A stretch of 64,000 nucleotides of DNA. Origin: Burkholderiales bacterium (GTDB lineage Bacteria > Pseudomonadota > Gammaproteobacteria > Burkholderiales > Burkholderiaceae_C). The translations under genes were made by a program, and so were the position numbers. The number at the start of each line of letters is the position of its first letter. The first letter of the stretch is position 1. The notes beneath the pieces were generated by a model. It was not told the origin of the DNA. It did no database searches and worked only from the letters and a program-made list of their open reading frames with translations. Location: NCBI GenBank assembly GCA_017307855.1, contig JAFKGD010000001.1:372001-436000 (forward strand), read 5' to 3'. This document shows positions 1-64,000 of the stretch, one piece after another.

Positions 1-719
1 GAGCCGCGCAGGCGCGACACGTCGATCATGTCGTCGATGAGGCGCACCATGCTCTGGATCTGCCGCTCTTCGCGCTGCACCATGGCTTCCATGTTGCGCG
101 GCGAGAGCGCCTCCGCGTCGCCGCGGCCCAGGTGCACGCGGCGCATCTGCACCTCCAGGAACAGCGTGTGCAGCGGCGTGCGCAACTCGTGCGAGACGGC
201 CGAGACGAAATCGTCGCGCATGCGCACGGCGCGCTCGAGGTCGGCCTGGGCCTCGCGCAGCCGCTTGACCAGCTCGTCCTGTTCGCGCCGTGCCTCGCGC
301 AGCGCCTCCAGCTGCACACGCACGGCGCGCTTCTGGCGCCACAGGTCGACGAAAACGCTGACCTTGCCCTGCACGGCCTGGATGTCCAGCGGCTTGTGCA
401 GGAAATCGACCGCGCCGCTCTCGTAGCCCTGGAAGGAATACTTCAGATCTTCGCTGGCCGCCGTCACGAAGATGATCGGAATGTGCCGCGTTCGCTCGGT
501 GCCGCGCATGAGCTCGGCGAGCTCGAAGCCGTTCATGGTCGGCATCTGCACGTCGAGGATCGCCAGCGCGAACTCGTGCTCCAGCAGCAGGGCCAGCGCC
601 GCTTCGCCCGATTGCGCCTGGTGGATGGTTCGGCCATCGCCACGAATCAGCGCTTCCAGCGCCAGCAGGTTTTCGGGCAGGTCGTCGACGATCAGGATGT
701 TGGCAGGCGTGTCAGGCAT
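1..719 (-). CDS. Hybrid response regulator / sensor histidine kinase (partial, C-terminus outside window)
   Basis: Cytoplasmic two-component protein that begins with a receiver domain and continues into a kinase. Reading from the ATG at 719, residues 1-125 form a receiver (acidic pair in ILIVDD, phosphoacceptor Asp56 in LAILDVQMP, Lys109 in the HKP motif), residues 125-170 a charged coiled coil, and the HisKA H-box SHELRTP has its phospho-His at about residue 177. The ATP-binding domain should lie beyond the left edge. There is no membrane segment in the visible part. The start overlaps the end of the cheB-like gene by 8 bp, so the two are probably co-translated. The input signal is unknown. 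The receiver-first arrangement suggests phosphate from another kinase controls this one. Confidence 0.85.
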   Translation of the reverse strand, partial: MPDTPANILIVDDLPENLLALEALIRGDGRTIHQAQSGEAALALLLEHEFALAILDVQMPTMNGFELAELMRGTERTRHIPIIFVTAASEDLKYSFQGYESGAVDFLHKPLDIQAVQGKVSVFVDLWRQKRAVRVQLEALREARREQDELVKRLREAQADLERAVRMRDDFVSAVSHELRTPLHTLFLEVQMRRVHLGRGDAEALSPRNMEAMVQREERQIQSMVRLIDDMIDVSRLRG

Positions 720-1332
720 GTCGGCGTTCCAGGTCTTGCAGCAGTTGGTGGATCTCGGCCAGCGTGAACTGGGCGTGGGATGGGTGCAGCCGCAGTGCGG
801 CCTCGGGCATGGTGGACACGCGCGCTTCTGCGGGCGCCTGTACCGCGGTGAGCCCGCCGGCCCGCGCGGCCGCGCGCAGGCCCTCGGCGCCGTCCTCGTT
901 CGCCCCGGTGAGCAGCAGCGCCGCCAGGCCCGAGCCCCAGGCGTCGGCGGCCGATGTGAACAGGAGGTCGATCGAAGGTCGCGAGTGGTTCACTGCCGGA
1001 TCGCAGGACAGCGAAAAGCTGTGATCCTGTTCGACCAGCAGGTGATAGCCCGGCGGTGCGAAGTACACGGTGCCGCAACTCACCGGCTCCTTGTCGCGCG
1101 CCTCGCGCACATCCAGCGCCATGTGGTGCTGGAACACTTCGGCCAGCACGCTCTCGCGGTCGTCGGGCAGGTGCAGCACCACCACGATGGGCAGGCGGTA
1201 GCCGGCGCGCAGGCCCGGCAGCAGAGCCAGCAGCGCCTCGACGCCGCCGGCCGAGGCGCCGATGCAGATGGCCTGCACGGGCGGATCGCGGCGGGCCAGG
1301 AGGCTGGTGGCGGTCAACGTGGCCGTCGTCAT
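712..1332 (-). CDS. cheB: CheB-type protein-glutamate methylesterase domain protein
   Basis: 206-residue stand-alone CheB catalytic domain without the receiver domain that chemotaxis CheB usually has. The catalytic triad is visible: Ser27 in GASAGG, His54 in VVLHLP and Asp147 in TGANEDGAEG. In the family it hydrolyses glutamyl methyl esters (or deamidates glutamine) on receptor-like proteins. The start chosen is the ATG at 1332, which overlaps the cheR-like stop as ATGA; the reading frame stays open further upstream but that stretch is antisense-like noise over cheR. It sits between cheR and hybrid kinases with no chemoreceptor, CheA or CheW nearby, so a role in a non-chemotaxis signalling pathway is likelier than flagellar chemotaxis. 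Confidence 0.9.
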   Translation of the reverse strand: MTTATLTATSLLARRDPPVQAICIGASAGGVEALLALLPGLRAGYRLPIVVVLHLPDDRESVLAEVFQHHMALDVREARDKEPVSCGTVYFAPPGYHLLVEQDHSFSLSCDPAVNHSRPSIDLLFTSAADAWGSGLAALLLTGANEDGAEGLRAAARAGGLTAVQAPAEARVSTMPEAALRLHPSHAQFTLAEIHQLLQDLERRHA

Positions 1333-2168
1333 TCGGCCACCTTGCGGTAGATGCGCTCGCGGCGGTTCACGGTCTCGAAACCCTCGGCATGGCGCGAGAA
1401 CTCGATGCTCTCCTTGCTGCCCAGTCCCAGGAACCCGCGGTGGCACAGCGATTCGTGGAACAGGCCGAGCGCCCGGTCCTGCAGGCCCCGGTTGAAGTAG
1501 ATGAGCACGTTGCGGCACGAGACCAGGTGGGTCTCGGAAAAGACGCTGTCCGTGGCCAGGCTGTGGTCGGCGAAAGTGACGTTGGCGCACAGCGAACGCT
1601 CGAACAGCGCATTGCCATACGCCGCCGTGTAGTAGTCGGAAAACGCCGCCGTGCCGCCGGCCTTCTGGTAGTTGGCCGTGTACTGCCGCATCGCGTCGAT
1701 CGGGAAGATGCCCTCGCGCGCCTTGGCCAGGGACACCGGGTTGATGTCGGTGGCATAGATGAAGGCGCGCTCGGCCAGGCCCTCCTCGCGAAGCAGGATG
1801 GCCAGCGAGTAGACCTCTTCGCCTGTGCTGCAGCCGGCCACCCAGATGCGCACCGAGGGGTAGGTGCGCAGCACCGGGACCACGTGCTGGCGCAGCGCCA
1901 GGAAGTACGCCGGATCGCGGAACATCTCGCTCACCGGGATCGTCATGTACTGCAGCAGCTGCGCGAATGCCTCGCGGTCGTGCAGGATGCGCTCCTGCAG
2001 GGCCGAGATGGTGGCGCAGCCCATCTGGCTGGTCGCATGCAGCACGCGGCGGCGCAGCGAGGCGCCCGCGTAGTCGCGGAAGTCGTAGCTGTAGCGCTGG
2101 TAGATGGCTTCCACCAGCAGTCCGATCTCGATCGAGACCGTGTCCGGGGGCGCGGCGCGATTCACCAT
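1329..2168 (-). CDS. cheR: CheR-type protein-glutamate O-methyltransferase
   Basis: 279 residues, typical of CheR. An N-terminal helical domain (to about residue 80) is followed by a SAM-binding Rossmann domain: AGCSTGEEVYSLA is the SAM motif, YATDIN the acidic residue that binds the ribose, and SCRNVLIYF the conserved N-x3-YF motif near the active site. It should methylate glutamates in a receptor-like signalling protein using S-adenosylmethionine, opposed by the adjacent CheB. ATGA overlap with cheB indicates coupling; 18 bp separate it from the upstream hybrid kinase, so all four minus-strand genes probably form one operon. Confidence 0.93.
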   Translation of the reverse strand: MVNRAAPPDTVSIEIGLLVEAIYQRYSYDFRDYAGASLRRRVLHATSQMGCATISALQERILHDREAFAQLLQYMTIPVSEMFRDPAYFLALRQHVVPVLRTYPSVRIWVAGCSTGEEVYSLAILLREEGLAERAFIYATDINPVSLAKAREGIFPIDAMRQYTANYQKAGGTAAFSDYYTAAYGNALFERSLCANVTFADHSLATDSVFSETHLVSCRNVLIYFNRGLQDRALGLFHESLCHRGFLGLGSKESIEFSRHAEGFETVNRRERIYRKVAE

Positions 2169-2186
2169 GTCCAGGGGTGCATTCCG

Positions 2187-5100
2187 TCAGAAGCGCTCGA
2201 GGCGCGGCATCCATACGCGCAGCAGCGAGAACAGGCGGTCGAGGTCGATGGGCTTGGCCAGGTAGTCGCTGGCGCCGGCCTTGAGGCACTCCTCCTGGTC
2301 GTCCTTGGTGGCCTTGGCGGTGACGGCGATGATGGGCAACTCGGCAAATTTCTTCTGGTCGCGGATCCGCCGCATGGCTTCCAGTCCGTCCATCTCCGGC
2401 ATCATGACGTCCATCAGCACCAGATCGATGTCGGAGAACTGCCCGAGTTTCTCCAGCGCCTCGATGCCGTTGCGCGCCACCTCCACCGTCAGCCCCTTCT
2501 GCTCCAGCGCGCTGGTCAGGGCGAAGACGTTGCGCACGTCGTCGTCGGCCAGCAGCACGCGGCGCTGTTCGAACACCTTCTCGCGGCTGCGCGCGGTGCG
2601 CAGCATGTTGCGCCGCTCCGCCGAGAGGTTGGACTCAACCCTGTGCAGGAACAGCGTCACCTCGTCGAGCAGCCGCTCGGGCGATCGCGCGCCCTTGATG
2701 ATGATCGAGCGCGAGTAGCGCAGCAGGCGCTGCTCCTCGGCGCGCGTGAGGCTGCGGCCGGTGTAGACGATGACCGGCGGGTAAGACCGGATGTCGCTGT
2801 TGGACATACGCTCGAGCAGCTCGGCGCCGTCCATGTCGGGCAGCTTGAGATCGATGACCATGCAGTCGAACACTTCGGTGCCGAGCAGCGCCAGCGCCTC
2901 GCCGCCCATGGCCACCGCCGTGATCTGCACGTCGTCGTCGCCGATGAGCTGCACCACGCTCTCGCGCTGGCGCTCGTCGTCCTCCACCAGCAGCACGCGT
3001 TTGAGGCGCTGCGTGAGGCGGCTCTCGAGTTCCTGGAACACCGACAGCAGCTGCTCGCGCGTGGCCGGCTTGAGCGCGTAGCCGACGGCGCCCAGGTGCA
3101 GCGCGGCTTCGCGCGCGTCGCTGGCCGAGATCACGTGCACGGGGATGTGGCGCGTGCGCGCGTCGTCCTTCAGACGTTGCAGCACGTTGAGGCCCGGGCG
3201 ATCGGGCAGGCGCATGTCCAGCAGGATCGCGTCGGGTGCGTGGCGCGCCGCCAGTTCCAGTCCGTCCTCGGCGCCATGGGCCACCAGGCAACGGTAATTG
3301 CGTTCGTGGGCGAGGTCGTAGAGCACATGGGCGAATTGCGGTTCGTCCTCGATCACCAGCACGGTGCGGCGCGAATCGGCGGGTTCCTGCTCGCGGTCGT
3401 CGGGGAAGCGCGGCACCACGATCGCCTCGCCGTGGCCCGGCTCGTCGTGTTCCGCGCCTTCGCTCTCGTGGGTCACTGGTGCATGCGCGTGCGCAGGCGC
3501 GCGGGACACCGTCGCGGGTCCCAGGCGAGCGACAGCCGGAGGCGCCACCTGCGGCGCACCTGCCAGCGGCAGGCGCAGTGTGAACGTGCTGCCATGGCCG
3601 GCGCGGCTGGAAACGTCGATGCGCCCACCCAGAAGCTGCGCCAGGTCGCGCGAGATCGACAGACCCAGGCCGGTGCCACCGAAGCGCCGGCTGGTCGTGC
3701 CATCAGCCTGGCGGAAGGCTTCAAAGATCACTTCCTGCTGTTCTGGCGCGATGCCGATGCCGGTATCGCTGACCGCGAACCCGAGGCCCCCCTGGCCGTC
3801 GGGCCCCACGGCGATGGAGACACGGCCACCCTCGGTGAACTTGAAAGCGTTGGAGAGCAGATTCTTGAGGATCTGCTCGACGCGCTGGCGGTCCGTGTCG
3901 AGGGTGCGTGGCGCATCGGGCGCTACCTGGACGTCGAAGGCCAGCCGCTTCTCCTGCGCGATGGGCGAGAAGGTCTGGCGCAGACCCTGCACCATGCGCT
4001 CGACGCTCACCGGCTCGATGACGATGTCCATGCGGCCGGCCTCGACCTTGGAAATGTCGAGGATGTCGTTGATGAGGTTGAGCAGGTCGTTGCCGGCCGA
4101 GTGGATCGATTCGGCGAACTTCACCTGTTCGGCCGTCAGGTTGCCCGGGCCGTTGTCGGCCAGCAAGCGCGCGAGGATCAGCGAGCTGTTCAGCGGCGTC
4201 CGCAGCTCGTGGGACATGTTGGCGAGGAATTCGGATTTGTAGCGGCTGGCACGCCGCAATTCTTCGGCGCGGTCGCGCAGGTCGGCCTGGGCGCGGTTGA
4301 GCGCGAGGTTGCGCTGCTCCAGCGCCTCGGCCTGTTCGGCCAGCTGTTCGTTGGTCTGCTCCAGTTCGGCCTGCTGGCCTTCGAGCTGGGCCTGCGACTC
4401 CTTGAGCACGCGTGACTGTTCTTCGAGTTCCTCGTTGGCGGTGCGCAACTCTTCCTGCTGCACCTGCAGTTCCTCATTGAGTTGCTGCGCATGGCTAAGC
4501 GCTTCCTGCAGCCGCTGGCGGAACAGCGACGTGTTGATGGCCGTGGCCAGGCCGCCGGAGATCAGTTCGAGGAATTCCTGGTCGCGGTCATCGAGGCGCC
4601 GCAGGAACCCGGCCTCGAGCACGCCGTTGACCTGGCCGTCGGTGGACAGGGGAACGATCAGCGCGGACTGGCTCGGCCCGCTCACAACGCCGCTGGACAG
4701 GCGCAGGTAACCCTCGGGCAGCGCGTCCAGCACCAGGGTGCGGTTGGACGCCGCGGCTTCGGCAGCGAGGCCGCTGGCAGGCGCCTGCGGATCGGCTTCA
4801 TCAGGCAATCCCCAGGCAGCCACACGCGTCAGGCGTCCGTCGGGCAGCCGGTGATGAAGCGTACCGACCTGAAACCCGAGGTATGCCGCCAGATGTTCGA
4901 GCGCTGCGCGGCCCAGCGCGTCGAGCCGGGACTGTCCGATGAGCCTCTCCGCCAGCTGCGACTGGCCCGAGCGCAGCCAGGCCTGGCGCTCCTGCTCCTG
5001 CGCGTACTCCTGCTGCCGATCCAGGATTTCGTCGTAGCTGCGTGCCAGGCCCAGCAGCTCGCGCCGACCCACCCAGGCCAGCAACAGCGAGGTCAGCACG

Positions 5101-5687
5101 GTGAAACTGACGAAGCCGACCAGCACCCAGATCGCGGTGCGCTGCGCATCTTCGTTGCGCATGCGGCGCAATCGCTGCTCCTCGCCCGAGAAGGCACTGA
5201 ACTCACGGCGCACTTCGTCGGCGACACGGCGGCCCTGGCCGCTCTGGATCGTCTGGGTGTATTCCGCCGACCCCGCACGCCGCTGCGACATGACGGTATC
5301 GGCGAAGCGGTTCCATTCGGCCTGCAATTGCTGGATGCGCCGCAGGCGCTGCACCTGGGCCGGGTTGTCGCTGACGCGTTGCTCCAGGGCGTCGAGGCCG
5401 CGTTCCATGCTGGTGCGCATGTCGGCGTAGATGGCCGCCAGCGACTCATTGCCGCCGATCAGGTATCCGCGCATGGCCGATTCCTGCTCCACGGCCATCA
5501 GCGACAGCTCGCCCGACTCCTTGATGATTCCGTCGGTGTGCTCCACCAGACCGATCACGGAGAGCAAGTGCAGGATCACGGCCACGAACACCGCCGCGCC
5601 AGCCAGGCCGATCCCCACGGGCAGCATGATGTTGCGGGTGAGAATGCGGCGAAAGCTCGCGACGTCGGCCGAAGGGCTATTGGGCAT
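2187..5687 (-). CDS. CHASE3-GAF hybrid sensor histidine kinase with three receiver domains
   Basis: 1166 residues, inner membrane. TM1 at about 21-45, a periplasmic helical CHASE3-like region at 45-180 (MRGYLIGG is typical), TM2 at 185-207, a GAF-like domain at about 245-390, a long Gln/Glu-rich coiled coil at 395-485, HisKA with His493 (MSHELRTP), HATPase with the N-box near 609-617 and G-boxes DTGIGI and GGTGLGL near 641-675, then receivers at about 775-885 (Asp824), 896-1012 (Asp946) and 1042-1160 (Asp1093). An Ala/Pro/His-rich linker joins the kinase to the first receiver. It heads the cheR-cheB-kinase operon. The ATG at 5687 has GGAG 8 bases upstream. The signal is unknown; three serial receivers suggest branching or phosphate-sink behaviour. 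Confidence 0.93.
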   Translation of the reverse strand: MPNSPSADVASFRRILTRNIMLPVGIGLAGAAVFVAVILHLLSVIGLVEHTDGIIKESGELSLMAVEQESAMRGYLIGGNESLAAIYADMRTSMERGLDALEQRVSDNPAQVQRLRRIQQLQAEWNRFADTVMSQRRAGSAEYTQTIQSGQGRRVADEVRREFSAFSGEEQRLRRMRNEDAQRTAIWVLVGFVSFTVLTSLLLAWVGRRELLGLARSYDEILDRQQEYAQEQERQAWLRSGQSQLAERLIGQSRLDALGRAALEHLAAYLGFQVGTLHHRLPDGRLTRVAAWGLPDEADPQAPASGLAAEAAASNRTLVLDALPEGYLRLSSGVVSGPSQSALIVPLSTDGQVNGVLEAGFLRRLDDRDQEFLELISGGLATAINTSLFRQRLQEALSHAQQLNEELQVQQEELRTANEELEEQSRVLKESQAQLEGQQAELEQTNEQLAEQAEALEQRNLALNRAQADLRDRAEELRRASRYKSEFLANMSHELRTPLNSSLILARLLADNGPGNLTAEQVKFAESIHSAGNDLLNLINDILDISKVEAGRMDIVIEPVSVERMVQGLRQTFSPIAQEKRLAFDVQVAPDAPRTLDTDRQRVEQILKNLLSNAFKFTEGGRVSIAVGPDGQGGLGFAVSDTGIGIAPEQQEVIFEAFRQADGTTSRRFGGTGLGLSISRDLAQLLGGRIDVSSRAGHGSTFTLRLPLAGAPQVAPPAVARLGPATVSRAPAHAHAPVTHESEGAEHDEPGHGEAIVVPRFPDDREQEPADSRRTVLVIEDEPQFAHVLYDLAHERNYRCLVAHGAEDGLELAARHAPDAILLDMRLPDRPGLNVLQRLKDDARTRHIPVHVISASDAREAALHLGAVGYALKPATREQLLSVFQELESRLTQRLKRVLLVEDDERQRESVVQLIGDDDVQITAVAMGGEALALLGTEVFDCMVIDLKLPDMDGAELLERMSNSDIRSYPPVIVYTGRSLTRAEEQRLLRYSRSIIIKGARSPERLLDEVTLFLHRVESNLSAERRNMLRTARSREKVFEQRRVLLADDDVRNVFALTSALEQKGLTVEVARNGIEALEKLGQFSDIDLVLMDVMMPEMDGLEAMRRIRDQKKFAELPIIAVTAKATKDDQEECLKAGASDYLAKPIDLDRLFSLLRVWMPRLERF

Positions 5688-5835
5688 GGGGAAACTCCGG
5701 GGAAAAGGCGTGAATGGGAAGCCGTCCTACATGACGACGCCCCGGCCGCGCACATGATCGCGACCACGTTTTAGTTACAGTTGGCGTCAGGGCAACCACG
5801 CGTTGCCACCTTCCGCCAAAAAGAGGTTTCCTGCT

Positions 5836-6258
5836 TTGTCCCTGCGTGCCTACATCGTCGAAGACAGCCCGGTCATCCGGGAGAGTCTCATCGAGACGTT
5901 GCAGGAAGTGGCCGGCGTCGAAATCGCGGGCTTCGCCGAGGGCGAGGACGAGGGCAGCCGCTGGCTGTCGCATCATGCCGCCCAGTGGGATCTGGCCATC
6001 GTCGACCTGTTCCTCAAGAGCGGCAACGGCTTGGGTGTGGTCGAGGCCTGCAGCGTGCGCCGGCCCGGCCAGAAGGTCGTCGTGCTCACCAACTACGCCA
6101 CCAACGACATCCGCGAGCGATGCGTGCGCCTGGGCGCCGATGCGGTGTTCGACAAATCGCATGAACTCGATGCCCTTTTCGAGTTCTGCCTGACCCTCGG
6201 CCCCCGGGACAACGGCGAACCCGGCGGCAGCGACAGCACGTTCAGCCAGCTGAGCTGA
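5836..6258 (+). CDS. Single-domain response regulator (CheY-like)
   Basis: About 140 residues consisting of one receiver domain: acidic pair in YIVEDSP, phosphoacceptor Asp in AIVDLFL, Thr/Ser in VLTNYA, Lys in VFDKS, and a short Ser-rich tail without an output domain. No ATG fits. A TTG at 5836 (then SLRAYIVED) is preceded by AAGAGG at a good distance, so I chose it; an earlier in-frame TTG at 5803 would add 11 residues. Transcribed divergently from the CHASE3 hybrid kinase, sharing a roughly 150-bp promoter region, so it is a likely partner in that phosphorelay. Confidence 0.8.
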   Translation: MSLRAYIVEDSPVIRESLIETLQEVAGVEIAGFAEGEDEGSRWLSHHAAQWDLAIVDLFLKSGNGLGVVEACSVRRPGQKVVVLTNYATNDIRERCVRLGADAVFDKSHELDALFEFCLTLGPRDNGEPGGSDSTFSQLS

Positions 6259-6516
6259 GCCGCCCGACTGCCGCACGTTGGCGCATGCCGCGACGTCCGC
6301 AGCAATTCCTGCAGCGACATTCCACACACCCACGGACCCGATCCGTTCATCCGCGCTCGCGTGTGTTGGGTTCATTCGCTTGTGCCGGGCTCCTGCCGCT
6401 CCAGTGATAGCAGGAAAATGTAACAAGGCCGATGCACACCGCGTGTGAGAGAAGCGTCCCACACGCCGTAGGAATCAGCCTACGAGGCGCTGTGTCCTGC
6501 GAGCCGCGCGATGCGT

Positions 6517-8262
6517 TCAACGCGGATGCACGGTGGCCGGCGCGGTCGCCGGGCCGGCATGCCGGCTGCCGTGGCTGGAGCCGGTCTGCGTGAGCACATG
6601 CCGCACCATCGCCTGCGCCAGCTCATGCTCGCCCAGGAAGACCGTTCCGGCATCTTCCTGCCGCAGCAGCGTCGCCTCTTCCTCATTGTGGGTGCGCACG
6701 ACGGTTTCGATGTCGGGATTGAGCGTGCGCGCGGTGGCGATCATCTGGCGCACGTTGAGTGTGTCCGGCGTGGCGATCACCAGCATGCGCGCACGCGCGA
6801 TGTGCGCCTGGATCAGCACGGCCGGATCGGCCGCATCGCCGCTCACGGCCGGCACGCCCTCCTCTCGCAGCCGCTCGACCAGCTCGCGGTTCTGCTCGGC
6901 GATCACGAAGGGGACGTTGGCCGAGCGCAGGGCCTCTGCGATGCGCCGACCCACGCGGCCATAACCCACCAGCACCACCTGGCGCGACAGGAAGCGCTGG
7001 TCGGTGCTCATGGGCAACTCGGCCAGCGGGTCGTCGCGCAGTTCGAGCTTGCGGGCCCACGACGAGCGCGTATTGAGCCACTGACGGAACGGTTCGACAC
7101 AGCGGAACACGAGCGGGTTGAGCGCAATGGAGATCAGCGCGCCGGCCAGCACCAGGCTCTGGCCTTCGCGCGGCAGCAGGTTCAGCGAAATGCCCAGCCC
7201 CACCAGGATGAACGAGAACTCGCCAATCTGTGCCAGGCTGGCTGACACCGTGAGCGCCGTGCCCAGCGGATACCGGAACGCGATCACCAGCGCCGCCGCC
7301 GCGATCGACTTGCCCACCACGATGATGGCCACCACCGCCAGCACCTGGAACGGCCGCTCCAGCAGCACCCACGGATCGAAGAGCATGCCCACCGAGACGA
7401 AGAACAGCACGGCGAAGGCGTCGCGCAGCGGCAGCGACTCCTCTGCGGCGCGGTGGCTGAATTCGGATTCGCGCATCACCATGCCGGCGAAGAAAGCACC
7501 CAGCGCGAACGACACGCCGAACAACTCCGACGAAGCGAACGCGATGCTCACCGCGGCTGCCACGACGCACAGGGTGAACAGCTCGCGCGAGGCCGTGCGC
7601 GCCACTTGCCACAACAACCAGGGGAACAGGCGGCGGCCCACCACCAGCATCAGCACCACGAAGCCGCCCACCTGCAGCAGCGTCATGCCCAGCATCTCCC
7701 ACAGCGCCAGCGGATCGCCGGCTTCGCCGCTGCCGGCCAGCCACGAGGCCAACGGTGGCAGCAGCACAAGCACGAGCACCATGGCCAGGTCTTCCACCAC
7801 CAGCCAGCCGACCGCAATCCGGCCAGTGAATGAATCGAGGATGCCCAGCGTCTCCAGCGCACGGAGCAGCACCACCGTGCTGGCGACCGACAGCGCCAGT
7901 CCGAACACGAGCGCGCCGCCCAGATCCCAGCCCCAGAGCGTCGCCACGCCCATGCCCAGCAGGGTGGCCACCGCCATCTGCACCACCGCGCCGGGCAGCG
8001 CGATCTTGCGCACCGACATCAGGTCGTCCAGGGAAAAGTGCAATCCCACGCCGAACATCAGCAGCATCACGCCGATCTCGGCGAGCTGGCTGGCGATCTC
8101 CGCATCGGCAACGAAGCCGGGCGTGTAGGGCCCGATCACCACGCCGGCCAGCAGGTAGCCCACCAGCGCGGGCAGCTTCAGCCGCGCTGCGGCGAAACCG
8201 AAAATCAGCGCCAGCCCCAGCCCGGCCGCGATCGTATTGATGAGACTGAGGCCGTGGGGCAT
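6517..8262 (-). CDS. Kef/YbaL-type monovalent cation:proton antiporter (CPA2) with TrkA-N domain
   Basis: 581 residues. About twelve hydrophobic segments occupy residues 8-385 (CPA2 antiporter fold), followed from about 415 by a cytosolic TrkA-N/RCK nucleotide-binding domain whose Rossmann start VLVGYGRVGRR carries the GxGxxG motif. The C-terminal 25 residues are Ser/His/Pro-rich. The length and order of domains match E. coli YbaL and the Kef proteins, which exchange K+ (or Na+) for H+ and are gated by nucleotide or glutathione adducts. It stands alone, with its ATG at 8262. The exact ion cannot be read from the sequence. Confidence 0.9.
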   Translation of the reverse strand: MPHGLSLINTIAAGLGLALIFGFAAARLKLPALVGYLLAGVVIGPYTPGFVADAEIASQLAEIGVMLLMFGVGLHFSLDDLMSVRKIALPGAVVQMAVATLLGMGVATLWGWDLGGALVFGLALSVASTVVLLRALETLGILDSFTGRIAVGWLVVEDLAMVLVLVLLPPLASWLAGSGEAGDPLALWEMLGMTLLQVGGFVVLMLVVGRRLFPWLLWQVARTASRELFTLCVVAAAVSIAFASSELFGVSFALGAFFAGMVMRESEFSHRAAEESLPLRDAFAVLFFVSVGMLFDPWVLLERPFQVLAVVAIIVVGKSIAAAALVIAFRYPLGTALTVSASLAQIGEFSFILVGLGISLNLLPREGQSLVLAGALISIALNPLVFRCVEPFRQWLNTRSSWARKLELRDDPLAELPMSTDQRFLSRQVVLVGYGRVGRRIAEALRSANVPFVIAEQNRELVERLREEGVPAVSGDAADPAVLIQAHIARARMLVIATPDTLNVRQMIATARTLNPDIETVVRTHNEEEATLLRQEDAGTVFLGEHELAQAMVRHVLTQTGSSHGSRHAGPATAPATVHPR

Positions 8263-8358
8263 GCGTTGGCTCTATCCTCTTGTTGTGTTGTGGTCGAACG
8301 CGTGAAACTGCCGTCGAATCTACTACACGCCTCCTGACTTCACGGCCATGCGCACATG

Positions 8359-8379
8359 AAAAACCCCGCCGTGGCGGGG
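8359..8379 (-). terminator. Rho-independent terminator of the pha operon
   Basis: Minus-strand hairpin with 7-bp arms CCCCGCC / GGCGGGG (8373-8379 and 8364-8370) followed by five T. It lies 47 bp after the phaB stop and ends the phaC-phaA-phaB unit. Confidence 0.85.
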
Positions 8380-8425
8380 TCGCGCAGCGTGACGCGACCG
8401 CACATCGGCGGCCGCCCCGGTGTAA

Positions 8426-9163
8426 TCAGCCCATGTGCAGACCGCCGTTGACCGAGAAGTCGGCGCCAGTGGCGTAGCCGCCCTCTTCTGACGCGAGCCA
8501 CGCGATGATCGAGGCGATTTCGCTGGGCGCACCCAGGCGCTTGACGGGGATCGTGCCCACGATCTTGTCGAGCACGTCCGGACGGATGGCCTTGACCATG
8601 TCGGTGCCGATGTAGCCGGGGCTCACGGTATTCACAGTCACGCCCTTGTTGGCCAGTTCCTGGGCCAGCGCCATCGAAAAGCCATGCATGCCGGCCTTGG
8701 CGGCCGAGTAGTTGGTCTGACCGGCCTGGCCCTTCTCGCCATTGACCGAGCTGATGTTGATGATCCGGCCCCAACCCTTGTCCACCATGTCGCCCACGAC
8801 CTGCTTGGTCACGTTGAACATGGAATTGAGGTTGGTCTCGATCACCGCGTCCCAGTCCTCGCGGGACATCTTGAGGAACATGCGGTCTCGCGTGATCCCG
8901 GCGTTGTTGACCAGCACATCGATGCTGCCATGCTCGGCCTTGGCACGCGCGAAGGCATCGACGGTGGAATCCCATTCGGCCACGTTGCCCACCGACGCAT
9001 GGAAGGTATAGCCCTGCGCCTTCTGCTCGGCGAGCCACTTGGCGTGGTCGCGGCTGGGGCCGCAGCCGGCGATGACGGTGAAGCCCTCGCGGTGCAGCCG
9101 CTGGCAGATCGCCGTGCCGATGCCGCCCATGCCGCCGGTCACGTATGCCACTTTCTGACTCAT
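8426..9163 (-). CDS. phaB: Acetoacetyl-CoA reductase (NADPH)
   Basis: 245-residue short-chain dehydrogenase that reduces acetoacetyl-CoA to (R)-3-hydroxybutyryl-CoA, the monomer for polyhydroxybutyrate. Visible: Rossmann motif VTGGMGGIG near residue 8, NNAGITRD, and the catalytic Ser-Tyr-Lys set (ISSVNG, then NYSAAKAG). The N-terminus and the closing TGADFSVNGGLHMG are characteristic of PhaB. It is the last gene of phaC-phaA-phaB, 130 bp after phaA, with AAAGAG upstream of its ATG and a strong terminator after it. Confidence 0.95.
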   Translation of the reverse strand: MSQKVAYVTGGMGGIGTAICQRLHREGFTVIAGCGPSRDHAKWLAEQKAQGYTFHASVGNVAEWDSTVDAFARAKAEHGSIDVLVNNAGITRDRMFLKMSREDWDAVIETNLNSMFNVTKQVVGDMVDKGWGRIINISSVNGEKGQAGQTNYSAAKAGMHGFSMALAQELANKGVTVNTVSPGYIGTDMVKAIRPDVLDKIVGTIPVKRLGAPSEIASIIAWLASEEGGYATGADFSVNGGLHMG

Positions 9164-9293
9164 CTCTTTGTGTCCTCTCTGATTCGGTGTCGTTGATGTC
9201 TGACGTTGTCATTCTGGGCCCGGGGCAGCGACCGCCGCCTCCGGGTTAACGCCGTGGCCCGCGCCACGCGCGGATCACGAGAGCGCTGCTTGC

Positions 9294-10472
<1,179 letters not shown>

Positions 10473-10538
10473 GCTTTTCTCCAGGGATAAGAGTTCGGGA
10501 AACCGGGAATGTGGGTACGTGAGGATGAACGACGCGGC

Positions 10539-12266
10539 TCAGGCCTTGTCGGCGCGCTCGCGGACGTAGCGGCCGGGCGCGGGCTCCAGGCCCTGGCCGG
10601 CGGCTCCGGCGGCATAGCGCTTGGGCGCGGCCACCTGCCGGCCGGCGTGGCCGCGCAGCCAGGCCGACCAGTCCGTCCACCAGCTGCCGGGCTTTTCGGT
10701 CGCGCCGGTCAGCCATTCGCCCAACGTGGACGGCAGTTGGCCGTCGTCGCGCACCCAGTGGCTGCGCTTGTTGGCGGCGGGCGGATTGATCACGCCGGCG
10801 ATGTGGCCCGAAGCCCCCATGACAAAACGCTTGGCGCCCGGCAGATGGCGCGTGGAGGCGTAGGCGCCGGTCACGGGCACGATGTGGTCTTCGCGCGAAC
10901 CGTAGATGTAGACGGGAATGTCGATGCGGCCCAGATCCACCGGCACGCCGCACACGCGCGCGTGGCCCGGCTTGACCAGGTTGTTCTCGAGATAGGTGTT
11001 GCGAAGGTACCAGGCGTACATGGGGCCCGGCAGGTTGGTGGAGTCGCTGTTCCAGTAGAGCAGGTCGAACGGCGGTGGCGTTTCGCCTTTGAGGTAGTTG
11101 CCGACGACGTAGTTCCAGACCAGATCGTTCGGCCGCAGGAAGCTGAAGGTGGCTGCCAGATCGTGCCCCGGCATCAGCCCGCCCTGGCCGAACTGCATCT
11201 CGCGCAGCTTGACGAAGGCTTCGTCGATGAAGACGTCGAGCACGCCGGTGTCGCTGAAATCGAGGAAGGTGGTGAGGAAGGTGGCGCTGGCCACGGGAAG
11301 CGCCGGCGCGGCGGCACGGCGGGCACGGGCCGTCTTGCTGTTCTTGGCGGCCTTCTCTGCCGGCTTGCCGGCGCCGGCCTCGGCCCGCGCCGCCAGCACG
11401 CCCAGCGCCGTGCCCAGGATGGTGCCGCCCACGCAGAAACCCAGCGCGTTGATCTGCGCGGCGCCGGTGAGGTCACGCACGGCATCGATGGCCTCGATGG
11501 CGCCCTTCTCCACGTAGTCGTCCCAGCCCACATGGGCCAGCGATGCATCGGGGTTGCGCCAGCTCACAACGAACGTGCGGTGGCCCTGTGCGACGGCGTA
11601 GCGGATCAGCGAGTTCTCGGGCTGCAGGTCGAGGATGTAGAACTTGTTGATGCACGGCGGCACCAGCAGGAACGGGCGCTCGTACACCCTGGACGTGAGC
11701 GGCTTGTATTCGAGCAGCTGGAACAGCTCGTTCTCGTACACCACTGCGCCTTCGGTGGTGGCCACGTTGCGGCCCACCTCGAACAGCGACTCGTCGGTCT
11801 GGCTCACGTGACCCTGGCGCAGATCGTGCAGCAGGTTGCGCACACCCTGGGCGATGCTCTCGCCCTGGCTCTGGATCGCCTTGAACTGGGCCTCGGCATT
11901 GAACGCCATGAAGTTGCTGGGGGCGGTGGCGGCGAGGTATTGGTCCACCGCGAAGCGGATGCGCGCGCGGGTCTTGTCGTCAGCCTGGACGGCGTCCACA
12001 AGGCCACTGAGCGCACGCGCATTGAGAAGGTAGGCGGCCGCCGCGTAAGCCGAGACGGGATTGCGGGCCCAGGAGTCGCCGGCGAAGCGACGGTCTTTCA
12101 CCTGCGGATTTCGCTGCAGGCCCTCGTTCCACAGCCGCGCACTTTCATCGACGTATTGCTGTCGGACCTGCTCGAGCTTGTCCTGCGAGAACGAGATCGG
12201 CGATGTGGCCCCGAAGCTGGCCTGGAATTGGCGGGCGAGGGTCGTCCAATCTGCTCCAGAATTCAT
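10539..12266 (-). CDS. phaC: Class I poly(3-hydroxyalkanoate) synthase
   Basis: 575 residues. It polymerises (R)-3-hydroxyacyl-CoA on the granule surface. The lipase-like box LGFCVGG carries the catalytic Cys278, the Asp is in SREDHIVP and the His in ASGHIAGV. Directly after the active-site helix there is a stretch of about 25-30 extra residues (near 294-325) rich in Lys, Ala and Arg that Cupriavidus PhaC lacks; a comparable insertion is known in Delftia acidovorans. First gene of phaCAB, with AGGAG upstream of the ATG at 12266. No phasin or phaR lies in the window. Confidence 0.95.
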
Positions 12267-12391
12267 GCTGTCTCCTGCTGCTCCGGGTGGCTAGGGAAAA
12301 CCCCAGTATCCGGGATTTCATGGGCAGTCGCAATGCGCCATCCGGCGCATATCCCTGCCCTCGCAGCCGCCATCTTCCCACGATCTTCTGC

Positions 12392-12703
12392 ATGTATCTG
12401 ATCGCCATCGCCTGGCTGTACGTCGCGCTCATGATGAGCGTGGCTGAAGCCACCAACACGACGGGCACCGTGCTGGGTGCCATCGTCACCTTCGTACTCT
12501 ACGGGCTCCTGCCCGTTGCCCTGCTCATGTACATCCTGGGCACGCCCGGGCGCCGGCGGCGGCTCAAGGCCGCCGAGCAGCAGGAGCACGAAGCCGCAAT
12601 CGCTGCGCGCGCAGCGGCCGTCGCGACGCCGGTTTCAGACGAGCCAGACGAGCGCGGCGAAGCGCCCGCTGGCGCCGTCGCGCCGGTGCGAAAAGAACCG
12701 TGA
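12392..12703 (+). CDS. Small two-helix membrane protein of unknown function
   Basis: 103 residues beginning MYLIAIAWLYVALMM. Two hydrophobic segments (about 2-20 and 28-50, the second FVLYGLLPVALLMYILG) are followed by a basic patch GRRRRLK and a cytoplasmic Ala/Glu-rich tail. I do not recognise a characterised family. The reading frame stays open upstream to 12203, but that part overlaps phaC and has no membrane character, so the ATG at 12392 is the likely start. It converges with pgeF and overlaps its 3' end by 69 bp. Confidence 0.7.
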   Translation: MYLIAIAWLYVALMMSVAEATNTTGTVLGAIVTFVLYGLLPVALLMYILGTPGRRRRLKAAEQQEHEAAIAARAAAVATPVSDEPDERGEAPAGAVAPVRKEP

Positions 12704-13411
12704 GGGCCGGCGCACCGTGCACCAGTCGTCACTGCCGTCGTTACCCCACACACTGCTGACGCCGGCCACCGCCAACCGCTGACGCGCGAGCATAGGCAGA
12801 TCGGCAAGATATTTGCCGCCACCCAGCGTGGCGAAGGCCGCCGCCGCATGCGGATCGGCCGCGACGAAAACCTGGCGCACGTCCTCGCCCACCTCGAAAG
12901 CACGCGGGCCGATGCACGGGCCCAGCCAGGCAAGCGTGTTGCGCGCCACCTGATCGGGCGACTCACCCACCGCCTCGCCCAGAGCAGCCAGCGCGGCTTC
13001 GATCACGCCGCCGGCCAGCCCGCGCCAGCCCGCGTGCGCCGCGCCCACCGCACGTCCCGAGGCGTGCGCCAGCAGTACCGGCAGGCAGTCGGCCACCATC
13101 ACCGTGCAGGCCACGCCGCGCCGCGTGGTGACGCAGGCATCGGCCTCGGTGCCCTGGGGCGTGTCCACACCCAGCCGCGCCACGGCCACGCCGTGCACCT
13201 GCCGCAGGAACACGGGCCGCGCATCAATCTCGCTATTCACCTCGGCGCGGTTGGCCGCCACCGCAACCGGATCGTCACCCACGTGGTCGCCGAGATTGAG
13301 CCCCTGCCATGCGCCGCACGAACGCCCGCCCACGCGCGTGGTGCAAGCCGCGCGCACACCGGCGGGTGCCGGCCAGTCGGGCTGAAGCCAGCCGGACGAC
13401 AGGCCAACCAT
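12635..13411 (-). CDS. pgeF: Peptidoglycan editing factor PgeF / YfiH-family (laccase-domain) protein
   Basis: 258 residues. The family binds zinc through Cys and His residues, seen here in VMVADCLPVLLAH and VGAAHAGWRGLAGG; the C-terminal part has LGPCIGP. Members were called multicopper polyphenol oxidases but have been shown to act on purine nucleosides or to remove wrong amino acids from peptidoglycan precursors. The start is taken at ATG 13411, forming TGATG with the maiA stop; a GTG one codon earlier is also possible. Its end overlaps the convergent small membrane gene. Confidence 0.9.
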   Translation of the reverse strand: MVGLSSGWLQPDWPAPAGVRAACTTRVGGRSCGAWQGLNLGDHVGDDPVAVAANRAEVNSEIDARPVFLRQVHGVAVARLGVDTPQGTEADACVTTRRGVACTVMVADCLPVLLAHASGRAVGAAHAGWRGLAGGVIEAALAALGEAVGESPDQVARNTLAWLGPCIGPRAFEVGEDVRQVFVAADPHAAAAFATLGGGKYLADLPMLARQRLAVAGVSSVWGNDGSDDWCTVRRPSRFFSHRRDGASGRFAALVWLV

Positions 13412-14052
13412 CACGCCTCGGCGTCGGGGCAGGCCGAAGGCTGCGCCTTCTGGAACGCCGGCAGCTGCATGCAGGCATCGAACACGGTCATCGTGCGGTC
13501 CAGCCCGCTCAGGTCGACGTTGAAACGCTGGCCGTTGAAGATCTGCGGCACCAGGCAGCAGTCGGCCAGCGTGGGCGTATCGCCATGGCAGAAGCGCCCG
13601 GCCGGCCCCTGCGCCAGTTGGCGCTCGAAGGCCAGCAGGCCCTCGCGCACCCAGTGCCGGTACCAGGTGTTCTTGGCCTCTTCATCCACCTTCATCTGAC
13701 GCACGAGGTACTTGAGCACGCGCAGGTTGTTGATCGGATGGATGTCGCACGAGATCACCTGCGACAGCGCCCGCACGCGAGCGCGTGCCAGCGCATCGCG
13801 CGGCACCAGCGGCACGGCCGGATGCACTTCGTCCACGTACTCGATGATGGCCATCGATTGCGACAGGCGCTCGCCGGTGTCCAGCTCCAGCGTCGGCACC
13901 AGCGCTTCGGCCGAGACGGCCGCATACGGCTCCTTGAGGTGATCGCCGCGCGCGATGTGCACCGGCACGTACTCGTAGGCCAGGCCCTTGAGCTCCAGCG
14001 CGATGCGCACGCGGAACGACGCCGAGGAACGGAAGTAGTTGTAGAGCTTCAT
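13411..14052 (-). CDS. maiA: Maleylacetoacetate isomerase / zeta-class glutathione S-transferase
   Basis: 213 residues. An N-terminal thioredoxin-like domain begins KLYNYFRSSASFRVRIAL, which is the zeta-class motif with active-site Ser; the family's usual Cys is replaced by Ala here. The C-terminal helical domain contains DIHPINNLRVL. The family isomerises maleylacetoacetate to fumarylacetoacetate (tyrosine breakdown) or maleylpyruvate to fumarylpyruvate (gentisate breakdown) with glutathione. It is coupled to pgeF by TGATG. A gentisate dioxygenase and a fumarylpyruvate-hydrolase-like gene lie 12 kb away without an isomerase beside them, so it could serve that pathway; this is inference. Confidence 0.88.
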   Translation of the reverse strand: MKLYNYFRSSASFRVRIALELKGLAYEYVPVHIARGDHLKEPYAAVSAEALVPTLELDTGERLSQSMAIIEYVDEVHPAVPLVPRDALARARVRALSQVISCDIHPINNLRVLKYLVRQMKVDEEAKNTWYRHWVREGLLAFERQLAQGPAGRFCHGDTPTLADCCLVPQIFNGQRFNVDLSGLDRTMTVFDACMQLPAFQKAQPSACPDAEA

Positions 14053-14120
14053 GGGTGACGAGCATAGCGGCAGCCCTTGCGCGACCGCATCCGATCACAC
14101 CCTTGGAGGCGGCTCGATGC

Positions 14121-14137
14121 GTTTCGCCGTGCGAAAC
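14121..14137. promoter_or_regulatory. Inverted repeat, candidate IclR-type operator before the Bug/amidohydrolase operon
   Basis: Perfect inverted repeat GTTTCGC-cgt-GCGAAAC with 7-bp arms and a 3-base centre, about 83 bp upstream of the first gene of the operon. A short palindrome of this size is consistent with IclR-family sites, and an IclR gene lies at the end of this block. The link is inference. Confidence 0.45.
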
Positions 14138-14219
14138 AACGGCTCACCTGCCTTGTTGCGCCCGGCAGGCATTACTAAGGTGCACACGGTTCGTGCGTCA
14201 CGAAGACAAAGGAGACACC

Positions 14220-15212
14220 ATGAGAACCGTCCACCGCGCCCACCCGGGCCGCCGCCCGCTGCTCGCCCTGGCCTTCGGCCTCGCCGCGCTGGCCGCCCCA
14301 GCCTCATCGCACGCGCAGGCTTGGCCGGCCAAGCCGGTCACCGTCGTCGTGCCGTTCCCGGCCGGAGGCTCCACCGACATCCTGGCGCGCCTGCTCGCCA
14401 AGCGGCTGGGCGACAGCCTGGGCCAGAACTTCGTAGTGGACAACCGCGCCGGCGCCAACGGCAACCTCGGCGCCGCGGCCGTCGCCAATGCCGCGCCGGA
14501 CGGCTACACCCTGCTCTTCACGACCACCGGGCCGCTGGTCTTCAACAAGTTCATCTACAAGACCACGCCGTTCGATCCGCAGCGCGACTTCACGCCTATC
14601 GTGAAAGCGGCCGAGGTGCCGCTGCTGGTCGCGGCGCACCCGTCGCTGCCCGCGACCACGCTGCAGGAACTGGTGGCCTACGCCAAGGCCAACCCCGGCA
14701 AGGTCAATTACTCCACTGCGGGCAACGGCTCGATGGGCCACCTCACGGCCGAACTGCTGCAGCGGCGCACTGGCGCGAAGCTGACCCACGTGCCCTACAA
14801 GGGTTCGGCCCCGGCACTCAACGATCTGGTCTCGGGCGTCGTGACCGTGAGCTTCGACCTGGCGCCCACCTATGCGCAGTACGTACAGGGTGGCAAGGTG
14901 CGCGCGCTGGCCGTGACCACGTTGCAGCGCACGCCGCTGATGCCCGAGACGCCGACGCTGGCCGAGCAGGGTCTCAAGGACTTCGAGGCCACGGGCTGGA
15001 ATGCCTTCGTGGGCCCGGCCCGCCTGCCCGCCGACGTGGTGCAGAAGGTGAACACCATCGTCAACCAGTTCGTCGCCAGCGCCGAAGGCAAGGAGGCGCT
15101 GCGCAACCTGGGCATGCAGCCCGCCGGCGGATCGCCGCAGCAACTGCGCGACTACATCCAGGCGCAAACCGCGACCTGGCAGCCCGTCGCCACCTCCGTT
15201 TCCATCGACTGA
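14220..15212 (+). CDS. Bug-family (TctC-like) tripartite tricarboxylate transporter substrate-binding protein
   Basis: 330 residues. A Sec signal peptide (to about residue 33, ending SSHAQA) precedes the mature protein, which starts AWPAKPVTVVVPFPAGGSTD, the family hallmark; VDNRAGANGNLG and HVPYKGSAPA are further family motifs. A periplasmic binder of a small carboxylate. AAAGGAG lies 6 bases before the ATG at 14220. No TctA/TctB permease is adjacent, which is usual for Bug proteins. It is the first gene of an operon with two amidohydrolases, so the ligand is probably a cyclic or aromatic carboxylate. Confidence 0.93.
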   Translation: MRTVHRAHPGRRPLLALAFGLAALAAPASSHAQAWPAKPVTVVVPFPAGGSTDILARLLAKRLGDSLGQNFVVDNRAGANGNLGAAAVANAAPDGYTLLFTTTGPLVFNKFIYKTTPFDPQRDFTPIVKAAEVPLLVAAHPSLPATTLQELVAYAKANPGKVNYSTAGNGSMGHLTAELLQRRTGAKLTHVPYKGSAPALNDLVSGVVTVSFDLAPTYAQYVQGGKVRALAVTTLQRTPLMPETPTLAEQGLKDFEATGWNAFVGPARLPADVVQKVNTIVNQFVASAEGKEALRNLGMQPAGGSPQQLRDYIQAQTATWQPVATSVSID

Positions 15213-15221
15213 CCCCTGCAG

Positions 15222-16082
15222 ATGACCCGGCCCGCATCCCTCGACCGCCCCCTCCGCGTGGACTGCCACGCCCATGTGTACGACCTCTCGCGCTATCCGT
15301 TCCACGGTACGCGCGGCTTCGACGCCAGCGACAACGAAGTCGGCACGGCTGAGCAGTTCGCCTGCGTGCTCGACGCGCACGGCTTCACCCACGGCCTGCT
15401 GATCAATCCGCTGGGCGGCTATGGCACCGACAACCGCTGCCTGCTCGAAGTGCTCGAACGCCACAAGGGCCGCTTCAAGGGCGTGGCCGTGGTCGCGCAC
15501 GGCACGCCTGAGGCCGACTTCGAACGCATGTCGGCCGCGGGCGTGGTCGGGCTGCGCTTCAACCTCAACTTCCCGGCCAGCCCGGCGCTCGATGCCGAGG
15601 GCGCCGATCGCACGCTGGCGCTGGCGCGCGAGCAGGGCTGGTTCGCCCAGGTCCACTACGAAGGCGAGACCTTCCTGCGCGCGCTGCCGCTGCTCGAGCG
15701 CTCGGGCCTGCCCATCGTGGTGGACCATTGCGGCCGCCCCGATGCGAAGGCCGGCGTGGACCAGCCGGCCTTCCGTGCGCTGCTCGACCTCGGCCGCAGC
15801 GGCCGCGCCGTGGTCAAGCTGTCGGGCGCATTCCGCTTCGGCGGCGAGTTCCCCTACACGGCTGCCGACACGTATGCGCAGGCCCTGATCGAAGCGTTCG
15901 GCATCGACCGCTGCGTGTGGGGTTCCGACTGGCCCTACCTGCGCGCGCGCCACCGTGTCGACCACGCCACGCTGCTGGCCGCGCTGCACCGCTGGCTGCC
16001 CGATGCCGCCGACCGCCAGAAGGTGCTGGGCGACAACCCGGCGCGCATCTTCGGCTTCAAGCCGCTGGCCACCACGGCCTGA
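15222..16082 (+). CDS. Amidohydrolase family 2 protein, lactonase-like (LigI/PDC lactonase type)
   Basis: 286 residues, TIM-barrel metal-dependent hydrolase. Motifs: VDCHAHVYD near the N-terminus (metal-site HxH), VDHCGRPDAK in the middle and GSDWPYLRARH toward the end, the pattern of 2-pyrone-4,6-dicarboxylate lactonase and related enzymes. It should hydrolyse a lactone or decarboxylate a cyclic acid in the cytoplasm. It follows the Bug gene by 9 bp. The second amidohydrolase of this operon (17089-17922) keeps the same three motifs, so the two are paralogues. The substrate is not known. Confidence 0.88.
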   Translation: MTRPASLDRPLRVDCHAHVYDLSRYPFHGTRGFDASDNEVGTAEQFACVLDAHGFTHGLLINPLGGYGTDNRCLLEVLERHKGRFKGVAVVAHGTPEADFERMSAAGVVGLRFNLNFPASPALDAEGADRTLALAREQGWFAQVHYEGETFLRALPLLERSGLPIVVDHCGRPDAKAGVDQPAFRALLDLGRSGRAVVKLSGAFRFGGEFPYTAADTYAQALIEAFGIDRCVWGSDWPYLRARHRVDHATLLAALHRWLPDAADRQKVLGDNPARIFGFKPLATTA

Positions 16083-16120
16083 GCGGCAGCACCCTCTCTC
16101 GAAAACCACAAGGAGACTTC

Positions 16121-17092
16121 ATGACATACATCCGACGCCGCGCCCTGCTGGGCGCCGCCGCTGCCACCGCCGGCACGCTGATCGCACGGCCCGCACTCGC
16201 GCAGGGCGACGCATTCCCGAGCCGTCCGGTGCGGGTCATCGTGCCCTACGCGGCCGGTGGCGCCGACAGCTACATCCGCCCGCTGCAGGCCACGCTGGAG
16301 AAGAAGCACGGCATCGTGCTGGTGATCGAATCGGTGGTGGGCGCCGGCGGCACCGTGGGTGCCAACCGCGTCAAGCGCGCACCGGCCGACGGCTACACGC
16401 TGCTGTTCTGCGGCTCCGGCGCGCTCACCATCGCGCCCAAGCTGCAGGGCGACAAGCTCTCGCCGGCCGACTTCGTGCCGGTGATGAACCTGGCCACCAT
16501 TCCCTATGTGGTGGCCACGCGGAAGACCTCCAGCATCCGCAGCGGCAAGGACTTCATCGACTACATCAAGCGCAATCCGGGCAAGCTCGACTACGGATCG
16601 CCCGGCACCGGCGCCGCGCCGCACCTCGGCATGGAAGCTCTGGCCGCGAGCCTGGGCACCAGCGTGACCCACGTGCCCTACAGCGGCATCGCCACGGCGG
16701 TGCAATCCATCCTCGGCGGCCACATCGAAGCGGTGATCGGCGCGCCCAGCGCCGTGATGCCCCAGGTGCGCGCGGGCCAGCTGTGGCCCATCGGCGTGAC
16801 CAGTCGCCAGCGCGTGCCGCTGATGCCCGACCTGCCCACACTGGCCGAGGCCGGCGCGCCGGTCGAGGTGACGACGCATTTCGGCTTCCTGGCGCCGCAG
16901 GGCACGCCCGCCGCGGTGGTCGAGAAGCTGGCCGCGGCGTTCACCGATGCCGCGCGCGATCCCGCCTTCCTGGCCTCGATGGAAGGCATGCAGACGCCGG
17001 TGGACGTGAAGCCGGGCGCCGAGTTCGCGAAGGCCCTGGTGGCGGAGTCAGCCGCGTTCGATCCCGTGATCGCCAAGCTGCCGCGCCAATGA
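16121..17092 (+). CDS. Bug-family tripartite tricarboxylate transporter substrate-binding protein
   Basis: 323 residues. The N-terminus has a twin-arginine-like start (YIRRRALLGAAAA) and a hydrophobic stretch ending ARPALAQG; the mature start FPSRPVRVIVPYAAGGAD, the GAGGTVGANRVKRAPADGY stretch and THVPYSGIAT identify the family. AAGGAG lies 6 bases before the ATG at 16121. It overlaps the second amidohydrolase as ATGA. Its sequence is clearly different from the Bug protein at 14220, so the two likely bind related but distinct ligands. Confidence 0.92.
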   Translation: MTYIRRRALLGAAAATAGTLIARPALAQGDAFPSRPVRVIVPYAAGGADSYIRPLQATLEKKHGIVLVIESVVGAGGTVGANRVKRAPADGYTLLFCGSGALTIAPKLQGDKLSPADFVPVMNLATIPYVVATRKTSSIRSGKDFIDYIKRNPGKLDYGSPGTGAAPHLGMEALAASLGTSVTHVPYSGIATAVQSILGGHIEAVIGAPSAVMPQVRAGQLWPIGVTSRQRVPLMPDLPTLAEAGAPVEVTTHFGFLAPQGTPAAVVEKLAAAFTDAARDPAFLASMEGMQTPVDVKPGAEFAKALVAESAAFDPVIAKLPRQ

Positions 17093-17922
17093 CGGCCGGG
17101 ATGTCCGCTCCGATGGCCGTCGGCGTCGAGGCCCCGCTGGTCGACGTGCACGCGCACGTCTACACGCGCGACATGCCGCTCAAGGGCACGGCCTGGCACG
17201 CGCCCACCGCAGACGCCACCATCGAGCGCTACCTGGCGACACTCGACGCACACGGTGTGGTGTTCGGCGTGCTGGCCGCAGCCAGCATCTACGGCGACTA
17301 CAACGACTACCAGGTCGAGGCCGTGCGGCGCCACAAGCGCCTGCGCGCCACCATCATTGCCCACCCCGGCATGGACCGCCGCACGCTCGAGCAGATGAAG
17401 ACCGACGGCGTGGTAGGCATCCGGCTGCAGTGGCGCAACGTGGCCGATGTCCCCGACCTCACGTCGCCCGAATGGCGCCTGCTGCTGCGCCGCGTGGCCG
17501 ATCTCGACTGGCACGTGCACATCCATGACGATGCTCCACGCCTTCCCGCACCGCTGGCCGCGTTGCGGCAGGCCGGCGTGAAGATCGTGGTGGACCACCT
17601 GGGCCGGCCCGATCCGGCGAAGGGATTCGATTGCGAAGGATTCCAGTCCATCCTGCGCTCGGTGGAACAGGGCCGCACCTGGGTCAAGCTGTCGGCGGGC
17701 TTTCGCCAGCCCTCGCCCGACCGGGCCCGTGAGTGCGCGCGCGAACTGCTGCGCCACGTGGGCACCGACCGGCTGATGTGGGGCAGCGACTGGCCGTTCG
17801 CCGCCTTCGAATCCACCATGACCTACCAGCGCGCGATCGACGACCTGGCCGACTGGGTGCCCGACGCCGCCAGCCGCCGCCGCATCGCGGGCGAAACCGC
17901 ACTGAGGTTCTATTTCACATGA
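17089..17922 (+). CDS. Amidohydrolase family 2 protein (second paralogue)
   Basis: 277 residues. VDVHAHVYTRDMPLKG at the N-terminus, VDHLGRPDPAKG in the middle and WGSDWPFAAFE near the end parallel the enzyme at 15222, with HVHIHDDA as an additional metal-region segment. A metal-dependent hydrolase or decarboxylase on a cyclic acid is expected. The reading frame is open far upstream, but the ATG at 17089 gives an ATGA overlap with the preceding Bug gene and starts the domain properly. It also ends in an ATGA overlap with the next gene. Confidence 0.88.
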   Translation: MTAGMSAPMAVGVEAPLVDVHAHVYTRDMPLKGTAWHAPTADATIERYLATLDAHGVVFGVLAAASIYGDYNDYQVEAVRRHKRLRATIIAHPGMDRRTLEQMKTDGVVGIRLQWRNVADVPDLTSPEWRLLLRRVADLDWHVHIHDDAPRLPAPLAALRQAGVKIVVDHLGRPDPAKGFDCEGFQSILRSVEQGRTWVKLSAGFRQPSPDRARECARELLRHVGTDRLMWGSDWPFAAFESTMTYQRAIDDLADWVPDAASRRRIAGETALRFYFT

Positions 17923-18368
17923 CTGCACCGGACACCATGCACATCGCGCGCATCGAAACCGAGATCGGGCGGCTCAATATCGACTACTGGTACGACGTCG
18001 ACCGCCACGAGGGGCGGAGCGCGCACGAGTTCTACACCGAGGACGGGGTTTTCACCACCAGCATCCGCAGCCGCACCGGCCGCGACGCCATCGCCGCCTT
18101 CTACCGGGGACGGCAGGACGGCCGCGTACGAACCGCGCGACACGTGATCGCCAACCTGCGCGTGCAGGTGCACGACGCCGGCCATGCGAGCGCCGACTGG
18201 ATCCTGCTGCTCTATGCGGCCGACGGCGCGCCGGTGCTGCCTTCCGAGTCGGCGATCATGATCGCCGACGTCCACGATGTGTGCGTGCGCGGCGAGGACG
18301 ACCGCTGGCGCTATGCCTCGCGCACCATCGTGCCTGTTTTCAAGAGTTCCACACCGACCACCGGATGA
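17919..18368 (+). CDS. SnoaL-like / NTF2-fold protein
   Basis: 149 residues with the pattern of the NTF2-like superfamily: an N-terminal helix (IETEIGRLNIDYWYDVDRH), the EFYTEDGVF segment, GRDAIAAFYRGR, RHVIANLRVQV and a C-terminal RYASRTIVPVF strand. Members include small-subunit-like proteins of ring-hydroxylating oxygenases, isomerases and cyclases. It is tied on both sides by ATGA overlaps, so it belongs to the same catabolic step set. The reaction cannot be assigned from sequence. Confidence 0.75.
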   Translation: MTAPDTMHIARIETEIGRLNIDYWYDVDRHEGRSAHEFYTEDGVFTTSIRSRTGRDAIAAFYRGRQDGRVRTARHVIANLRVQVHDAGHASADWILLLYAADGAPVLPSESAIMIADVHDVCVRGEDDRWRYASRTIVPVFKSSTPTTG

Positions 18369-19003
18369 CCCGCCCTGTGTTCCACGACCTGCGCAACGCG
18401 CCCGCCTTCAAGCGCTCCATCTTCAACGCCATCGTCGCGCCGCGGCCCATCGGCTGGATCAGCTCGATGAGCGCCGCCGGCCAGTGCAACCTGGCGCCGT
18501 TCTCGCACTTCAACATGGTCTCGACCGCGCCGCCGGTGCTCATGTTCTCGTGCAACACCCCGGCCGACCGGCCCGAGAAGGACACCATCGCCAACATCCG
18601 CGAAACGGGCGAGTTCGTCTACAACCTCGTGAGCCGAGACCTCACCGAGGCCATGAACACCACGTCGGCTGCCTTGCCGCGCGGTACCGACGAGTTCCAG
18701 GCCGCCGGGCTGGCCAAGGCCAGTTGCGAGATCGTGCGGGTGCCGCGCGTGGCGGCATCGCCGGCCTCGATGGAATGCCGGCTGCTGCGCTTCGTCGAGA
18801 TCGCGCCCGAGTTACCGGGCGAGACGGCGAGCATCGTGGTGTTCGGCCGCATCGTCGGCCTGCACACGGCCGAAGGCTTCATCGATGCCAACGGCCGCTT
18901 CGACACCGCGCGCGCGCGACCGATGACGCGCCTGGGTGGCAACCAGTACGCCGAGGCCGGCCCGATCTTCGAGCTGGCCGCCCCCTTCACCAAACGCGAC
19001 TGA
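18365..19003 (+). CDS. Flavin reductase-like FMN-binding protein
   Basis: 212 residues. It begins with IVAPRPIGWISSM and continues with NLAPFSHFNMVSTAPPVLMFSC, ETGEFVYNLVS and FGRIVGLH, the pattern of the flavin reductase (split-barrel, DIM6/NTAB) family. Such proteins reduce FMN or act as flavin-dependent enzymes with small substrates. ATGA overlap with the SnoaL-like gene. It could supply reduced flavin, but no flavin-dependent monooxygenase is adjacent, so it may act directly on the substrate. Confidence 0.85.
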   Translation: MTRPVFHDLRNAPAFKRSIFNAIVAPRPIGWISSMSAAGQCNLAPFSHFNMVSTAPPVLMFSCNTPADRPEKDTIANIRETGEFVYNLVSRDLTEAMNTTSAALPRGTDEFQAAGLAKASCEIVRVPRVAASPASMECRLLRFVEIAPELPGETASIVVFGRIVGLHTAEGFIDANGRFDTARARPMTRLGGNQYAEAGPIFELAAPFTKRD

Positions 19004-19039
19004 CGCGAAAGCGCCGACGCACCCGTCACACACCACGCC

Positions 19040-19912
19040 ATGACCGCACAGAAGACCATCACCGACGTCCGGCTCCCCACCCTGCTCGATTTCACCAGCG
19101 AATGCGCGGGCGACGGCCCCGCCGCATGGGAAGCGCGCGGACAGAACTTCCACGTCGCCTGGCACCGCGCCGGCACGGCAGCGCTCGCCGTGGGGACGCA
19201 GTCGGACGACGAGCTCATGCTGATCGTGCTCGGCGCTCCGGTTGGCATCGGCGGCGCCGGGCGCGCGCCGGTGGATGCTCCCGCACGCACCATCGCCATC
19301 CTGCCAGCGGGCCGCTGGCAGCTCACCCTGGCGCCCGGAGCCACCTGCGCCGTGCTGCGCTCGCTGCGCGGCACTGACGCGGCCGACACGCCGCGCAATG
19401 CGGCGGCCTATGCCATGCCCGACGCGCGCATTGCGCCTGTTGGCGCGCCCTACCGTGTACTGCGTGGCGGCGGCGACGTGCGGCTTCTGCCTATCGATCA
19501 GGTGCAGGCGTCGAAAGACAAGCCCCGCCTGAAGATGCTGCAGACGGCCACGATGTCGATCAACTGGGTGGAATACGACGGTCCGCGCGACCGCTCGGCG
19601 CTCAGCCCGCATTCGCACGCGAGCTTCGAGCAGGGCTCGCTGGGCCTTGCAGGCGATTTCGTGCACCACCTGCGCACGCCATGGGGGCCGGACGCCCGCC
19701 AGTGGCAGGACGACCGCCATGCCGCGCTCGGCTCGCCATCGCTGATGGTGGTGCCCGTCGGCCTCATCCATACCACCGAGGGCGTGAACGCGGGCCACCA
19801 CATCCTGATCGACATCTTCTCGCCGCCGCGCGCCGACTTCATCGCCAGCGGCTGGGTGTTCAACTCCGGGGAGTACGCGGCCCCCGCCGAGGACATCGCA
19901 GTGGCAGCCTGA
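19040..19912 (+). CDS. Cupin-like (possible bicupin) protein of unknown function
   Basis: 290 residues, last gene of the operon, 36 bp after the flavin-reductase-like gene. Residues 50-115 and 160-270 both look like beta-barrel halves; the second contains SPHSHASFEQGSLGL, DFVHHLRTPWG, GLIHTTEGVNAGHHILIDIFSPP, a His-rich pattern typical of cupins, followed by RADFIASGWVFNS. I do not recognise a characterised family. It may be an isomerase or a non-enzymatic cupin. It converges with the IclR gene. Confidence 0.6.
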   Translation: MTAQKTITDVRLPTLLDFTSECAGDGPAAWEARGQNFHVAWHRAGTAALAVGTQSDDELMLIVLGAPVGIGGAGRAPVDAPARTIAILPAGRWQLTLAPGATCAVLRSLRGTDAADTPRNAAAYAMPDARIAPVGAPYRVLRGGGDVRLLPIDQVQASKDKPRLKMLQTATMSINWVEYDGPRDRSALSPHSHASFEQGSLGLAGDFVHHLRTPWGPDARQWQDDRHAALGSPSLMVVPVGLIHTTEGVNAGHHILIDIFSPPRADFIASGWVFNSGEYAAPAEDIAVAA

Positions 19913-19926
19913 GAGCGCGCCCGCCC

Positions 19927-20709
19927 TCAGGCGACTGGGTCGGCCGGCAGCGCGATCAGCGCAGCGCGCGCGTGTGCGGCCACGGTCTGCAGCGGCGCGA
20001 GGTAACGCTCGACCGCCTCGCTGGCCGGCATGGTGGAGGAAAACCACGTGAGTCCGATCGCCCCCACGGCGCGGTTGGCGTCGAACACCGGCACGGCCAG
20101 CGTGTTGGACACGGGCCGGACCTTGGGATGCCGCAGCGCGTAGCCTTGCCGGCGCACCAGCTCCAGCGTCGCATCGAGTGCCTTGCGCTGGCGTGCCACG
20201 GCGTTCTCGGGGTCGCCCGACTGCAGGGCCATGCCGATCAGGATCTCGCGCTCGTCCGGATCGCAGAAGGCGAGGTAGGCCAAGCCCAGGCCCCGGGTCA
20301 CCAGGCTCAGGCGCATGTCGATGCTCGAGTGCAGCAGGGCCAGCGGCGAACGCGGCACGGTGCTGTAGCGGATGACGGCGGCGTCGCTGTCGGGCACGGC
20401 CAGCGCGACGGGCCATTTCACCTCGGCCGTAAGCGCATCCATCAGGGGCGCCAGCACCTCGACGATGCGCGGCTCGCTGTGGAATCCGCTGGCCAGCGCG
20501 CGCACGCGCGATGTCAGCATGTAGCCGCGGCGTGGCTCGTGGCGCACGTAGCCCTCGCCGGCCAATGTCTGAAGCAGGCGCACGAGCGAGGGCTTGGGGA
20601 TGCCGGTCTGACGGTGCAACTGCGCGATGCCGACGACGGGATAGGTATTCAGCGCCTCCAGCACTCGCAGGGTGCGCACCACGGCTTCCACAGGAGGAAA
20701 CGATGCCAT
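19927..20709 (-). CDS. IclR-family transcriptional regulator
   Basis: 260 residues. The N-terminal winged helix-turn-helix has IAQLHRQTGIPKPSLVRLLQTL (about 28-50), followed by a GAF-like effector domain from about 80 with SLVTRGLGLAYLAFCDPDE and the C-terminal AVGAIGLTWF. The family senses small aromatic or aliphatic acids and can activate or repress. It is 15 bp after the GntR gene on the same strand and convergent to the bicupin gene, so it probably controls one of the two neighbouring catabolic operons. Confidence 0.92.
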   Translation of the reverse strand: MASFPPVEAVVRTLRVLEALNTYPVVGIAQLHRQTGIPKPSLVRLLQTLAGEGYVRHEPRRGYMLTSRVRALASGFHSEPRIVEVLAPLMDALTAEVKWPVALAVPDSDAAVIRYSTVPRSPLALLHSSIDMRLSLVTRGLGLAYLAFCDPDEREILIGMALQSGDPENAVARQRKALDATLELVRRQGYALRHPKVRPVSNTLAVPVFDANRAVGAIGLTWFSSTMPASEAVERYLAPLQTVAAHARAALIALPADPVA

Positions 20710-20724
20710 GGCGTGCCGCCGCGC

Positions 20725-21447
20725 TCAGCCGCCCACTACCAGCCGCATGGCGGGCATGACCTGCTCGGTCTCGGCACGCCGCTCCAGCGCCATGCGCATG
20801 TTCATCTGGGCGACTTCGGTGTGTTCGATGGCCAGGGCCTGGGCCCGAGCGCCCTCGCCTGCTTTGAGGGCCGCGAACAGCATGTGGTGCTGACGATGCG
20901 CGTAGTGCATCCATTCGCGGTCCTGCTCCAGCGCCGACTGCATGGGCAGCATGGCCGATGCGGGCGCGAACGGCAGCTTGTCGTTGAGCTGCACGGCACG
21001 CTGCAGCGCCCGGTTGCCGCTGGCTTCGAGCAGCAGCGCATGGAAGCGGTCGTTCATGCTGGCGTAGTCGGCATAGCTCTCGTAAGTGAGCGGATTGGCT
21101 GCCAGGGCACGGTCGCCTTCGTCCAGGCAGGCTTGCAGTTGCGCCTGCAGCTGGCGCGAAACGCCGTGCTCGGCCACCAGGCGCGCGGCCATGCCTTCGA
21201 GGTGGCCGCGCACGGCGATGGCGTCGGCCACTTCCTGCGGCGTGTAGCGGCGCACCAGATAACCCACCGTCTCGTTCGCCTCCACCAGCCCTTCCTGCTC
21301 CAGCGCCATCAGCGCTGCGCGCACAGGCGTGCGCGAAGCACCCAGTCGCTCCCCGAGCTGGGCCTCGGCCAAGCGCTGGCCCGGCTCGAACTCACCCCTC
21401 AGGATCAGGTCCCGAAGTTGCATGAGGATTTTTTCTTGCAGGTTCAT
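20725..21447 (-). CDS. GntR-family (FadR/FCD subfamily) transcriptional regulator
   Basis: 240 residues. Winged helix-turn-helix at 8-70 (RLAEAQLGERLGASRTPVRAALMALEQEGLVE) and an all-helical FCD effector domain behind it, in which His and Asp residues usually coordinate a metal and bind a carboxylate. It is transcribed divergently from the Rieske oxygenase operon and a 16-bp palindrome lies 28 bp from its ATG (see 21475-21490), so it very likely represses that operon and itself until its ligand appears. Confidence 0.92.
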   Translation of the reverse strand: MNLQEKILMQLRDLILRGEFEPGQRLAEAQLGERLGASRTPVRAALMALEQEGLVEANETVGYLVRRYTPQEVADAIAVRGHLEGMAARLVAEHGVSRQLQAQLQACLDEGDRALAANPLTYESYADYASMNDRFHALLLEASGNRALQRAVQLNDKLPFAPASAMLPMQSALEQDREWMHYAHRQHHMLFAALKAGEGARAQALAIEHTEVAQMNMRMALERRAETEQVMPAMRLVVGG

Positions 21448-21474
21448 GGGAACGGAATGTACACTGAACCTACA

Positions 21475-21490
21475 AAACGGTATACCGTTT
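21475..21490. promoter_or_regulatory. Palindromic operator, candidate GntR/FCD site
   Basis: Perfect 16-bp palindrome AAACGGTATACCGTTT in the divergent promoter between the GntR gene and the Rieske oxygenase gene. A GTATAC core flanked by symmetric arms is usual for FCD-type GntR operators. TAC(A/T)-rich sequences just outside nearly extend the symmetry with a one-base offset. Confidence 0.75.
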
Positions 21491-21554
21491 GTAGACCCAC
21501 TCCGGTGGCCTGATGCCAGGGCGCGCCTGCCGCAGCCCCAACGAAAGTCTCGCG

Positions 21555-22946
21555 ATGAAAGCTGAACAGAACGAACTCATCACCCGTGTCGGCCCCGGCA
21601 CGGCCTGCGGCGCCGTGCTTCGTCAGTACTGGCAGCCCGTGGCGCTGGTGGACGAATTCGATCCGCGCCTGGATCCACGCATGGAAAAGCGCCCGGTCAA
21701 GGCCGTGCGCGTGATGGGCCAGAACTTCGTGCTGTTCAAGGACGGGCAGGGCCGCTGGGGCCTGCTCGACCGCGACTGCCCGCACCGCAACGCCGATCTG
21801 TCCTTCGGCCGCCGCGAGGAAGACGGTCTGCGCTGTCCCTTCCACGGCTGGAAGTTCGCAGTGGACGGCACCTGCCTGCAGACCCCCGCCGAGCCTGCCG
21901 GCAGCAAGCTGTGCGAGCGCGTGCGCCAGCGCGCCTACCCGGTCGTCGAGCGCGCCGGCGCCATCTGGGCCTGGCTCGGCGACGAAGGCGCCACGCCCCC
22001 GCCCTTCCCCGAGTTCGATGCCTTCGCCGCGCCCGCCACCCACAGCTTTGCCTTCAAGGGCCTGTGGAACGCCAACTGGCTGCAGGCTTTCGAGGTAGGT
22101 ATCGATCCGGCCCACCCCTCGTTCCTGCACCGCTTCCTGCAGGACGAAGCGCTCGAGCAGATCGGCGACAACGCGGCCGGCAAGCAGTTCCGCAGCGCCA
22201 GCGCGGGCAGCGCCGACGGCGAGCAGTGGCCGATGACGCGCATCATGCGCGAGTTCTGCCAGCCCGAGATCAGCCTGGAACACACGCCCTGGGGCATCCA
22301 GCTCACGGCCCTGCGCCCGATGACGGAGCAGCTCACGCACGTGCGCGTGACCAACGCCATCTTCCCCTCCACCTTCGTGATCCCGCTGTCGGAGACGATG
22401 ACCATCACGCAGATGCACGTGCCGGTGGATGACGAGAACACTTACTGGTATTCGTTCTTCACCAGCTTTGCCGGTCCGCTCGACAAGGAAGCCATGCGCG
22501 CGCAGCGCCAGCCTTTCATCGCCCTGCCCGACTACATCCCGGTTTCGGGCCGCCACAACAACTGGGGCTTCAATCCCGAAGAACAGATGAGCACCACCTA
22601 CCTCGGCATGGGCGAGGAGGACATCAACGTGCACGATCAATGGGCTGTTGAGAGCATGGGCCCGATCCAGGACCGCACCCGCGAACATCTGGGCACCAGC
22701 GACAAGGTCATCATGGCCAACCGCCGCGTGTTGCTGGCCGCGATCGAGAGCGTCGCCAAAGGCGGCACCGCCCCCGGCGTGGCCACGGCCGACACTGCCA
22801 CCCAGGTGAGCGGCGGCCCCGACACCGTGGACGGCATAGCACCCGCCGGTGAATGGGCCACGTGGTGGCACCAGCAGGTGGATGCCAAGCGCACCAACGC
22901 ACCCTGGATCGAGAAAGCCGCGCCCGGCGCAACCGAGACGGCATGA
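21555..22946 (+). CDS. Rieske [2Fe-2S] aromatic-ring oxygenase, alpha subunit (phthalate dioxygenase-like)
   Basis: 463 residues. The Rieske site is CPHRNADLS (Cys75, His77) with CPFHGW (Cys94, His97). The mononuclear iron site follows in NWLQAFEVGIDPAHPSFLH (Asp184, His187, His192). Size and spacing are those of the alpha-only phthalate 4,5-dioxygenase / vanillate demethylase group. It should mono- or dioxygenate or O/N-dealkylate an aromatic acid, fed by a ferredoxin or reductase. The ATG at 21555 was chosen because the upstream extension overlaps the operator region. First gene of an operon with a glutamine-synthetase-like gene and a ferredoxin. Confidence 0.93.
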   Translation: MKAEQNELITRVGPGTACGAVLRQYWQPVALVDEFDPRLDPRMEKRPVKAVRVMGQNFVLFKDGQGRWGLLDRDCPHRNADLSFGRREEDGLRCPFHGWKFAVDGTCLQTPAEPAGSKLCERVRQRAYPVVERAGAIWAWLGDEGATPPPFPEFDAFAAPATHSFAFKGLWNANWLQAFEVGIDPAHPSFLHRFLQDEALEQIGDNAAGKQFRSASAGSADGEQWPMTRIMREFCQPEISLEHTPWGIQLTALRPMTEQLTHVRVTNAIFPSTFVIPLSETMTITQMHVPVDDENTYWYSFFTSFAGPLDKEAMRAQRQPFIALPDYIPVSGRHNNWGFNPEEQMSTTYLGMGEEDINVHDQWAVESMGPIQDRTREHLGTSDKVIMANRRVLLAAIESVAKGGTAPGVATADTATQVSGGPDTVDGIAPAGEWATWWHQQVDAKRTNAPWIEKAAPGATETA

Positions 22947-22991
22947 GCGCCGCCCGCGCGGCCGAAGCAACCTTCCTCACGAATTTCCTAC

Positions 22992-24470
22992 ATGACATCG
23001 TTCGCTGAACGCTGCGGCATCCACGATGCCGCGCGCGAGCAGGCGCTCGTGCAGACCGCCGCCGCCATCGAGGCCAGCGGCGCCGAGCTGGTCCGCTTCA
23101 CCTGGTGCGACGTGCACGGCGTGCTGCGCGGCAAGACGCTGGTGGCTTCGGCCGCCGCCGCCGCCATGCGCGACGGCGTAGGCCTGGTGAGCACGCTGCT
23201 GCTCAAGGACACCTCGGACCGCACAGCGTTCAAGGTGTTCGAACCCGGTGGGGCGGCCGACCTGCCGGGCTTCGAGTTCGCCAGCAACGTGATGCTGGTG
23301 GCCGACCCGGCCAGCTGGCAGGAATTGCCCTGGACGGAATCGACAGGCTGGCTGCGCGCCCAGCCTTACATGCAGGATGGCACGCCTGTCGAGCTCGACA
23401 CGCGCCGTGTGCTGCAACGCGCGCTCGATCGCCTGGCCGCGGCCGGCTACGGCATGAAGTGCGGGCTGGAGGTCGAGTTCCACATCTACCGCATCGAGGA
23501 CACCGCGGCGCAGCTCGACCCCGAGCGGGCCGCCTGGCCCGGACTGCCGCCACGCGTGTCGATGATCCACCCCGGCTACAACATGCTGGCCGACGGCTGG
23601 TACGACATGGCCGAGCAGCCGCTACGCATCGTGCAGCGCACCGCGCAGGCCATGGGCCTGCCTTTGCTGTCGCTTGAAGTGGAGTTCGGTCCGAGCCAGG
23701 TCGAGGCCGTGTTCAACGTCACCGACGCACTGACGGCGGCGGACAACATGGTCACCTTCCGCAACGCCGTGCGGCAGGCGTTGCTGCGCGAGGGCTACCA
23801 CGCCACGTTCATGTGCCGCCCGCCGTTCCCGAACATCATGTCCAGCGGCTGGCACCTGCATCAGTCGCTGGTCGACCTGAAGACCGGGGCCAACGCTTTC
23901 CGCCGTGACATGCCCGCTGCGGGCAGCGTGCCGGCGTCAGCGCAGTACACGCTGTCGGCGCTGGGCGAACACTATCTGGCCGGCCTGTTGCGCCACGCAC
24001 GCGGCATGGCGGTGTTCTGCACGCCCACGGCCAACGGCTTCGGCCGCTTCCGCCCGAACGCGCTGGCGCCCCAGGCCGTGCTGTGGGGCCGCGACAACCG
24101 TGGCGCGATGCTGCGTGTGGTGGGCGACTGCGGCGACGGCGGCACGCGCATCGAGAACCGCATCGGCGAGCCCGCTGCCAATCCGTACCTGTACCTGGCC
24201 GCGCAGATCCATGCCGGGCTCGACGGTATCGAGCAACAGCTGGCCGCGCCCCCCGCCACCGACTCGCCCTACGGCGGCACGCATGAGATGCTGCCCACGA
24301 GCCTGGGCGCTGCGCTGGACGCGCTCAAAGCAGACGACGTGCTGTGCGAAGCCTTCGGCCGGCCATTCGTCAATTACTATGAGCGCCTCAAGCGCGCCGA
24401 ACTCGACCGCTTCGAGGCAGCCGAAGACAAGGACGATTTCCAGCGCCGCGAGTACTTCAGCCGTTTCTGA
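22992..24470 (+). CDS. Glutamine synthetase-family ligase (gamma-glutamyl-amide synthetase type)
   Basis: 492 residues. N-terminal beta-grasp part contains RFTWCDVHGVLRGKTL; the catalytic part shows GLEVEFHIYR (metal Glu pair), the ATP/metal segment SGWHLHQSL, NGFGRFRPNALAP and TRIENRIGEPAANPYLYLAA with its ENR motif. It lacks the NRSASIR-type signatures of housekeeping GlnA and resembles PuuA-like or aniline-pathway enzymes, which join glutamate to an amine with ATP. Placed between a Rieske oxygenase and a ferredoxin, it suggests that an amine, perhaps an aromatic one, is glutamylated before oxidation, as in aniline degradation. The substrate is inference. Confidence 0.88.
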   Translation: MTSFAERCGIHDAAREQALVQTAAAIEASGAELVRFTWCDVHGVLRGKTLVASAAAAAMRDGVGLVSTLLLKDTSDRTAFKVFEPGGAADLPGFEFASNVMLVADPASWQELPWTESTGWLRAQPYMQDGTPVELDTRRVLQRALDRLAAAGYGMKCGLEVEFHIYRIEDTAAQLDPERAAWPGLPPRVSMIHPGYNMLADGWYDMAEQPLRIVQRTAQAMGLPLLSLEVEFGPSQVEAVFNVTDALTAADNMVTFRNAVRQALLREGYHATFMCRPPFPNIMSSGWHLHQSLVDLKTGANAFRRDMPAAGSVPASAQYTLSALGEHYLAGLLRHARGMAVFCTPTANGFGRFRPNALAPQAVLWGRDNRGAMLRVVGDCGDGGTRIENRIGEPAANPYLYLAAQIHAGLDGIEQQLAAPPATDSPYGGTHEMLPTSLGAALDALKADDVLCEAFGRPFVNYYERLKRAELDRFEAAEDKDDFQRREYFSRF

Positions 24471-24516
24471 GGGCGCCACGGCGCCCGTGCTTTCCGACAC
24501 CGAACATTCCCGCCCC

Positions 24517-24840
24517 ATGATCACCATCCACCTCGTCGCCGCAGACGGCACCACCACCACGCTCGAAGGCAAGCCGGGCTTCAGCCTCATGGAAACCGCC
24601 GTGCACGCCAACGCCCCCGGCATCGAAGCCGACTGCGGTGGCCTGCTCACCTGCGCCACCTGCCACGTCATCGTGCGCGAACCGTTCGCCAGCCAGTTGC
24701 CCAAGGCGGCCGACGACGAGATCGCGATGCTCGACTTCACGGCCACCCCGGCCCGGCCCGGCAGCCGCCTGTCGTGCCAGATCCACCTGACCGAGGCCCT
24801 CGATGGCCTGACGGTAGACTTGCCCGCTTCGCAACACTGA
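24517..24840 (+). CDS. [2Fe-2S] ferredoxin, adrenodoxin/putidaredoxin type
   Basis: 107 residues. Cluster ligands are in DCGGLLTCATCHV (Cys-x5-Cys-x2-Cys) with the last Cys in SRLSCQIHL, the vertebrate/adrenodoxin-type pattern used for electron transfer to P450s and some Rieske oxygenases. The ATG at 24517 begins ITIHLVAADG directly; the longer open frame is read over the upstream gene. It follows the ligase by 46 bp and is the probable electron donor of the Rieske oxygenase. No dedicated ferredoxin reductase is in the cluster. Confidence 0.93.
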   Translation: MITIHLVAADGTTTTLEGKPGFSLMETAVHANAPGIEADCGGLLTCATCHVIVREPFASQLPKAADDEIAMLDFTATPARPGSRLSCQIHLTEALDGLTVDLPASQH

Positions 24841-24846
24841 AGACAA

Positions 24847-24860
24847 GCCCCTCGCGGGGC
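24847..24860 (+). other. Short intercistronic hairpin
   Basis: GCCCC-TCGC-GGGGC between the ferredoxin and ABM genes. There is no T-run, so it is more likely an mRNA stability element than a terminator. Confidence 0.35.
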
Positions 24861-24870
24861 GGCGCGCGCC

Positions 24871-25173
24871 ATGATCCTCGAACACGCAGACATCCGTATC
24901 GCACCGGGCCAGCAGGCCGCCTTCGAGGAAGCCATCCGGCGCGGCGTGGAAACCGTCATCTCCAAGGCCAAGGGCTTCATCGGCTACACCGTTCACCACG
25001 GCATCGAGACGCCCGAGCGCTATCTGCTGCAGATCCGCTGGCAGACGCTGGAGAACCACACGGTGGACTTCCGCGGCTCGGCAGCATTCGGCGAATGGCG
25101 TGCCATCGTCGGCCCGTTCTTCGCGGCACCGCCCACGGTGGAGCACTTCGAACTCACGACCGGCAGCCACTGA
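24871..25173 (+). CDS. ABM-domain (antibiotic biosynthesis monooxygenase-like) protein
   Basis: 100 residues with a single ferredoxin-like dimeric alpha/beta-barrel domain: ILEHADIRIAPGQQAAFEEAI, GFIGYTVHHGIETPERYLLQIRWQTLENHT and FRGSAAFGEW. Members are cofactor-free monooxygenases, heme-degrading enzymes or accessory proteins. It lies 30 bp after the ferredoxin in the same operon and ends before the convergent MarR gene. A role in oxidising a quinol-type intermediate is possible but unproven. Confidence 0.82.
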   Translation: MILEHADIRIAPGQQAAFEEAIRRGVETVISKAKGFIGYTVHHGIETPERYLLQIRWQTLENHTVDFRGSAAFGEWRAIVGPFFAAPPTVEHFELTTGSH

Positions 25174-25197
25174 AGGGCTGCGCGGGCCCTGCAGCCA

Positions 25198-25647
25198 TCA
25201 GTTGCGGGCCGCGGTCTCTTCGTGGCCGGACACCAGCTTGTCCAGCAGGTTCATGAGCTGATCGGCTTCGGGCCCGGACAGCGGTGACATGATCCGCTTC
25301 TGCGCGCGGCGCACCGCGCGCTTCATCGACTGCGCCACGGCTTCGCCTTCGGACGTGGCCCACAGCAGCTTGCGGCGGCGGTCGATGGTGTCGGGCTCTC
25401 GCCGCACCCAGCCCTTGGCTTCGAGTCGGGCGATGACCGACCCCGAAGTCGCCTCGTCGAACGCCACGCGCCGCGCCAGCGTGACCTGATCGGTGCCTGG
25501 CGCGGCAATCAGCACATGCAGCATGGCGAACTGCACCGGCGTGACATCGACGTCGGCTGTCTCCTCCATGAACAGGGCCACCGCCCATTGCTGCGCGCGC
25601 CTCATCAGGTAACCGGGCGCGCGCTCGAAATCGAAGCTTCTCGGCAT
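25198..25647 (-). CDS. MarR-family transcriptional regulator
   Basis: 149 residues. Winged helix-turn-helix in the centre (TDQVTLARRVAFDEATSGSVIARLEAKGWV), then the wing RREPDTIDRRRKLLWAT, with dimerisation helices at both ends. The family usually represses a divergent catabolic operon and is released by a phenolic ligand. It is divergent from the gentisate dioxygenase gene with a 120-bp spacer holding a large perfect inverted repeat (25708-25737), the probable operator. Confidence 0.92.
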   Translation of the reverse strand: MPRSFDFERAPGYLMRRAQQWAVALFMEETADVDVTPVQFAMLHVLIAAPGTDQVTLARRVAFDEATSGSVIARLEAKGWVRREPDTIDRRRKLLWATSEGEAVAQSMKRAVRRAQKRIMSPLSGPEADQLMNLLDKLVSGHEETAARN

Positions 25648-25707
25648 GCCCGCAGTGTGTGCGGCGCACCGCCGCGCGCCGAAGCGGGAATACCCTGTGC
25701 AAGGGCC

Positions 25708-25737
25708 CGGATTTGGTACGCATACTTACCAAATCCG
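25708..25737. promoter_or_regulatory. Large perfect inverted repeat, probable MarR operator
   Basis: Arms of 11 bp, CGGATTTGGTA (25708-25718) and TACCAAATCCG (25727-25737), separated by 8 bases, between the divergent marR and gentisate dioxygenase genes. The arm ends 29 bp before the dioxygenase ATG. Size and position fit a dimeric MarR site. Confidence 0.8.
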
Positions 25738-25766
25738 ATCTGAGCAGCCGTCGCCTGCCCCACGCC

Positions 25767-26822
25767 ATGAACGCCGAAATGCCATCCGCCACCGACGTGC
25801 GCCGCGCGCTCTACGACGACATGGCGCCGCACCACCTCACGCCGCTGTGGGAAGTGCTGCACGCCCTGGTTCCCCGCCAGCCCGCCAGTCCGTGCGTCGC
25901 TGCGCACTGGAAGTACGGCGAAGTGCGCCCCTTCCTCATGCGTGCCGGCGCGGCCATCACGGCCGAAGAGGCGGTGCGCCGCGTGCTCATCCTGGAAAAC
26001 CCGGCCCTGCGCGGCCAGTCGTGCATCACGCAGTCGCTCTATGCGGGGCTCCAGCTGATCCTGCCGGGCGAGCGGGCCCCCAGCCACCGCCACACGCAGA
26101 GCGCGCTGCGCTTCATCGTCGAAGGCACGGGCGCCTGGACGGCGGTGGACGGCGAGCGCGCCGTGATGCATCCGGGCGACTTCATCATCACGCCCAGCTG
26201 GGCCTGGCACGACCACGGCAGCGAAGCCGACGGACCGGTGGTGTGGCTTGACGGGCTGGATATCCCCATGCTGCGCTTCTTCGACGCCGGCTTCGCCGAG
26301 AACGGCAGCGGCGCGCAGCCCCAGGCGCACGCACCAGGCGCGAGCTTTGCTCGCTGGGGCCACAACATGGCGCCGGTGCGCCATCAGCCACCGTTCGGGC
26401 TGAGTTCGCCGATCTTCAGCTACCCCTATGACCGCAGCCGCGAGGCGCTGCATGCGCTGGAGCGCGACGAGCCCGTCGATGCCTGGGACGGCGTGAAGCT
26501 GCGCTACGTGAACCCGGCCACCGGAGGCTCGCCCATGCCCACCATGGCCACCTTCATGCAGCGGCTGCCGCCGGGCTTCGACGGCCGGCCCTTCCGGCAG
26601 ACCGACGGCGCGGTGTACAGCGTGGTCGAAGGCACCGGTACGGTGCATGTGTCGCAAGGGGACACGCAACAGGTGTTCGAGGTCGGGCCACGCGATCATT
26701 TCGTGATTCCCACGTGGCACACTGCGCGCTGGCAATCGGCAGATGGCTGCGTGCTATTCAGTTTTTCAGACCGCCCTGTGCAGCAGGCACTGGGCATCCA
26801 CAAGGAAGAAAGGTTGTCATGA
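25767..26822 (+). CDS. Gentisate 1,2-dioxygenase (bicupin ring-cleavage dioxygenase)
   Basis: 351 residues, the usual length. Two cupin domains: the N-terminal one has the iron ligands in APSHRHTQSALRF and the segment HPGDFIITPSWAWHDHG; the C-terminal one has FRQTDGAVYSVVEGTG and RDHFVIPTWHTARW. It opens the ring of gentisate (2,5-dihydroxybenzoate) or a substituted or aminated analogue (5-aminosalicylate, 1-hydroxy-2-naphthoate) to maleylpyruvate using Fe(II) and O2. The ATG at 25767 was chosen since earlier codons fall in the operator. ATGA overlap with the hydrolase gene. Confidence 0.93.
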   Translation: MNAEMPSATDVRRALYDDMAPHHLTPLWEVLHALVPRQPASPCVAAHWKYGEVRPFLMRAGAAITAEEAVRRVLILENPALRGQSCITQSLYAGLQLILPGERAPSHRHTQSALRFIVEGTGAWTAVDGERAVMHPGDFIITPSWAWHDHGSEADGPVVWLDGLDIPMLRFFDAGFAENGSGAQPQAHAPGASFARWGHNMAPVRHQPPFGLSSPIFSYPYDRSREALHALERDEPVDAWDGVKLRYVNPATGGSPMPTMATFMQRLPPGFDGRPFRQTDGAVYSVVEGTGTVHVSQGDTQQVFEVGPRDHFVIPTWHTARWQSADGCVLFSFSDRPVQQALGIHKEERLS

Positions 26823-27514
26823 GTTTCGTTTTCGATCCGGCACCGGCAGTTTCGGTGCCCGTCGTGGGCAGCGCGGCGCGCTTCCCGGTGCGCCGCGTGT
26901 ACTGCGTGGGCCGCAACTACGAAGAGCACGCCAAGGAGATGGGTTTCACCGGCCGCGAACCCCCCTTCTTCTTCCTCAAGCCGGCCGACGCCGTGGTCCC
27001 GGTGGATGCCGGTACCAACGCCCGCATCGCCTACCCCAGCCTGACGAAGAACCTGCATCACGAGATCGAGCTCGTGGTCGCCATCGGCACGGGTGGCCGG
27101 GACATCAAGGCGGCAGATGCGTTCAAGCACATCTACGGCTACGCCGTCGGCCTGGACATGACGCGCCGCGACCTGCAGAACGACATGAAGAAGCAGGGCC
27201 GCCCGTGGTGCATTGGCAAGGCGTTCGAGCAATCGGCGCCCATCGGCCCGATTACTCCTGCCGCGCAGGCCGGCGACATCGAGAAGGCCGAGATCTGGCT
27301 GCAGGTCAACGGCGCCGACCGCCAGCGCAGCCAGGTCTCCAAACTGATCTGGAACATCGCCGAGACCATCGAGCACCTGTCGGCCGCCTGGGAGCTGCAG
27401 CCCGGCGACCTCATCATGACCGGCACGCCCGAAGGCGTGGCGGCCGTGGTGCCCGGAGACACGCTCGAGGGCGGCGTCGCCGGCCTCGAGACGATCAAGG
27501 TGACAATCTCCTGA
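26819..27514 (+). CDS. Fumarylacetoacetate hydrolase family protein, probable fumarylpyruvate hydrolase
   Basis: 231 residues, one FAH domain. Motifs: VYCVGRNYEEHAKEMG, PFFFLKPADAVV, HHEIELVVAIG (metal-site Glu pair) and MTGTPEGVAAVVPGD. It closely fits NagK-type enzymes, which split fumarylpyruvate (or maleylpyruvate) into fumarate (maleate) and pyruvate. Coupled by ATGA to gentisate dioxygenase, so it is the second or third step of the gentisate route. The isomerase between them is not adjacent; maiA at 13411-14052 might do it. Confidence 0.92.
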   Translation: MSFVFDPAPAVSVPVVGSAARFPVRRVYCVGRNYEEHAKEMGFTGREPPFFFLKPADAVVPVDAGTNARIAYPSLTKNLHHEIELVVAIGTGGRDIKAADAFKHIYGYAVGLDMTRRDLQNDMKKQGRPWCIGKAFEQSAPIGPITPAAQAGDIEKAEIWLQVNGADRQRSQVSKLIWNIAETIEHLSAAWELQPGDLIMTGTPEGVAAVVPGDTLEGGVAGLETIKVTIS

Positions 27515-27526
27515 AAGCGTTGATGG

Positions 27527-27544
27527 AGCGGGCCCCGGCCCGCT
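27527..27544 (+). other. Intercistronic hairpin between the hydrolase and TRAP permease genes
   Basis: AGCGGGCC-CC-GGCCCGCT, 8-bp perfect arms, 13 bp after the hydrolase stop. It is followed by TCATGCTTG rather than a run of T, so it may only reduce read-through into the TRAP permease genes. Confidence 0.4.
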
Positions 27545-27626
27545 TCATGCTTGCGCAGCGCCTCGCTGCCACCGCACCCCGACTGAAACCCGCGAGCTCC
27601 CGCAGACGGAGCATGGAGACAACAGC

Positions 27627-28112
27627 TTGAAGGTCCTGCAACCCCTGGCCGCGTTCTGCGCCATCCTCGCCGGCGTCCTGCTGACGGGCATCACCCTCAT
27701 GACCTGCGCCAGCCTGATCGGGCGCAACACCACAGGCGCCACGCTGGTGGGCGACTTCGAGCTCACCGGCGTCGCCACCGGCGCGGCGATCGCACTGTTC
27801 ATGCCGTGGTGCCAGCTGCGGCGCGGCAACATCATCGTGGACTTCTTCACGACGCGCTGCTCGCGCGCCACCAACGACCGGCTCGACCGCCTGGGCACGC
27901 TGCTGCTTGCGCTGGCGTTCTCGCTGCTGGCCTGGCGCACCACGCTGGGCGGGCTCAATTCGTACAGCTCGGGCTCCGAAACCACCATCCTCGGCTTTCC
28001 CGAATGGGTGACCTACGCGGCCATGGTGCCGCCTTTCGTGCTGACGGCTTTCATCTCGCTGCATCAGACCGTGTTCGGCTTCGCCGAGGACGCACCGGAG
28101 GCGCACGCATGA
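27627..28112 (+). CDS. TRAP transporter small permease (DctQ-type)
   Basis: 161 residues with four hydrophobic segments (about 8-28, 45-63, 90-108, 130-150), the usual DctQ topology. It starts with TTG at 27627 (then KVLQPLAAF), preceded by GGAGAC 6 bases upstream; a nearby ATG at 27613 stops after five codons. It forms the membrane part of a sodium-driven uptake system for carboxylates with the next gene. The position after the gentisate genes suggests import of the aromatic substrate. Confidence 0.85.
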   Translation: MKVLQPLAAFCAILAGVLLTGITLMTCASLIGRNTTGATLVGDFELTGVATGAAIALFMPWCQLRRGNIIVDFFTTRCSRATNDRLDRLGTLLLALAFSLLAWRTTLGGLNSYSSGSETTILGFPEWVTYAAMVPPFVLTAFISLHQTVFGFAEDAPEAHA

Positions 28113-28170
28113 CAGTCGCAGCGTTGCCCAAAGGCGTCCGCACTGCGGGACATCGCGCAGAGGTGCGGTC

Positions 28171-29493
28171 ATGAGCGCCCTCTCCCTCACGGCCATGATC
28201 TTCGGGATCATGCTCGGGCTGATGGTGGTGCGCACGCCCATCGCCATCGCGATGTTCGTGGCCGGTGCCGTCGGCTACGTGGTGCAGACCGGCTGGCTGC
28301 CGTTCTCCAATTTCCTGAACAACCAGGCGTTCGCCCGCTTCGCCAGTTACGACCTATCGGTGATTCCGCTTTTCATCCTGATGGGGCACTTCGCCACCCA
28401 GGGCGGCATCAGCCGCGCGCTGTTCCAGTTCGCCGCCGCCATCATGGGCCGGTTCAAGGGGGGGCTCGCCATGGCTTCAGTGCTGGCGAGCGCGGCGTTC
28501 GGCGCCATCTGCGGATCGTCGGTCGCCACCTCGGCCACCATCACCGGCGTGGCGCTGCCCGAGATGCGCCGGCATGGTTACTCGGGACGCCTGGCCACCG
28601 GCACGCTGGCGGCCGGCGGCACACTGGGGATCCTGATCCCGCCATCCGTGCCGCTGGTCATCTACGCCATCCTCACCGAGCAGAACATCGCCAAACTGTT
28701 TGCCGCCGCCATGGTGCCCGGCCTGCTGGCCATGGTGGGCTACATGGTCGCCATCGGCGTCTACGTGAGGCTCGTGCCGGGCCAGGCGCCCGAAGCCGGC
28801 GCATCCCCCGGCGAGCGACTGACGTGGCGCTCGGCGCTGGGCATCCTGCCCATTGCCGTGGTCTTCCTGATGGTCTTCGGCGGCATCTACGGTGGCTTCT
28901 TCACGCCCACCGAGGGCGCGGCCGTGGGCGCGGCGCTCACCTTCGTGGCGGCACTGCTCAAGCGCGAGATGACGTGGGAGAAGTTCAAGAAGTGTTTCTA
29001 CGCCACGGCCGAAAGTTCAGCCATGATCTTCCTGATCTTCATCGGCGCCGACCTGATGAACTCGGCCCTGGCGCTCACGCAGGTACCCAACCAGCTGGCC
29101 AGCGTGGTGGGCGGCTGGGGCCTCTCGCCGGTGCTGGTGGTGACGGCCATCATGCTGTTCTACGTGCTGCTGGGCGCGGTGATGGACGAGCTCTCGATGC
29201 TGCTGCTGACCATTCCGATCTTCTTCCCGATGATCATGGGGCTGGATTTCGGCATGCCCAAGGAGTCGGTCGCCATCTGGTTCGGCATCATGGTGCTGAT
29301 GACCGTGGGCTTCGGCCTGCTCGCACCGCCCGTGGGGTTGAACGTCTACGTGGTCAACAGTCTGGCGAAGGACGTGCCGATCGCCGAGAGCTACCGCGGC
29401 GTGGTTCCTTTCCTGATCAGCGACGTGATCCGCACCACCGTCCTGCTGCTGTTCCCCGGCATTTCCCTGTGGCTGGTGCAGTACATCGGATGA
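28171..29493 (+). CDS. TRAP transporter large permease (DctM-type)
   Basis: 440 residues with about 12 hydrophobic segments. Family motifs include CGSSVATSATITGVALPEM near residue 112, GTLGILIPPSVPLVIYA, GGFFTPTEGAAVGA and LLGAVMDELSMLLLTIPIFFP. It is the catalytic permease of the TRAP system, paired with the DctQ gene 58 bp upstream. The matching binding protein is probably the DctP gene at 31090, which lies beyond two minus-strand genes. Confidence 0.93.
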   Translation: MSALSLTAMIFGIMLGLMVVRTPIAIAMFVAGAVGYVVQTGWLPFSNFLNNQAFARFASYDLSVIPLFILMGHFATQGGISRALFQFAAAIMGRFKGGLAMASVLASAAFGAICGSSVATSATITGVALPEMRRHGYSGRLATGTLAAGGTLGILIPPSVPLVIYAILTEQNIAKLFAAAMVPGLLAMVGYMVAIGVYVRLVPGQAPEAGASPGERLTWRSALGILPIAVVFLMVFGGIYGGFFTPTEGAAVGAALTFVAALLKREMTWEKFKKCFYATAESSAMIFLIFIGADLMNSALALTQVPNQLASVVGGWGLSPVLVVTAIMLFYVLLGAVMDELSMLLLTIPIFFPMIMGLDFGMPKESVAIWFGIMVLMTVGFGLLAPPVGLNVYVVNSLAKDVPIAESYRGVVPFLISDVIRTTVLLLFPGISLWLVQYIG

Positions 29494-29523
29494 CGCCGTG
29501 TCGCGTCGCATGGCGATGAGAAA

Positions 29524-29542
29524 AGGGGCCCTCGCGGCCCCT
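29524..29542. terminator. Bidirectional terminator between the TRAP permease and the NIPSNAP gene
   Basis: Hairpin AGGGGCC-ctcgc-GGCCCCT. On the minus strand it is followed by TTTTC, on the plus strand by TGTGCTTTG. It separates convergent transcription units. Confidence 0.75.
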
Positions 29543-29566
29543 TGTGCTTTGCGGCGCGGCGTCGCT

Positions 29567-29893
29567 TCAGCGGCGCAATGCGTCCTGTGCGAAGCCCGAG
29601 GTGATCGACTTCACCATCGCAGGGTCAGGCAGCTTGAGTGCGCGGCGCTCCGGAGAGTCGTTGTAGGCCTGCTCGGCGGCCTGGAAGGCCTCGCGGTCGC
29701 CGTCCACTTCCAGCCCCCAGATGAAGAGTGCGTTGTCGCGGTCGTGCCAGGCGAACGGGATGCGGAAGCCGAAACGCGCCCGCAGCGCGGGCATCGTGGC
29801 CTGCCACCAGGCCACGAAGTCATTGGCGAGTTCGGGTGCCAGCTGGTAGGTGCGCATCTGCACGGTGCGGGCGGGAGCGGCGGTCATCGTCAT
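29567..29893 (-). CDS. NIPSNAP-like small protein
   Basis: 108 residues from the ATG at 29893 (a second ATG at 29887 is equally possible). One dimeric alpha/beta-barrel-like domain: TVQMRTYQLAPELANDFVAWW, FRIPFAWHDRDNALFIWGLEVDGDREAFQAAEQAYNDSPER. NIPSNAP proteins of bacteria often sit in catabolic operons and their reaction is unknown. It lies 41 bp downstream of the minus-strand Bug gene and is probably co-transcribed. Confidence 0.78.
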   Translation of the reverse strand: MTMTAAPARTVQMRTYQLAPELANDFVAWWQATMPALRARFGFRIPFAWHDRDNALFIWGLEVDGDREAFQAAEQAYNDSPERRALKLPDPAMVKSITSGFAQDALRR

Positions 29894-29934
29894 GCCGGCA
29901 ACTCTAATGCATGCCCCGCCTCGCGCCGCACCGC

Positions 29935-30912
29935 TCACTCGACCTTGATGCCCGCCTCGCGGATGATGCGGCCCTGCCGCTCGACGTCGGCCTGCAGCGC
30001 GCGCGCCGCCTCGGCCGGCGAGTTGGCGATGGCGCGCAGATTGCGCGTGCGCAGTTGCGCCTGAACGGTCTCGGTGCGTAGCGCCCGCGCGACTTCGGCG
30101 TTCACGCGCGCGATGGCAGTCTGTGGCGTGCCGGCGGGCGCCAGCAGCACGAACGTCGCATCGCTCTCGAAACCCCTGACGCCGGCTTCGCGCAGCGTGC
30201 CGACGCCGGGAAACTCCGGCAGCCGCTCGCGGCCCACCACGGTGACGAGCTTGAGCTTTCCCTCGCGCACCTGGGGCAGGCCCACGCCGGCGTCGAACAC
30301 CAGATCCACGTGGCCGCCCAGCAGGTCTGTGATCGCGGCGGCCAGCCCCTTGTAGGGCACGTGGTTGAGCTTGACACCCGCCTCGCGCTGGAAAAGCTCG
30401 GCCGCCAGATGGGGGCCACTGCCCACGCCGGGTGTCGCATAGCTCAGGGGACGCGGGCTGGCCTTGAGGTGCGCGATCAGGCTGCGGGCGTCGGTGGCCG
30501 GGAAGGACGGCGAGGCGACCACCATCATCGAAAGGCTCACCAGTTGCGTGACGGGCACGAGGTCCTTCACCGGATCGAAGTCGGCGCGATAGAGAAACGG
30601 ATTGACGGCCACGGCGTCGGCGCTGGTGGCCAGCCAGGTGAGGCCATCAGGAGCGGCTTTGGCTGCGGCCGAGCCGGCGATATTGCCGTTGGCGCCGGGC
30701 CGGTTCTCCACTACCACGGGCTGGCCCAGCGCTTCGGCCAGCGGCGGCGCGATCAGACGCGCGATCACGTCGAGGTGGCCGCCGGTGGGAAAGCTCACCA
30801 GCAGCCGCAGGGGCTGGGCGGGTTGCCATGCCGGTTGCGCCAGTAACGCCGGGGGCACGCATGCCGCGGCGAGGCCCACCAGAGCGGATCGTCGATTCAG
30901 GGAAAACACCAA
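29935..30912 (-). CDS. Bug-family tripartite tricarboxylate transporter substrate-binding protein
   Basis: 325 residues from a TTG at 30912 that has AAGGAG 6 bases upstream; the next codon is GTG (30909) and could be the start instead. Signal peptide with NRRSALVGLAAACVPPALLA, mature part QPLRLLVSFPTGGHLDVIARL, VENRPGANGNIAG and NHVPYKGLAAA. The usual PYKPI start is degenerate here and GHLD replaces the common GSTD, so the ligand may differ. Divergent from the DctP gene. Confidence 0.88.
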   Translation of the reverse strand: MVFSLNRRSALVGLAAACVPPALLAQPAWQPAQPLRLLVSFPTGGHLDVIARLIAPPLAEALGQPVVVENRPGANGNIAGSAAAKAAPDGLTWLATSADAVAVNPFLYRADFDPVKDLVPVTQLVSLSMMVVASPSFPATDARSLIAHLKASPRPLSYATPGVGSGPHLAAELFQREAGVKLNHVPYKGLAAAITDLLGGHVDLVFDAGVGLPQVREGKLKLVTVVGRERLPEFPGVGTLREAGVRGFESDATFVLLAPAGTPQTAIARVNAEVARALRTETVQAQLRTRNLRAIANSPAEAARALQADVERQGRIIREAGIKVE

Positions 30913-31089
30913 GACCTTCTCCTTCGCCAAGAAGGCTCGAACCTATCGCAGCACCGGTGATGCGCCAACCACTGTTTTCCCATATGCATATCCGTCGCAC
31001 CTCCAGCTAAGGGCATTCACCGTGGCCGGGGAACGCCCGATCTCCTATCTTGTCGGGCACTCGCATTACTTCCCCAGGAGAGACACAGC

Positions 31090-32133
31090 ATGATGCAGCG
31101 ACGCAAGCTTCTGCAGACCGGTGCCGCCGTGGCGCTGGGCGCCCCCGCACTGTCGGGTCTGGCGCAGAGCACCGTCACCTTGAAGTTCCATACGTTCATG
31201 GCGCCCCAGTCGCAGGTCTGGCTCGACATGCACAAGCCGTGGATGGACAAGGTCGAGAAAGAATCCAACGGCCGCATCAAGTTCGAGGCCTATCCCGCCA
31301 TGCAGCTGGGCGGCACGCCCGTGCAGCTGTACGACCAGGCCAAGGACGGCGTGGTCGACGTGGTGTGGACGCTGCCCGGCAACACCGCCGGCCGCTTCCC
31401 GCGCATCGAGGTGTTCGAGCTGCCGTTCATGATGACCAATGCCGAGGCCACCTCCAAGGCGTACTGGGAATACGTGCAGACCGTCGCCAAGGACGAATTC
31501 AAGGACACCCACGTGCTGGCCCTGCAGGTGCACGGTCCAGGCGTGATCCACACGGCCGACAAGCCCGTGCGCTCGGTGGCTGACATGCGCGGCCTCAAGC
31601 TGCGTGCGCCCACGCGCCAGGTCACCAAGCTGCTGGGTTCGCTCGGTGCCACGCCCGTGGGCATGCCGCTGCCCGGCATCCCCGACGCGCTCTCCAAGGG
31701 CACGATCAACGGTTGCGTCATTCCGTGGGAAGTCGTGCCCTCGGTCAAGGTCAACGAACTCACGAAGTTCCATGCCGAGTTCGATCCCAAGGGCGGCTGC
31801 CTCTACACCACCACCTTCGTGATGGCGATGAACAAGGCCAAGTACGAATCGCTGCCGCCCGATCTCAAGAAGATCATCGACAACAATTCCGGCATGGCCA
31901 CCTCGGCCTGGCTGGGCAAGACGCAGCAGGGCAACGATCCCAACGGCCGTAAGTCAGCGTCGGACCGCGGCAACACCATCTTCACCGTGGGCGAGACCGA
32001 GGCACAGGAATTCCGCCGCCGTTCGCGCGCCATCGAAGTCGAGTGGATGCAGGACATGGACAAGCGCGGCTTCGATGGCAAGAAGCTGATGGAAACCGCG
32101 CGTGCGCTGATCGAGAAGCACACCAAGGCGTGA
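31090..32133 (+). CDS. TRAP transporter periplasmic substrate-binding protein (DctP-type)
   Basis: 347 residues. Twin-arginine-like signal peptide (MQRRKLLQTGAAVALGAPALSGLAQ), then VTLKFHTFMAPQSQVWLDMHKPW, DVVWTLPGNTAGRFPRIEVFELPFM, and the family segment GLKLRAPTRQVTKLLGSLGA, in which Arg binds the substrate carboxylate. AGGAG lies 9 bases before the ATG at 31090. A likely partner for the DctQM permeases 1.6 kb upstream on the same strand, although it has its own promoter and terminator. Confidence 0.92.
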   Translation: MMQRRKLLQTGAAVALGAPALSGLAQSTVTLKFHTFMAPQSQVWLDMHKPWMDKVEKESNGRIKFEAYPAMQLGGTPVQLYDQAKDGVVDVVWTLPGNTAGRFPRIEVFELPFMMTNAEATSKAYWEYVQTVAKDEFKDTHVLALQVHGPGVIHTADKPVRSVADMRGLKLRAPTRQVTKLLGSLGATPVGMPLPGIPDALSKGTINGCVIPWEVVPSVKVNELTKFHAEFDPKGGCLYTTTFVMAMNKAKYESLPPDLKKIIDNNSGMATSAWLGKTQQGNDPNGRKSASDRGNTIFTVGETEAQEFRRRSRAIEVEWMQDMDKRGFDGKKLMETARALIEKHTKA

Positions 32134-32169
32134 TCCGGGCGCGGGCTATCCGCGCGCTCACCATGCTGC

Positions 32170-32193
32170 GAAGGCCCCCACTGCGGGGCCTTC
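32170..32193 (+). terminator. Terminator after the DctP gene
   Basis: Hairpin GAAGGCCCC-cactgc-GGGGCCTTC, 9-bp perfect arms, followed by TGCTTTG, 36 bp after the dctP stop. Confidence 0.75.
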
Positions 32194-32223
32194 TGCTTTG
32201 GAGGCTCCCGTACACTCGGCCGC

Positions 32224-32772
32224 ATGACATTCGCCAGCCCCATCAAGCATTGCCGCAACTGCGGAGCCGCCGTGGCCTACCGCCTGCCGGACGATGGGGA
32301 CACCCGGGAGCGCGCCATCTGCCCGGCGTGCGCCACCGTCCATTACGAGAATCCGCTCAACGTCGTCGGTACCGTGCCCTACCTGGGAGACCGCGTGCTG
32401 CTGTGCAAGCGCAACATCGAGCCGCGCTGGGGCAAGTGGACGCTGCCGGCCGGCTTCATGGAACTGGGCGAGACGGCCCGCCAGGGCGCGTTGCGCGAAA
32501 CCGATGAAGAGGCTGGTGCCAGCGTGGAAGCCGGCCCCCTGTTCACCGTGCTCAGCGTGCCGCGCGTGGGCCAGGTGCACCTTTTCTTCCTCGCGCAGCT
32601 CAATCACGACCGCTTCGATCCTGGCCATGAAACGCTGGAGGCGCAACTGTTCGCGGAACACGAAATACCCTGGGACGAGATCGCCTTCCGGACCGTGAAG
32701 GAGACGCTCGAGCACTTCTTCGCCGACCGGCGTGCCGGCGCGTTCGGCGTTCACACCATCGACATCGAATGA
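32224..32772 (+). CDS. Nudix hydrolase with N-terminal zinc ribbon
   Basis: 182 residues. A zinc ribbon, CRNCG at residues 11-15 and CPAC about 20 residues later, precedes a Nudix domain. The Nudix box is complete: GFMELGE, then x7, then RETDEEAGA. Such proteins hydrolyse nucleoside diphosphates linked to another group, for example ADP-ribose or NADH. ATGA overlap with creA. Widespread in Comamonadaceae next to creA; the substrate is not determinable. Confidence 0.92.
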   Translation: MTFASPIKHCRNCGAAVAYRLPDDGDTRERAICPACATVHYENPLNVVGTVPYLGDRVLLCKRNIEPRWGKWTLPAGFMELGETARQGALRETDEEAGASVEAGPLFTVLSVPRVGQVHLFFLAQLNHDRFDPGHETLEAQLFAEHEIPWDEIAFRTVKETLEHFFADRRAGAFGVHTIDIE

Positions 32773-33263
32773 ACTCCTCGCGCCAGCTACTGTGCCTTGG
32801 CACAGCCCTTTCCGCCCTGATGTTCGCCACCACGTCCGTGCGCGGCGAGCCCGTGGGCGAGGTCGACACGGCCTTCAAGCTCATCGGTCCGGACCACAAG
32901 ATCGTCGTCGAGGCCTACGACGATCCCCGCGTCCAGGGCGTGACCTGCTATGTGTCGCGTGCCCGCACGGGCGGCATCTCTGGCGCGCTGGGCCTGGCCG
33001 AGGACAAGGCTGAGGCCTCGATCTCGTGCCGCCAGGTGGGGCCCATCGCCTTCACCGAACCGGTGCCGCAACGCGAGGAAGTGTTCAGCGAGCGCATGTC
33101 CATCCTGTTCAAGCGGCTGCGCATCGTGCGCATGGTGGACGCCAGGCGCAACACGCTGGTCTATCTCACCTACTCCGACCGCTTGATCGATGGCTCACCC
33201 ATGAACAGCCTGACGGCGGTGCCGGTGGACCGGGCGACGCCGATTCCACAGAAGAAGAAATGA
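32769..33263 (+). CDS. creA: CreA family protein
   Basis: 164 residues with an N-terminal signal peptide (to about residue 26), then GEVDTAFKLIGPDHKIVVEAYDDPRVQGVTCYVSRA, the conserved start of the CreA (YjeB) family, plus ISCRQVGPI and SDRLIDGSPMNSLTAV. A periplasmic protein of unknown function, known from E. coli creABCD only by location. ATGA overlaps on both sides place it in a three-gene operon with the Nudix and ferredoxin genes. Confidence 0.92.
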   Translation: MNSSRQLLCLGTALSALMFATTSVRGEPVGEVDTAFKLIGPDHKIVVEAYDDPRVQGVTCYVSRARTGGISGALGLAEDKAEASISCRQVGPIAFTEPVPQREEVFSERMSILFKRLRIVRMVDARRNTLVYLTYSDRLIDGSPMNSLTAVPVDRATPIPQKKK

Positions 33264-33556
33264 CGGCCGGCCACGGCCAGGTGTTCCGCGTGCGCCTTTC
33301 GCCTTCGGGGCGAAGTTTCGAAGCAGGGACGGCCGACACGTTGCTGGAGGCGGCCGAGTTCGCCGGCATTCCCCTGGAGAGTTCGTGCCGTAATGGCACC
33401 TGCCGCACGTGCATCCTGCGTGTCAGCCATGGTTCGGCACACCACGCCATCGAGTGGCCGGGACTGTCGACCGACGAGAAGCGTGAAGGCTGGATCCTGC
33501 CCTGCGTGGCGCATGCCACGACCGACCTCGAGCTTGTGGCGCTTGCGATACGCTGA
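33260..33556 (+). CDS. [2Fe-2S] ferredoxin, plant type
   Basis: 98 residues. Cluster ligands: SSCRNGTCRTC (Cys-x4-Cys-x2-Cys) and the last Cys in WILPCVAHA. This differs from the adrenodoxin-type ferredoxin at 24517. The ATG at 33260 gives ATGA with creA. Its redox partner is not apparent; being at the end of the nudix-creA operon it may be a general electron carrier. Confidence 0.9.
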   Translation: MTAGHGQVFRVRLSPSGRSFEAGTADTLLEAAEFAGIPLESSCRNGTCRTCILRVSHGSAHHAIEWPGLSTDEKREGWILPCVAHATTDLELVALAIR

Positions 33557-33631
33557 GTGCCTCGGCGGCGGTGAATGGACCGATACTGTCAGCCGGATAC
33601 GCCAGTTTCAAGAACAAACACCGCTGCAGCC

Positions 33632-34432
33632 ATGGATCTCAACACCCTGCTCTCCCAGCCAAACGCGCTGCCCAGCGCGCCGCAGGCCGTCGCCGAATTG
33701 ATGAAGACCTTCCAGGAGGAAGACGCGCATTTCGACGACATCGTCGACTGCATCGAGGCCGATCCCGTCATCGTCGCCAAGCTGCTGCGGCTGGCCAACT
33801 CATCCATGTTCTATCGCGGCCGGCCGGTCGAAAGCACCAACGAGGCCGTTCGCATGCTGGGCCAGACCAAGGTGCGCTCCCTGGTGATCGGCCTGATCGC
33901 GCGCGACAGCTTCCCCGCCCTGCCCGAACACATCCTCAACCAGTTCTGGAGCTTCAGCACGACGTGCGCCGAACTCTCGCGCTACATCGCGGGCGAGGTG
34001 AAGTCCGACGAAGACGCCGCCTACACCGGCGGTCTGCTGCACATGATCGGCGAACTGGTGATGCGCGTCGGTCTGCCGCGCCAGATGGCGACGCTCGATT
34101 CGAGCCGTAGTGGATTGCTCTCGCTGGCTCGCGGCCAGGCCGAGATGGCTTTGCTCGGCTACAGCTATGCCGAAGTGGGCGCCGCGCTGGCGCGTCAATG
34201 GCAGCTGCCCGAGCGCATCGTGCGCATCATCGAAAGGCACCGCCAACCCGACCTCAACGACGCCGCCGATGTCAATGCCGCGGTGGTGCACATGGCCTCC
34301 TGGCGCGCCCGGGCGCTGGAGCTGGAAACGCCGGAAGACGACCAGATCCGCCTCTATCCGATCGCCATGGGCAAGGCACTGGGCCTCGAGCCGGTGAAGA
34401 TCGTCCGCTGGGTGCCAGCCTCCGCGCGCTGA
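33632..34432 (+). CDS. HDOD-domain signalling protein
   Basis: 266 residues from the ATG at 33632; a frame start at 33575 would add 19 residues without domain character. The HDOD domain spans about 1-200: LPSAPQAVAELMKTFQEED, ADPVIVAKLLRLANSSMFYRG, EAVRMLGQTKVRSLVIGL and GLLHMIGELVM. HDOD proteins resemble HD phosphodiesterases without the metal residues and act as signalling scaffolds, often with c-di-GMP or two-component systems. It stands alone, upstream of the convergent polysaccharide genes. Confidence 0.88.
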   Translation: MDLNTLLSQPNALPSAPQAVAELMKTFQEEDAHFDDIVDCIEADPVIVAKLLRLANSSMFYRGRPVESTNEAVRMLGQTKVRSLVIGLIARDSFPALPEHILNQFWSFSTTCAELSRYIAGEVKSDEDAAYTGGLLHMIGELVMRVGLPRQMATLDSSRSGLLSLARGQAEMALLGYSYAEVGAALARQWQLPERIVRIIERHRQPDLNDAADVNAAVVHMASWRARALELETPEDDQIRLYPIAMGKALGLEPVKIVRWVPASAR

Positions 34433-34436
34433 CATG

Positions 34437-34456
34437 GGTGCGCATCCCTGCGCACC
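34437..34456. other. Hairpin between convergent genes
   Basis: GGTGCGCA-tccc-TGCGCACC, 8-bp perfect arms, directly after the HDOD gene stop. No T-run on either strand, so termination activity is uncertain. Confidence 0.4.
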
Positions 34457-34481
34457 AACACATCAGCACAGGGTCGAATCT

Positions 34482-34598
34482 TCAGTCGCGACGACCCTGA
34501 CGGCGGCGCACTGCGCCGATCAGGAACGCCACAGCCGCTGCCAGGAATGGCAGCAGCAGCCATCCCAGTGAAGGGGCGAGCACGCGCAGGACATCCAT
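34482..34598 (-). CDS. Very small single-helix membrane protein (38 residues)
   Basis: Reading MDVLRVLAPSLGWLLLPFLA and continuing AAVAFLIGAVRRRQGRRD: one transmembrane helix (about 6-28) and a strongly basic C-terminus facing the cytoplasm. GGAG lies 8 bases upstream of the ATG. It is 108 bp downstream of the YaiO-like gene on the same strand and could belong to the same polysaccharide-export unit. Supported only by its RBS, codon use and clean helix-plus-basic-tail design. Confidence 0.5.
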   Translation of the reverse strand: MDVLRVLAPSLGWLLLPFLAAAVAFLIGAVRRRQGRRD

Positions 34599-34706
34599 GT
34601 GGTTTTCTCCGGTGATAGATTCACTTTAGAGCCAACCTTCGGAGCACTGGGTTGCGAATTGTGAACGGCGTGAAATCGTTCCGTCGACGGGGCGACGACC
34701 GATGCA

Positions 34707-36047
34707 TCAGCGCCAATAAGTGCGCCAACCCACCAGTGCTTCGAGCTCCCGTCCGAGTGAACGCCTTTCCACCGAGAACACCAGTGCCTGACGCGGCGCG
34801 ATCGGCAGCACCCAGCGCGCATGCACGCTGGTGTTGTCGGGCTCGGGGCTGTAGCCCACGCCGAAGTTGAGGAAGCTGCCCATGGCACCGGTCTCGCGGT
34901 AGGCGTCGAAGGCGATGGCCTTGCTGCTGCCGCCAAGCGCGCTCTCGCCCGCGTAGAAGGTGCCGGCCACGCTCCAGTGGGGCGCCACGTCGGCCGCCAG
35001 GCCCACGCTGGCCAACCGGTTACGCCAGGGCGCCGGGAAGCCCTGTCGTACCGACGCGAACCACTGCAGGCCCTGCGCCGCGCCCGTGAAGCGACTGCCT
35101 GCACGCAGTTCGATGCGGTGTTCCGTCTGCCCGACGCTGCGGTCGCGCAACTCGTACGCCGTGGCCCAGTCGAGCCCACCTTCGGTGCGCGAGCGATAGC
35201 CCACACGCGCCGTCCACGACGGTAGCGGTGTCGGATCGGTCAGGCGTTCGGAAGGCAGCTCGCGGCCGTTCCGGCCCAGCACCAGCTCGATCTGGTCGGT
35301 GCTGCTGCGGTTGATGAGCAGGCCGGCCAGGGCGGTATCGGTGTCGCCGGCCGCCAGGCTGGAGCGGCCCGCCAGTAGCTCGAGCCGGTAGCGCCATTGT
35401 TCGTCCAGCCGGGCCATGCCGACGGCTGCCTCGGCGTTACCGGGCGAACGGGCCGCGGCATCGTCGAAACGGCGGCGGGCATCGTCCAGCCGCAGTTCGG
35501 CCACGTTCGTCCAGCCCATGCCGTTGATGGCATCGAGATCGGCAGCGTCGCGCTGCAGCAGTTGCAGGTAGATGGCACGCGCATCGGCCGTGCGGCCCTG
35601 GGCACGCGCCACCCGCGCTGCGCCCAGAAGCGCGTCCCGGGCATCCGGCTGGGCGCGCAGCAGCTCGTCGTAGAGGGAACGGGCCTGCCGCGTCTCGCCA
35701 CGCCATTCGTGGGTGACCGCGAGGTCTAGCACGGGCGCCCGCTCGGCGGGTGCGAGCCGGCGCGCGGCCTGCAAGTGCACGATGGCTTCGTCGAGCCGTT
35801 GCGCGTCGCGAGCCGCGACACCGCGCAGCCAGTCGACACGCCAGTCCTGTGAGCTGGCGCGCGAGCACTCGGCCAGCAGCACGTCGATGCGCTCCCTGGG
35901 CGGCGGGGTGACGCCCATGAGCTGTTGCGCCTCATCGAGGCGACACGAGCCGGGTGGTCCGGATTGGGCCAGTGCGCCCGCCACCGTGACGCCGGCCAGC
36001 AATGCCACGCCGGCAGGCCGCAGAGAGAGAGACCGCGTTGCGCGCAT
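34707..36047 (-). CDS. TPR and YaiO-family outer-membrane beta-barrel protein
   Basis: 446 residues. Signal peptide (about 1-29, ending AGALAQ), a periplasmic helical repeat region (about 40-220, TPR-like: AIVHLQAARRLAPAERAPVLDLAVTHEW, ARSLYDELLRAQPDARDALLGAARVARAQG, DLDAINGMGWT), then about 220 residues of alternating strands ending WRTYWR, typical of a YaiO beta-barrel with a terminal aromatic. In E. coli, yaiO is next to the glycosyltransferase yaiP. Here it follows the glycosyltransferase and a small membrane protein, coupled by TGATG, so export of a polysaccharide through the outer membrane is the likely role. Confidence 0.85.
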   Translation of the reverse strand: MRATRSLSLRPAGVALLAGVTVAGALAQSGPPGSCRLDEAQQLMGVTPPPRERIDVLLAECSRASSQDWRVDWLRGVAARDAQRLDEAIVHLQAARRLAPAERAPVLDLAVTHEWRGETRQARSLYDELLRAQPDARDALLGAARVARAQGRTADARAIYLQLLQRDAADLDAINGMGWTNVAELRLDDARRRFDDAAARSPGNAEAAVGMARLDEQWRYRLELLAGRSSLAAGDTDTALAGLLINRSSTDQIELVLGRNGRELPSERLTDPTPLPSWTARVGYRSRTEGGLDWATAYELRDRSVGQTEHRIELRAGSRFTGAAQGLQWFASVRQGFPAPWRNRLASVGLAADVAPHWSVAGTFYAGESALGGSSKAIAFDAYRETGAMGSFLNFGVGYSPEPDNTSVHARWVLPIAPRQALVFSVERRSLGRELEALVGWRTYWR

Positions 36048-36235
36048 CAGAGCCACCTTCCGGCCAGCGTGGCCACCAGCACGACACCCAGTGCGGCGGC
36101 CAGCGCCATCCACTCTTTCCAGACCAGGCGCCGCTCGACGCGTCGATCCTGCGCGAGGGTGAACTCGAACTCGCGCTGTGCGATGTCCTTCAGTTCAGTA
36201 TGCGGACCTTGCCTGATTTCTCCGTCTTGTCCCAT
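36047..36235 (-). CDS. Small membrane protein between glycosyltransferase and YaiO-like gene
   Basis: Up to 62 residues: a charged N-terminal part (KDIAQREFEFTLAQDRRVERRLVWKEW) and one C-terminal membrane helix (MALAAALGVVLVATLAGRWL). Its stop and the ATG of the next gene form TGATG. The ATG at 36235 lies 46 bp inside the glycosyltransferase gene; a shorter start after the glycosyltransferase stop would need a non-ATG codon. The tight coupling and membrane design support a real subunit of the synthase or export complex. No known family recognised. Confidence 0.65.
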   Translation of the reverse strand: MGQDGEIRQGPHTELKDIAQREFEFTLAQDRRVERRLVWKEWMALAAALGVVLVATLAGRWL

Positions 36236-37677
36236 TGCAGACCCACCTTGCGGTATTCAGACACATAAGAGGCAAACGTGATGGCGCACAGCACCGGTCC
36301 GTAGCCCACGATGACCAGCAGCACGTCGCGCAGTCGCGCCGGCAGCCCGGCTTTCTCGAGCCGGTAGAGGGCCCAGCCCAGCGCCATGCCGATGACGTTC
36401 CAGCCGTAGACCACGATCATGAGCAGATCGAAGCCTGTGAACGACAGGCGCGGCCCGGCTTGCAGCAACTCGGCCGGCAGCAGTCGCTGCGGCGCGAATG
36501 AAAACACCATGATGGCCAGCGCCGCCAGCCCCTGGAATGTGAGCCCCTCGAACCACGCGCGCTTCGCCGTCGCCGGATCGATGGCGAACGAGAAAAAGGT
36601 CACGAAACAGTACGTGGCCGCACTCAGCCCCCAGAACAGCGACAGCAAGTGCCAGGCCTTGGGCGGATTGAGCAGATACAGACCCACGAGTCCGATCGAG
36701 GCCAGCACCATGAACACCGGCATCAGCACGATGCTGAACCACACCAGGCCGAACAGCGGCGCGGCCAGCGCCGTGCCCAGGCTGCGCCGGAACCACAGGC
36801 CCTTGAAGATGCGCGTGAGCTGCAAATTGCCGCGTGCCCAGCGCAGCCGCTGCTTCCAGAGACCCACGAGCGAGCCCGGCTCCTCCGCCCACACGATGGC
36901 GTTGCCGTCGAACACAACGCGGCTGCCGGTGAGCTGGGTGCGGAAGGTGGTCAGCGTGTCCTCGGCCAGCGTGGTGGTGTCGATTTCGCCGCCGATGGCC
37001 TCGAGGTTGTCGCGGCTGTGCAGTTGGGCGCCACCCGCCAGGCAGGCCAGCGCGCCCATGACGTTCTGCGCACGGCGCGCCGCGGCCTGCGCGGTGATGT
37101 ACTCGAAGGCCACGTAGCGCGACACCAGGTTGCCAGGTTGGCTGCCCTCCTTGATGTAGGCGGTGACGGCGCCGACCTCCGGGTCGGCCAGGTGGCGCGC
37201 CATGCGGCGCAGCGTGGGCCGCTCGAACAGCACGTCGGCATCCATGATGAGCACGGCCTCCGCCCAGTCGTCCACCAGCACTTCGCGCAGCCCATGGTTG
37301 AGGGTATGGGCCTTGCCCTGTCCGCCGCGCTCGCGCCGCAGATGGAACACCTGGCCGCGGTACTGCAGCGACTTGGCCTGCACCACCTGCGGCGTGTCGT
37401 CGGTGCTGGCGTCGTCCACCACGTACACGCGCAGCGCCTCGGGCGGATAGTCCATGCGCATGAGCATGTCGATGCTGGCCGCGATGACGTTGCCCTCGTT
37501 CCAGGCCGGCACCACCACGGCCACGCGCGGCGTGTGGTTGCGGCAGTTGGCGTAATGGTCGCTGCGGCTGTGCCGGCCCACCATCAGGAACTGGATGGCC
37601 GACGTCACGACGGGTACCGCGCCCAGCAGCACCAGGGCCACCAGCAAGGTGTCGAGGAGGTCCGGCAGCAGGGTCAT
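36190..37677 (-). CDS. Family-2 processive glycosyltransferase, membrane-bound
   Basis: 495 residues from the ATG at 37677 (a GTG 12 codons earlier is possible; neither has a clear RBS). An N-terminal membrane helix, then the GT-A domain with VVPAWNEGNVIAASID, VDDASTDDT, IMDADVLFERP, the acidic LAEDTLTT and KQRLRWARGN (the QxxRW motif of processive synthases), followed by at least four membrane helices. The set matches NodC/PgaC/BcsA-like enzymes that polymerise UDP-sugars and extrude the chain. The sugar is unknown; the neighbouring PIG-L deacetylase hints at an N-acetylhexosamine polymer. Confidence 0.92.
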   Translation of the reverse strand: MTLLPDLLDTLLVALVLLGAVPVVTSAIQFLMVGRHSRSDHYANCRNHTPRVAVVVPAWNEGNVIAASIDMLMRMDYPPEALRVYVVDDASTDDTPQVVQAKSLQYRGQVFHLRRERGGQGKAHTLNHGLREVLVDDWAEAVLIMDADVLFERPTLRRMARHLADPEVGAVTAYIKEGSQPGNLVSRYVAFEYITAQAAARRAQNVMGALACLAGGAQLHSRDNLEAIGGEIDTTTLAEDTLTTFRTQLTGSRVVFDGNAIVWAEEPGSLVGLWKQRLRWARGNLQLTRIFKGLWFRRSLGTALAAPLFGLVWFSIVLMPVFMVLASIGLVGLYLLNPPKAWHLLSLFWGLSAATYCFVTFFSFAIDPATAKRAWFEGLTFQGLAALAIMVFSFAPQRLLPAELLQAGPRLSFTGFDLLMIVVYGWNVIGMALGWALYRLEKAGLPARLRDVLLVIVGYGPVLCAITFASYVSEYRKVGLQWDKTEKSGKVRILN

Positions 37678-37845
37678 GGGCAGGCGGGGGAGGAAGTGCC
37701 CCGTGTGTACCACACGCAGGATTTCCCCTTGGCGTCAGCCGGGAGGTTTACCCGGGCGTTACACATGCGCGGCATCGCGCCCGGAGAATGGCGGACAGCA
37801 CGCCCTGCCAGACGGCGGCGCAGCTGCACGAGGAACAATTCGAAG

Positions 37846-38823
37846 ATGAAGATCATGTTGACTGGGGCCGGCGGGCCCGCCGCCATCAGCGTCTGGAAGA
37901 GTCTGAACAACGCGCACGAGCTGTTCATGGCCGACATGGACCCCCACGCGCCAGGGCTGTATCTCGTACCACCAGAACAGCGCCTGCTGTTGCCTCGTGG
38001 CGACGCGCCAGGCTTTGCCGACGCGGCGCTCGACGCCTGCCGGGCCCGAGGCATCGAGGCGCTGGTGTCGACGGTCGATGCCGAACTCATTGCACTGGCG
38101 AAGCGCCGGTCCGACTTCGAGGCGGCCGGCGTCCAGTTGCCACTGTCGCCATTGCCCACGCTGCAGATGTGCCGCGACAAGCTGGCGCTGCTCACCCATC
38201 TGTCGACCAGCGTGCCGGTGCCCGCGCACGCCGTGCTCGACGCCGCGCCGCTGCGGCTGGACGCTGCGCTGCCCTGGTTCGCCAAGCCGCGCGCCGGATC
38301 GGGTTCGCGCGATCTCACGCGCATCGACAGCGAAGCCGATCTGGCCGCGCTGCCGCGCGATGGCTCGCTGCTGGTGCAGGAATACCTGCCGGGCGAGGAG
38401 TACTCCGTCGATGTCTACGTGCGCAGCGATGGCCAGGCCGTGGCCGCTGTGCCGCGCGAACGCATGAAGACCGATTCGGGTATCGCCATCACCGCCCGTA
38501 CGGTGCACGTGCCGGAGGTGATCGACGCTGCCGTGCGGGCCGCGCAGGACGCGGGTATACGCGGCGTGGCCAACGTGCAGTTCCGCAGGGCGCGCGATGG
38601 GGTGTTCCGCCTGCTGGAGATCAACCCGCGCTTTCCCGGCACACTGCCGCTCACGGCAGCGGCGGGTGTGGACATTCCGGCGCTGATGATGGCCGAACTC
38701 CAGGGTCAGTCGCTGCCCGACGGGCTCATGCCGTTCGAAGACCGCATGGTGGTGCGCTACCTCACCGAACATCTGGTCGAGCCCGGCGGATTCGAAGCGT
38801 TGAGCCGGACGAGTGGCCCATGA
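37846..38823 (+). CDS. ATP-grasp enzyme (carbamoyl-phosphate-synthase-like)
   Basis: 325 residues. N-terminal Rossmann-like part begins KIMLTGAGGPAAISVWKSL; the ATP-grasp domain covers about 110-300, with PWFAKPRAGSGSRDL (ATP-binding Lys), VQEYLPGEEYSVDVYV and LLEINPRFPGTLPLT (metal-binding Glu and Asn). It joins a carboxylate to an amine or thiol through an acylphosphate. The long open frame upstream is antisense to the glycosyltransferase; the ATG at 37846 is correct. ATGA overlap with the phosphatase gene. The substrate is unknown; such genes sit in surface-sugar clusters. Confidence 0.88.
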   Translation: MKIMLTGAGGPAAISVWKSLNNAHELFMADMDPHAPGLYLVPPEQRLLLPRGDAPGFADAALDACRARGIEALVSTVDAELIALAKRRSDFEAAGVQLPLSPLPTLQMCRDKLALLTHLSTSVPVPAHAVLDAAPLRLDAALPWFAKPRAGSGSRDLTRIDSEADLAALPRDGSLLVQEYLPGEEYSVDVYVRSDGQAVAAVPRERMKTDSGIAITARTVHVPEVIDAAVRAAQDAGIRGVANVQFRRARDGVFRLLEINPRFPGTLPLTAAAGVDIPALMMAELQGQSLPDGLMPFEDRMVVRYLTEHLVEPGGFEALSRTSGP

Positions 38824-39425
38824 GCACGGCTGCCACCGTCGTCTGGCTCGCGCGCCACGGCGAAAGCCAGGCCAACGCGGGCCTTCCCTCCCCCTCGCAC
38901 GACAGCATCACCCTGACCGCTCGCGGCCATGCGCAGGCCGTCGAACTGGCCCGCCGCATCGACCACCGGCCAGACCTGCTGGTGGTCTCCCCTTTCGTGC
39001 GCGCACGCCAGACGGCTGCGCCGATCTGCGAACGCTGGCCGCAGGCGCCTGTGGAGACCTGGGCGATCGAGGAGTTCAGCTACCTCGACCCCGCGCGCTG
39101 CCGCGACACCACGGTCGAGATGCGCCGGCCCTGGGCTGCCGCTTACTGGCAGCGCGCCGATCCCCACCATGTGGACGGGCCGGGCGCCGAGTCGTTCGCA
39201 CAGTTCCTCGCGCGCCTGCAGGCCTTTCGCCGGAAGTTGCTCGAACGGGGCGGCTTCGTCGTCGCCGTCGGGCATGGCCAGTTCTTCCGCGCCTGCCTCT
39301 GGACCGAGGTGCACGGCTTCGCCACCACGCCCGAGGCCATGGCAGCCTGGCGTGCCGCCGAAATCGCCACGCCCATGGCCAACGGAGAAATCATCGAATG
39401 GATACCCGCACGCAATCTGCACTGA
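38820..39425 (+). CDS. Histidine phosphatase family protein (phosphoglycerate mutase-like)
   Basis: 201 residues. The catalytic RHG motif is in VWLARHGESQANAG, the supporting Arg in VSPFVRARQTA, and the second His in VVAVGHGQFFRACLW. It removes phosphate from a small metabolite or phosphoprotein (SixA-like phosphohistidine phosphatases share the fold). Coupled by ATGA to the ATP-grasp gene and overlapping the Hpt gene by 28 bp. The association with an Hpt protein makes dephosphorylation of a phospho-His an attractive idea; this is inference. Confidence 0.9.
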   Translation: MSTAATVVWLARHGESQANAGLPSPSHDSITLTARGHAQAVELARRIDHRPDLLVVSPFVRARQTAAPICERWPQAPVETWAIEEFSYLDPARCRDTTVEMRRPWAAAYWQRADPHHVDGPGAESFAQFLARLQAFRRKLLERGGFVVAVGHGQFFRACLWTEVHGFATTPEAMAAWRAAEIATPMANGEIIEWIPARNLH

Positions 39426-39775
39426 CAGCCGAGGCGACGCTGGACGTCGAGCGCGCGCTGCAGTTCCTGGGTGGCGACGCCGACGTGCTGCGCGAACTGC
39501 TGCACACCTTCATGCTGGAGGCACCCGCCGAACTGGCCACCTTCGAGGCGGCCATCGCCGGCAGCCGGCGTGAGACGCTGCTGCGCTATCTGCATCGGCT
39601 GGTGCCCACGCTGGCCATCATCGCCACCGAATCGCTGCACCGGCAGGCCCGCGAGCTCTATCACGCAATGCAGCCACCCGACACCACGCCGGACGGCCAC
39701 CTGCCGGCATGCCTGGCGCTGGCGCAGCGCATGCACGCGCTGCACGATGCCATCCTCGCTCAGCTCTCGCGCTGA
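39398..39775 (+). CDS. Hpt (histidine phosphotransfer) domain protein
   Basis: 125 residues, all helical. The phospho-His is in LLRYLHRLVPTLAIIATESL, the degenerate version of the usual HTLKGSA motif, in the second helix of a four-helix bundle that starts LDVERALQFLGGDADVLRELLHTFM. GGAG lies 11 bases before the ATG at 39398. It should shuttle phosphate between the hybrid kinase at 40818 and a receiver such as that of the PIG-L fusion. It converges with the fusion gene, the two overlapping by 16 bp. Confidence 0.82.
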   Translation: MDTRTQSALTAEATLDVERALQFLGGDADVLRELLHTFMLEAPAELATFEAAIAGSRRETLLRYLHRLVPTLAIIATESLHRQARELYHAMQPPDTTPDGHLPACLALAQRMHALHDAILAQLSR

Positions 39776-40773
39776 CGCACGACTTCCATCGGTTCGGCCA
39801 GCACGTACCCGGCGAAGCGGCCCCAGTAGCGGGCCGTGGCGCGGATCAGGTCGTCCTTGAGGTAATCGCGTTGCGCCACCTGGCTGGCATAGGCACCGAT
39901 AGCCTCGATCTTCGCGTCGATGTGGGCCGAGATGTCGATGAACAGGTGCGGCTGGAAATCGACCATGCTCGAGGGCGCCTGGTAGCAGTACAGGTTGGGC
40001 ACCCCGCGCGCAGCCACGATGGTGGCGTGATGGGCGTTACGGTGGTCCTGATGGCTGTCGTGCTCGGAATGCGTGTAGACGTGCGTGGGGGTCCAGTCAC
40101 GGATCACCGATTCGATGGCGCCGATGGTGCGCGCGCCTTCCGGGATTTCCGTGTCGTGCATACCGCCCCAGCGCAATGTGGCGCCCAGCAGCGACGCAGC
40201 CTGCGCGGCCTCGCGCGCACGCGTGGCCGGATCGCCGCCGGACATACCCTCGCTGAGGGTCAGGATCATGATCGCATCGCCCTGCGCCTGGTGTTTGGCC
40301 AGAGCGCCACCGCAACCGATCTCGACGTCGTCCGGGTGCGCGCCGATCGCCAGCACGCGCTTGCGCTCGCGCCTGCGGCGTGCGGCGGCATCGGCTGCCA
40401 GCTGCGAGACGGTGGTCAGCAACTCGTCCTTGGAAAACGGTTTGAACAGCAGGCCGTCGGCACGGCGCTGCAACGCGCGCTGGGCGTATTCGAAGCTCTT
40501 GTTTCCCGTGATGACGATGACCGGCGTCCAGCGGTCGCCAGCCTTGACGGCGGCCAGCAGTTCGAGCCCGTTGATGCCGGGCAGCTCGACGTCGGTGATG
40601 ATGAGATCCCAGCCCGGAACCTGTGCCTGGCGGGCACCTTCGTCGCCGTCGGCGGCATGGGTCACGGCGGCGTAGCCACCCTCCTCCAGCCAGCGCCTGA
40701 TCAGCAGGGCGTACTCGGGGCTGTCCTCGATCAGCAGCACTTTCAGAGATGGGGAAGCGGCGGGCAAGACCAT
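39760..40773 (-). CDS. Response-regulator receiver fused to a PIG-L (LmbE-like) deacetylase
   Basis: 337 residues. Residues 8-125 are a receiver domain (LLIEDSPEY, phosphoacceptor Asp61 in LIITDVELP, VITGNKS, Lys111 in LLFKPF). A basic linker AARRRRERKR leads to a PIG-L domain: AIGAHPDDVEIGCGG with zinc ligands His146 and Asp149, and HSEHDSHQDHRNAHHA with His244. PIG-L enzymes deacetylate N-acetylglucosamine groups on sugars or conjugates. A receiver as N-terminal control domain means deacetylation could be switched by phosphorylation. Divergent from the hybrid kinase, 44 bp apart; convergent to the Hpt gene. Confidence 0.93.
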   Translation of the reverse strand: MVLPAASPSLKVLLIEDSPEYALLIRRWLEEGGYAAVTHAADGDEGARQAQVPGWDLIITDVELPGINGLELLAAVKAGDRWTPVIVITGNKSFEYAQRALQRRADGLLFKPFSKDELLTTVSQLAADAAARRRRERKRVLAIGAHPDDVEIGCGGALAKHQAQGDAIMILTLSEGMSGGDPATRAREAAQAASLLGATLRWGGMHDTEIPEGARTIGAIESVIRDWTPTHVYTHSEHDSHQDHRNAHHATIVAARGVPNLYCYQAPSSMVDFQPHLFIDISAHIDAKIEAIGAYASQVAQRDYLKDDLIRATARYWGRFAGYVLAEPMEVVRQRES

Positions 40774-40817
40774 GGCGCACGATACACGATGGACACACGG
40801 TGGGTTACGATGAATCG

Positions 40818-42776
40818 ATGCCCGAGACGCCCGAACCCTCGTCCCCGCCGATGAGCCATCCGGATGCCGACGAGTTGCTGCGCTTCGCGGTCGACGCCTC
40901 CGGCCTGGCGCCGTGGCAATGGGACATCGAAAGCCGGCACATCTACCTCAGCCCGCAATGGGCCCAGCTGATAGGGCCCGAGGCCGCCGGCCGCACCTGG
41001 AGCATGGACGACCTGCTCGACCAGATCCATCCCGACGATCTGGACCGCGTGAAGGGCCGCATCGAGGAAGTGCTGCTGGGCTTCCGCTCGCGCTACCTGG
41101 TGGAGTTCCGCGTCCGGTCGGGTTCGCGCTGGCTCTGGACCGAAGGACAGGGACTGGTGACACGGCGCGATGATTCGGGCCGGGCGCTTCGCATGGTCGG
41201 GGCCAATTCGGACATCTCGCAGCGCCGCGCCGTGCACGACGCGCTGATGGACGCACGCGCCGCGGCCGAAGACGCCAATCGTGCCAAGAGCGAGCTGCTG
41301 GCCAACGTCAGCCATGAGTTGCGCACCCCGCTCAACGCGATCATCGGCCTTACGCAACTGCTGCAGCAGTCGCGGGTGGACGACGAGCAACGCAACTTCC
41401 TGCACCTGATCGACAGCTCGGCCGTGTCCCTGCTCGCACTGCTCAACGACGTGCTCGATTTCTCGAAGATCGAGGCCGGCCGCCTGCTGTTCGAACAGGA
41501 GCGCTTCGATGTTCGCCGCTGGCTGCAGGAGGCGGTGGCGCCGCATGCCGTCGGCGCCGAGAAGAAGGGACTGCAGGTCAAGCTGCGCGTGGCGCCCGAC
41601 GTGCCGCGCACGCTGGTGGGCGACCCCGGCCGGCTGCGGCAGATCGTCTCCAACCTGCTGGCCAACGCGGTCAAGTTCACGCAGCACGGCGGCATCACCA
41701 TCACGGCCTGGGCCGCACCGGGGCAGGACGACCTGGGGCCCGAGCGCTTCCGGCTGATGCTCGAAGTACGAGACAGCGGGATCGGCATCCCGCGCGACCG
41801 GCAGGACGCGATCTTCGAGGCCTTCACGCAGGTCGATGCCTCGACCACCCGACGCTACGGCGGAACGGGCCTGGGCCTGGCCATCTGTGCCAAGCTGGCC
41901 GCGATGATGGACGGCGATATCGCGGTGACCAGTGAACTGGGCCAGGGCAGCAGCTTCCGGGTGCGTGTCGTACTCAGCCAGACCGAGGAAGCGGGCGGCC
42001 CGCTCACCGTGCCCATGCCGGCAGAGGACATCCCGCTGACCGGGCTGCGCGTGCTGCTGGCCGAAGACAACGCCGTCAACGAACTCCTCATGCGGCGCAC
42101 GCTCGGCCAGATGGGCTGCGACGTGGAGGTGGCCCATGACGGGCAGGAGGCGCTCGACCGATGGCAGTCCGGGCCGCCGTTCGACCTCATCCTGATGGAC
42201 GTACAGATGCCAGTGCTCAGCGGCTTCGATGCCACGGGCCGCATCCGCGAGCACGAGCGCCGGCACGGCGGCCACATGCCTATCGTGGCCCTGACCGCCC
42301 ACGCGATGATGGGTGACCGAGAAAAGTGCCTGGCGGCGGGCATGGATTCGTATGTGTCCAAGCCCGTCGGCGCCGAGTTGCTGGCGCAGGCCATGCGCGA
42401 TGCGCTGCGCACCGCCGTGCGGACGCCGCCGCCCCTGCTGGCCGATATCGACCTGGGGGCACTGACCCAGCCGGCACAGGAAGAAAATCTGCCCGCTGCC
42501 GTGCCACCTGATCGCCAGTCGCAACTGATGTTGCGCTTGCGTGCTGCCGTTGCTTCACGCGACGGCGAGCGGGCACTGGTCACGCTCGTCGATCTCAAGC
42601 GCCTGCTCGAGCCGATGGATGCCCAAGGGGTGCTCACCCTGGCAGGAAGCCTCGAGTTCGCGGTGCGTCAGGCCCGCTGGGCTCTGATGGAACGCGCGCT
42701 ACCGCTGTTCGAAGCCGAACTCAGGCGCTTGAAAACAACGGAGGCGGCCGCGCGCGACGAAGGCAATCGGGTGTGA
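40818..42776 (+). CDS. PAS-containing hybrid sensor histidine kinase with receiver domain
   Basis: 652 residues from the ATG at 40818. No membrane segment, so cytoplasmic. PAS domain at about 18-140 (LAPWQWDIESRHIYLSPQWAQ, WTEGQG, GANSDISQRR), HisKA with His166 (VSHELRTPLN), HATPase with G-boxes RDSGIGIP and GGTGLGLAI, receiver at about 409-525 with Asp461 (LILMDVQMP) and Lys in SYVSKPVG, then a helical tail of about 110 residues that may be a degenerate Hpt without a clear His. Partner genes: the Hpt protein and the receiver-PIG-L fusion next door. Confidence 0.93.
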   Translation: MPETPEPSSPPMSHPDADELLRFAVDASGLAPWQWDIESRHIYLSPQWAQLIGPEAAGRTWSMDDLLDQIHPDDLDRVKGRIEEVLLGFRSRYLVEFRVRSGSRWLWTEGQGLVTRRDDSGRALRMVGANSDISQRRAVHDALMDARAAAEDANRAKSELLANVSHELRTPLNAIIGLTQLLQQSRVDDEQRNFLHLIDSSAVSLLALLNDVLDFSKIEAGRLLFEQERFDVRRWLQEAVAPHAVGAEKKGLQVKLRVAPDVPRTLVGDPGRLRQIVSNLLANAVKFTQHGGITITAWAAPGQDDLGPERFRLMLEVRDSGIGIPRDRQDAIFEAFTQVDASTTRRYGGTGLGLAICAKLAAMMDGDIAVTSELGQGSSFRVRVVLSQTEEAGGPLTVPMPAEDIPLTGLRVLLAEDNAVNELLMRRTLGQMGCDVEVAHDGQEALDRWQSGPPFDLILMDVQMPVLSGFDATGRIREHERRHGGHMPIVALTAHAMMGDREKCLAAGMDSYVSKPVGAELLAQAMRDALRTAVRTPPPLLADIDLGALTQPAQEENLPAAVPPDRQSQLMLRLRAAVASRDGERALVTLVDLKRLLEPMDAQGVLTLAGSLEFAVRQARWALMERALPLFEAELRRLKTTEAAARDEGNRV

Positions 42777-42880
42777 CGGGTGCACAAGCTGTACCTGCCG
42801 CGGCGGCCAGGCGCCGGACTGCGCCGGGAGCTTTCCGTCCAGAAGCAGGAACAAGGAACCTGACGTCGATCGTCGACAAA

Positions 42881-42914
42881 GAAAAACGGGTCGGAGCTTG
42901 TGGCTCCAACCCGT
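42881..42914 (-). terminator. Terminator downstream of tRNA-Pro
   Basis: Minus-strand hairpin with 12-bp arms (42903-42914 and 42886-42897, one G-U pair) and a 5-base loop followed by TTTTTC, starting 18 bp after the tRNA 3' end. Confidence 0.88.
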
Positions 42915-42932
42915 TGATCGATCTGGAATAAA

Positions 42933-43009
42933 TGGTCGGCGTGGCGGGATTCGAACTCGCGACCCCTTGCACCCCATGCAAGTGCGCTACCAGGCTGCGC
43001 TACACGCCG
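42933..43009 (-). tRNA. tRNA-Pro (anticodon GGG)
   Basis: 77-nt cloverleaf on the minus strand with acceptor stem CGGCGTG / CACGCCG, discriminator A and encoded CCA. The anticodon stem CTTGC / GCAAG encloses the loop ATGGGGT, so positions 34-36 are GGG, decoding CCC/CCU. The T-arm has GTTCGAATC. C1-G72 and A73 are bacterial tRNA-Pro identity elements. It lies 25 bp after merR, as often seen in betaproteobacteria downstream of ihfA-merR. Confidence 0.95.
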
Positions 43010-43034
43010 ACAAGCCTTCGATTATAGCGTGTAC

Positions 43035-43481
43035 TCAGAGCGCGGGCGAGAGGAGATCACGAATTTCGAACAACTCGCGGCGCAGCTGATGCAACTTCGC
43101 AGCCAGCGCCTGCCCTTCTTCGTTGGCGAAATCTTCAGCCTCGTCGAAACTGGAATCATCGACCTCGATCACCTCGACGCCTTCCAGAGCAACCTCGCCT
43201 GCGCGGCGCTTGTCCCGCTCGAGCTGCACCAGCTCCTGAAGCTTGTTCCGCGCGCCGCTGATGGTGAAGCCCTGGTCATAGAGCAGGTCGCGGATACGGC
43301 GGATCATCAGCACTTCGTGGTGCTGGTAGTAGCGCCGATTGCCACGCCGTTTCATCGGTCGCAACTGCGTGAACTCCTGTTCCCAGTAGCGCAGGACGTG
43401 CGGCTTCACACCGCAGAGATCCCCTACCTCGCCGATGGTGAAGTAGCGCTTGGCCGGGATGGGTGGGAGTTCTTTCTCCAT
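43035..43481 (-). CDS. MerR-family transcriptional regulator (ihfA-linked)
   Basis: 148 residues. The N-terminal helix-turn-helix RYFTIGEVGDLCGVKPHVLRYWEQEF and RRGNRRYYQHHEVLMIRRIRDLLYDQGFTISGARNKL define the domain; the C-terminus is an acidic coiled coil (to FEIRDLL), without metal-binding Cys. This form is conserved next to ihfA in Burkholderiales and its targets are unknown. An upstream TTG at 43490 would add three residues; I chose the ATG. Confidence 0.9.
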   Translation of the reverse strand: MEKELPPIPAKRYFTIGEVGDLCGVKPHVLRYWEQEFTQLRPMKRRGNRRYYQHHEVLMIRRIRDLLYDQGFTISGARNKLQELVQLERDKRRAGEVALEGVEVIEVDDSSFDEAEDFANEEGQALAAKLHQLRRELFEIRDLLSPAL

Positions 43482-43611
43482 TGAAATCAATGTTGTACGG
43501 GCGAAAGTTTCGAGGTTACTCTAACTCGCACGTCCATGCAAAGAAATCGCGGGAGCATCGCCAACCATGCGACGGGCGGGCGGCCCGCCCGCGCCGATGG
43601 GCGTCCGCGTC

Positions 43612-43977
43612 TCAGGCGGCGAATGCCGATTCGTCGTCGGGAGCAGTTTCGGCGACCCCTTGTACCGGACCCTGGATCTGCTCTTTGAGCTTGTGGCTGG
43701 CATGGAAGGTGACGACGCGCCGCGCGCGGATCGGAATTGCCTCGCCAGTGCGCGGATTGCGGCCGGGGCGCGGCGCCTTGGTGCGGATCTGGAAGTTGCC
43801 GAAGCCCGAAATCTTGACGTCGTCGCCGTCCACCAGGCTGTCAGCCACCAGATCGAAGAACGCATCGATCATGTCCTTCGATTCGCGCTTGTTGAGGCCG
43901 ATCTGCTCGAACAGCATTTCGGCCAGTTGCGCTTTGGTCAGGGCCGGCGTCTCAAGGCTCTCGACGGTGAATTCCAT
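43612..43977 (-). CDS. ihfA: Integration host factor alpha subunit
   Basis: 121 residues from the ATG at 43977, with GAGGG upstream; longer open frames overlap pheT. The core is standard IHF/HU: LTKAQLAEMLFEQIGLNKRESKDMIDAFF, VKISGFGNFQIRTKAPRPGRNPRTGEAIPI and RRVVTFHASHKLKEQI. RNPRTG is the intercalating loop. IHF bends DNA at specific sites for transcription and recombination. About 18 extra acidic residues follow the usual C-terminus. Last gene of the thrS-to-ihfA series before merR. Confidence 0.96.
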   Translation of the reverse strand: MEFTVESLETPALTKAQLAEMLFEQIGLNKRESKDMIDAFFDLVADSLVDGDDVKISGFGNFQIRTKAPRPGRNPRTGEAIPIRARRVVTFHASHKLKEQIQGPVQGVAETAPDDESAFAA

Positions 43978-44008
43978 GGTTCCCTCTTGTTCGTATCCAG
44001 CCCGTGCC

Positions 44009-46456
44009 TCAGCCGCGAAGGCGTGCACCCAGCTTGTCGCCCAGCGCGCTGACGATGCCCTGCACCGCCGTCTCGATCTGCGCCTCGGTCAGTGTCGCGT
44101 CGTCCCCGGAGAGCGTCAAGCGTACGGCAAGGCTCTTCTCGCCTTCCGACAGCCCGCCCGTCACGGCAGGCTGTCCACCGCGAGCAGGCTGCGGGCGAAA
44201 AACATCAAAGAGCAGCGCATTGCGCAGGAGACCCGACGTATCGGCCGACGCGATGGCATCCTGCACAGCGGCGTGCGTGACACCTTCCTGCACGATGACG
44301 GCGATGTCGCGTTCCACGGGTTGCTGACGTCCGACGCCCCGGGCCTGCGGCACATCGCGACGCGTGACGGCATCGAGCGAGAGTTCGAAAAGGACCGGAG
44401 CCTGAGGCAGGTCCCAGGACTGTCGCCAGCGCGGGTGCAACTCGCCCACGAAGCCGATGGCCTCGCCGTCGAGCAGCACGCGAGCGCAGCGGCCCGGGTG
44501 AAGCGCCGGGTGTTCCGCCGCCTCGAACACGGGAATGCGAGGCGCCAGCAACGCCTCAACATCGCCCTTGGCATCGTAGAAATCACTGCGCTGCTCCTTG
44601 CGGCCCCACTGCAGACCGTCCGGATCGCCATAGGCCAGGCCCGCCACGCGCATCGGCTGCCGGATACCCGCCACGGCAGTGTCCGACGCCGGCGAAGCCG
44701 CATCCCGCATGAACACGCGGCCCACCTCGAACACGCGGGCGCGCGTGGCCCGGCGGTCGAGGTTGAAGCGCAGCACCTGCAGCAGCGAGCCAAACAGCGA
44801 CGAACGCATCACGCTCATCTGGCTGGCAATCGGATTGAGCAGGCGGATGGGATCGGCGTTGCCGGCCAGCTCGGCTTCCCAACGCTCTTCGACGAAGCTG
44901 AAGTTGATGGTTTCCTGGTAACCCAGCGCTGCAAGCGCATGACGGACCGCATGGCGGCTGCGCCGTGCCTCCGGTCGTACGCGCGCCGAGATCGGCCCTT
45001 TGGGTGGCGTAGCTGGCAGGCGGCCATAGCCAATGACACGCGCCACCTCCTCGATGAGATCTTCTTCTATGCGCAGATCGAACCGGTACTGCGGTGGCAC
45101 CACGGTCAGCACGCCGGCCTCTTGCGCGACGGTCAGGCCGAGACGGCGCAGCGCACCGGCGCACTCGTCCTCCGACAAGGGCATGCCGATGACGCGCACA
45201 GCGCGCGCCACGCGCAGTTGTACGGGTACTGCCTCGGGCAGCGCCAGCGTCTGATCGTCGATCGGGCCGCAGGCGCTCTGCGGCGTGCCGCAGATCTCGA
45301 GGATCAACGCCGTGATGCGCTCGATGTGCTCAGCGGTCAGCGACGGATCGACACCGCGCTCGAAGCGGTGGCCGGCGTCGGTGGAGAAGTTGAAGCGGCG
45401 CGAGCGGCCCTGCACAGCCTCGGGCCACCAGAAGGCCGCCTCGACATACACGTTGGCCGTGTCGTCAGAGACGGCGGTGGCGTCGCCTCCCATGATGCCG
45501 GCGAGCGACTCGACCTGCCTGGCATCGGCGATGACGCCGACCTTTTCGTCGACCGTGATCGTGCTGCCGTTGAGCAACTTGAGTTGCTCACCGGCGCGGC
45601 CCCAGCGCACCGACAGCCCACCTTCGATCTTGTCGAGATCGAAGATGTGGCTGGGCCGCCCGTACTCGAACATCACGTAATTGGAGATATCCACCAGCGG
45701 CGAGACGCTGCGCTGGCCGCAGCGCGCCAGGCGCTGGACCATCCAGGCGGGCGTCGTCGCGCGCGTGTTCACGCCACGCACGATGCGGCCCGAGAAACGC
45801 CCGCACAGGTCGGAGGCCTCCACCTTGACCGGCAGTACGTCGGTGAGCGTGGCGGGCACGACGGCGATGGCAGGCGTCTTGAGCGGTGCGCCGGTGAGCG
45901 CGGCCACTTCGCGCGCCACACCGTACACCGACAGGCCGTGGGCCAGGTTGGGCGTGAGCTTGAGCGTGAACAGCGTGTCGTCCAGGTTGAGCACGGCGCG
46001 CACATCGGCCCCCACGGGCGCGTCTTCCGCCAGCTCGAGCAGGCCGCCATGGTCGTCGGACAGGCCCAGTTCACGCCCCGAGCACAGCATGCCCTGGCTT
46101 TCGACGCCGCGCAGCTTTCCCAGCTTGATGACAAAGGGCTTGCCGTCTTCGCCGGGCGGCAGCTTCGCGCCCACCAGGGCGCAGGGCACGAGGATGCCTG
46201 CGCGCGCGTTGGGGGCACCGCAGACGATGCTGAGCGCGGCGCCCTGCCCTGCGTCGACCTGGCAGACGCGAAGGCGGTCGGCGTTGGGATGCTGTTCGGC
46301 CGACAGGATGCGGCCCACCACCACCTGTGTGAACGGAGGTGCAACAGGCTGCAGTTCTTCGACCTCCAGCCCGGCCATGGTCAGCGTATCGGCCAGTTCA
46401 GCCGTCGTCAGCTGCGGATCGCAGAACTCGCGCAGCCAGGATTCGGGAAATTGCAT
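44009..46456 (-). CDS. pheT: Phenylalanyl-tRNA synthetase beta subunit
   Basis: 815 residues, the usual length. Domains in order: EMAP/tRNA-binding-like (about 40-150: [24 protein letters not shown]), B3/B4 editing domain (about 200-400), B5 (about 405-475), catalytic-like core and the C-terminal anticodon-binding FDX domain (about 720-815: [20 protein letters not shown]). With pheS it charges tRNA-Phe as an alpha2beta2 enzyme. It follows pheS by 35 bp and precedes ihfA by 31 bp. A very long antisense frame over this gene is a GC-rich shadow. Confidence 0.97.
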
Positions 46457-46491
46457 GTCGTGTCTTCTCGGGAGTCGTACCGGTGCGGCTT

Positions 46492-47547
46492 TTACTGGAA
46501 CTGGCGCAGGAAGCGGATGTCGCCGTCGAAGAACAGCCGGAGATCGTTGACGCCGTAGCGCAGCATGGTCAGCCGGTCGGGGCCCATGCCGAAGGCGAAG
46601 CCGATGTAGCGCTCGGGATCAAGCCCCATGTTGCGAACGACGTTCGGATGCACCTGGCCCGAGCCGGCTACTTCAAGCCAGCGCCCGGCCAGCGGGCCGC
46701 TCTGGAACTGGATGTCGATCTCGGCGCTGGGCTCGGTGAACGGGAAGAAGCTGGGACGGAAGCGCAGCACCAGATCGTCGCTCTCGAAGAAGGTACGGCA
46801 AAAATCGGTGAACACGACCTTGAGGTCCTTGAAGCTCACGTTCTCGCCCAGCCACAGCCCTTCGCACTGATGGAACATCGGGGAATGGGTGGCGTCGCTG
46901 TCGACGCGGTAGGTGCGGCCCGGTGCGATTACGCGGATCTCGGGCATGGCGCCGCCCGCCTCCACCGCCGCCTTGTGCCGCGCGACGTGCTGCTGGGCAT
47001 AGCGCACCTGCATCGGGCTGGTGTGCGGACGCAGGTTGAACGGGATACCGTCCGCGCCCTTCATGTCCACGTAGAACGTGTCCTGCATCGAGCGTGCGGG
47101 GTGATTGGGCGGATTGTTCAGCGAGGTGAAGCTGTGCCAGTCGGTCTCGATCTCGGGCCCGTCGGCGACGTCGAAGCCCATGCTGGCGAAGATCTGCTCG
47201 ATACGCTCCAAGGTCCGGCTCACCGGGTGAAGCCCCCCGGCCTGGCGACGGCGGCCCGGCAGCGTGACGTCCAGCGACTCGGCCTTGAGCTGCTGCTCGA
47301 GCTCGGCATCGGAAAGCGCCTGGCGGCGGGCCTGCAGCGCGGCTTCAACGGCCTGCTTGGCCACATTGATGGCAGCGCCGCGCGTCTTCTTCTCCTCCAC
47401 GGAGAGTTGCGCCATGCCCTTCATCAGCTCCGTGATGCGGCCGGCCTTGCCCAGGTACACGGCCTTGGCATTCTCGAGCTCGGCCGGTGTGGCGGCCTGG
47501 GCGAACGCGGCCTTCGCGCCGTCCACCAGGGAGTCCAGATCGTTCAT
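46492..47547 (-). CDS. pheS: Phenylalanyl-tRNA synthetase alpha subunit
   Basis: 351 residues. N-terminal coiled coil (1-90) and class II catalytic core: [19 protein letters not shown], motif 2 [19 protein letters not shown], and motif 3 [14 protein letters not shown]. It binds ATP and phenylalanine. It follows rplT across a terminator-like hairpin, as in E. coli where pheST is attenuated, but I find no Phe-rich leader peptide here. Confidence 0.97.
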
Positions 47548-47573
47548 GAATCTCTATTGCTGCGGGAAGAGGG

Positions 47574-47611
47574 AAAAAAGAAGGGGCTGAAGCGCAAGCC
47601 TCAGCCCCTTC
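47574..47611 (-). terminator. Terminator between rplT and pheS
   Basis: Minus-strand hairpin with 11-bp perfect arms (GAAGGGGCTGA / TCAGCCCCTTC, 47601-47611 pairing with 47580-47590), a 10-base loop and six T. It sits inside the translation operon, so it probably sets the pheST level by partial read-through, or pheST has its own promoter. Confidence 0.85.
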
Positions 47612-47673
47612 CTGTCTGCTCGTGAATTCCGCCGGCGAAGCCCCGAGGGGCATCCGCCGGCGTCATCGTGCGA

Positions 47674-48033
47674 TCAAGCAGCCAGCTTGGCCTTGACTTG
47701 CTCCACGATGCTGCCAAAAGCCGCCTTGTCGTGCACCGCGAGGTCGGCCAGCATCTTGCGGTCGATCTCGATGGATGCCTTCTTCAGGCCGTTGGCGAAC
47801 TGGCTGTAGGTCAGGCCCAGTTCACGCGACGCGGCGTTGATACGGGCGATCCACAGCTGGCGGAAGACACGCTTCTTGTTGCGACGATCACGGTAGGCAT
47901 ATTGCCCAGCCTTCATCACCGCTTCTTTGGCGATGCGGAAGACGTTGCCGCGACGGCCACGGAAGCCCTTGGCCAGGGCGAGCACTTTCTTGTGGCGGGC
48001 GCGAGCCGTTACACCACGTTTGACGCGAGGCAT
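47674..48033 (-). CDS. rplT: 50S ribosomal protein L20
   Basis: 119 residues: [52 protein letters not shown], and [20 protein letters not shown] are all family signatures. It binds 23S rRNA early in assembly. 26 bp after rpmI. In E. coli it also represses rpmI-rplT translation. Confidence 0.98.
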
Positions 48034-48059
48034 GTGTGTTCTCCTTGTCCGTCAGTTGA

Positions 48060-48263
48060 TCAAAGGCCTTGCAGGGGCAGCATCTGCGCCATGTGACCCA
48101 TGTTGGTCTCATGAACGGACACCGCACCACGCAGGTGGCGCTTGTTCTTGGTGGTCTTCTTGGTCAGGATGTGACGCTTGAAGGCTTGACCGCGCTTGAC
48201 GGTGCCACCCGGACGGACGCGAAAACGCTTTTTCGCGCTGCTCTTGGTCTTCATTTTGGGCAT
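48060..48263 (-). CDS. rpmI: 50S ribosomal protein L35
   Basis: 67 residues: [20 protein letters not shown], then [26 protein letters not shown] lies 5 bases before the ATG at 48263. A 180-bp spacer separates it from infC, long enough for a translational operator of the E. coli L20 kind, though I did not identify a specific pseudoknot. Confidence 0.97.
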
Positions 48264-48443
48264 TGAATGCTCCTTTTCGTTCGTGCTCGTGAGGCGCCGC
48301 GAACCTACGCGGACTTGGGGGCCCCGAGCCACTTGTGGATGTGCGCCCCTTGTGGGAAGCGCACAGTTCGCAGGAAGCGTCGCCACCTCCTGCAGGCCGT
48401 GCACCGGTGACCAAACCGGCGCCTCGCCCTTTTTCTGTCTACT

Positions 48444-49037
48444 TCAAGCCGGCTGAGTGGTCTCGGCCGGCTTGCCGGGCGCTGCCACGGCCTTACGACG
48501 GCTGGGCGCAATCATCATGATCATCTGCCGGCCTTCGAGCTTGGGGAACTGCTCCACGAGGATCGTATCGCCCAGCTCTTCGCGGATACGCTGCAGCAGC
48601 GCCATGCCGATTTCCTGGTGCGTGATCTCGCGGCCGCGGAACCGCAGCGTGATCTTGCACTTGTCACCCTCGGCAAGGAAGCGCTTGATGTTGCGCATCT
48701 TGATGTTGTAGTCGCCGTCGTCGGTACCGGGCCGGAATTTGACTTCCTTGATCTCGATGACCGTCTGCTTCGCTTTCGCTTCGGCAGCCTTCTTCTGCTC
48801 CTGGTACTTGAACTTGCCGTAGTCCATCAGCCGGCACACCGGCGGATTCGCAGTGGCAGCGATCTCGACCAGATCCACATCCAGCTCACCCGCCATGCGC
48901 AACGCTTCGGCCAGGCTGACGATGCCCAGGGGCTCGTTCTCCGGTCCGGACAGGCGGACCTCCGGGGCCATGATTTCCCGGTTCAGGCGGTGCTTGCGTT
49001 CTTCGCGGTGGCGACGATCACGAAATTCAGTAGCGAT
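48444..49037 (-). CDS. infC: Translation initiation factor IF-3, with ATC start codon
   Basis: 197 residues if it starts at ATC 49037. IF-3 N-domain with [27 protein letters not shown] and the linker [20 protein letters not shown]-domain with [25 protein letters not shown] and [18 protein letters not shown]. The frame is open to a TTG at 49052, but AAGGA at 49045-49049 lies exactly 7 bases before the ATC and overlaps that TTG region. IF-3 discriminates against non-AUG starts, and a rare start codon (AUU in E. coli) gives autoregulation. It lies 77 bp after the thrS stop. Confidence 0.93.
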
Positions 49038-49114
49038 GACTCGTTCCTTCAATCAAGAATGCCGTCACAGGACGGCGGTAATGCCTAGCGGCGCGCAGGC
49101 TGCTTTCAGAGAAC

Positions 49115-51022
49115 TCAGCGTTTGTCGGCGACCTCGGCGGCAATCCGTTCCGAGAAGGCCTGCAGGGGCATGACACCCAGATCCTGGTTGCCCCGCGCGC
49201 GCACCGCGACGGCTCCGGCTTCCTTCTCCTTGTCACCCACGACAAGGATATAGGGCAGCTTTTGCAGCGAATGCTTCCGTATTTTATACGTAATTTTCTC
49301 GTTCTGCAGGTCAAGCTCCACCCTAAGCCCTTGATTTTGCAGCGTTTTGGCAACTTCCCGGGCGTAATCGGCCTGTGCATCGGTGATGGTGAGCACCACC
49401 ACCTGCACCGGCGCGAGCCAGCTGGGCAAGGCGCCGGAGTGATGCTCGACCAGCATGCCGATGAATCTCTCCAGGCTGCCGACGATGGCGCGGTGAAGCA
49501 TCACCGGGTGCGCACGACCGCTGGTCTCGGTGACGTATTCGGCACCCAGGCGCTCGCCCATGTTGAAGTCGACCTGCATCGTGCCGCATTGCCAGTGGCG
49601 TCCGATGGCGTCACGCAGCGTGTACTCGATCTTAGGGCCGTAGAACGCGCCATCACCCGGAGCGATGGCGAACTCGACACTCGAGCGGCGCAGGGCTTCC
49701 ATGCAGGCATGCTCTGCCTTGTCCCACAACTCATCTGACCCGACCCGGCTTTCCGGCCGCGTCGCGACCTTGTAGATGATGTCGGTGAAACCGAAATCCG
49801 CGTAGACCTTCTGAAGCTGTTCCGTGAAGGCCACGCATTCGTCCAGGATCTGGTCTTCGGTACAGAAGATATGCCCGTCGTCCTGCGTGAAGCCGCGCAC
49901 GCGCATGATGCCGTGCAGGCCGCCCGAGGGCTCGTTGCGATGGCACTGGCCAAATTCGCCGTAGCGGATCGGCAGGTCCCGGTAGCTGCGCAGGCCATGC
50001 TTGAAGATGAGCACGTGGCCCGGGCAGTTCATCGGCTTGAGCGCGTAATCGCGCTTCTCCGACTCCGTCGTGAACATGTTCTCGCGGTAGTTCTGCCAGT
50101 GGCCCGTCTTTTCCCAGAGACTCTTGTCGAGGATTTGCGGCCCCTTGACCTCCTGGTAGCCCGTGTCACGGTAGACCTGACGCATGTACTGCTCCACGGC
50201 CTGCCAGACAGCCCAGCCCTTGGGATGCCAGAACACCACGCCCGGAGCAACGTCGTCGATGTGGAACAAGTCCAGTTCGCGGCCCAGACGGCGGTGGTCG
50301 CGCTTTTCCGCTTCCTCGATCCGCTGGATGTAGGCGTCGAGGTCCTTCTTGTCGGCCCAGGCCGTGCCGTAGATGCGCTGCAACTGCTCGTTCTTGGCGT
50401 CGCCGCGCCAGTAGGCGCCCGCCAGCTTCATGAGCTTGAACACCTTGAGGAAGCGCGTATTGGGCACGTGCGGGCCGCGGCACATGTCCACGTACTCCTG
50501 GTGGTAGTACAGGCCCATGGCCGTCTCGTCGGGCATGTCGTCCACGAGACGCAGCTTGTAATCCTCGCCACGCGCCTTGAACACCTCGATCACCTCGGCG
50601 CGCGGCGTCATCTTCTTGATGACGTCGTAGTCCTGCGCGATCAGCTCCCGCATGCGCGCTTCGATGGCAGCCATGTCTTCTGGCGTGAACGGGCGCTCGA
50701 AGGCGATGTCGTAGTAGAAGCCCTCGTCGATCACCGGGCCGATCACCATCTTCGCCGTCGGGTAGAGCTGCTTGACGGCATGGCCCACGAGGTGGGCCGT
50801 GGAGTGCCGGATGATCTCGACGCCTTCGGCATCCTTGGGCGTGATGATCTGCAGGCGAGCGTCGTGATCGATCACGTCGCTGGCATCGGCAAGGCGTCCG
50901 TCGATCTTGCCCGCCACGGTCATTTTGGCCAGACCCGGACCGATGGACCGGGCGACGTCAGCAATGGAAACCGGGCCGGGGAACTCGCGTTTCGAGTTGT
51001 CGGGAAGCGTGATCTGGATCAT
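49115..51022 (-). CDS. thrS: Threonyl-tRNA synthetase
   Basis: 635 residues from the ATG at 51022 ([13 protein letters not shown]). TGS domain 1-60, editing domain with [16 protein letters not shown] and the YVDMCRGPH motif, class II core with [14 protein letters not shown] (zinc Cys), [34 protein letters not shown], and the anticodon-binding domain from about 535 ([17 protein letters not shown]). The open frame upstream is the leader region. A leader peptide and terminator precede it (51045-51162), so expression is probably attenuated by threonyl-tRNA supply. Confidence 0.97.
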
Positions 51023-51044
51023 GAGTGTGAACGGATTCTGGAAA

Positions 51045-51072
51045 CAAAAAAGCGCGGACCGGAGGCCGCGCT
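51045..51072 (-). terminator. Attenuator terminator in the thrS leader
   Basis: Minus-strand hairpin AGCGCGG ... CCGCGCT (7-bp perfect arms at 51066-51072 and 51051-51057) followed by six T, ending 23 bp before the thrS ATG. Its 5' arm can instead pair with GCCGCGC at 51106-51112, just at the stop codon of the leader peptide, giving an antiterminator. Confidence 0.82.
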
Positions 51073-51111
51073 TGCGAGTCGGAGAAGGCTGGAGCCCAGG
51101 CGAACGCGCGG

Positions 51112-51162
51112 CTACCGACCCAAGTGGCCGGTGAAAGAAGTCGCCGTAGTTCGCGGTGTCAT
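51112..51162 (-). CDS. Threonine-rich leader peptide of thrS
   Basis: 16-residue reading frame [16 protein letters not shown] ending in TAG. Five of the 16 codons are Thr (ACA, ACT, ACG, ACT, ACC), far above expectation. An AGAAAGG sequence lies upstream of the ATG. The terminator begins 40 bases after the stop codon. A ribosome waiting at the Thr codons would leave 51106-51112 free to form the antiterminator; one reaching the stop would cover it, letting the terminator form. Confidence 0.72.
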
Positions 51163-51258
51163 AACCAGCAGTGCCTTTCTCGCTCTTGTTCGTACGATGA
51201 GGGGACGGATCGCGCGGCAGTCCAGCGTGGAAAACGGAAGAGTTGCGCCGAAGCCGCG

Positions 51259-51264
51259 ATTCTA
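51259..51264 (-). promoter_or_regulatory. Candidate -10 element for thrS leader transcript
   Basis: TAGAAT on the minus strand, within GGTAGAATCGCGG, about 97 bases upstream of the leader peptide ATG and after the aceA terminator. The -35 is not convincing, so this is only a candidate. Confidence 0.35.
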
Positions 51265-51303
51265 CCTTTCCGCTGCGCGCAAGGGGTGGCGTCAAAGCAA
51301 ACA

Positions 51304-51329
51304 GGCCGGCCGCACGATGGCGGCCGGCC
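51304..51329 (-). terminator. Terminator hairpin after aceA
   Basis: 10-bp perfect arms GGCCGGCCGC / GCGGCCGGCC with a 6-base loop, followed on the minus strand by TGTTTGCTTTG, 25 bp after the aceA stop. It separates aceA from the thrS leader. Confidence 0.7.
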
Positions 51330-51354
51330 CGTTGACAGGGCGATCCGCGCTCAA

Positions 51355-52680
<1,326 letters not shown>

Positions 52681-52766
52681 GATTGACTCCAGGGGTTGAC
52701 AGACATCCTTGTTGCAACGCCTGCTTTTCGGAAGAAAAAAAGGCGTTGCCCTGGAGGGAAATTTAG

Positions 52767-52812
52767 GTCTTATAGAAGAGCAGAGGAACATCTTCTGTCT
52801 TATACAAGAGCA
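52767..52812. promoter_or_regulatory. Direct repeats GTCTTATAnAAGAGCA upstream of aceA
   Basis: Two copies of GTCTTATA(G/C)AAGAGCA, at 52767-52782 and 52797-52812, start exactly 30 bp apart, that is about three helical turns, so they lie on the same DNA face. Each contains the dyad TCTT-n4-AAGA. Located 87-132 bp before the aceA ATG, where a GntR- or XRE-type regulator could bind. Confidence 0.6.
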
Positions 52813-52856
52813 AATTTTTCATAAATAAAATCAAATACTTACGAATGAATTTCTCT

Positions 52857-52897
52857 ATGCGGCAATCACTTTCTCGTATTGAGAAATTTTGCGGCAA
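52857..52897. promoter_or_regulatory. Pair of TGCGGCAA palindromes upstream of aceA
   Basis: ATGCGGCAAT (52857-52866) and TTTTGCGGCAATG (TTGCGGCAA at 52889-52897) both contain the dyad TGC-G-GCA, 31 bp apart. They are distinct from the GTCTTATA repeats and suggest a second regulator of isocitrate lyase, perhaps the RamB/ScfR-like type. Confidence 0.45.
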
Positions 52898-52949
52898 TGC
52901 AGCACAGGCTAATTTCACAATATGGCAGCGAAGGCCTCGCCGGTGAAAA

Positions 52950-53336
52950 TCACTTGCGCTGCACCCAATCGCCATGGGCGATGCGCGCCCTGCCCTGTAC
53001 ACGGGATGGATGGATCTCGTACACAAGGCACGCCAACTCGCCGGACGCTGTCCGCACGCTCACTTCGCGCTTCGCATATTCTCCCGTCGCCTGTGGATGG
53101 ACTTCCTCGATCTCATCGAGGCGCCGTTCGACTTCCGGTGCGATCTCGTAGATCTCGCCACGCACGAGGTCATCCCCGATCAGGCGCATGCCTGGATACG
53201 GTCCCAGGTCGTACAGCTCACCGGCAAGTACTGCCTCACAGACGAAGCGCGGGGCAGGCATCAGTCGATTGATGTCGTTGGACTGGCCACGCCGGAGCGT
53301 GCCGTAGACGAAAACGAAGCGAGGTGGTTGAGGCAT
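52950..53336 (-). CDS. Gamma-glutamylcyclotransferase-like (AIG2) protein
   Basis: 128 residues. Starts FVFVYGTLRRGQSNDINRLM, the glycine-rich motif of the fold; YPGMRLIGDDLVRGEIYEI and LDEIEEVHP supply the catalytic Glu region. Members cyclise gamma-glutamyl-amines or peptides to 5-oxoproline. It converges on nothing and its promoter is shared with the plus-strand EamA gene. Its substrate is unknown. Confidence 0.88.
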   Translation of the reverse strand: MPQPPRFVFVYGTLRRGQSNDINRLMPAPRFVCEAVLAGELYDLGPYPGMRLIGDDLVRGEIYEIAPEVERRLDEIEEVHPQATGEYAKREVSVRTASGELACLVYEIHPSRVQGRARIAHGDWVQRK

Positions 53337-53428
53337 GATCCCGAGGCGTCCGGACCGGACAGCGCCCCATGCGCCGCCTGGCTTGCGCAGTCTAGAGGCA
53401 GCGCATCCGGCGACTTATCGCTCTCCCC

Positions 53429-54355
53429 ATGAACTCTCCGTCCCGCCCCGTGGCCATTGCCTGCCTGGCTTTGAGCATGTCGCTCGTGGGCAGCTATGTA
53501 GCGCTTTCGAAACCCCTTGTCGCGGCGTTGCCGGTGTTCCTGCTGGCGTGGCTGCGTTTCGGCATCGGCACCGTCGCCATGCTCCACTGGCTGCCCAAGC
53601 CCGCCACCGAGCCGCCGCTGACACGCTCGACCCGCGGGCTGCTGTTCCTTGAGTCACTGCTGGGCAACTTCCTGTTCTCGATCTTCATGCTGTTCGGCGT
53701 GAGCATGACGAGCGCCGTGTCGGCCGGTGTGATCATGGCGTCCATTCCTGCCGTGGTGGCCCTGCTGAGTTGGGCTTTCCTGCGCGAACGTGTTCCTTCG
53801 CGTGTGTGGTGGGCAGTGGCCTGCGCAGTGGTGGGCATCAGCCTGGTGGCATTCGCCCGGCCGGTCACGGCGGAGGGCATTGCACAGCCCTCGCAGGCCT
53901 GGCTCGGCAACCTGTTGGTGATGGGCGCCGTGGTGTGCGAGGCCGCCTATGCCGTCATCGGCAAGCGGCTGACGGGCACGCTCGGGCCGCGCCGCATCAG
54001 CGCCATCATCAACCTTTGGGGCCTGGTGCTGGTCACGCCCATGGGGTTGTGGGCCGCCTGGCGGTTCGACTTCGGGCAGCCTCCCGCGAGCATCTGGCTA
54101 CTGCTGGTGTTCTACGCGCTCGCGGCCAGCGTGTGGTCCGTCTGGCTGTGGATGACCGGGCTGCGCACGGTGCCTGCGGCACAGGCGGGCGTGTTCACGG
54201 TGCTGTTGCCGCTGAGTGCGGCCGCCGTCGGCGTGGCGGTGCTTGGCGAGCGGCTCGCGCCAGTGCAGTGGCTTGCGTTCGCCATTGCGCTGGCGGGCGT
54301 GGTGCTCGCGACGCTGCCCTCACGCACGGCGCGCGGCAGTTCATCCAGCGCGTGA
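53429..54355 (+). CDS. EamA/DMT-family exporter
   Basis: 308 residues with ten hydrophobic helices in two EamA repeats (about 5-145 and 160-295): SLVGSYVALSKPLVAALPVFLLAWLRF, ASIPAVVALLSWAFLRERV, and VFTVLLPLSAAAVGVAVLGERL in the second. Members export amino acids or drug-like metabolites. Divergent from the AIG2-like gene. Substrate not determinable. Confidence 0.92.
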   Translation: MNSPSRPVAIACLALSMSLVGSYVALSKPLVAALPVFLLAWLRFGIGTVAMLHWLPKPATEPPLTRSTRGLLFLESLLGNFLFSIFMLFGVSMTSAVSAGVIMASIPAVVALLSWAFLRERVPSRVWWAVACAVVGISLVAFARPVTAEGIAQPSQAWLGNLLVMGAVVCEAAYAVIGKRLTGTLGPRRISAIINLWGLVLVTPMGLWAAWRFDFGQPPASIWLLLVFYALAASVWSVWLWMTGLRTVPAAQAGVFTVLLPLSAAAVGVAVLGERLAPVQWLAFAIALAGVVLATLPSRTARGSSSSA

Positions 54356-54680
54356 GATCGCACCGCTAACTCCCTGATGCGACAGGGAGCAGTGCCTCCT
54401 GCGCGCGCACGCTGGCAACGCATGCGAACCCGCTCGCGGCAGCCTTCGAGGCAGCACGCGGATGCCTGCATAGATCTTCGTGCATCGGCCGAGTGCATCG
54501 ACGACGCGTTTTCAGAGGGAAAACAGGCCTGTCATGCGCATGAAAAAAACAACACGCCCCAGCGAAAAAGCGCCTCTTCCGCTTGGAAACGCGTTTCTTC
54601 TCAATTAGCATGCGCATTGCCAGCGGGAGAGAGCTAATTCGCTGGTGATGAATCATCAACTTCTAGAAGGAAACTCGATC
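54356..54680. other. Gene-free promoter region before the SWIB/H1 gene
   Basis: 325 bp without a supportable gene. It holds two symmetric elements: GTTTTC-agagg-GAAAAC (54508-54524) and the perfect 12-bp palindrome GAAACGCGTTTC (54586-54597), the latter close to the expected promoter. The base composition is lower in G+C than in neighbouring genes. Confidence 0.5.
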
Positions 54681-55145
<465 letters not shown>

Positions 55146-55185
55146 GACGGCTCGCGGATCGTGCCCCGGCACGGTTCCCGCGTCG

Positions 55186-55215
55186 AATGCCCCGCTCCGG
55201 CGGGGCATTTTTTTT
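55186..55215 (+). terminator. Terminator of the SWIB/H1 gene
   Basis: Hairpin AATGCCCCGC-tccg-GCGGGGCATT with 10-bp perfect arms followed by six further T, 41 bp after the stop. One of the strongest terminators in the window. Confidence 0.92.
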
Positions 55216-55321
55216 GCCGCCACTGGCATGCGCTCGTAGCGCGTCCCGGCGCTCTCGCAGGCTGGGCAACAATTGGCGCGGCGATCCCCTCCAGTTGCGG
55301 GTTCACCCCACGAAGAACAAT

Positions 55322-55336
55322 TCACCATACGGTTAA
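55322..55336. promoter_or_regulatory. Candidate TetR operator, copy A
   Basis: TCACCATACGGTTAA, 10 bp before the TetR gene ATG, with the dyad TTCACC-ATAC-GGTTAA. Related sequences lie before tctC (56038-56052) and at 61460-61474. Confidence 0.6.
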
Positions 55337-55345
55337 ATTCAAGCC

Positions 55346-55996
55346 ATGCCATCGCCCCCCATCGAAGCCACCGAACCGCGGGCCCGCGACGCCGACCGAT
55401 CGCAGGCCGCCATCCTGCTGGCCGCGCGAGACGAGTTCGCGGGGCACGGGCTGGCCGGTGCGCGCGTGGACCGCATCGCCGAGCGCGCCGGCGTGAACAA
55501 GCGCCTCATCTACTACTACTTCAAAAGCAAGGACGACCTTTTCCTCGCTGTGCTCGAACAGGCCTATGCCGACATCCGCGCGGCCGAGCGCGAGCTGCAT
55601 CTGGCCGACATGCCACCCGCGCAGGCGATCCGCCGGCTGACCGAATTCACGTGGGAGTACTACCTCGCCCATCCCGAGTTCCTCACCCTGCTCAACAGTG
55701 AAAACCTTCATCAGGGGCGCCACGTGACGAAGTCCTCGCGGGCGCGCGAGATGAATTCGCCGCTCATCGCCACGCTGGCCGAGATCCTCGAGCGCGGCCG
55801 TGCCGACGGCATCTTCCGCGGCGGCATCGATCCGGTGCAGCTGTACGTGTCGATCGCCGGCATGGCGTACTTCTACCTGTCCAACAACCACACCCTCTCG
55901 GCCATCTTCGGGCGCAGTCTCATGACACCGAAGGCGCAGCACGAACGCATCTCGCACATGTGCGATGTGATCCTAGGGTATGTCCTGAGAAACTGA
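55346..55996 (+). CDS. TetR-family transcriptional regulator
   Basis: 216 residues. N-terminal helix-turn-helix: RAAILLAARDEFAGHGLAGARVDRIAERAGVNKRLIYYYFKSKDDLFLAVLEQ (about 20-70), then a variable ligand-binding domain similar to RutR/YcdC-like members, with WEYYLAHPEFLTLLNSENLHQ. It precedes tctC by 82 bp on the same strand and carries a candidate self-operator in its promoter, which recurs upstream of both transport units of this region. Confidence 0.92.
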   Translation: MPSPPIEATEPRARDADRSQAAILLAARDEFAGHGLAGARVDRIAERAGVNKRLIYYYFKSKDDLFLAVLEQAYADIRAAERELHLADMPPAQAIRRLTEFTWEYYLAHPEFLTLLNSENLHQGRHVTKSSRAREMNSPLIATLAEILERGRADGIFRGGIDPVQLYVSIAGMAYFYLSNNHTLSAIFGRSLMTPKAQHERISHMCDVILGYVLRN

Positions 55997-56037
55997 ACGA
56001 CGGGCCGCGTTGACGCCCTCCCGGGCGCATTCCAGAA

Positions 56038-56052
56038 TTAACCTTCCAGTGA
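56038..56052. promoter_or_regulatory. Candidate TetR operator, copy B
   Basis: TTAACCTTCCAGTGA, 26 bp before the tctC ATG, in the reverse orientation to copy A. Read on the minus strand, AATTCAC-n5-GGTTAA matches copy A. Confidence 0.5.
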
Positions 56053-56077
56053 ATTATTAGAGAAGGAGACAACTGAA

Positions 56078-57088
56078 ATGACGACATCCGGATTGCTTTC
56101 CCGTTCGCTGCTGGCCGCAGGCCTCCTGTCGATCGCCGCCTCTGGCGCCTTCGCGCAATGGAAGCCCACGCGCCCCATCACGCTCATCGTGCCCTGGGCC
56201 GCGGGCGGATCCACCGACCAGGTCACGCGCGTCGCGGCGGCCGAGATCGAGAAGGCGCTGGGCCAGAAGGTGGTGGTGATGAACCAGCCCGGCGCCTCGG
56301 GCTCGGTGGGCACCAAGAACGCACTCGAGGCGGCCAAGGACGGCTACACCTGGACGGCCGGCGCCGCCAAGGACCTGGGCACCTACAAGGTGCTGGGCAT
56401 GCTCGACACGTCTATCCAGGACTGGAACCTCTATCTGACCGTGGCCCATGTCTCGGTGGTGGGCGTCAACGCCGATACGCCGTACAAGACCATGCCCGAG
56501 TTGCTGGCGGCCATGAAGGCCAAGCCGAACTCGGTGAGCGTCGCAACGGCTGGCGTCAACTCCAGCGGCCACTCGGCGATCGAGGCCATCGCCCGCGCCA
56601 CCGGCACCACTTACAAGCACGTCACCTACGACGGCGGCAACCCGGCCGTGGTGTCGACACTGTCGGGCGAAACCCAGGTGACGACGCAGCTGGCGGCCGA
56701 GCAGACCGACATGATCCGCGCCAAGCGCATCCGCCCGCTGGCCGTGGTGAGCGACAAGCCGCTGACGATCGAGGGCTACGGCACCATTCCGCCGCTGTCG
56801 CAGTTCGTGCCCGGCTTCAAGGACCCGATCAATTATTTCGGCATCTTCGTTCCCAAGGGTGTGCCGGCCGAGGTCAAGCAGACGCTGGACAACCTCTGGA
56901 ACAGCCAGATCGCCAAGGGCGACGCGCTCAAGAAGTACGCCGAATCGCGGGGTGCCATGTTCTCGGGCGCCTATGGCGACGAGGCGCAGAAGGCCGTCAT
57001 GCCCGCCATCCAGTCTTACGCCTGGGTGCAGCAGGAAGCCGGCAAGGCCAAGGTGTCGCCCGACACCATCGGCATCCCCAAGCCCTGA
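56078..57088 (+). CDS. tctC: Tripartite tricarboxylate transporter substrate-binding protein
   Basis: 336 residues. Signal peptide ending GAFAQ at about 27, then WKPTRPITLIVPWAAGGSTDQVTRV, the family start, with NQPGASGSVGTKNALE and KHVTYDGGNPAVVS. GAAGGAG lies 10 bases before the ATG. It is followed directly by tctB and tctA, so unlike the other Bug proteins of the window it belongs to a complete TTT system. It is probably induced through the TetR gene next door. Confidence 0.94.
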   Translation: MTTSGLLSRSLLAAGLLSIAASGAFAQWKPTRPITLIVPWAAGGSTDQVTRVAAAEIEKALGQKVVVMNQPGASGSVGTKNALEAAKDGYTWTAGAAKDLGTYKVLGMLDTSIQDWNLYLTVAHVSVVGVNADTPYKTMPELLAAMKAKPNSVSVATAGVNSSGHSAIEAIARATGTTYKHVTYDGGNPAVVSTLSGETQVTTQLAAEQTDMIRAKRIRPLAVVSDKPLTIEGYGTIPPLSQFVPGFKDPINYFGIFVPKGVPAEVKQTLDNLWNSQIAKGDALKKYAESRGAMFSGAYGDEAQKAVMPAIQSYAWVQQEAGKAKVSPDTIGIPKP

Positions 57089-57105
57089 CGACCGCGCACC
57101 GCGCA

Positions 57106-57128
57106 GCGCCCGGCGTCCTGCCGGGCGC
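57106..57128 (+). other. Stable hairpin between tctC and tctB
   Basis: GCGCCCGGC-gtcct-GCCGGGCGC, 9-bp perfect arms, 17 bp after the tctC stop, without a T-run. Such hairpins stabilise the upstream mRNA and let the binding protein be made in excess over the permease. Confidence 0.6.
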
Positions 57129-57166
57129 CTGTCGCTTCCCTCCCTGAATTTCCTGGACGAAGCATC

Positions 57167-57679
57167 ATGAGTGATGGTGGAAAAACCGCCCGTTCCGACC
57201 TTGTGGGCGGTGCGGGCTGGATCGTGTTCGGCCTGCTGATCCTGGGCGAATCGCTGCGCATGGACAGGTTCGCGCAGATGGGCTCGACTCTCTACACCAT
57301 GCCCGGCTTCATGCCCGGCCTCATTGGCGCGACGCTGATCGTGCTGGGCCTGGCGCTGTGCCTGCGTGGCTGGCGCCGCCAGCGGCTTGCGCGAATGGCC
57401 ACTGCCGCGGGGGCTGACGAACCAGCGCCGTCCCTGCTCAACGGCCGCGTACTGGCCACGCTGGCCCTCACCTTCATTTACGCCATCGGCCTGATCGGAC
57501 GGGTGCATTTCGTGCTGGCGACCACGCTGTTCGCCACCGCCTTCGTGTGGACCTTCACACCGCCCGAGGTGTCTCCGGTGCGGCGCGCCCTCGGCGCTGT
57601 CATCGCCGGCCTGCTGACGGCGCTGGCGGTGTTCTTCATCTTCGAGGACGTCTTCCTCGTGCGCCTGCCCGGCGCCTGA
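57167..57679 (+). CDS. tctB: Tripartite tricarboxylate transporter small membrane subunit
   Basis: 170 residues with four hydrophobic helices (about 12-30, 45-63, 85-105, 130-155), a typical TctB. It lies 78 bp after tctC across the hairpin and 15 bp before tctA. Confidence 0.88.
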   Translation: MSDGGKTARSDLVGGAGWIVFGLLILGESLRMDRFAQMGSTLYTMPGFMPGLIGATLIVLGLALCLRGWRRQRLARMATAAGADEPAPSLLNGRVLATLALTFIYAIGLIGRVHFVLATTLFATAFVWTFTPPEVSPVRRALGAVIAGLLTALAVFFIFEDVFLVRLPGA

Positions 57680-57694
57680 AGCGGGACCTGCATC

Positions 57695-59209
57695 ATGTTC
57701 GACGGACTCGTTGCTTTCGGCCACTCGCTGGCCCATTTCAGCTCACCCGCCACGATCTTCTACGCGCTGCTGTCGTCGCTGATCGGCGTGATCATGGGCG
57801 CCATGCCCGGCCTCACGGCCACCATGACACTGGCGCTGGTGACCACGCTCACGCTCAAGTTGCCGCCCGACCAGGCCCTGCTCATTCTCATTTGCAGCTA
57901 CGTCGGCTGCATCTATGGCGGCTCGCGCTCGGCCATCCTGCTCAACATTCCGGGCACGCCGGCCTCGGCCGCGGCCTGCCTCGACGGCTACGCGCTCGCG
58001 CGTCAGGGCCTGGCCGGCCGTGCCATGGGTATCGCCACCACGGGCTCGGTGATGGGCACGCTGATCGGCATGTTCTTCCTGGCCGGGTTCACCCCCGTAC
58101 TTGGTGACATGGCGCTGAAGTTCGGTGCCTACGAGTTCTTCTGGCTCGCGCTGTTCGGCGTGCTGATCGCCGGCACGCTGACGGGCGACGATCCTCTCAA
58201 GGGCTGGATCGCCGGCATCGCGGGCATCTTCATCGCCACCATCGGGCAGGAGGCGCAGTACGCCTACGAGCGTTTCGCCTGGGGCGTACGCGACCTGGCC
58301 GGCGGCATCCAGCTGGTGCCGGCGCTGGTGGGCGCGTTCGGTTTCGCCGAACTGCTCACGGCGATGAAGGAGCGCCAGGCGCCGGTCAAGATCAGCGCCT
58401 TCGACACCGTGATTCCGCGCATCAAGGACGTGTGGCAGTACCGCCGCACCATCCTGCGCTCGGGGCTGATCGGCACCGGCGTGGGCGTGGTGCCGGGCGT
58501 GGGCGAGGACGTGGCGGCCTGGTCGTCGTATGCCGCCGCGCGGCGCGCCAGCAAGGAGAAGGAAAAATTCGGCAAGGGCTCGGTCGAAGGCCTGATGGCC
58601 GCCGAGACAGGCGACAACGCCTGCGTGCCCGGCGCAATGATTCCCGTGCTGACCCTGGCCATCCCCGGCTCGGCACCGGCCGCCGTGCTGATGGCCGCGA
58701 TGATCATCCACGGCATCAAGCCTGGCCCGATGATCATGGTGGAGAACCCGCAGTTCGTGTACGACGTGGTCGCCATGATGCTGTTCGCCACCATCGGCAT
58801 CCTGATCTACGGCCTGGTCCTCACCAAGGCACTGGTGCAGGTGCTGCGCGTGCCGCAGCACCTGATCGTGCCGATCATCTTCGTGCTGTGCGCTGTGGGC
58901 AGCTTCGCCATCGCGGGCCGCCTGTTCGACGTCTACGTGATGCTGGCCTTCGGCCTGATCGGCTTCTTCCTGCGCCACTACGGCTATCCGATGGCGCCGC
59001 TGGTGCTGGGCATCGTGCTGGGCGATCTGCTGGAGAAGAACCTGCGCCGCGCGCTGGTGCTCTCCGACGGCGACCTCACGCCTTTCTTCACCCGTCCGAT
59101 CTCGGCCGCCGTGGCCGCGCTGATCTTCGGCACCATCGCCTGGAAGCTCTGGACCATGCGCCGCGCGCGCATCGCTGCGCGCCAGCCGGCCTCATCATCT
59201 CCCCCATGA
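57695..59209 (+). CDS. tctA: Tripartite tricarboxylate transporter large permease
   Basis: 504 residues with about 12 helices. Signatures: IGVIMGAMPGLTATMTLALVTTLTLKLPPDQALLILICSYVGCIYGGSRSAILLNIPGTPASAA, the conserved pore segment of TctA, and PGVGEDVAAWSSYAAARRASK, plus GAMIPVLTLAIPGSAPAAVLMAA. With TctB and TctC it imports a carboxylate driven by a cation gradient. ATGA overlap with the isomerase-like gene. Confidence 0.95.
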   Translation: MFDGLVAFGHSLAHFSSPATIFYALLSSLIGVIMGAMPGLTATMTLALVTTLTLKLPPDQALLILICSYVGCIYGGSRSAILLNIPGTPASAAACLDGYALARQGLAGRAMGIATTGSVMGTLIGMFFLAGFTPVLGDMALKFGAYEFFWLALFGVLIAGTLTGDDPLKGWIAGIAGIFIATIGQEAQYAYERFAWGVRDLAGGIQLVPALVGAFGFAELLTAMKERQAPVKISAFDTVIPRIKDVWQYRRTILRSGLIGTGVGVVPGVGEDVAAWSSYAAARRASKEKEKFGKGSVEGLMAAETGDNACVPGAMIPVLTLAIPGSAPAAVLMAAMIIHGIKPGPMIMVENPQFVYDVVAMMLFATIGILIYGLVLTKALVQVLRVPQHLIVPIIFVLCAVGSFAIAGRLFDVYVMLAFGLIGFFLRHYGYPMAPLVLGIVLGDLLEKNLRRALVLSDGDLTPFFTRPISAAVAALIFGTIAWKLWTMRRARIAARQPASSSPP

Positions 59210-60036
59210 AACTCTCGCTGTGCAACGAGGTGCTGCAGCACCTCCCGTTCGAAGACCAGTGCCGCATCGCGGCCGCCCTGGGCTGCCAGGGCCTGGAGGT
59301 GGCGCCGTTCACGCTCACCGACGATCCGCGCACGCTGACTGCGGCCGACGCGCGCCGCATCGCCGGCATCGCCGCCGACCACGGGCTCACGATCTCCAGC
59401 CTGCACTGGCTGCTGGTCAAGCCTGACGGCCTGTCGCTCTCCACGCCCGACGACGCGCTGCACAGGCGCACCACCGACTTCCTGCGCCACCTGATCGACT
59501 TCGCGGGCGAATGCGGTGCCGATGCGCTGGTGCACGGATCGCACAAGCAGCGCTCGCCCTGGCCAGGCCAGAGCGTGGCCGATGCGCTGGCCCGGGCCGA
59601 AGCAGGCTGGGCGCGCCTGGCGCCGGCAGCGCAGGCCGCCGGCGTGGTCTATTGCATAGAGCCGCTGTCGCGCCGCGAGACCGAAGTGCTCAACACCGTG
59701 GCGGAAGCCGCCGCCGTGGTCGACCGCATCGGCTCGCCCGCCATGCGCACCATGATCGACCTGAGCGCCGCCGCGCAGGCCGAAGCCGAGCCGCCGCACC
59801 AGGTGCTGGCGCGGTATCTCGCCAGCGGCCACATCGCCCACGTGCAGGTGAACGACGCCAACCGCCGCGGCCCCGGCCAGGGCGACACTCCGGTGGCACC
59901 TCTGCTGCGTGTGCTGCATGAGGCCGGCTACGGCGGATGGATCGCCATGGAGCCGTTCGATTACCACCCGGATCCGCTAGCGTGCGCCGCCCACTCGGCC
60001 GGCTATGTGCGCGGCATTCTGGAGACGCTTCGATGA
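59206..60036 (+). CDS. Sugar phosphate isomerase/epimerase-like TIM-barrel protein
   Basis: 276 residues (AP endonuclease family 2 fold). Metal-site segments: YCIEPLSRRETEVLNT (Glu), MIDLSAAAQAE, HVQVNDANRRGPGQG and WIAMEPFDYHPDP (Glu). Members act on hexuronates, keto-sugars or inosose. The ATG at 59206 overlaps tctA as ATGA and the gene ends in an ATGA overlap with the enolase-superfamily gene, so it processes the imported compound. Confidence 0.9.
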   Translation: MKLSLCNEVLQHLPFEDQCRIAAALGCQGLEVAPFTLTDDPRTLTAADARRIAGIAADHGLTISSLHWLLVKPDGLSLSTPDDALHRRTTDFLRHLIDFAGECGADALVHGSHKQRSPWPGQSVADALARAEAGWARLAPAAQAAGVVYCIEPLSRRETEVLNTVAEAAAVVDRIGSPAMRTMIDLSAAAQAEAEPPHQVLARYLASGHIAHVQVNDANRRGPGQGDTPVAPLLRVLHEAGYGGWIAMEPFDYHPDPLACAAHSAGYVRGILETLR

Positions 60037-61451
60037 CGACAACCGTCTACGACGCACCGCAGCCGCCCGCGCCCGCCACGACCGGCGCGCGCGTGCGGCT
60101 GCGCTCGGTCGAACTCTTCGAGCGGCCGGTCACCCTGCGCCTGCCGTTCCGCTTCGGCGCGGCCACGGTCACGCGCTGCCCGCAGGCCTTCGTGCGTGTG
60201 GTGGCCGAGGTGGACGGCCGCACGGCCGAAGGCGCCACAGCCGAGCTGATGGTGCCCAAGTGGTTCGACAAGAACCCCGGGCTCACGCACGAGCAGAACT
60301 TCGAGCAGCTGCGCGAATCGCTGCGAAACGCCGCCGACGCCTATGGCAGTGAAACGTCGGCGCAGAGCCCGTGGCAACTGGCCATCCAGGCTGGCGATGT
60401 GGCGGTGGCGCGCGGCGTCGCACGCGGCCTGCCGCGCCTGGTGGCGCAATTCGGCACGGCCCAGCTCGACAAGGCGGTGGCCGATGCCGCCCTGCGCGCC
60501 GCGGGACTGTCCTGGGTGGCCGGACTGCGTGCCGGCCTGCTGGGCGATCCGTTCAGCGCTGCGTTGCCGCTGGCGGCGCCGGCCCGGGTCGCGCTGCGCC
60601 ATACCGTGGGCCTGGCCGACCGTATCACCGAGGCCGAATTGGCTGCCGAACGCGACGCCGACCCGCGCGACGGCTTGCCCGCTTCGCTCGAATCGGCCAT
60701 CACGCACGACGGCCTGCACCACTTCAAGCTCAAGCTGTCGGGCCGGCCTGATGCCGACACCGAACGGCTCGCGCGCATCGCGGCTCTGCTCGACACGCGC
60801 GCGGGCGACTACCGCGTCACGCTCGACGGCAACGAGACCTTCGCCAGCGCCGCCGCGCTCGGCGAGTTCTGGGCCGTCTTCACGGCGCGACCCGAGCTGG
60901 CCGGCCTGCTGGCCCGCACGCTGCTGCTGGAGCAGCCGCTGCCACGCGCGATCACACTGCAGGAATCGATCGCGCACCTGGGCATCGGCGTGCCCGTCAT
61001 CCTCGACGAGTCGGACGACCACCCGGGCGCGTTCGAGCGTGGCCTGTCGCTGGGCTACCGTGGCATCTCCAGCAAGGCCTGCAAGGGCATCTACCGGTCT
61101 TTGCGCAGCGCCGCGCGCGTGGCGCAGGAACCCGAGCGCCTGCTGCTGTCGGGCGAAGACCTCACCTGCCAGGCCGGTCTGGCTGTGCAGCAGGACTGCG
61201 CGCTGGCCAGCAGCCTGGGTGTGACGCACATCGAGCGCAACGGCCATCACTACGTCGACGGCTTCGGCATCGCGCCCGAGGCCGAGTCGCAGGCGTTCGC
61301 CGCTGCCCACCCCGACCTGTACCGGCCGGGCACGCGGCCACGCCTGGCCGTGCGCGATGGCCGCATCGCGCTGGCCAGCGTGCACGCCGCGCCGGGCCTG
61401 GGCACGGCCGTGCATCCGCGCTGGGATTCACTGCAAACCATTCGCGACTGA
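60033..61451 (+). CDS. Enolase-superfamily enzyme (mandelate racemase/dehydratase-like)
   Basis: 472 residues. Capping domain at 20-190, barrel behind. Catalytic pieces: HHFKLKLSG (the KxK), VTLDGNETF (metal Asp and Glu), LLEQPLPRAI (metal Glu), VILDESDDHPG (metal Asp) and GISSKACKGIYRS (second Lys). The family racemises, epimerises or dehydrates acid sugars and related carboxylates through an enolate. It is longer than the average and its central region is unlike characterised sugar-acid dehydratases. Coupled by ATGA to the isomerase-like gene. Substrate unknown. Confidence 0.88.
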   Translation: MTTTVYDAPQPPAPATTGARVRLRSVELFERPVTLRLPFRFGAATVTRCPQAFVRVVAEVDGRTAEGATAELMVPKWFDKNPGLTHEQNFEQLRESLRNAADAYGSETSAQSPWQLAIQAGDVAVARGVARGLPRLVAQFGTAQLDKAVADAALRAAGLSWVAGLRAGLLGDPFSAALPLAAPARVALRHTVGLADRITEAELAAERDADPRDGLPASLESAITHDGLHHFKLKLSGRPDADTERLARIAALLDTRAGDYRVTLDGNETFASAAALGEFWAVFTARPELAGLLARTLLLEQPLPRAITLQESIAHLGIGVPVILDESDDHPGAFERGLSLGYRGISSKACKGIYRSLRSAARVAQEPERLLLSGEDLTCQAGLAVQQDCALASSLGVTHIERNGHHYVDGFGIAPEAESQAFAAAHPDLYRPGTRPRLAVRDGRIALASVHAAPGLGTAVHPRWDSLQTIRD

Positions 61452-61459
61452 TCCTCAAG

Positions 61460-61474
61460 TCACCAGACGGTTAA
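61460..61474. promoter_or_regulatory. Candidate TetR operator, copy C
   Basis: TCACCAGACGGTTAA, 14 of 15 identical to copy A before the TetR gene. It lies 245 bp upstream of the Bug gene start. ATGGTGAATT (61653-61662), nearer to the gene, repeats the half-site AATTCACCAT on the other strand. Confidence 0.55.
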
Positions 61475-61704
61475 CAAAATACCGCTCCGGCATGGGCATG
61501 GCGCCCAGGGGTGTCAGGCCGCGGGGCCTGCGCCACGCCCGATTCACCTTGTGAGCATAACGGATTTACCTAGGGTAAGCCCCGAGCGGTGAGCCCTGTT
61601 TGCGTCTTGGGCGCAGGACGCGAAGCTCATAAAATCCCACACAATTCAATCAATGGTGAATTAAAATCCCAACCCGACGGGCACAGCCCATGGAGACAAG
61701 ACTC

Positions 61705-62667
61705 ATGAAGTTCAGCCGTATCGCCGCGCTCGCCACCCTGGCCTTTGCCACCGCCGCCGTGGCGCAGCAGGGGTATCCCAACAAGCCCATCCGTGTCGTC
61801 GTGCCCTTCGCGGCCGGCAGCACCACGGACATCATCGCGCGCGCCATCGCCGACAAGATGGGCCAGAGCATGGGCACCACGCTGGTGGTGGACAACCGCG
61901 GCGGCGCCAGCGGCACCATCGGCCAGCAGGCTGTGGCCACGGCCGCGCCCGACGGCTACACGATCATGATCCACAGCTCGTCGCACACGGTCAGCCCCTC
62001 CACGTTCTCCAAGCTGCCGTTCGACACCGTCAATGATTTCGCCGGCATCACCCCGATCTCTTCCACGCCCAACGTGCTGGTGATCTCGCCGTCAAAGAAC
62101 CTCAAGACCCTGCCCGCGCTGGTCGCCAGCGCCAAGGCCAACCCCGGCAAGATGAACTTCGCCTCGGCCGGCCAGGGCAGCGCCACGCACCTGAACGCCG
62201 AGAAGTTCAAGATGGCCGCGCAGATCGACGCGCAGAACATCCCGTTCAAGGGCTCGGCCGAAGCCGTGACCGAAGTGCTGTCGGGCCGCGTCGACTACTA
62301 CTTCTCGCCCATCGCCCCGGTGATCGGCCAGATCCGCGACGGCCAGCTGCTGGCCCTCGCCGTGGGCTCGCCGCGCCGCGCCAGCGCCCTGCCTGACGTG
62401 CCGACCACGGCCGAAGCCGGCGTGCCCGGTTCCGAATTCAACTTCTGGATCGGCATGATGGCCCCGGCCAAGACGCCGCGCGACATCGTCAACCGCCTGC
62501 ACGACGAAGTCGTCAAGGCGCTGGCCACGCCCGAGGTCAAAGAGCGCTTCCTCAAGCTCGGCGCCGATGCCTGGACGCTCAAGCCCGAGCAGTTCGATGC
62601 CTACATCCGGGACGAGATCAAGAGCAACGCGGCCCTCGTGAAGGCCGCCGGCCTCAAGGTCGAGTGA
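61705..62667 (+). CDS. Bug-family tripartite tricarboxylate transporter substrate-binding protein
   Basis: 320 residues from the ATG at 61705, with GGAGACAAG before it. Signal peptide (KFSRIAALATLAFATAAVAQ), then YPNKPIRVVVPFAAGSTTDIIARA, DNRGGASGTIGQQ, QNIPFKGSAEAVTEVLSG. No permease follows, so it may dock to the TctAB permease of the operon upstream, as it shares the TetR motif. Followed by a hairpin (62705-62725) and the oxidoreductase gene. Confidence 0.94.
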   Translation: MKFSRIAALATLAFATAAVAQQGYPNKPIRVVVPFAAGSTTDIIARAIADKMGQSMGTTLVVDNRGGASGTIGQQAVATAAPDGYTIMIHSSSHTVSPSTFSKLPFDTVNDFAGITPISSTPNVLVISPSKNLKTLPALVASAKANPGKMNFASAGQGSATHLNAEKFKMAAQIDAQNIPFKGSAEAVTEVLSGRVDYYFSPIAPVIGQIRDGQLLALAVGSPRRASALPDVPTTAEAGVPGSEFNFWIGMMAPAKTPRDIVNRLHDEVVKALATPEVKERFLKLGADAWTLKPEQFDAYIRDEIKSNAALVKAAGLKVE

Positions 62668-62704
62668 TCGCCTTGCCCTGATCCCCGGACAACTGTTTCC
62701 TCAA

Positions 62705-62725
62705 GGCGGGGCGTTGCGCCCCGCC
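62705..62725 (+). other. Stable hairpin between the Bug gene and the oxidoreductase
   Basis: GGCGGGGCG-ttg-CGCCCCGCC, 9-bp perfect arms, 37 bp after the Bug stop, no T-run. Equivalent in position to the tctC-tctB hairpin. Confidence 0.55.
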
Positions 62726-62773
62726 CGCCCATCCCTCCCCACCCGCACCGAAGTACCGAAGGACTCCTCCTCC

Positions 62774-63949
62774 ATGCCTACTCATCGTCTCGGCCTCATC
62801 ATGCACGGCGTCACCGGCCGCATGGGCATGAACCAGCATCTGATCCGCTCCATCGTGGCGATCCGCAAGCAGGGCGGCGTCACGCTCAGCAATGGCGACA
62901 AGGTCATGCCCGACCCGATCCTGATCGGCCGCAATGCCGAGAAGATCGAAGCGCTGGCCAAGGCCCACGGCATCGACCGCTGGGGCACCGACCTCGACCA
63001 GGCACTGGCCAACAAGGACGACACCGTGTTCTTCGACGCGGGCACCACGCAGATGCGGCCGACGCTGCTGGCCAAGGCCATCCGCGCCGGCAAGCACGTC
63101 TACTGCGAAAAACCGATCGCCACCAACCTGAACGAAGCCGTCGAGATTGCCCGCCTGGCCGAAGAGGCTAAGGCGAAGCACGGCATCAAGAGCGGAGCCG
63201 TGCAGGACAAGCTCTTCCTGCCGGGCCTGCGCAAGCTCGACATGCTGCGCCGCGCCGGCTTCTTCGGCCGCATGCTGTCGCTGCGCCTCGAATTCGGCTA
63301 CTGGGTGTTCGAAGGTGACCTGCAGCCGATCCAGCGCCCGAGCTGGAACTACCGCGCCGAAGACGGCGGCGGCATGATCCTGGACATGATGTGCCACTGG
63401 CGCTATGTGCTGGACAACCTCTTCGGCGAAGTGAAGTCCATCACCTGCCTGGGCACCACCCACATCCCCCAGCGCTGGGACGAGGCCGGCAAGCCCTACG
63501 ACTGCACGGCCGACGATGCCGCCTACGCCATCGCCGAACTGGTCGGCCACAACGGCGAGCCCGTCATCGCGCAACTGAACATGAGCTGGGTCACCCGCGT
63601 GAACCGCGAAGACCTCGTCACCTTCCATGTCGATGGCACGCACGGCTCGGCCGTCGCCACCCTCACCGACTGCAAGGCGCAAAGCCGCGTCAACACGCCG
63701 CGCCCGGTGTGGAACCCCGACGTCAAGCAGACCATGAACTTCACCGAGCAGTGGCAGGACGTGCCCGACACGCAGGTCTACGACAACGGCTTCAAGATCC
63801 AGTGGGAACACTTCATCCGCCACATCGTCGAGGACGCGCCCTACACCTGGACGTTGCCCGAAGGCGCCAAGGGTGTGCAGCTGGTCGAAGCCGCGCTGGA
63901 GAGCTGGAAGGAACGCCGCTGGGTCGACGTGCCGGCTCTGAACATCTGA
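62774..63949 (+). CDS. Gfo/Idh/MocA-family oxidoreductase
   Basis: 391 residues. N-terminal Rossmann fold begins GLIMHGVTGRMGMNQHLIRSI; CEKPIATNLNEAVEIARL is the characteristic EKP motif (catalytic Lys) and GGGMILDMMCHWRYVLDNLFG marks the C-terminal substrate domain. It oxidises or reduces a sugar or polyol acid with NAD(P). The ATG at 62774 follows a short spacer after the hairpin. Ten bp separate its stop from the next gene, so they are co-transcribed. Confidence 0.92.
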   Translation: MPTHRLGLIMHGVTGRMGMNQHLIRSIVAIRKQGGVTLSNGDKVMPDPILIGRNAEKIEALAKAHGIDRWGTDLDQALANKDDTVFFDAGTTQMRPTLLAKAIRAGKHVYCEKPIATNLNEAVEIARLAEEAKAKHGIKSGAVQDKLFLPGLRKLDMLRRAGFFGRMLSLRLEFGYWVFEGDLQPIQRPSWNYRAEDGGGMILDMMCHWRYVLDNLFGEVKSITCLGTTHIPQRWDEAGKPYDCTADDAAYAIAELVGHNGEPVIAQLNMSWVTRVNREDLVTFHVDGTHGSAVATLTDCKAQSRVNTPRPVWNPDVKQTMNFTEQWQDVPDTQVYDNGFKIQWEHFIRHIVEDAPYTWTLPEGAKGVQLVEAALESWKERRWVDVPALNI

Positions 63950-63959
63950 AGCACACGCC

Positions 63960-64000
63960 ATGGCCATCACCCTGAACCTTCCGGTCGCCGAAGGCGGCCG
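63960..64000 (+). CDS. Start of a downstream gene (partial, product uncertain)
   Basis: Only 13 codons, MAITLNLPVAEGG and onward, run off the right edge. The context, directly after a Gfo/Idh/MocA gene in a sugar-acid operon, would suit a dihydrodipicolinate-synthase-like aldolase, but this cannot be told from 13 residues. Confidence 0.5.
   Translation, partial: MAITLNLPVAEGG

Follow-up and report, generated by a model that had tools for sequence, protein, structure and literature searches.

A conserved threonine-rich leader and a candidate transcription attenuator before thrS in Burkholderiales

How do bacteria match the synthesis of threonyl-tRNA synthetase (ThrRS) to the supply of its substrate? 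In E. coli, thrS is controlled translationally by its own product, and in Firmicutes by T-box RNAs. Upstream of thrS in a Burkholderiales bacterium lies a short threonine-rich frame followed by a terminator, which raises the question of whether a leader peptide controls the gene there. We analyzed a window of 64,000 nucleotides containing this locus (assembly GCA_017307855.1, contig JAFKGD010000001.1, positions 372,001 to 436,000) together with related genomes. From sequence comparison, we consider it very likely that thrS is set by the supply of Thr-tRNA(Thr) through ribosome-mediated transcription attenuation of the classical kind found in trp, his and pheST.

The leader and its RNA regions

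The synthetase gene stands first in the order thrS-infC-rpmI-rplT-pheS-pheT, where infC, rplT, pheS and pheT were assigned by profile matches and rpmI by reading of the frame ending at 48060. Its ATG start codon is at 51022 on the minus strand. Upstream on the same strand, a frame opening MTPRTT (ATG at 51160-51162, TAG at 51112-51114) carries threonine at codons 2, 5, 6, 8 and 11 (Table 1). A sequence-only reading had described this frame with its 16 codons and five threonines, and it is reproduced base for base on the minus strand. The same reading had noted that GCCGCGC overlaps the stop codon and is complementary to GCGCGGC in the 5' arm of a GC-rich terminator followed by six T before thrS. 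Both motifs lie where it had located them, GCCGCGC taking in the G of the TAG, and the terminator was seen again by reading and by a terminator scan. Its stem, AAGCGCGG(CCTCCGGT)CCGCGCTT, spans 51073-51050 and the six T 51051-51046; this is the one terminator-like site in 51020-51360, where shuffled sequences lead one to expect 0.3.

Table 1. Positions of the thrS leader features in the window
Feature	Position	Strand	Observation	Basis
thrS, threonyl-tRNA synthetase, 635 aa	49115..51022	-		TIGR00418, 723 bits (cut-off 384)
Region 4, CCGCGCTT + U tract	51046..51057	-	Terminator 3' arm	Terminator scan
Region 3, AAGCGCGGCC	51064..51073	-	Terminator 5' arm; GCGCGGC (51071-51065) pairs with region 2	
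Region 2, GCCGCGC (51112-51106) + GTTCGC (51105-51100)	51100..51112	-	GCCGCGC overlaps stop codon	
Leader frame, 16 codons + TAG	51112..51162	-	5 Thr codons of 16	Sequence reading
Small hairpin ACCGGCC(ACTTG)GGTCGGT	51114..51132	-	Just before stop codon, touches its first base	Window fold
Region 1, GCGAAC (codons 3-5)	51149..51154	-	Pairs with GTTCGC 51105-51100	Window fold
18-base core GGTTATGACACCGCGAAC around leader start	51149..51166	-	Nearly invariant in the window's family	
GAAAGG, likely ribosome-binding site of leader frame	51174..51179	-		Sequence reading, conservation in relatives
TAGAAT, possible -10 box of leader promoter (weak)	51259..51264	-		Sequence reading

Folding of the window revealed a further pairing, absent from the sequence-only reading, of GCGAAC in region 1 with GTTCGC in region 2, plus CGGC with GCCG. 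This pairing completes the set 1:2, 2:3 and 3:4 of a classical attenuator. All of these pairings are possible, and 2:3 and 3:4 are mutually exclusive. The locus combines the features of an attenuator, namely a threonine-rich frame, an intrinsic terminator, an exclusive 2:3 pairing near the stop codon and a 1:2 pairing over the control codons.

We propose that RNA polymerase would transcribe the leader while a ribosome starts on MTPRTT. When charged Thr-tRNA is scarce, the ribosome would halt on the threonine codons and cover region 1, so that region 2, overlapping the stop codon and extending past it, would be free to pair with region 3; this pairing would block the terminator and thrS would be transcribed. 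When charged Thr-tRNA is ample, the ribosome would reach the stop codon and cover region 2, or would leave and allow 1:2 to form. With region 2 unavailable, region 3 would pair with region 4 and transcription would end before thrS. A shortage of charged threonine tRNA at the ribosome would thus probably raise synthesis of the enzyme. The leader RNA itself is presumably made, but scans of the leader region for sigma-70 promoters gave no match, and the promoter is therefore a putative one.

With up to 3 mismatches, a 19-base form of the core had no second copy in its own genome (the reversed control also gave 1 match). Inspection of 47530-47700 by eye showed no Phe-rich frame that could serve as a Phe leader before pheS. 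Between rplT and pheS, at about 47570-47610 on the minus strand, there is a strong terminator-like hairpin that carries a U run.

Conservation of the frame and of the pairings in the family

With at most one mismatch, the core GGTTATGACACCGCGAAC occurs in 151 of 200 genomes of the window's family, each time as a single match, against 1 of 200 for the reversed control. By a hand check, the median size of the 49 genomes that lack it at this threshold is about 3.0 Mb; several of these genomes are incomplete. A protein search gave a thrS match in 194 of the 200 genomes. We took up to 450 nucleotides upstream of thrS from the best-listed 129 of these 194 and from the window, 130 stretches in all (two, L092 and L103, are shorter). 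A frame starting ATGACnCCnCGnAC is present in 100 of them, 113-198 nucleotides before thrS. Among the 30 stretches without this frame, one (L137) has a variant core by reading. In a separate scan of 80 named loci, a set that includes Pseudomonas and Xanthomonas kin, the frame was found in 28. One Polaromonas (L065) has a decayed leader, with ATA in place of the start codon and a changed core, and keeps the terminator-like hairpin.

The threonine codons follow the reading frame. Behind MTPRT, from codon 6 to the end, threonine accounts for 287 of 1180 codons in 125 different leaders, while the two other frames of the same stretch have 15 and 33 threonine codons of 1055. Nucleotide conservation fades past codon 6, where the peptides diverge and stay threonine-rich. 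Upstream, in the ribosome-binding-site region of the 125 leaders, A at -15 and -14 reaches 0.96 and G at -12 reaches 0.94. In these leaders, invariance is 94-100% at bases -4 to -1 and at the core's three free codon positions; it is claimed for such unfixed bases only, as the search pattern fixes most bases of the core. Among the matches listed, 13 cores carry one mismatch: nine change CGA to CGG, which is synonymous, two change ATG to GTG, which keeps a start, and the other two change GGTT to GGTG before the start. These changes are synonymous, start-preserving or outside the frame, which is the pattern expected of a translated frame.

These observations bear on a simpler explanation, that the terminator is constitutive and the threonine-rich frame a by-product of a conserved RNA element that does not respond to threonine. 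It would account for the many frameless stretches of the family that keep, by eye, a GC-rich terminator-like hairpin right before thrS, and for the conservation of the core at the nucleotide level, synonymous sites included. It does not account for a threonine enrichment that outlasts nucleotide conservation (191 of 1055 codons in frame from codon 7 to the end) and occurs in frame only, nor for the kinds of core change just described among the matches listed. The leader terminator is also not needed for the isocitrate lyase gene upstream of the leader, because that gene has its own inverted repeat (51329-51304). We regard a constitutive terminator as very unlikely.

We then compared the proposed RNA structures across relatives. 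A script found a terminator in all 125 different leaders, one of them (L053) doubtful, and in 68 of 264 shuffled leaders, all of which scored below the median for the 88 real representatives. Seven stem positions form standard pairs in 85-86 of 86 terminators, with changes on both sides at outer positions; because the finder favors paired stems when it picks terminators, these percentages do not count as separate evidence. The 2:3 pairing averages -14.36 kcal/mol in the 88 representatives, compared with -13.70 (sd 0.19) for swapped partners, and 1 of 2000 swaps was as good, on related sequences for which swap tests overstate independence. Dinucleotide shuffles gave -11.91, and an upstream control window -10.53 compared with -10.22. 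In 73 of the 88 representatives, 2:3 forms a helix of 6 or more uninterrupted pairs, and the longest helix begins a median of 3 nucleotides behind the stop codon. For 1:2, the stretch folds at -20.4 compared with -18.2 when shuffled, and the duplex at -14.2 compared with -11.8 (n=88 for both); a small advantage over shuffles is seen in the upstream control window too (-5.9 compared with -5.1, p 0.0016).

The sequence-only reading had proposed looking in relatives for conserved threonine codons in a short frame and for the paired arms. Both are found in the window's family, with the threonine enrichment confined to the coding frame and the 2:3 pairing ahead of partner swaps. The pairing counts are support, not proof, because single leaders are often unremarkable (the median rank of 2:3 is 0.14-0.18, inside the shuffle range) and related sequences are not independent. 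The form of region 2 varies. It is GTTCGCG-like in 25 of the 88 representatives and takes other forms elsewhere, the window's included. In a MAFFT alignment of 60 sequences (61 entries minus one empty reference, L045) region 2 is out of register, so column covariation is uninformative for it.

A conserved hairpin over the stop codon was considered as well; across the 88 representatives it did not hold generally (p 0.11). Where region 2 is GTTCGCG-like, in 25 leaders that do not include the window's, the arms of such a hairpin fit their own counterparts, and 0 of 500 partner swaps did as well.

Ribosome position and rival controls of thrS

To relate the pairings to ribosome position, we used a folding model of the nascent RNA. 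In the 88 representatives, the modeled upstream pairing of arm 3 is 0.69 with the ribosome on Thr codon 5, 0.56 with the ribosome at the stop codon and 0.59 with none; the corresponding values for shuffled linkers are 0.61, 0.55 and 0.61. The stalled state exceeds the stop state by more than 0.1 in 40 of the 88 leaders and is lower in 9. Shuffled linkers reproduce 0.06 of the 0.12 by which the stalled and stop states differ, or half of it; real and shuffled linkers differ with p 0.027 for stall/stop and p 4e-5 for stall/none (paired test, n=88). For the window, the model gives 0.69 stalled, 0.56 at the stop codon and 0.70 without a ribosome, which means that the model does not tell a leader free of ribosomes from one with a stalled ribosome. 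With the ribosome on Thr11, the antiterminator is predicted to be the best fold even of the window's full leader, and with the ribosome at the stop codon the terminator forms. Placing the ribosome on Thr5 instead gives the terminator as the fold of the full leader, and then only the nascent RNA keeps the antiterminator. Taken with the in-frame threonines, the listed core changes and the partner swaps, the model lends support to the attenuation logic that the sequence-only reading had put forward, in which termination would occur in the leader and threonine supply would be the signal.

Could the synthetase itself be the regulator? ThrRS might recognize a leader operator that mimics tRNA(Thr), on the E. 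coli model, in which the enzyme represses its own mRNA and the controlled gene is the same. The accessible part of an attenuator survey names ThrRS once, for E. coli, as self-regulating (PMC2965389). All 11 Pseudomonas-group loci tested have a hairpin resembling the anticodon arm of tRNA-Thr, 38 nucleotides ahead of thrS, whereas 1 of the 88 family leaders has one (shuffled mean 1.4); for an operator of the E. coli type, the scan of the 88 leaders did no better than shuffles, and we rejected it. In addition, the same leader precedes two divergent types of ThrRS. Over the N-terminal 217 residues, 19 of the 200 family genomes, the window's own included, share 81-100%, with 81-93% between the window and the 18 others; among the matches listed, the other ThrRS proteins reach at most 59%. 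Autogenous control of this kind seems highly improbable here.

The Pseudomonas-group hairpins have the loop TTGGTAG (TTGGTAC in L054; the 11 loci are among L048-L071), which fits an E. coli-like operator.

The window shares with Variovorax, Xenophilus and Pseudacidovorax a ThrRS type that differs from the one most of the family has. In a tree of 34 ThrRS sequences, its clade stands beside other Burkholderiales, set off by a long branch. Replacement, recombination and fast change are candidate origins.

A T-box riboswitch or another known RNA family would be the other precedent, given that T-boxes control thrS in Firmicutes. An Rfam scan of the window matched a tRNA elsewhere and, at gathering scores, no family in the leader, which leaves these families a negligible chance.

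Spread of the leader and its place among known systems

Beyond the family, a search of 300 genomes of the order found the core (at most one mismatch) in 35: 9 from the window's own family and 26 of the 291 outside it (families f3, f8, f10, f32, f35, f39 and f47); the reversed control was found in 0 of 300. A sample of the class had the core in 3 of 274 genomes, all of the own family, with reversed-control matches in 2, and outside the order the core occurred in 0 of 271 genomes. In all, 177 genomes (151 + 26) have the core. By script, a thrS-like start lies behind the leader in 23 of 24 order-level loci read; the remaining locus (L231) has another frame there.

A wider script that looked for Arg-Thr near the start was run on 67 stretches upstream of thrS at the order level, with L265 and L268 out of register; it proposed leaders in 25, of which 21 were kept. 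Given what the script looked for, a single case may be chance. Many families thus show none. Three stretches (L247, L253 and L270, one of them not kept) have MTPLT in place of MTPRT. Some kept leaders, such as MFRTSTTTQS, MSFRTTTTGTLNLG and MQLNRTTTTS, are threonine-rich and share only CGAAC(T/G) with the core; they sit before terminators of other sequence. In 36 leaders from other families, after removal by name of four doubtful matches and six duplicates, 2:3 averages -11.0 compared with -10.2 for swapped partners, with 3 of 200 swaps as good.

The leaders of families f47, f39 and f10 keep MTPRT, often with no threonine codon besides T2 and T5 (for instance MTPRTCKVSEPRR in f47). They are the main observation left unexplained by plain sensing of a threonine run. 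One may suppose instead that the invariant MTPRT core senses more than Thr-tRNA, through slow CGA-ACU decoding, the nascent peptide or an RNA-binding factor, and that the threonine run was added in some lineages. The two-threonine families that keep the core would fit, as would the GGTT before the leader start, which is 98-100% invariant though outside the proposed pairings. On the other side, leaders of the window's family are threonine-rich, and pairing of region 1 explains the conservation of CGCGAAC. Taken together, these signals seem unlikely to be what the core serves. Put in its strongest form, the 18-base core GGUUAUGACACCGCGAAC would itself be an ancient sensing element of the order, acting for instance by programmed slow CGA-ACU decoding or by factor binding at the leader start, and the two-threonine lineages would still control thrS by it; we hold this to be a doubtful reading. 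If it were true, the core would do more than carry threonine codons.

Two further elements were noticed before thrS. In many families of the order (for instance L274, L276, L283 and L299), the leader or thrS is immediately preceded by what reads like a tRNA-Val(GAC) gene; the T-loop of this gene, GGTTCGA, is complementary to TCGAAC of some leaders. Xanthomonas kin have their own conserved element, GTGYGACATG opening frames of 6-8 codons such as MSTTTAHR, in 17 of 18 loci (L010, L012, L014, L015, L017-L024, L027, L031, L032, L035 and L064), with a terminator by script in 14 of the 17. From its sequence, this element is perhaps an independent threonine leader.

The attenuation that we favor for the MTPRT leader belongs to a familiar class. 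The E. coli pheST attenuator uses the leader peptide PheM, and the trp, his and thr operons are attenuated as well. All share with the present locus a short frame rich in cognate codons, three competing pairings and a terminator, and pheST, a synthetase operon, also resembles it in the kind of gene controlled. The present leader differs in concerning thrS and threonine, in its occurrence in Burkholderiales kin, in its nearly invariant 18 bases and in the position of region 2 over the stop codon.

The sequence-only reading had taken leader-peptide attenuation of thrS to be a different solution from those of E. coli and Firmicutes. That contrast stands, but the arrangement is not as unusual as it implied, as an earlier study proposed a thrL-thrS leader peptide for Streptomyces lividans TK24 (18 aa, MKRVRPFLETTPGFVPAR; PMC8079986). 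As far as the accessible part of that paper goes, the S. lividans leader likewise has threonine codons (two) before thrS, and differs in leaderless transcription, unclear termination and a peptide unlike MTPRT. Attenuators have also been proposed for trpS and leuS in Streptomyces, again classical attenuation of synthetase genes, for other amino acids and in another phylum (PMC1262725, accessible part). For Cupriavidus metallidurans, PMC9045368 includes among its promoters one assigned to Rmet_R0015, a gene it labels thrS. Term searches in the available parts of PMC4833913, PMC5688073, PMC4603805, PMC4035088 and PMC7494200 gave nothing on an MTPRT leader of thrS. Titles and opening lines of abstracts in a literature search named no thrS leader in Betaproteobacteria; the attenuator surveys Lopatovskaya 2010 and Vitreschak 2004 may contain it. 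The proposed switch is of a known class and deeply conserved, with this example apparently unlisted.

If the proposed mechanism is correct, many members of a large order control thrS by attenuation, not by an operator of the E. coli kind or a T-box, and infC, rpmI, rplT and pheST may be under the same attenuator. The element merits an RNA-family entry and annotation in the genomes that have the core, whose near invariance raises the question of what role the start of the leader has besides coding. Related groups would then control one essential gene in at least three unrelated ways: the tRNA-like operator of Pseudomonas, the MTPRT leader described here and perhaps the MSTT leader of Xanthomonas kin.
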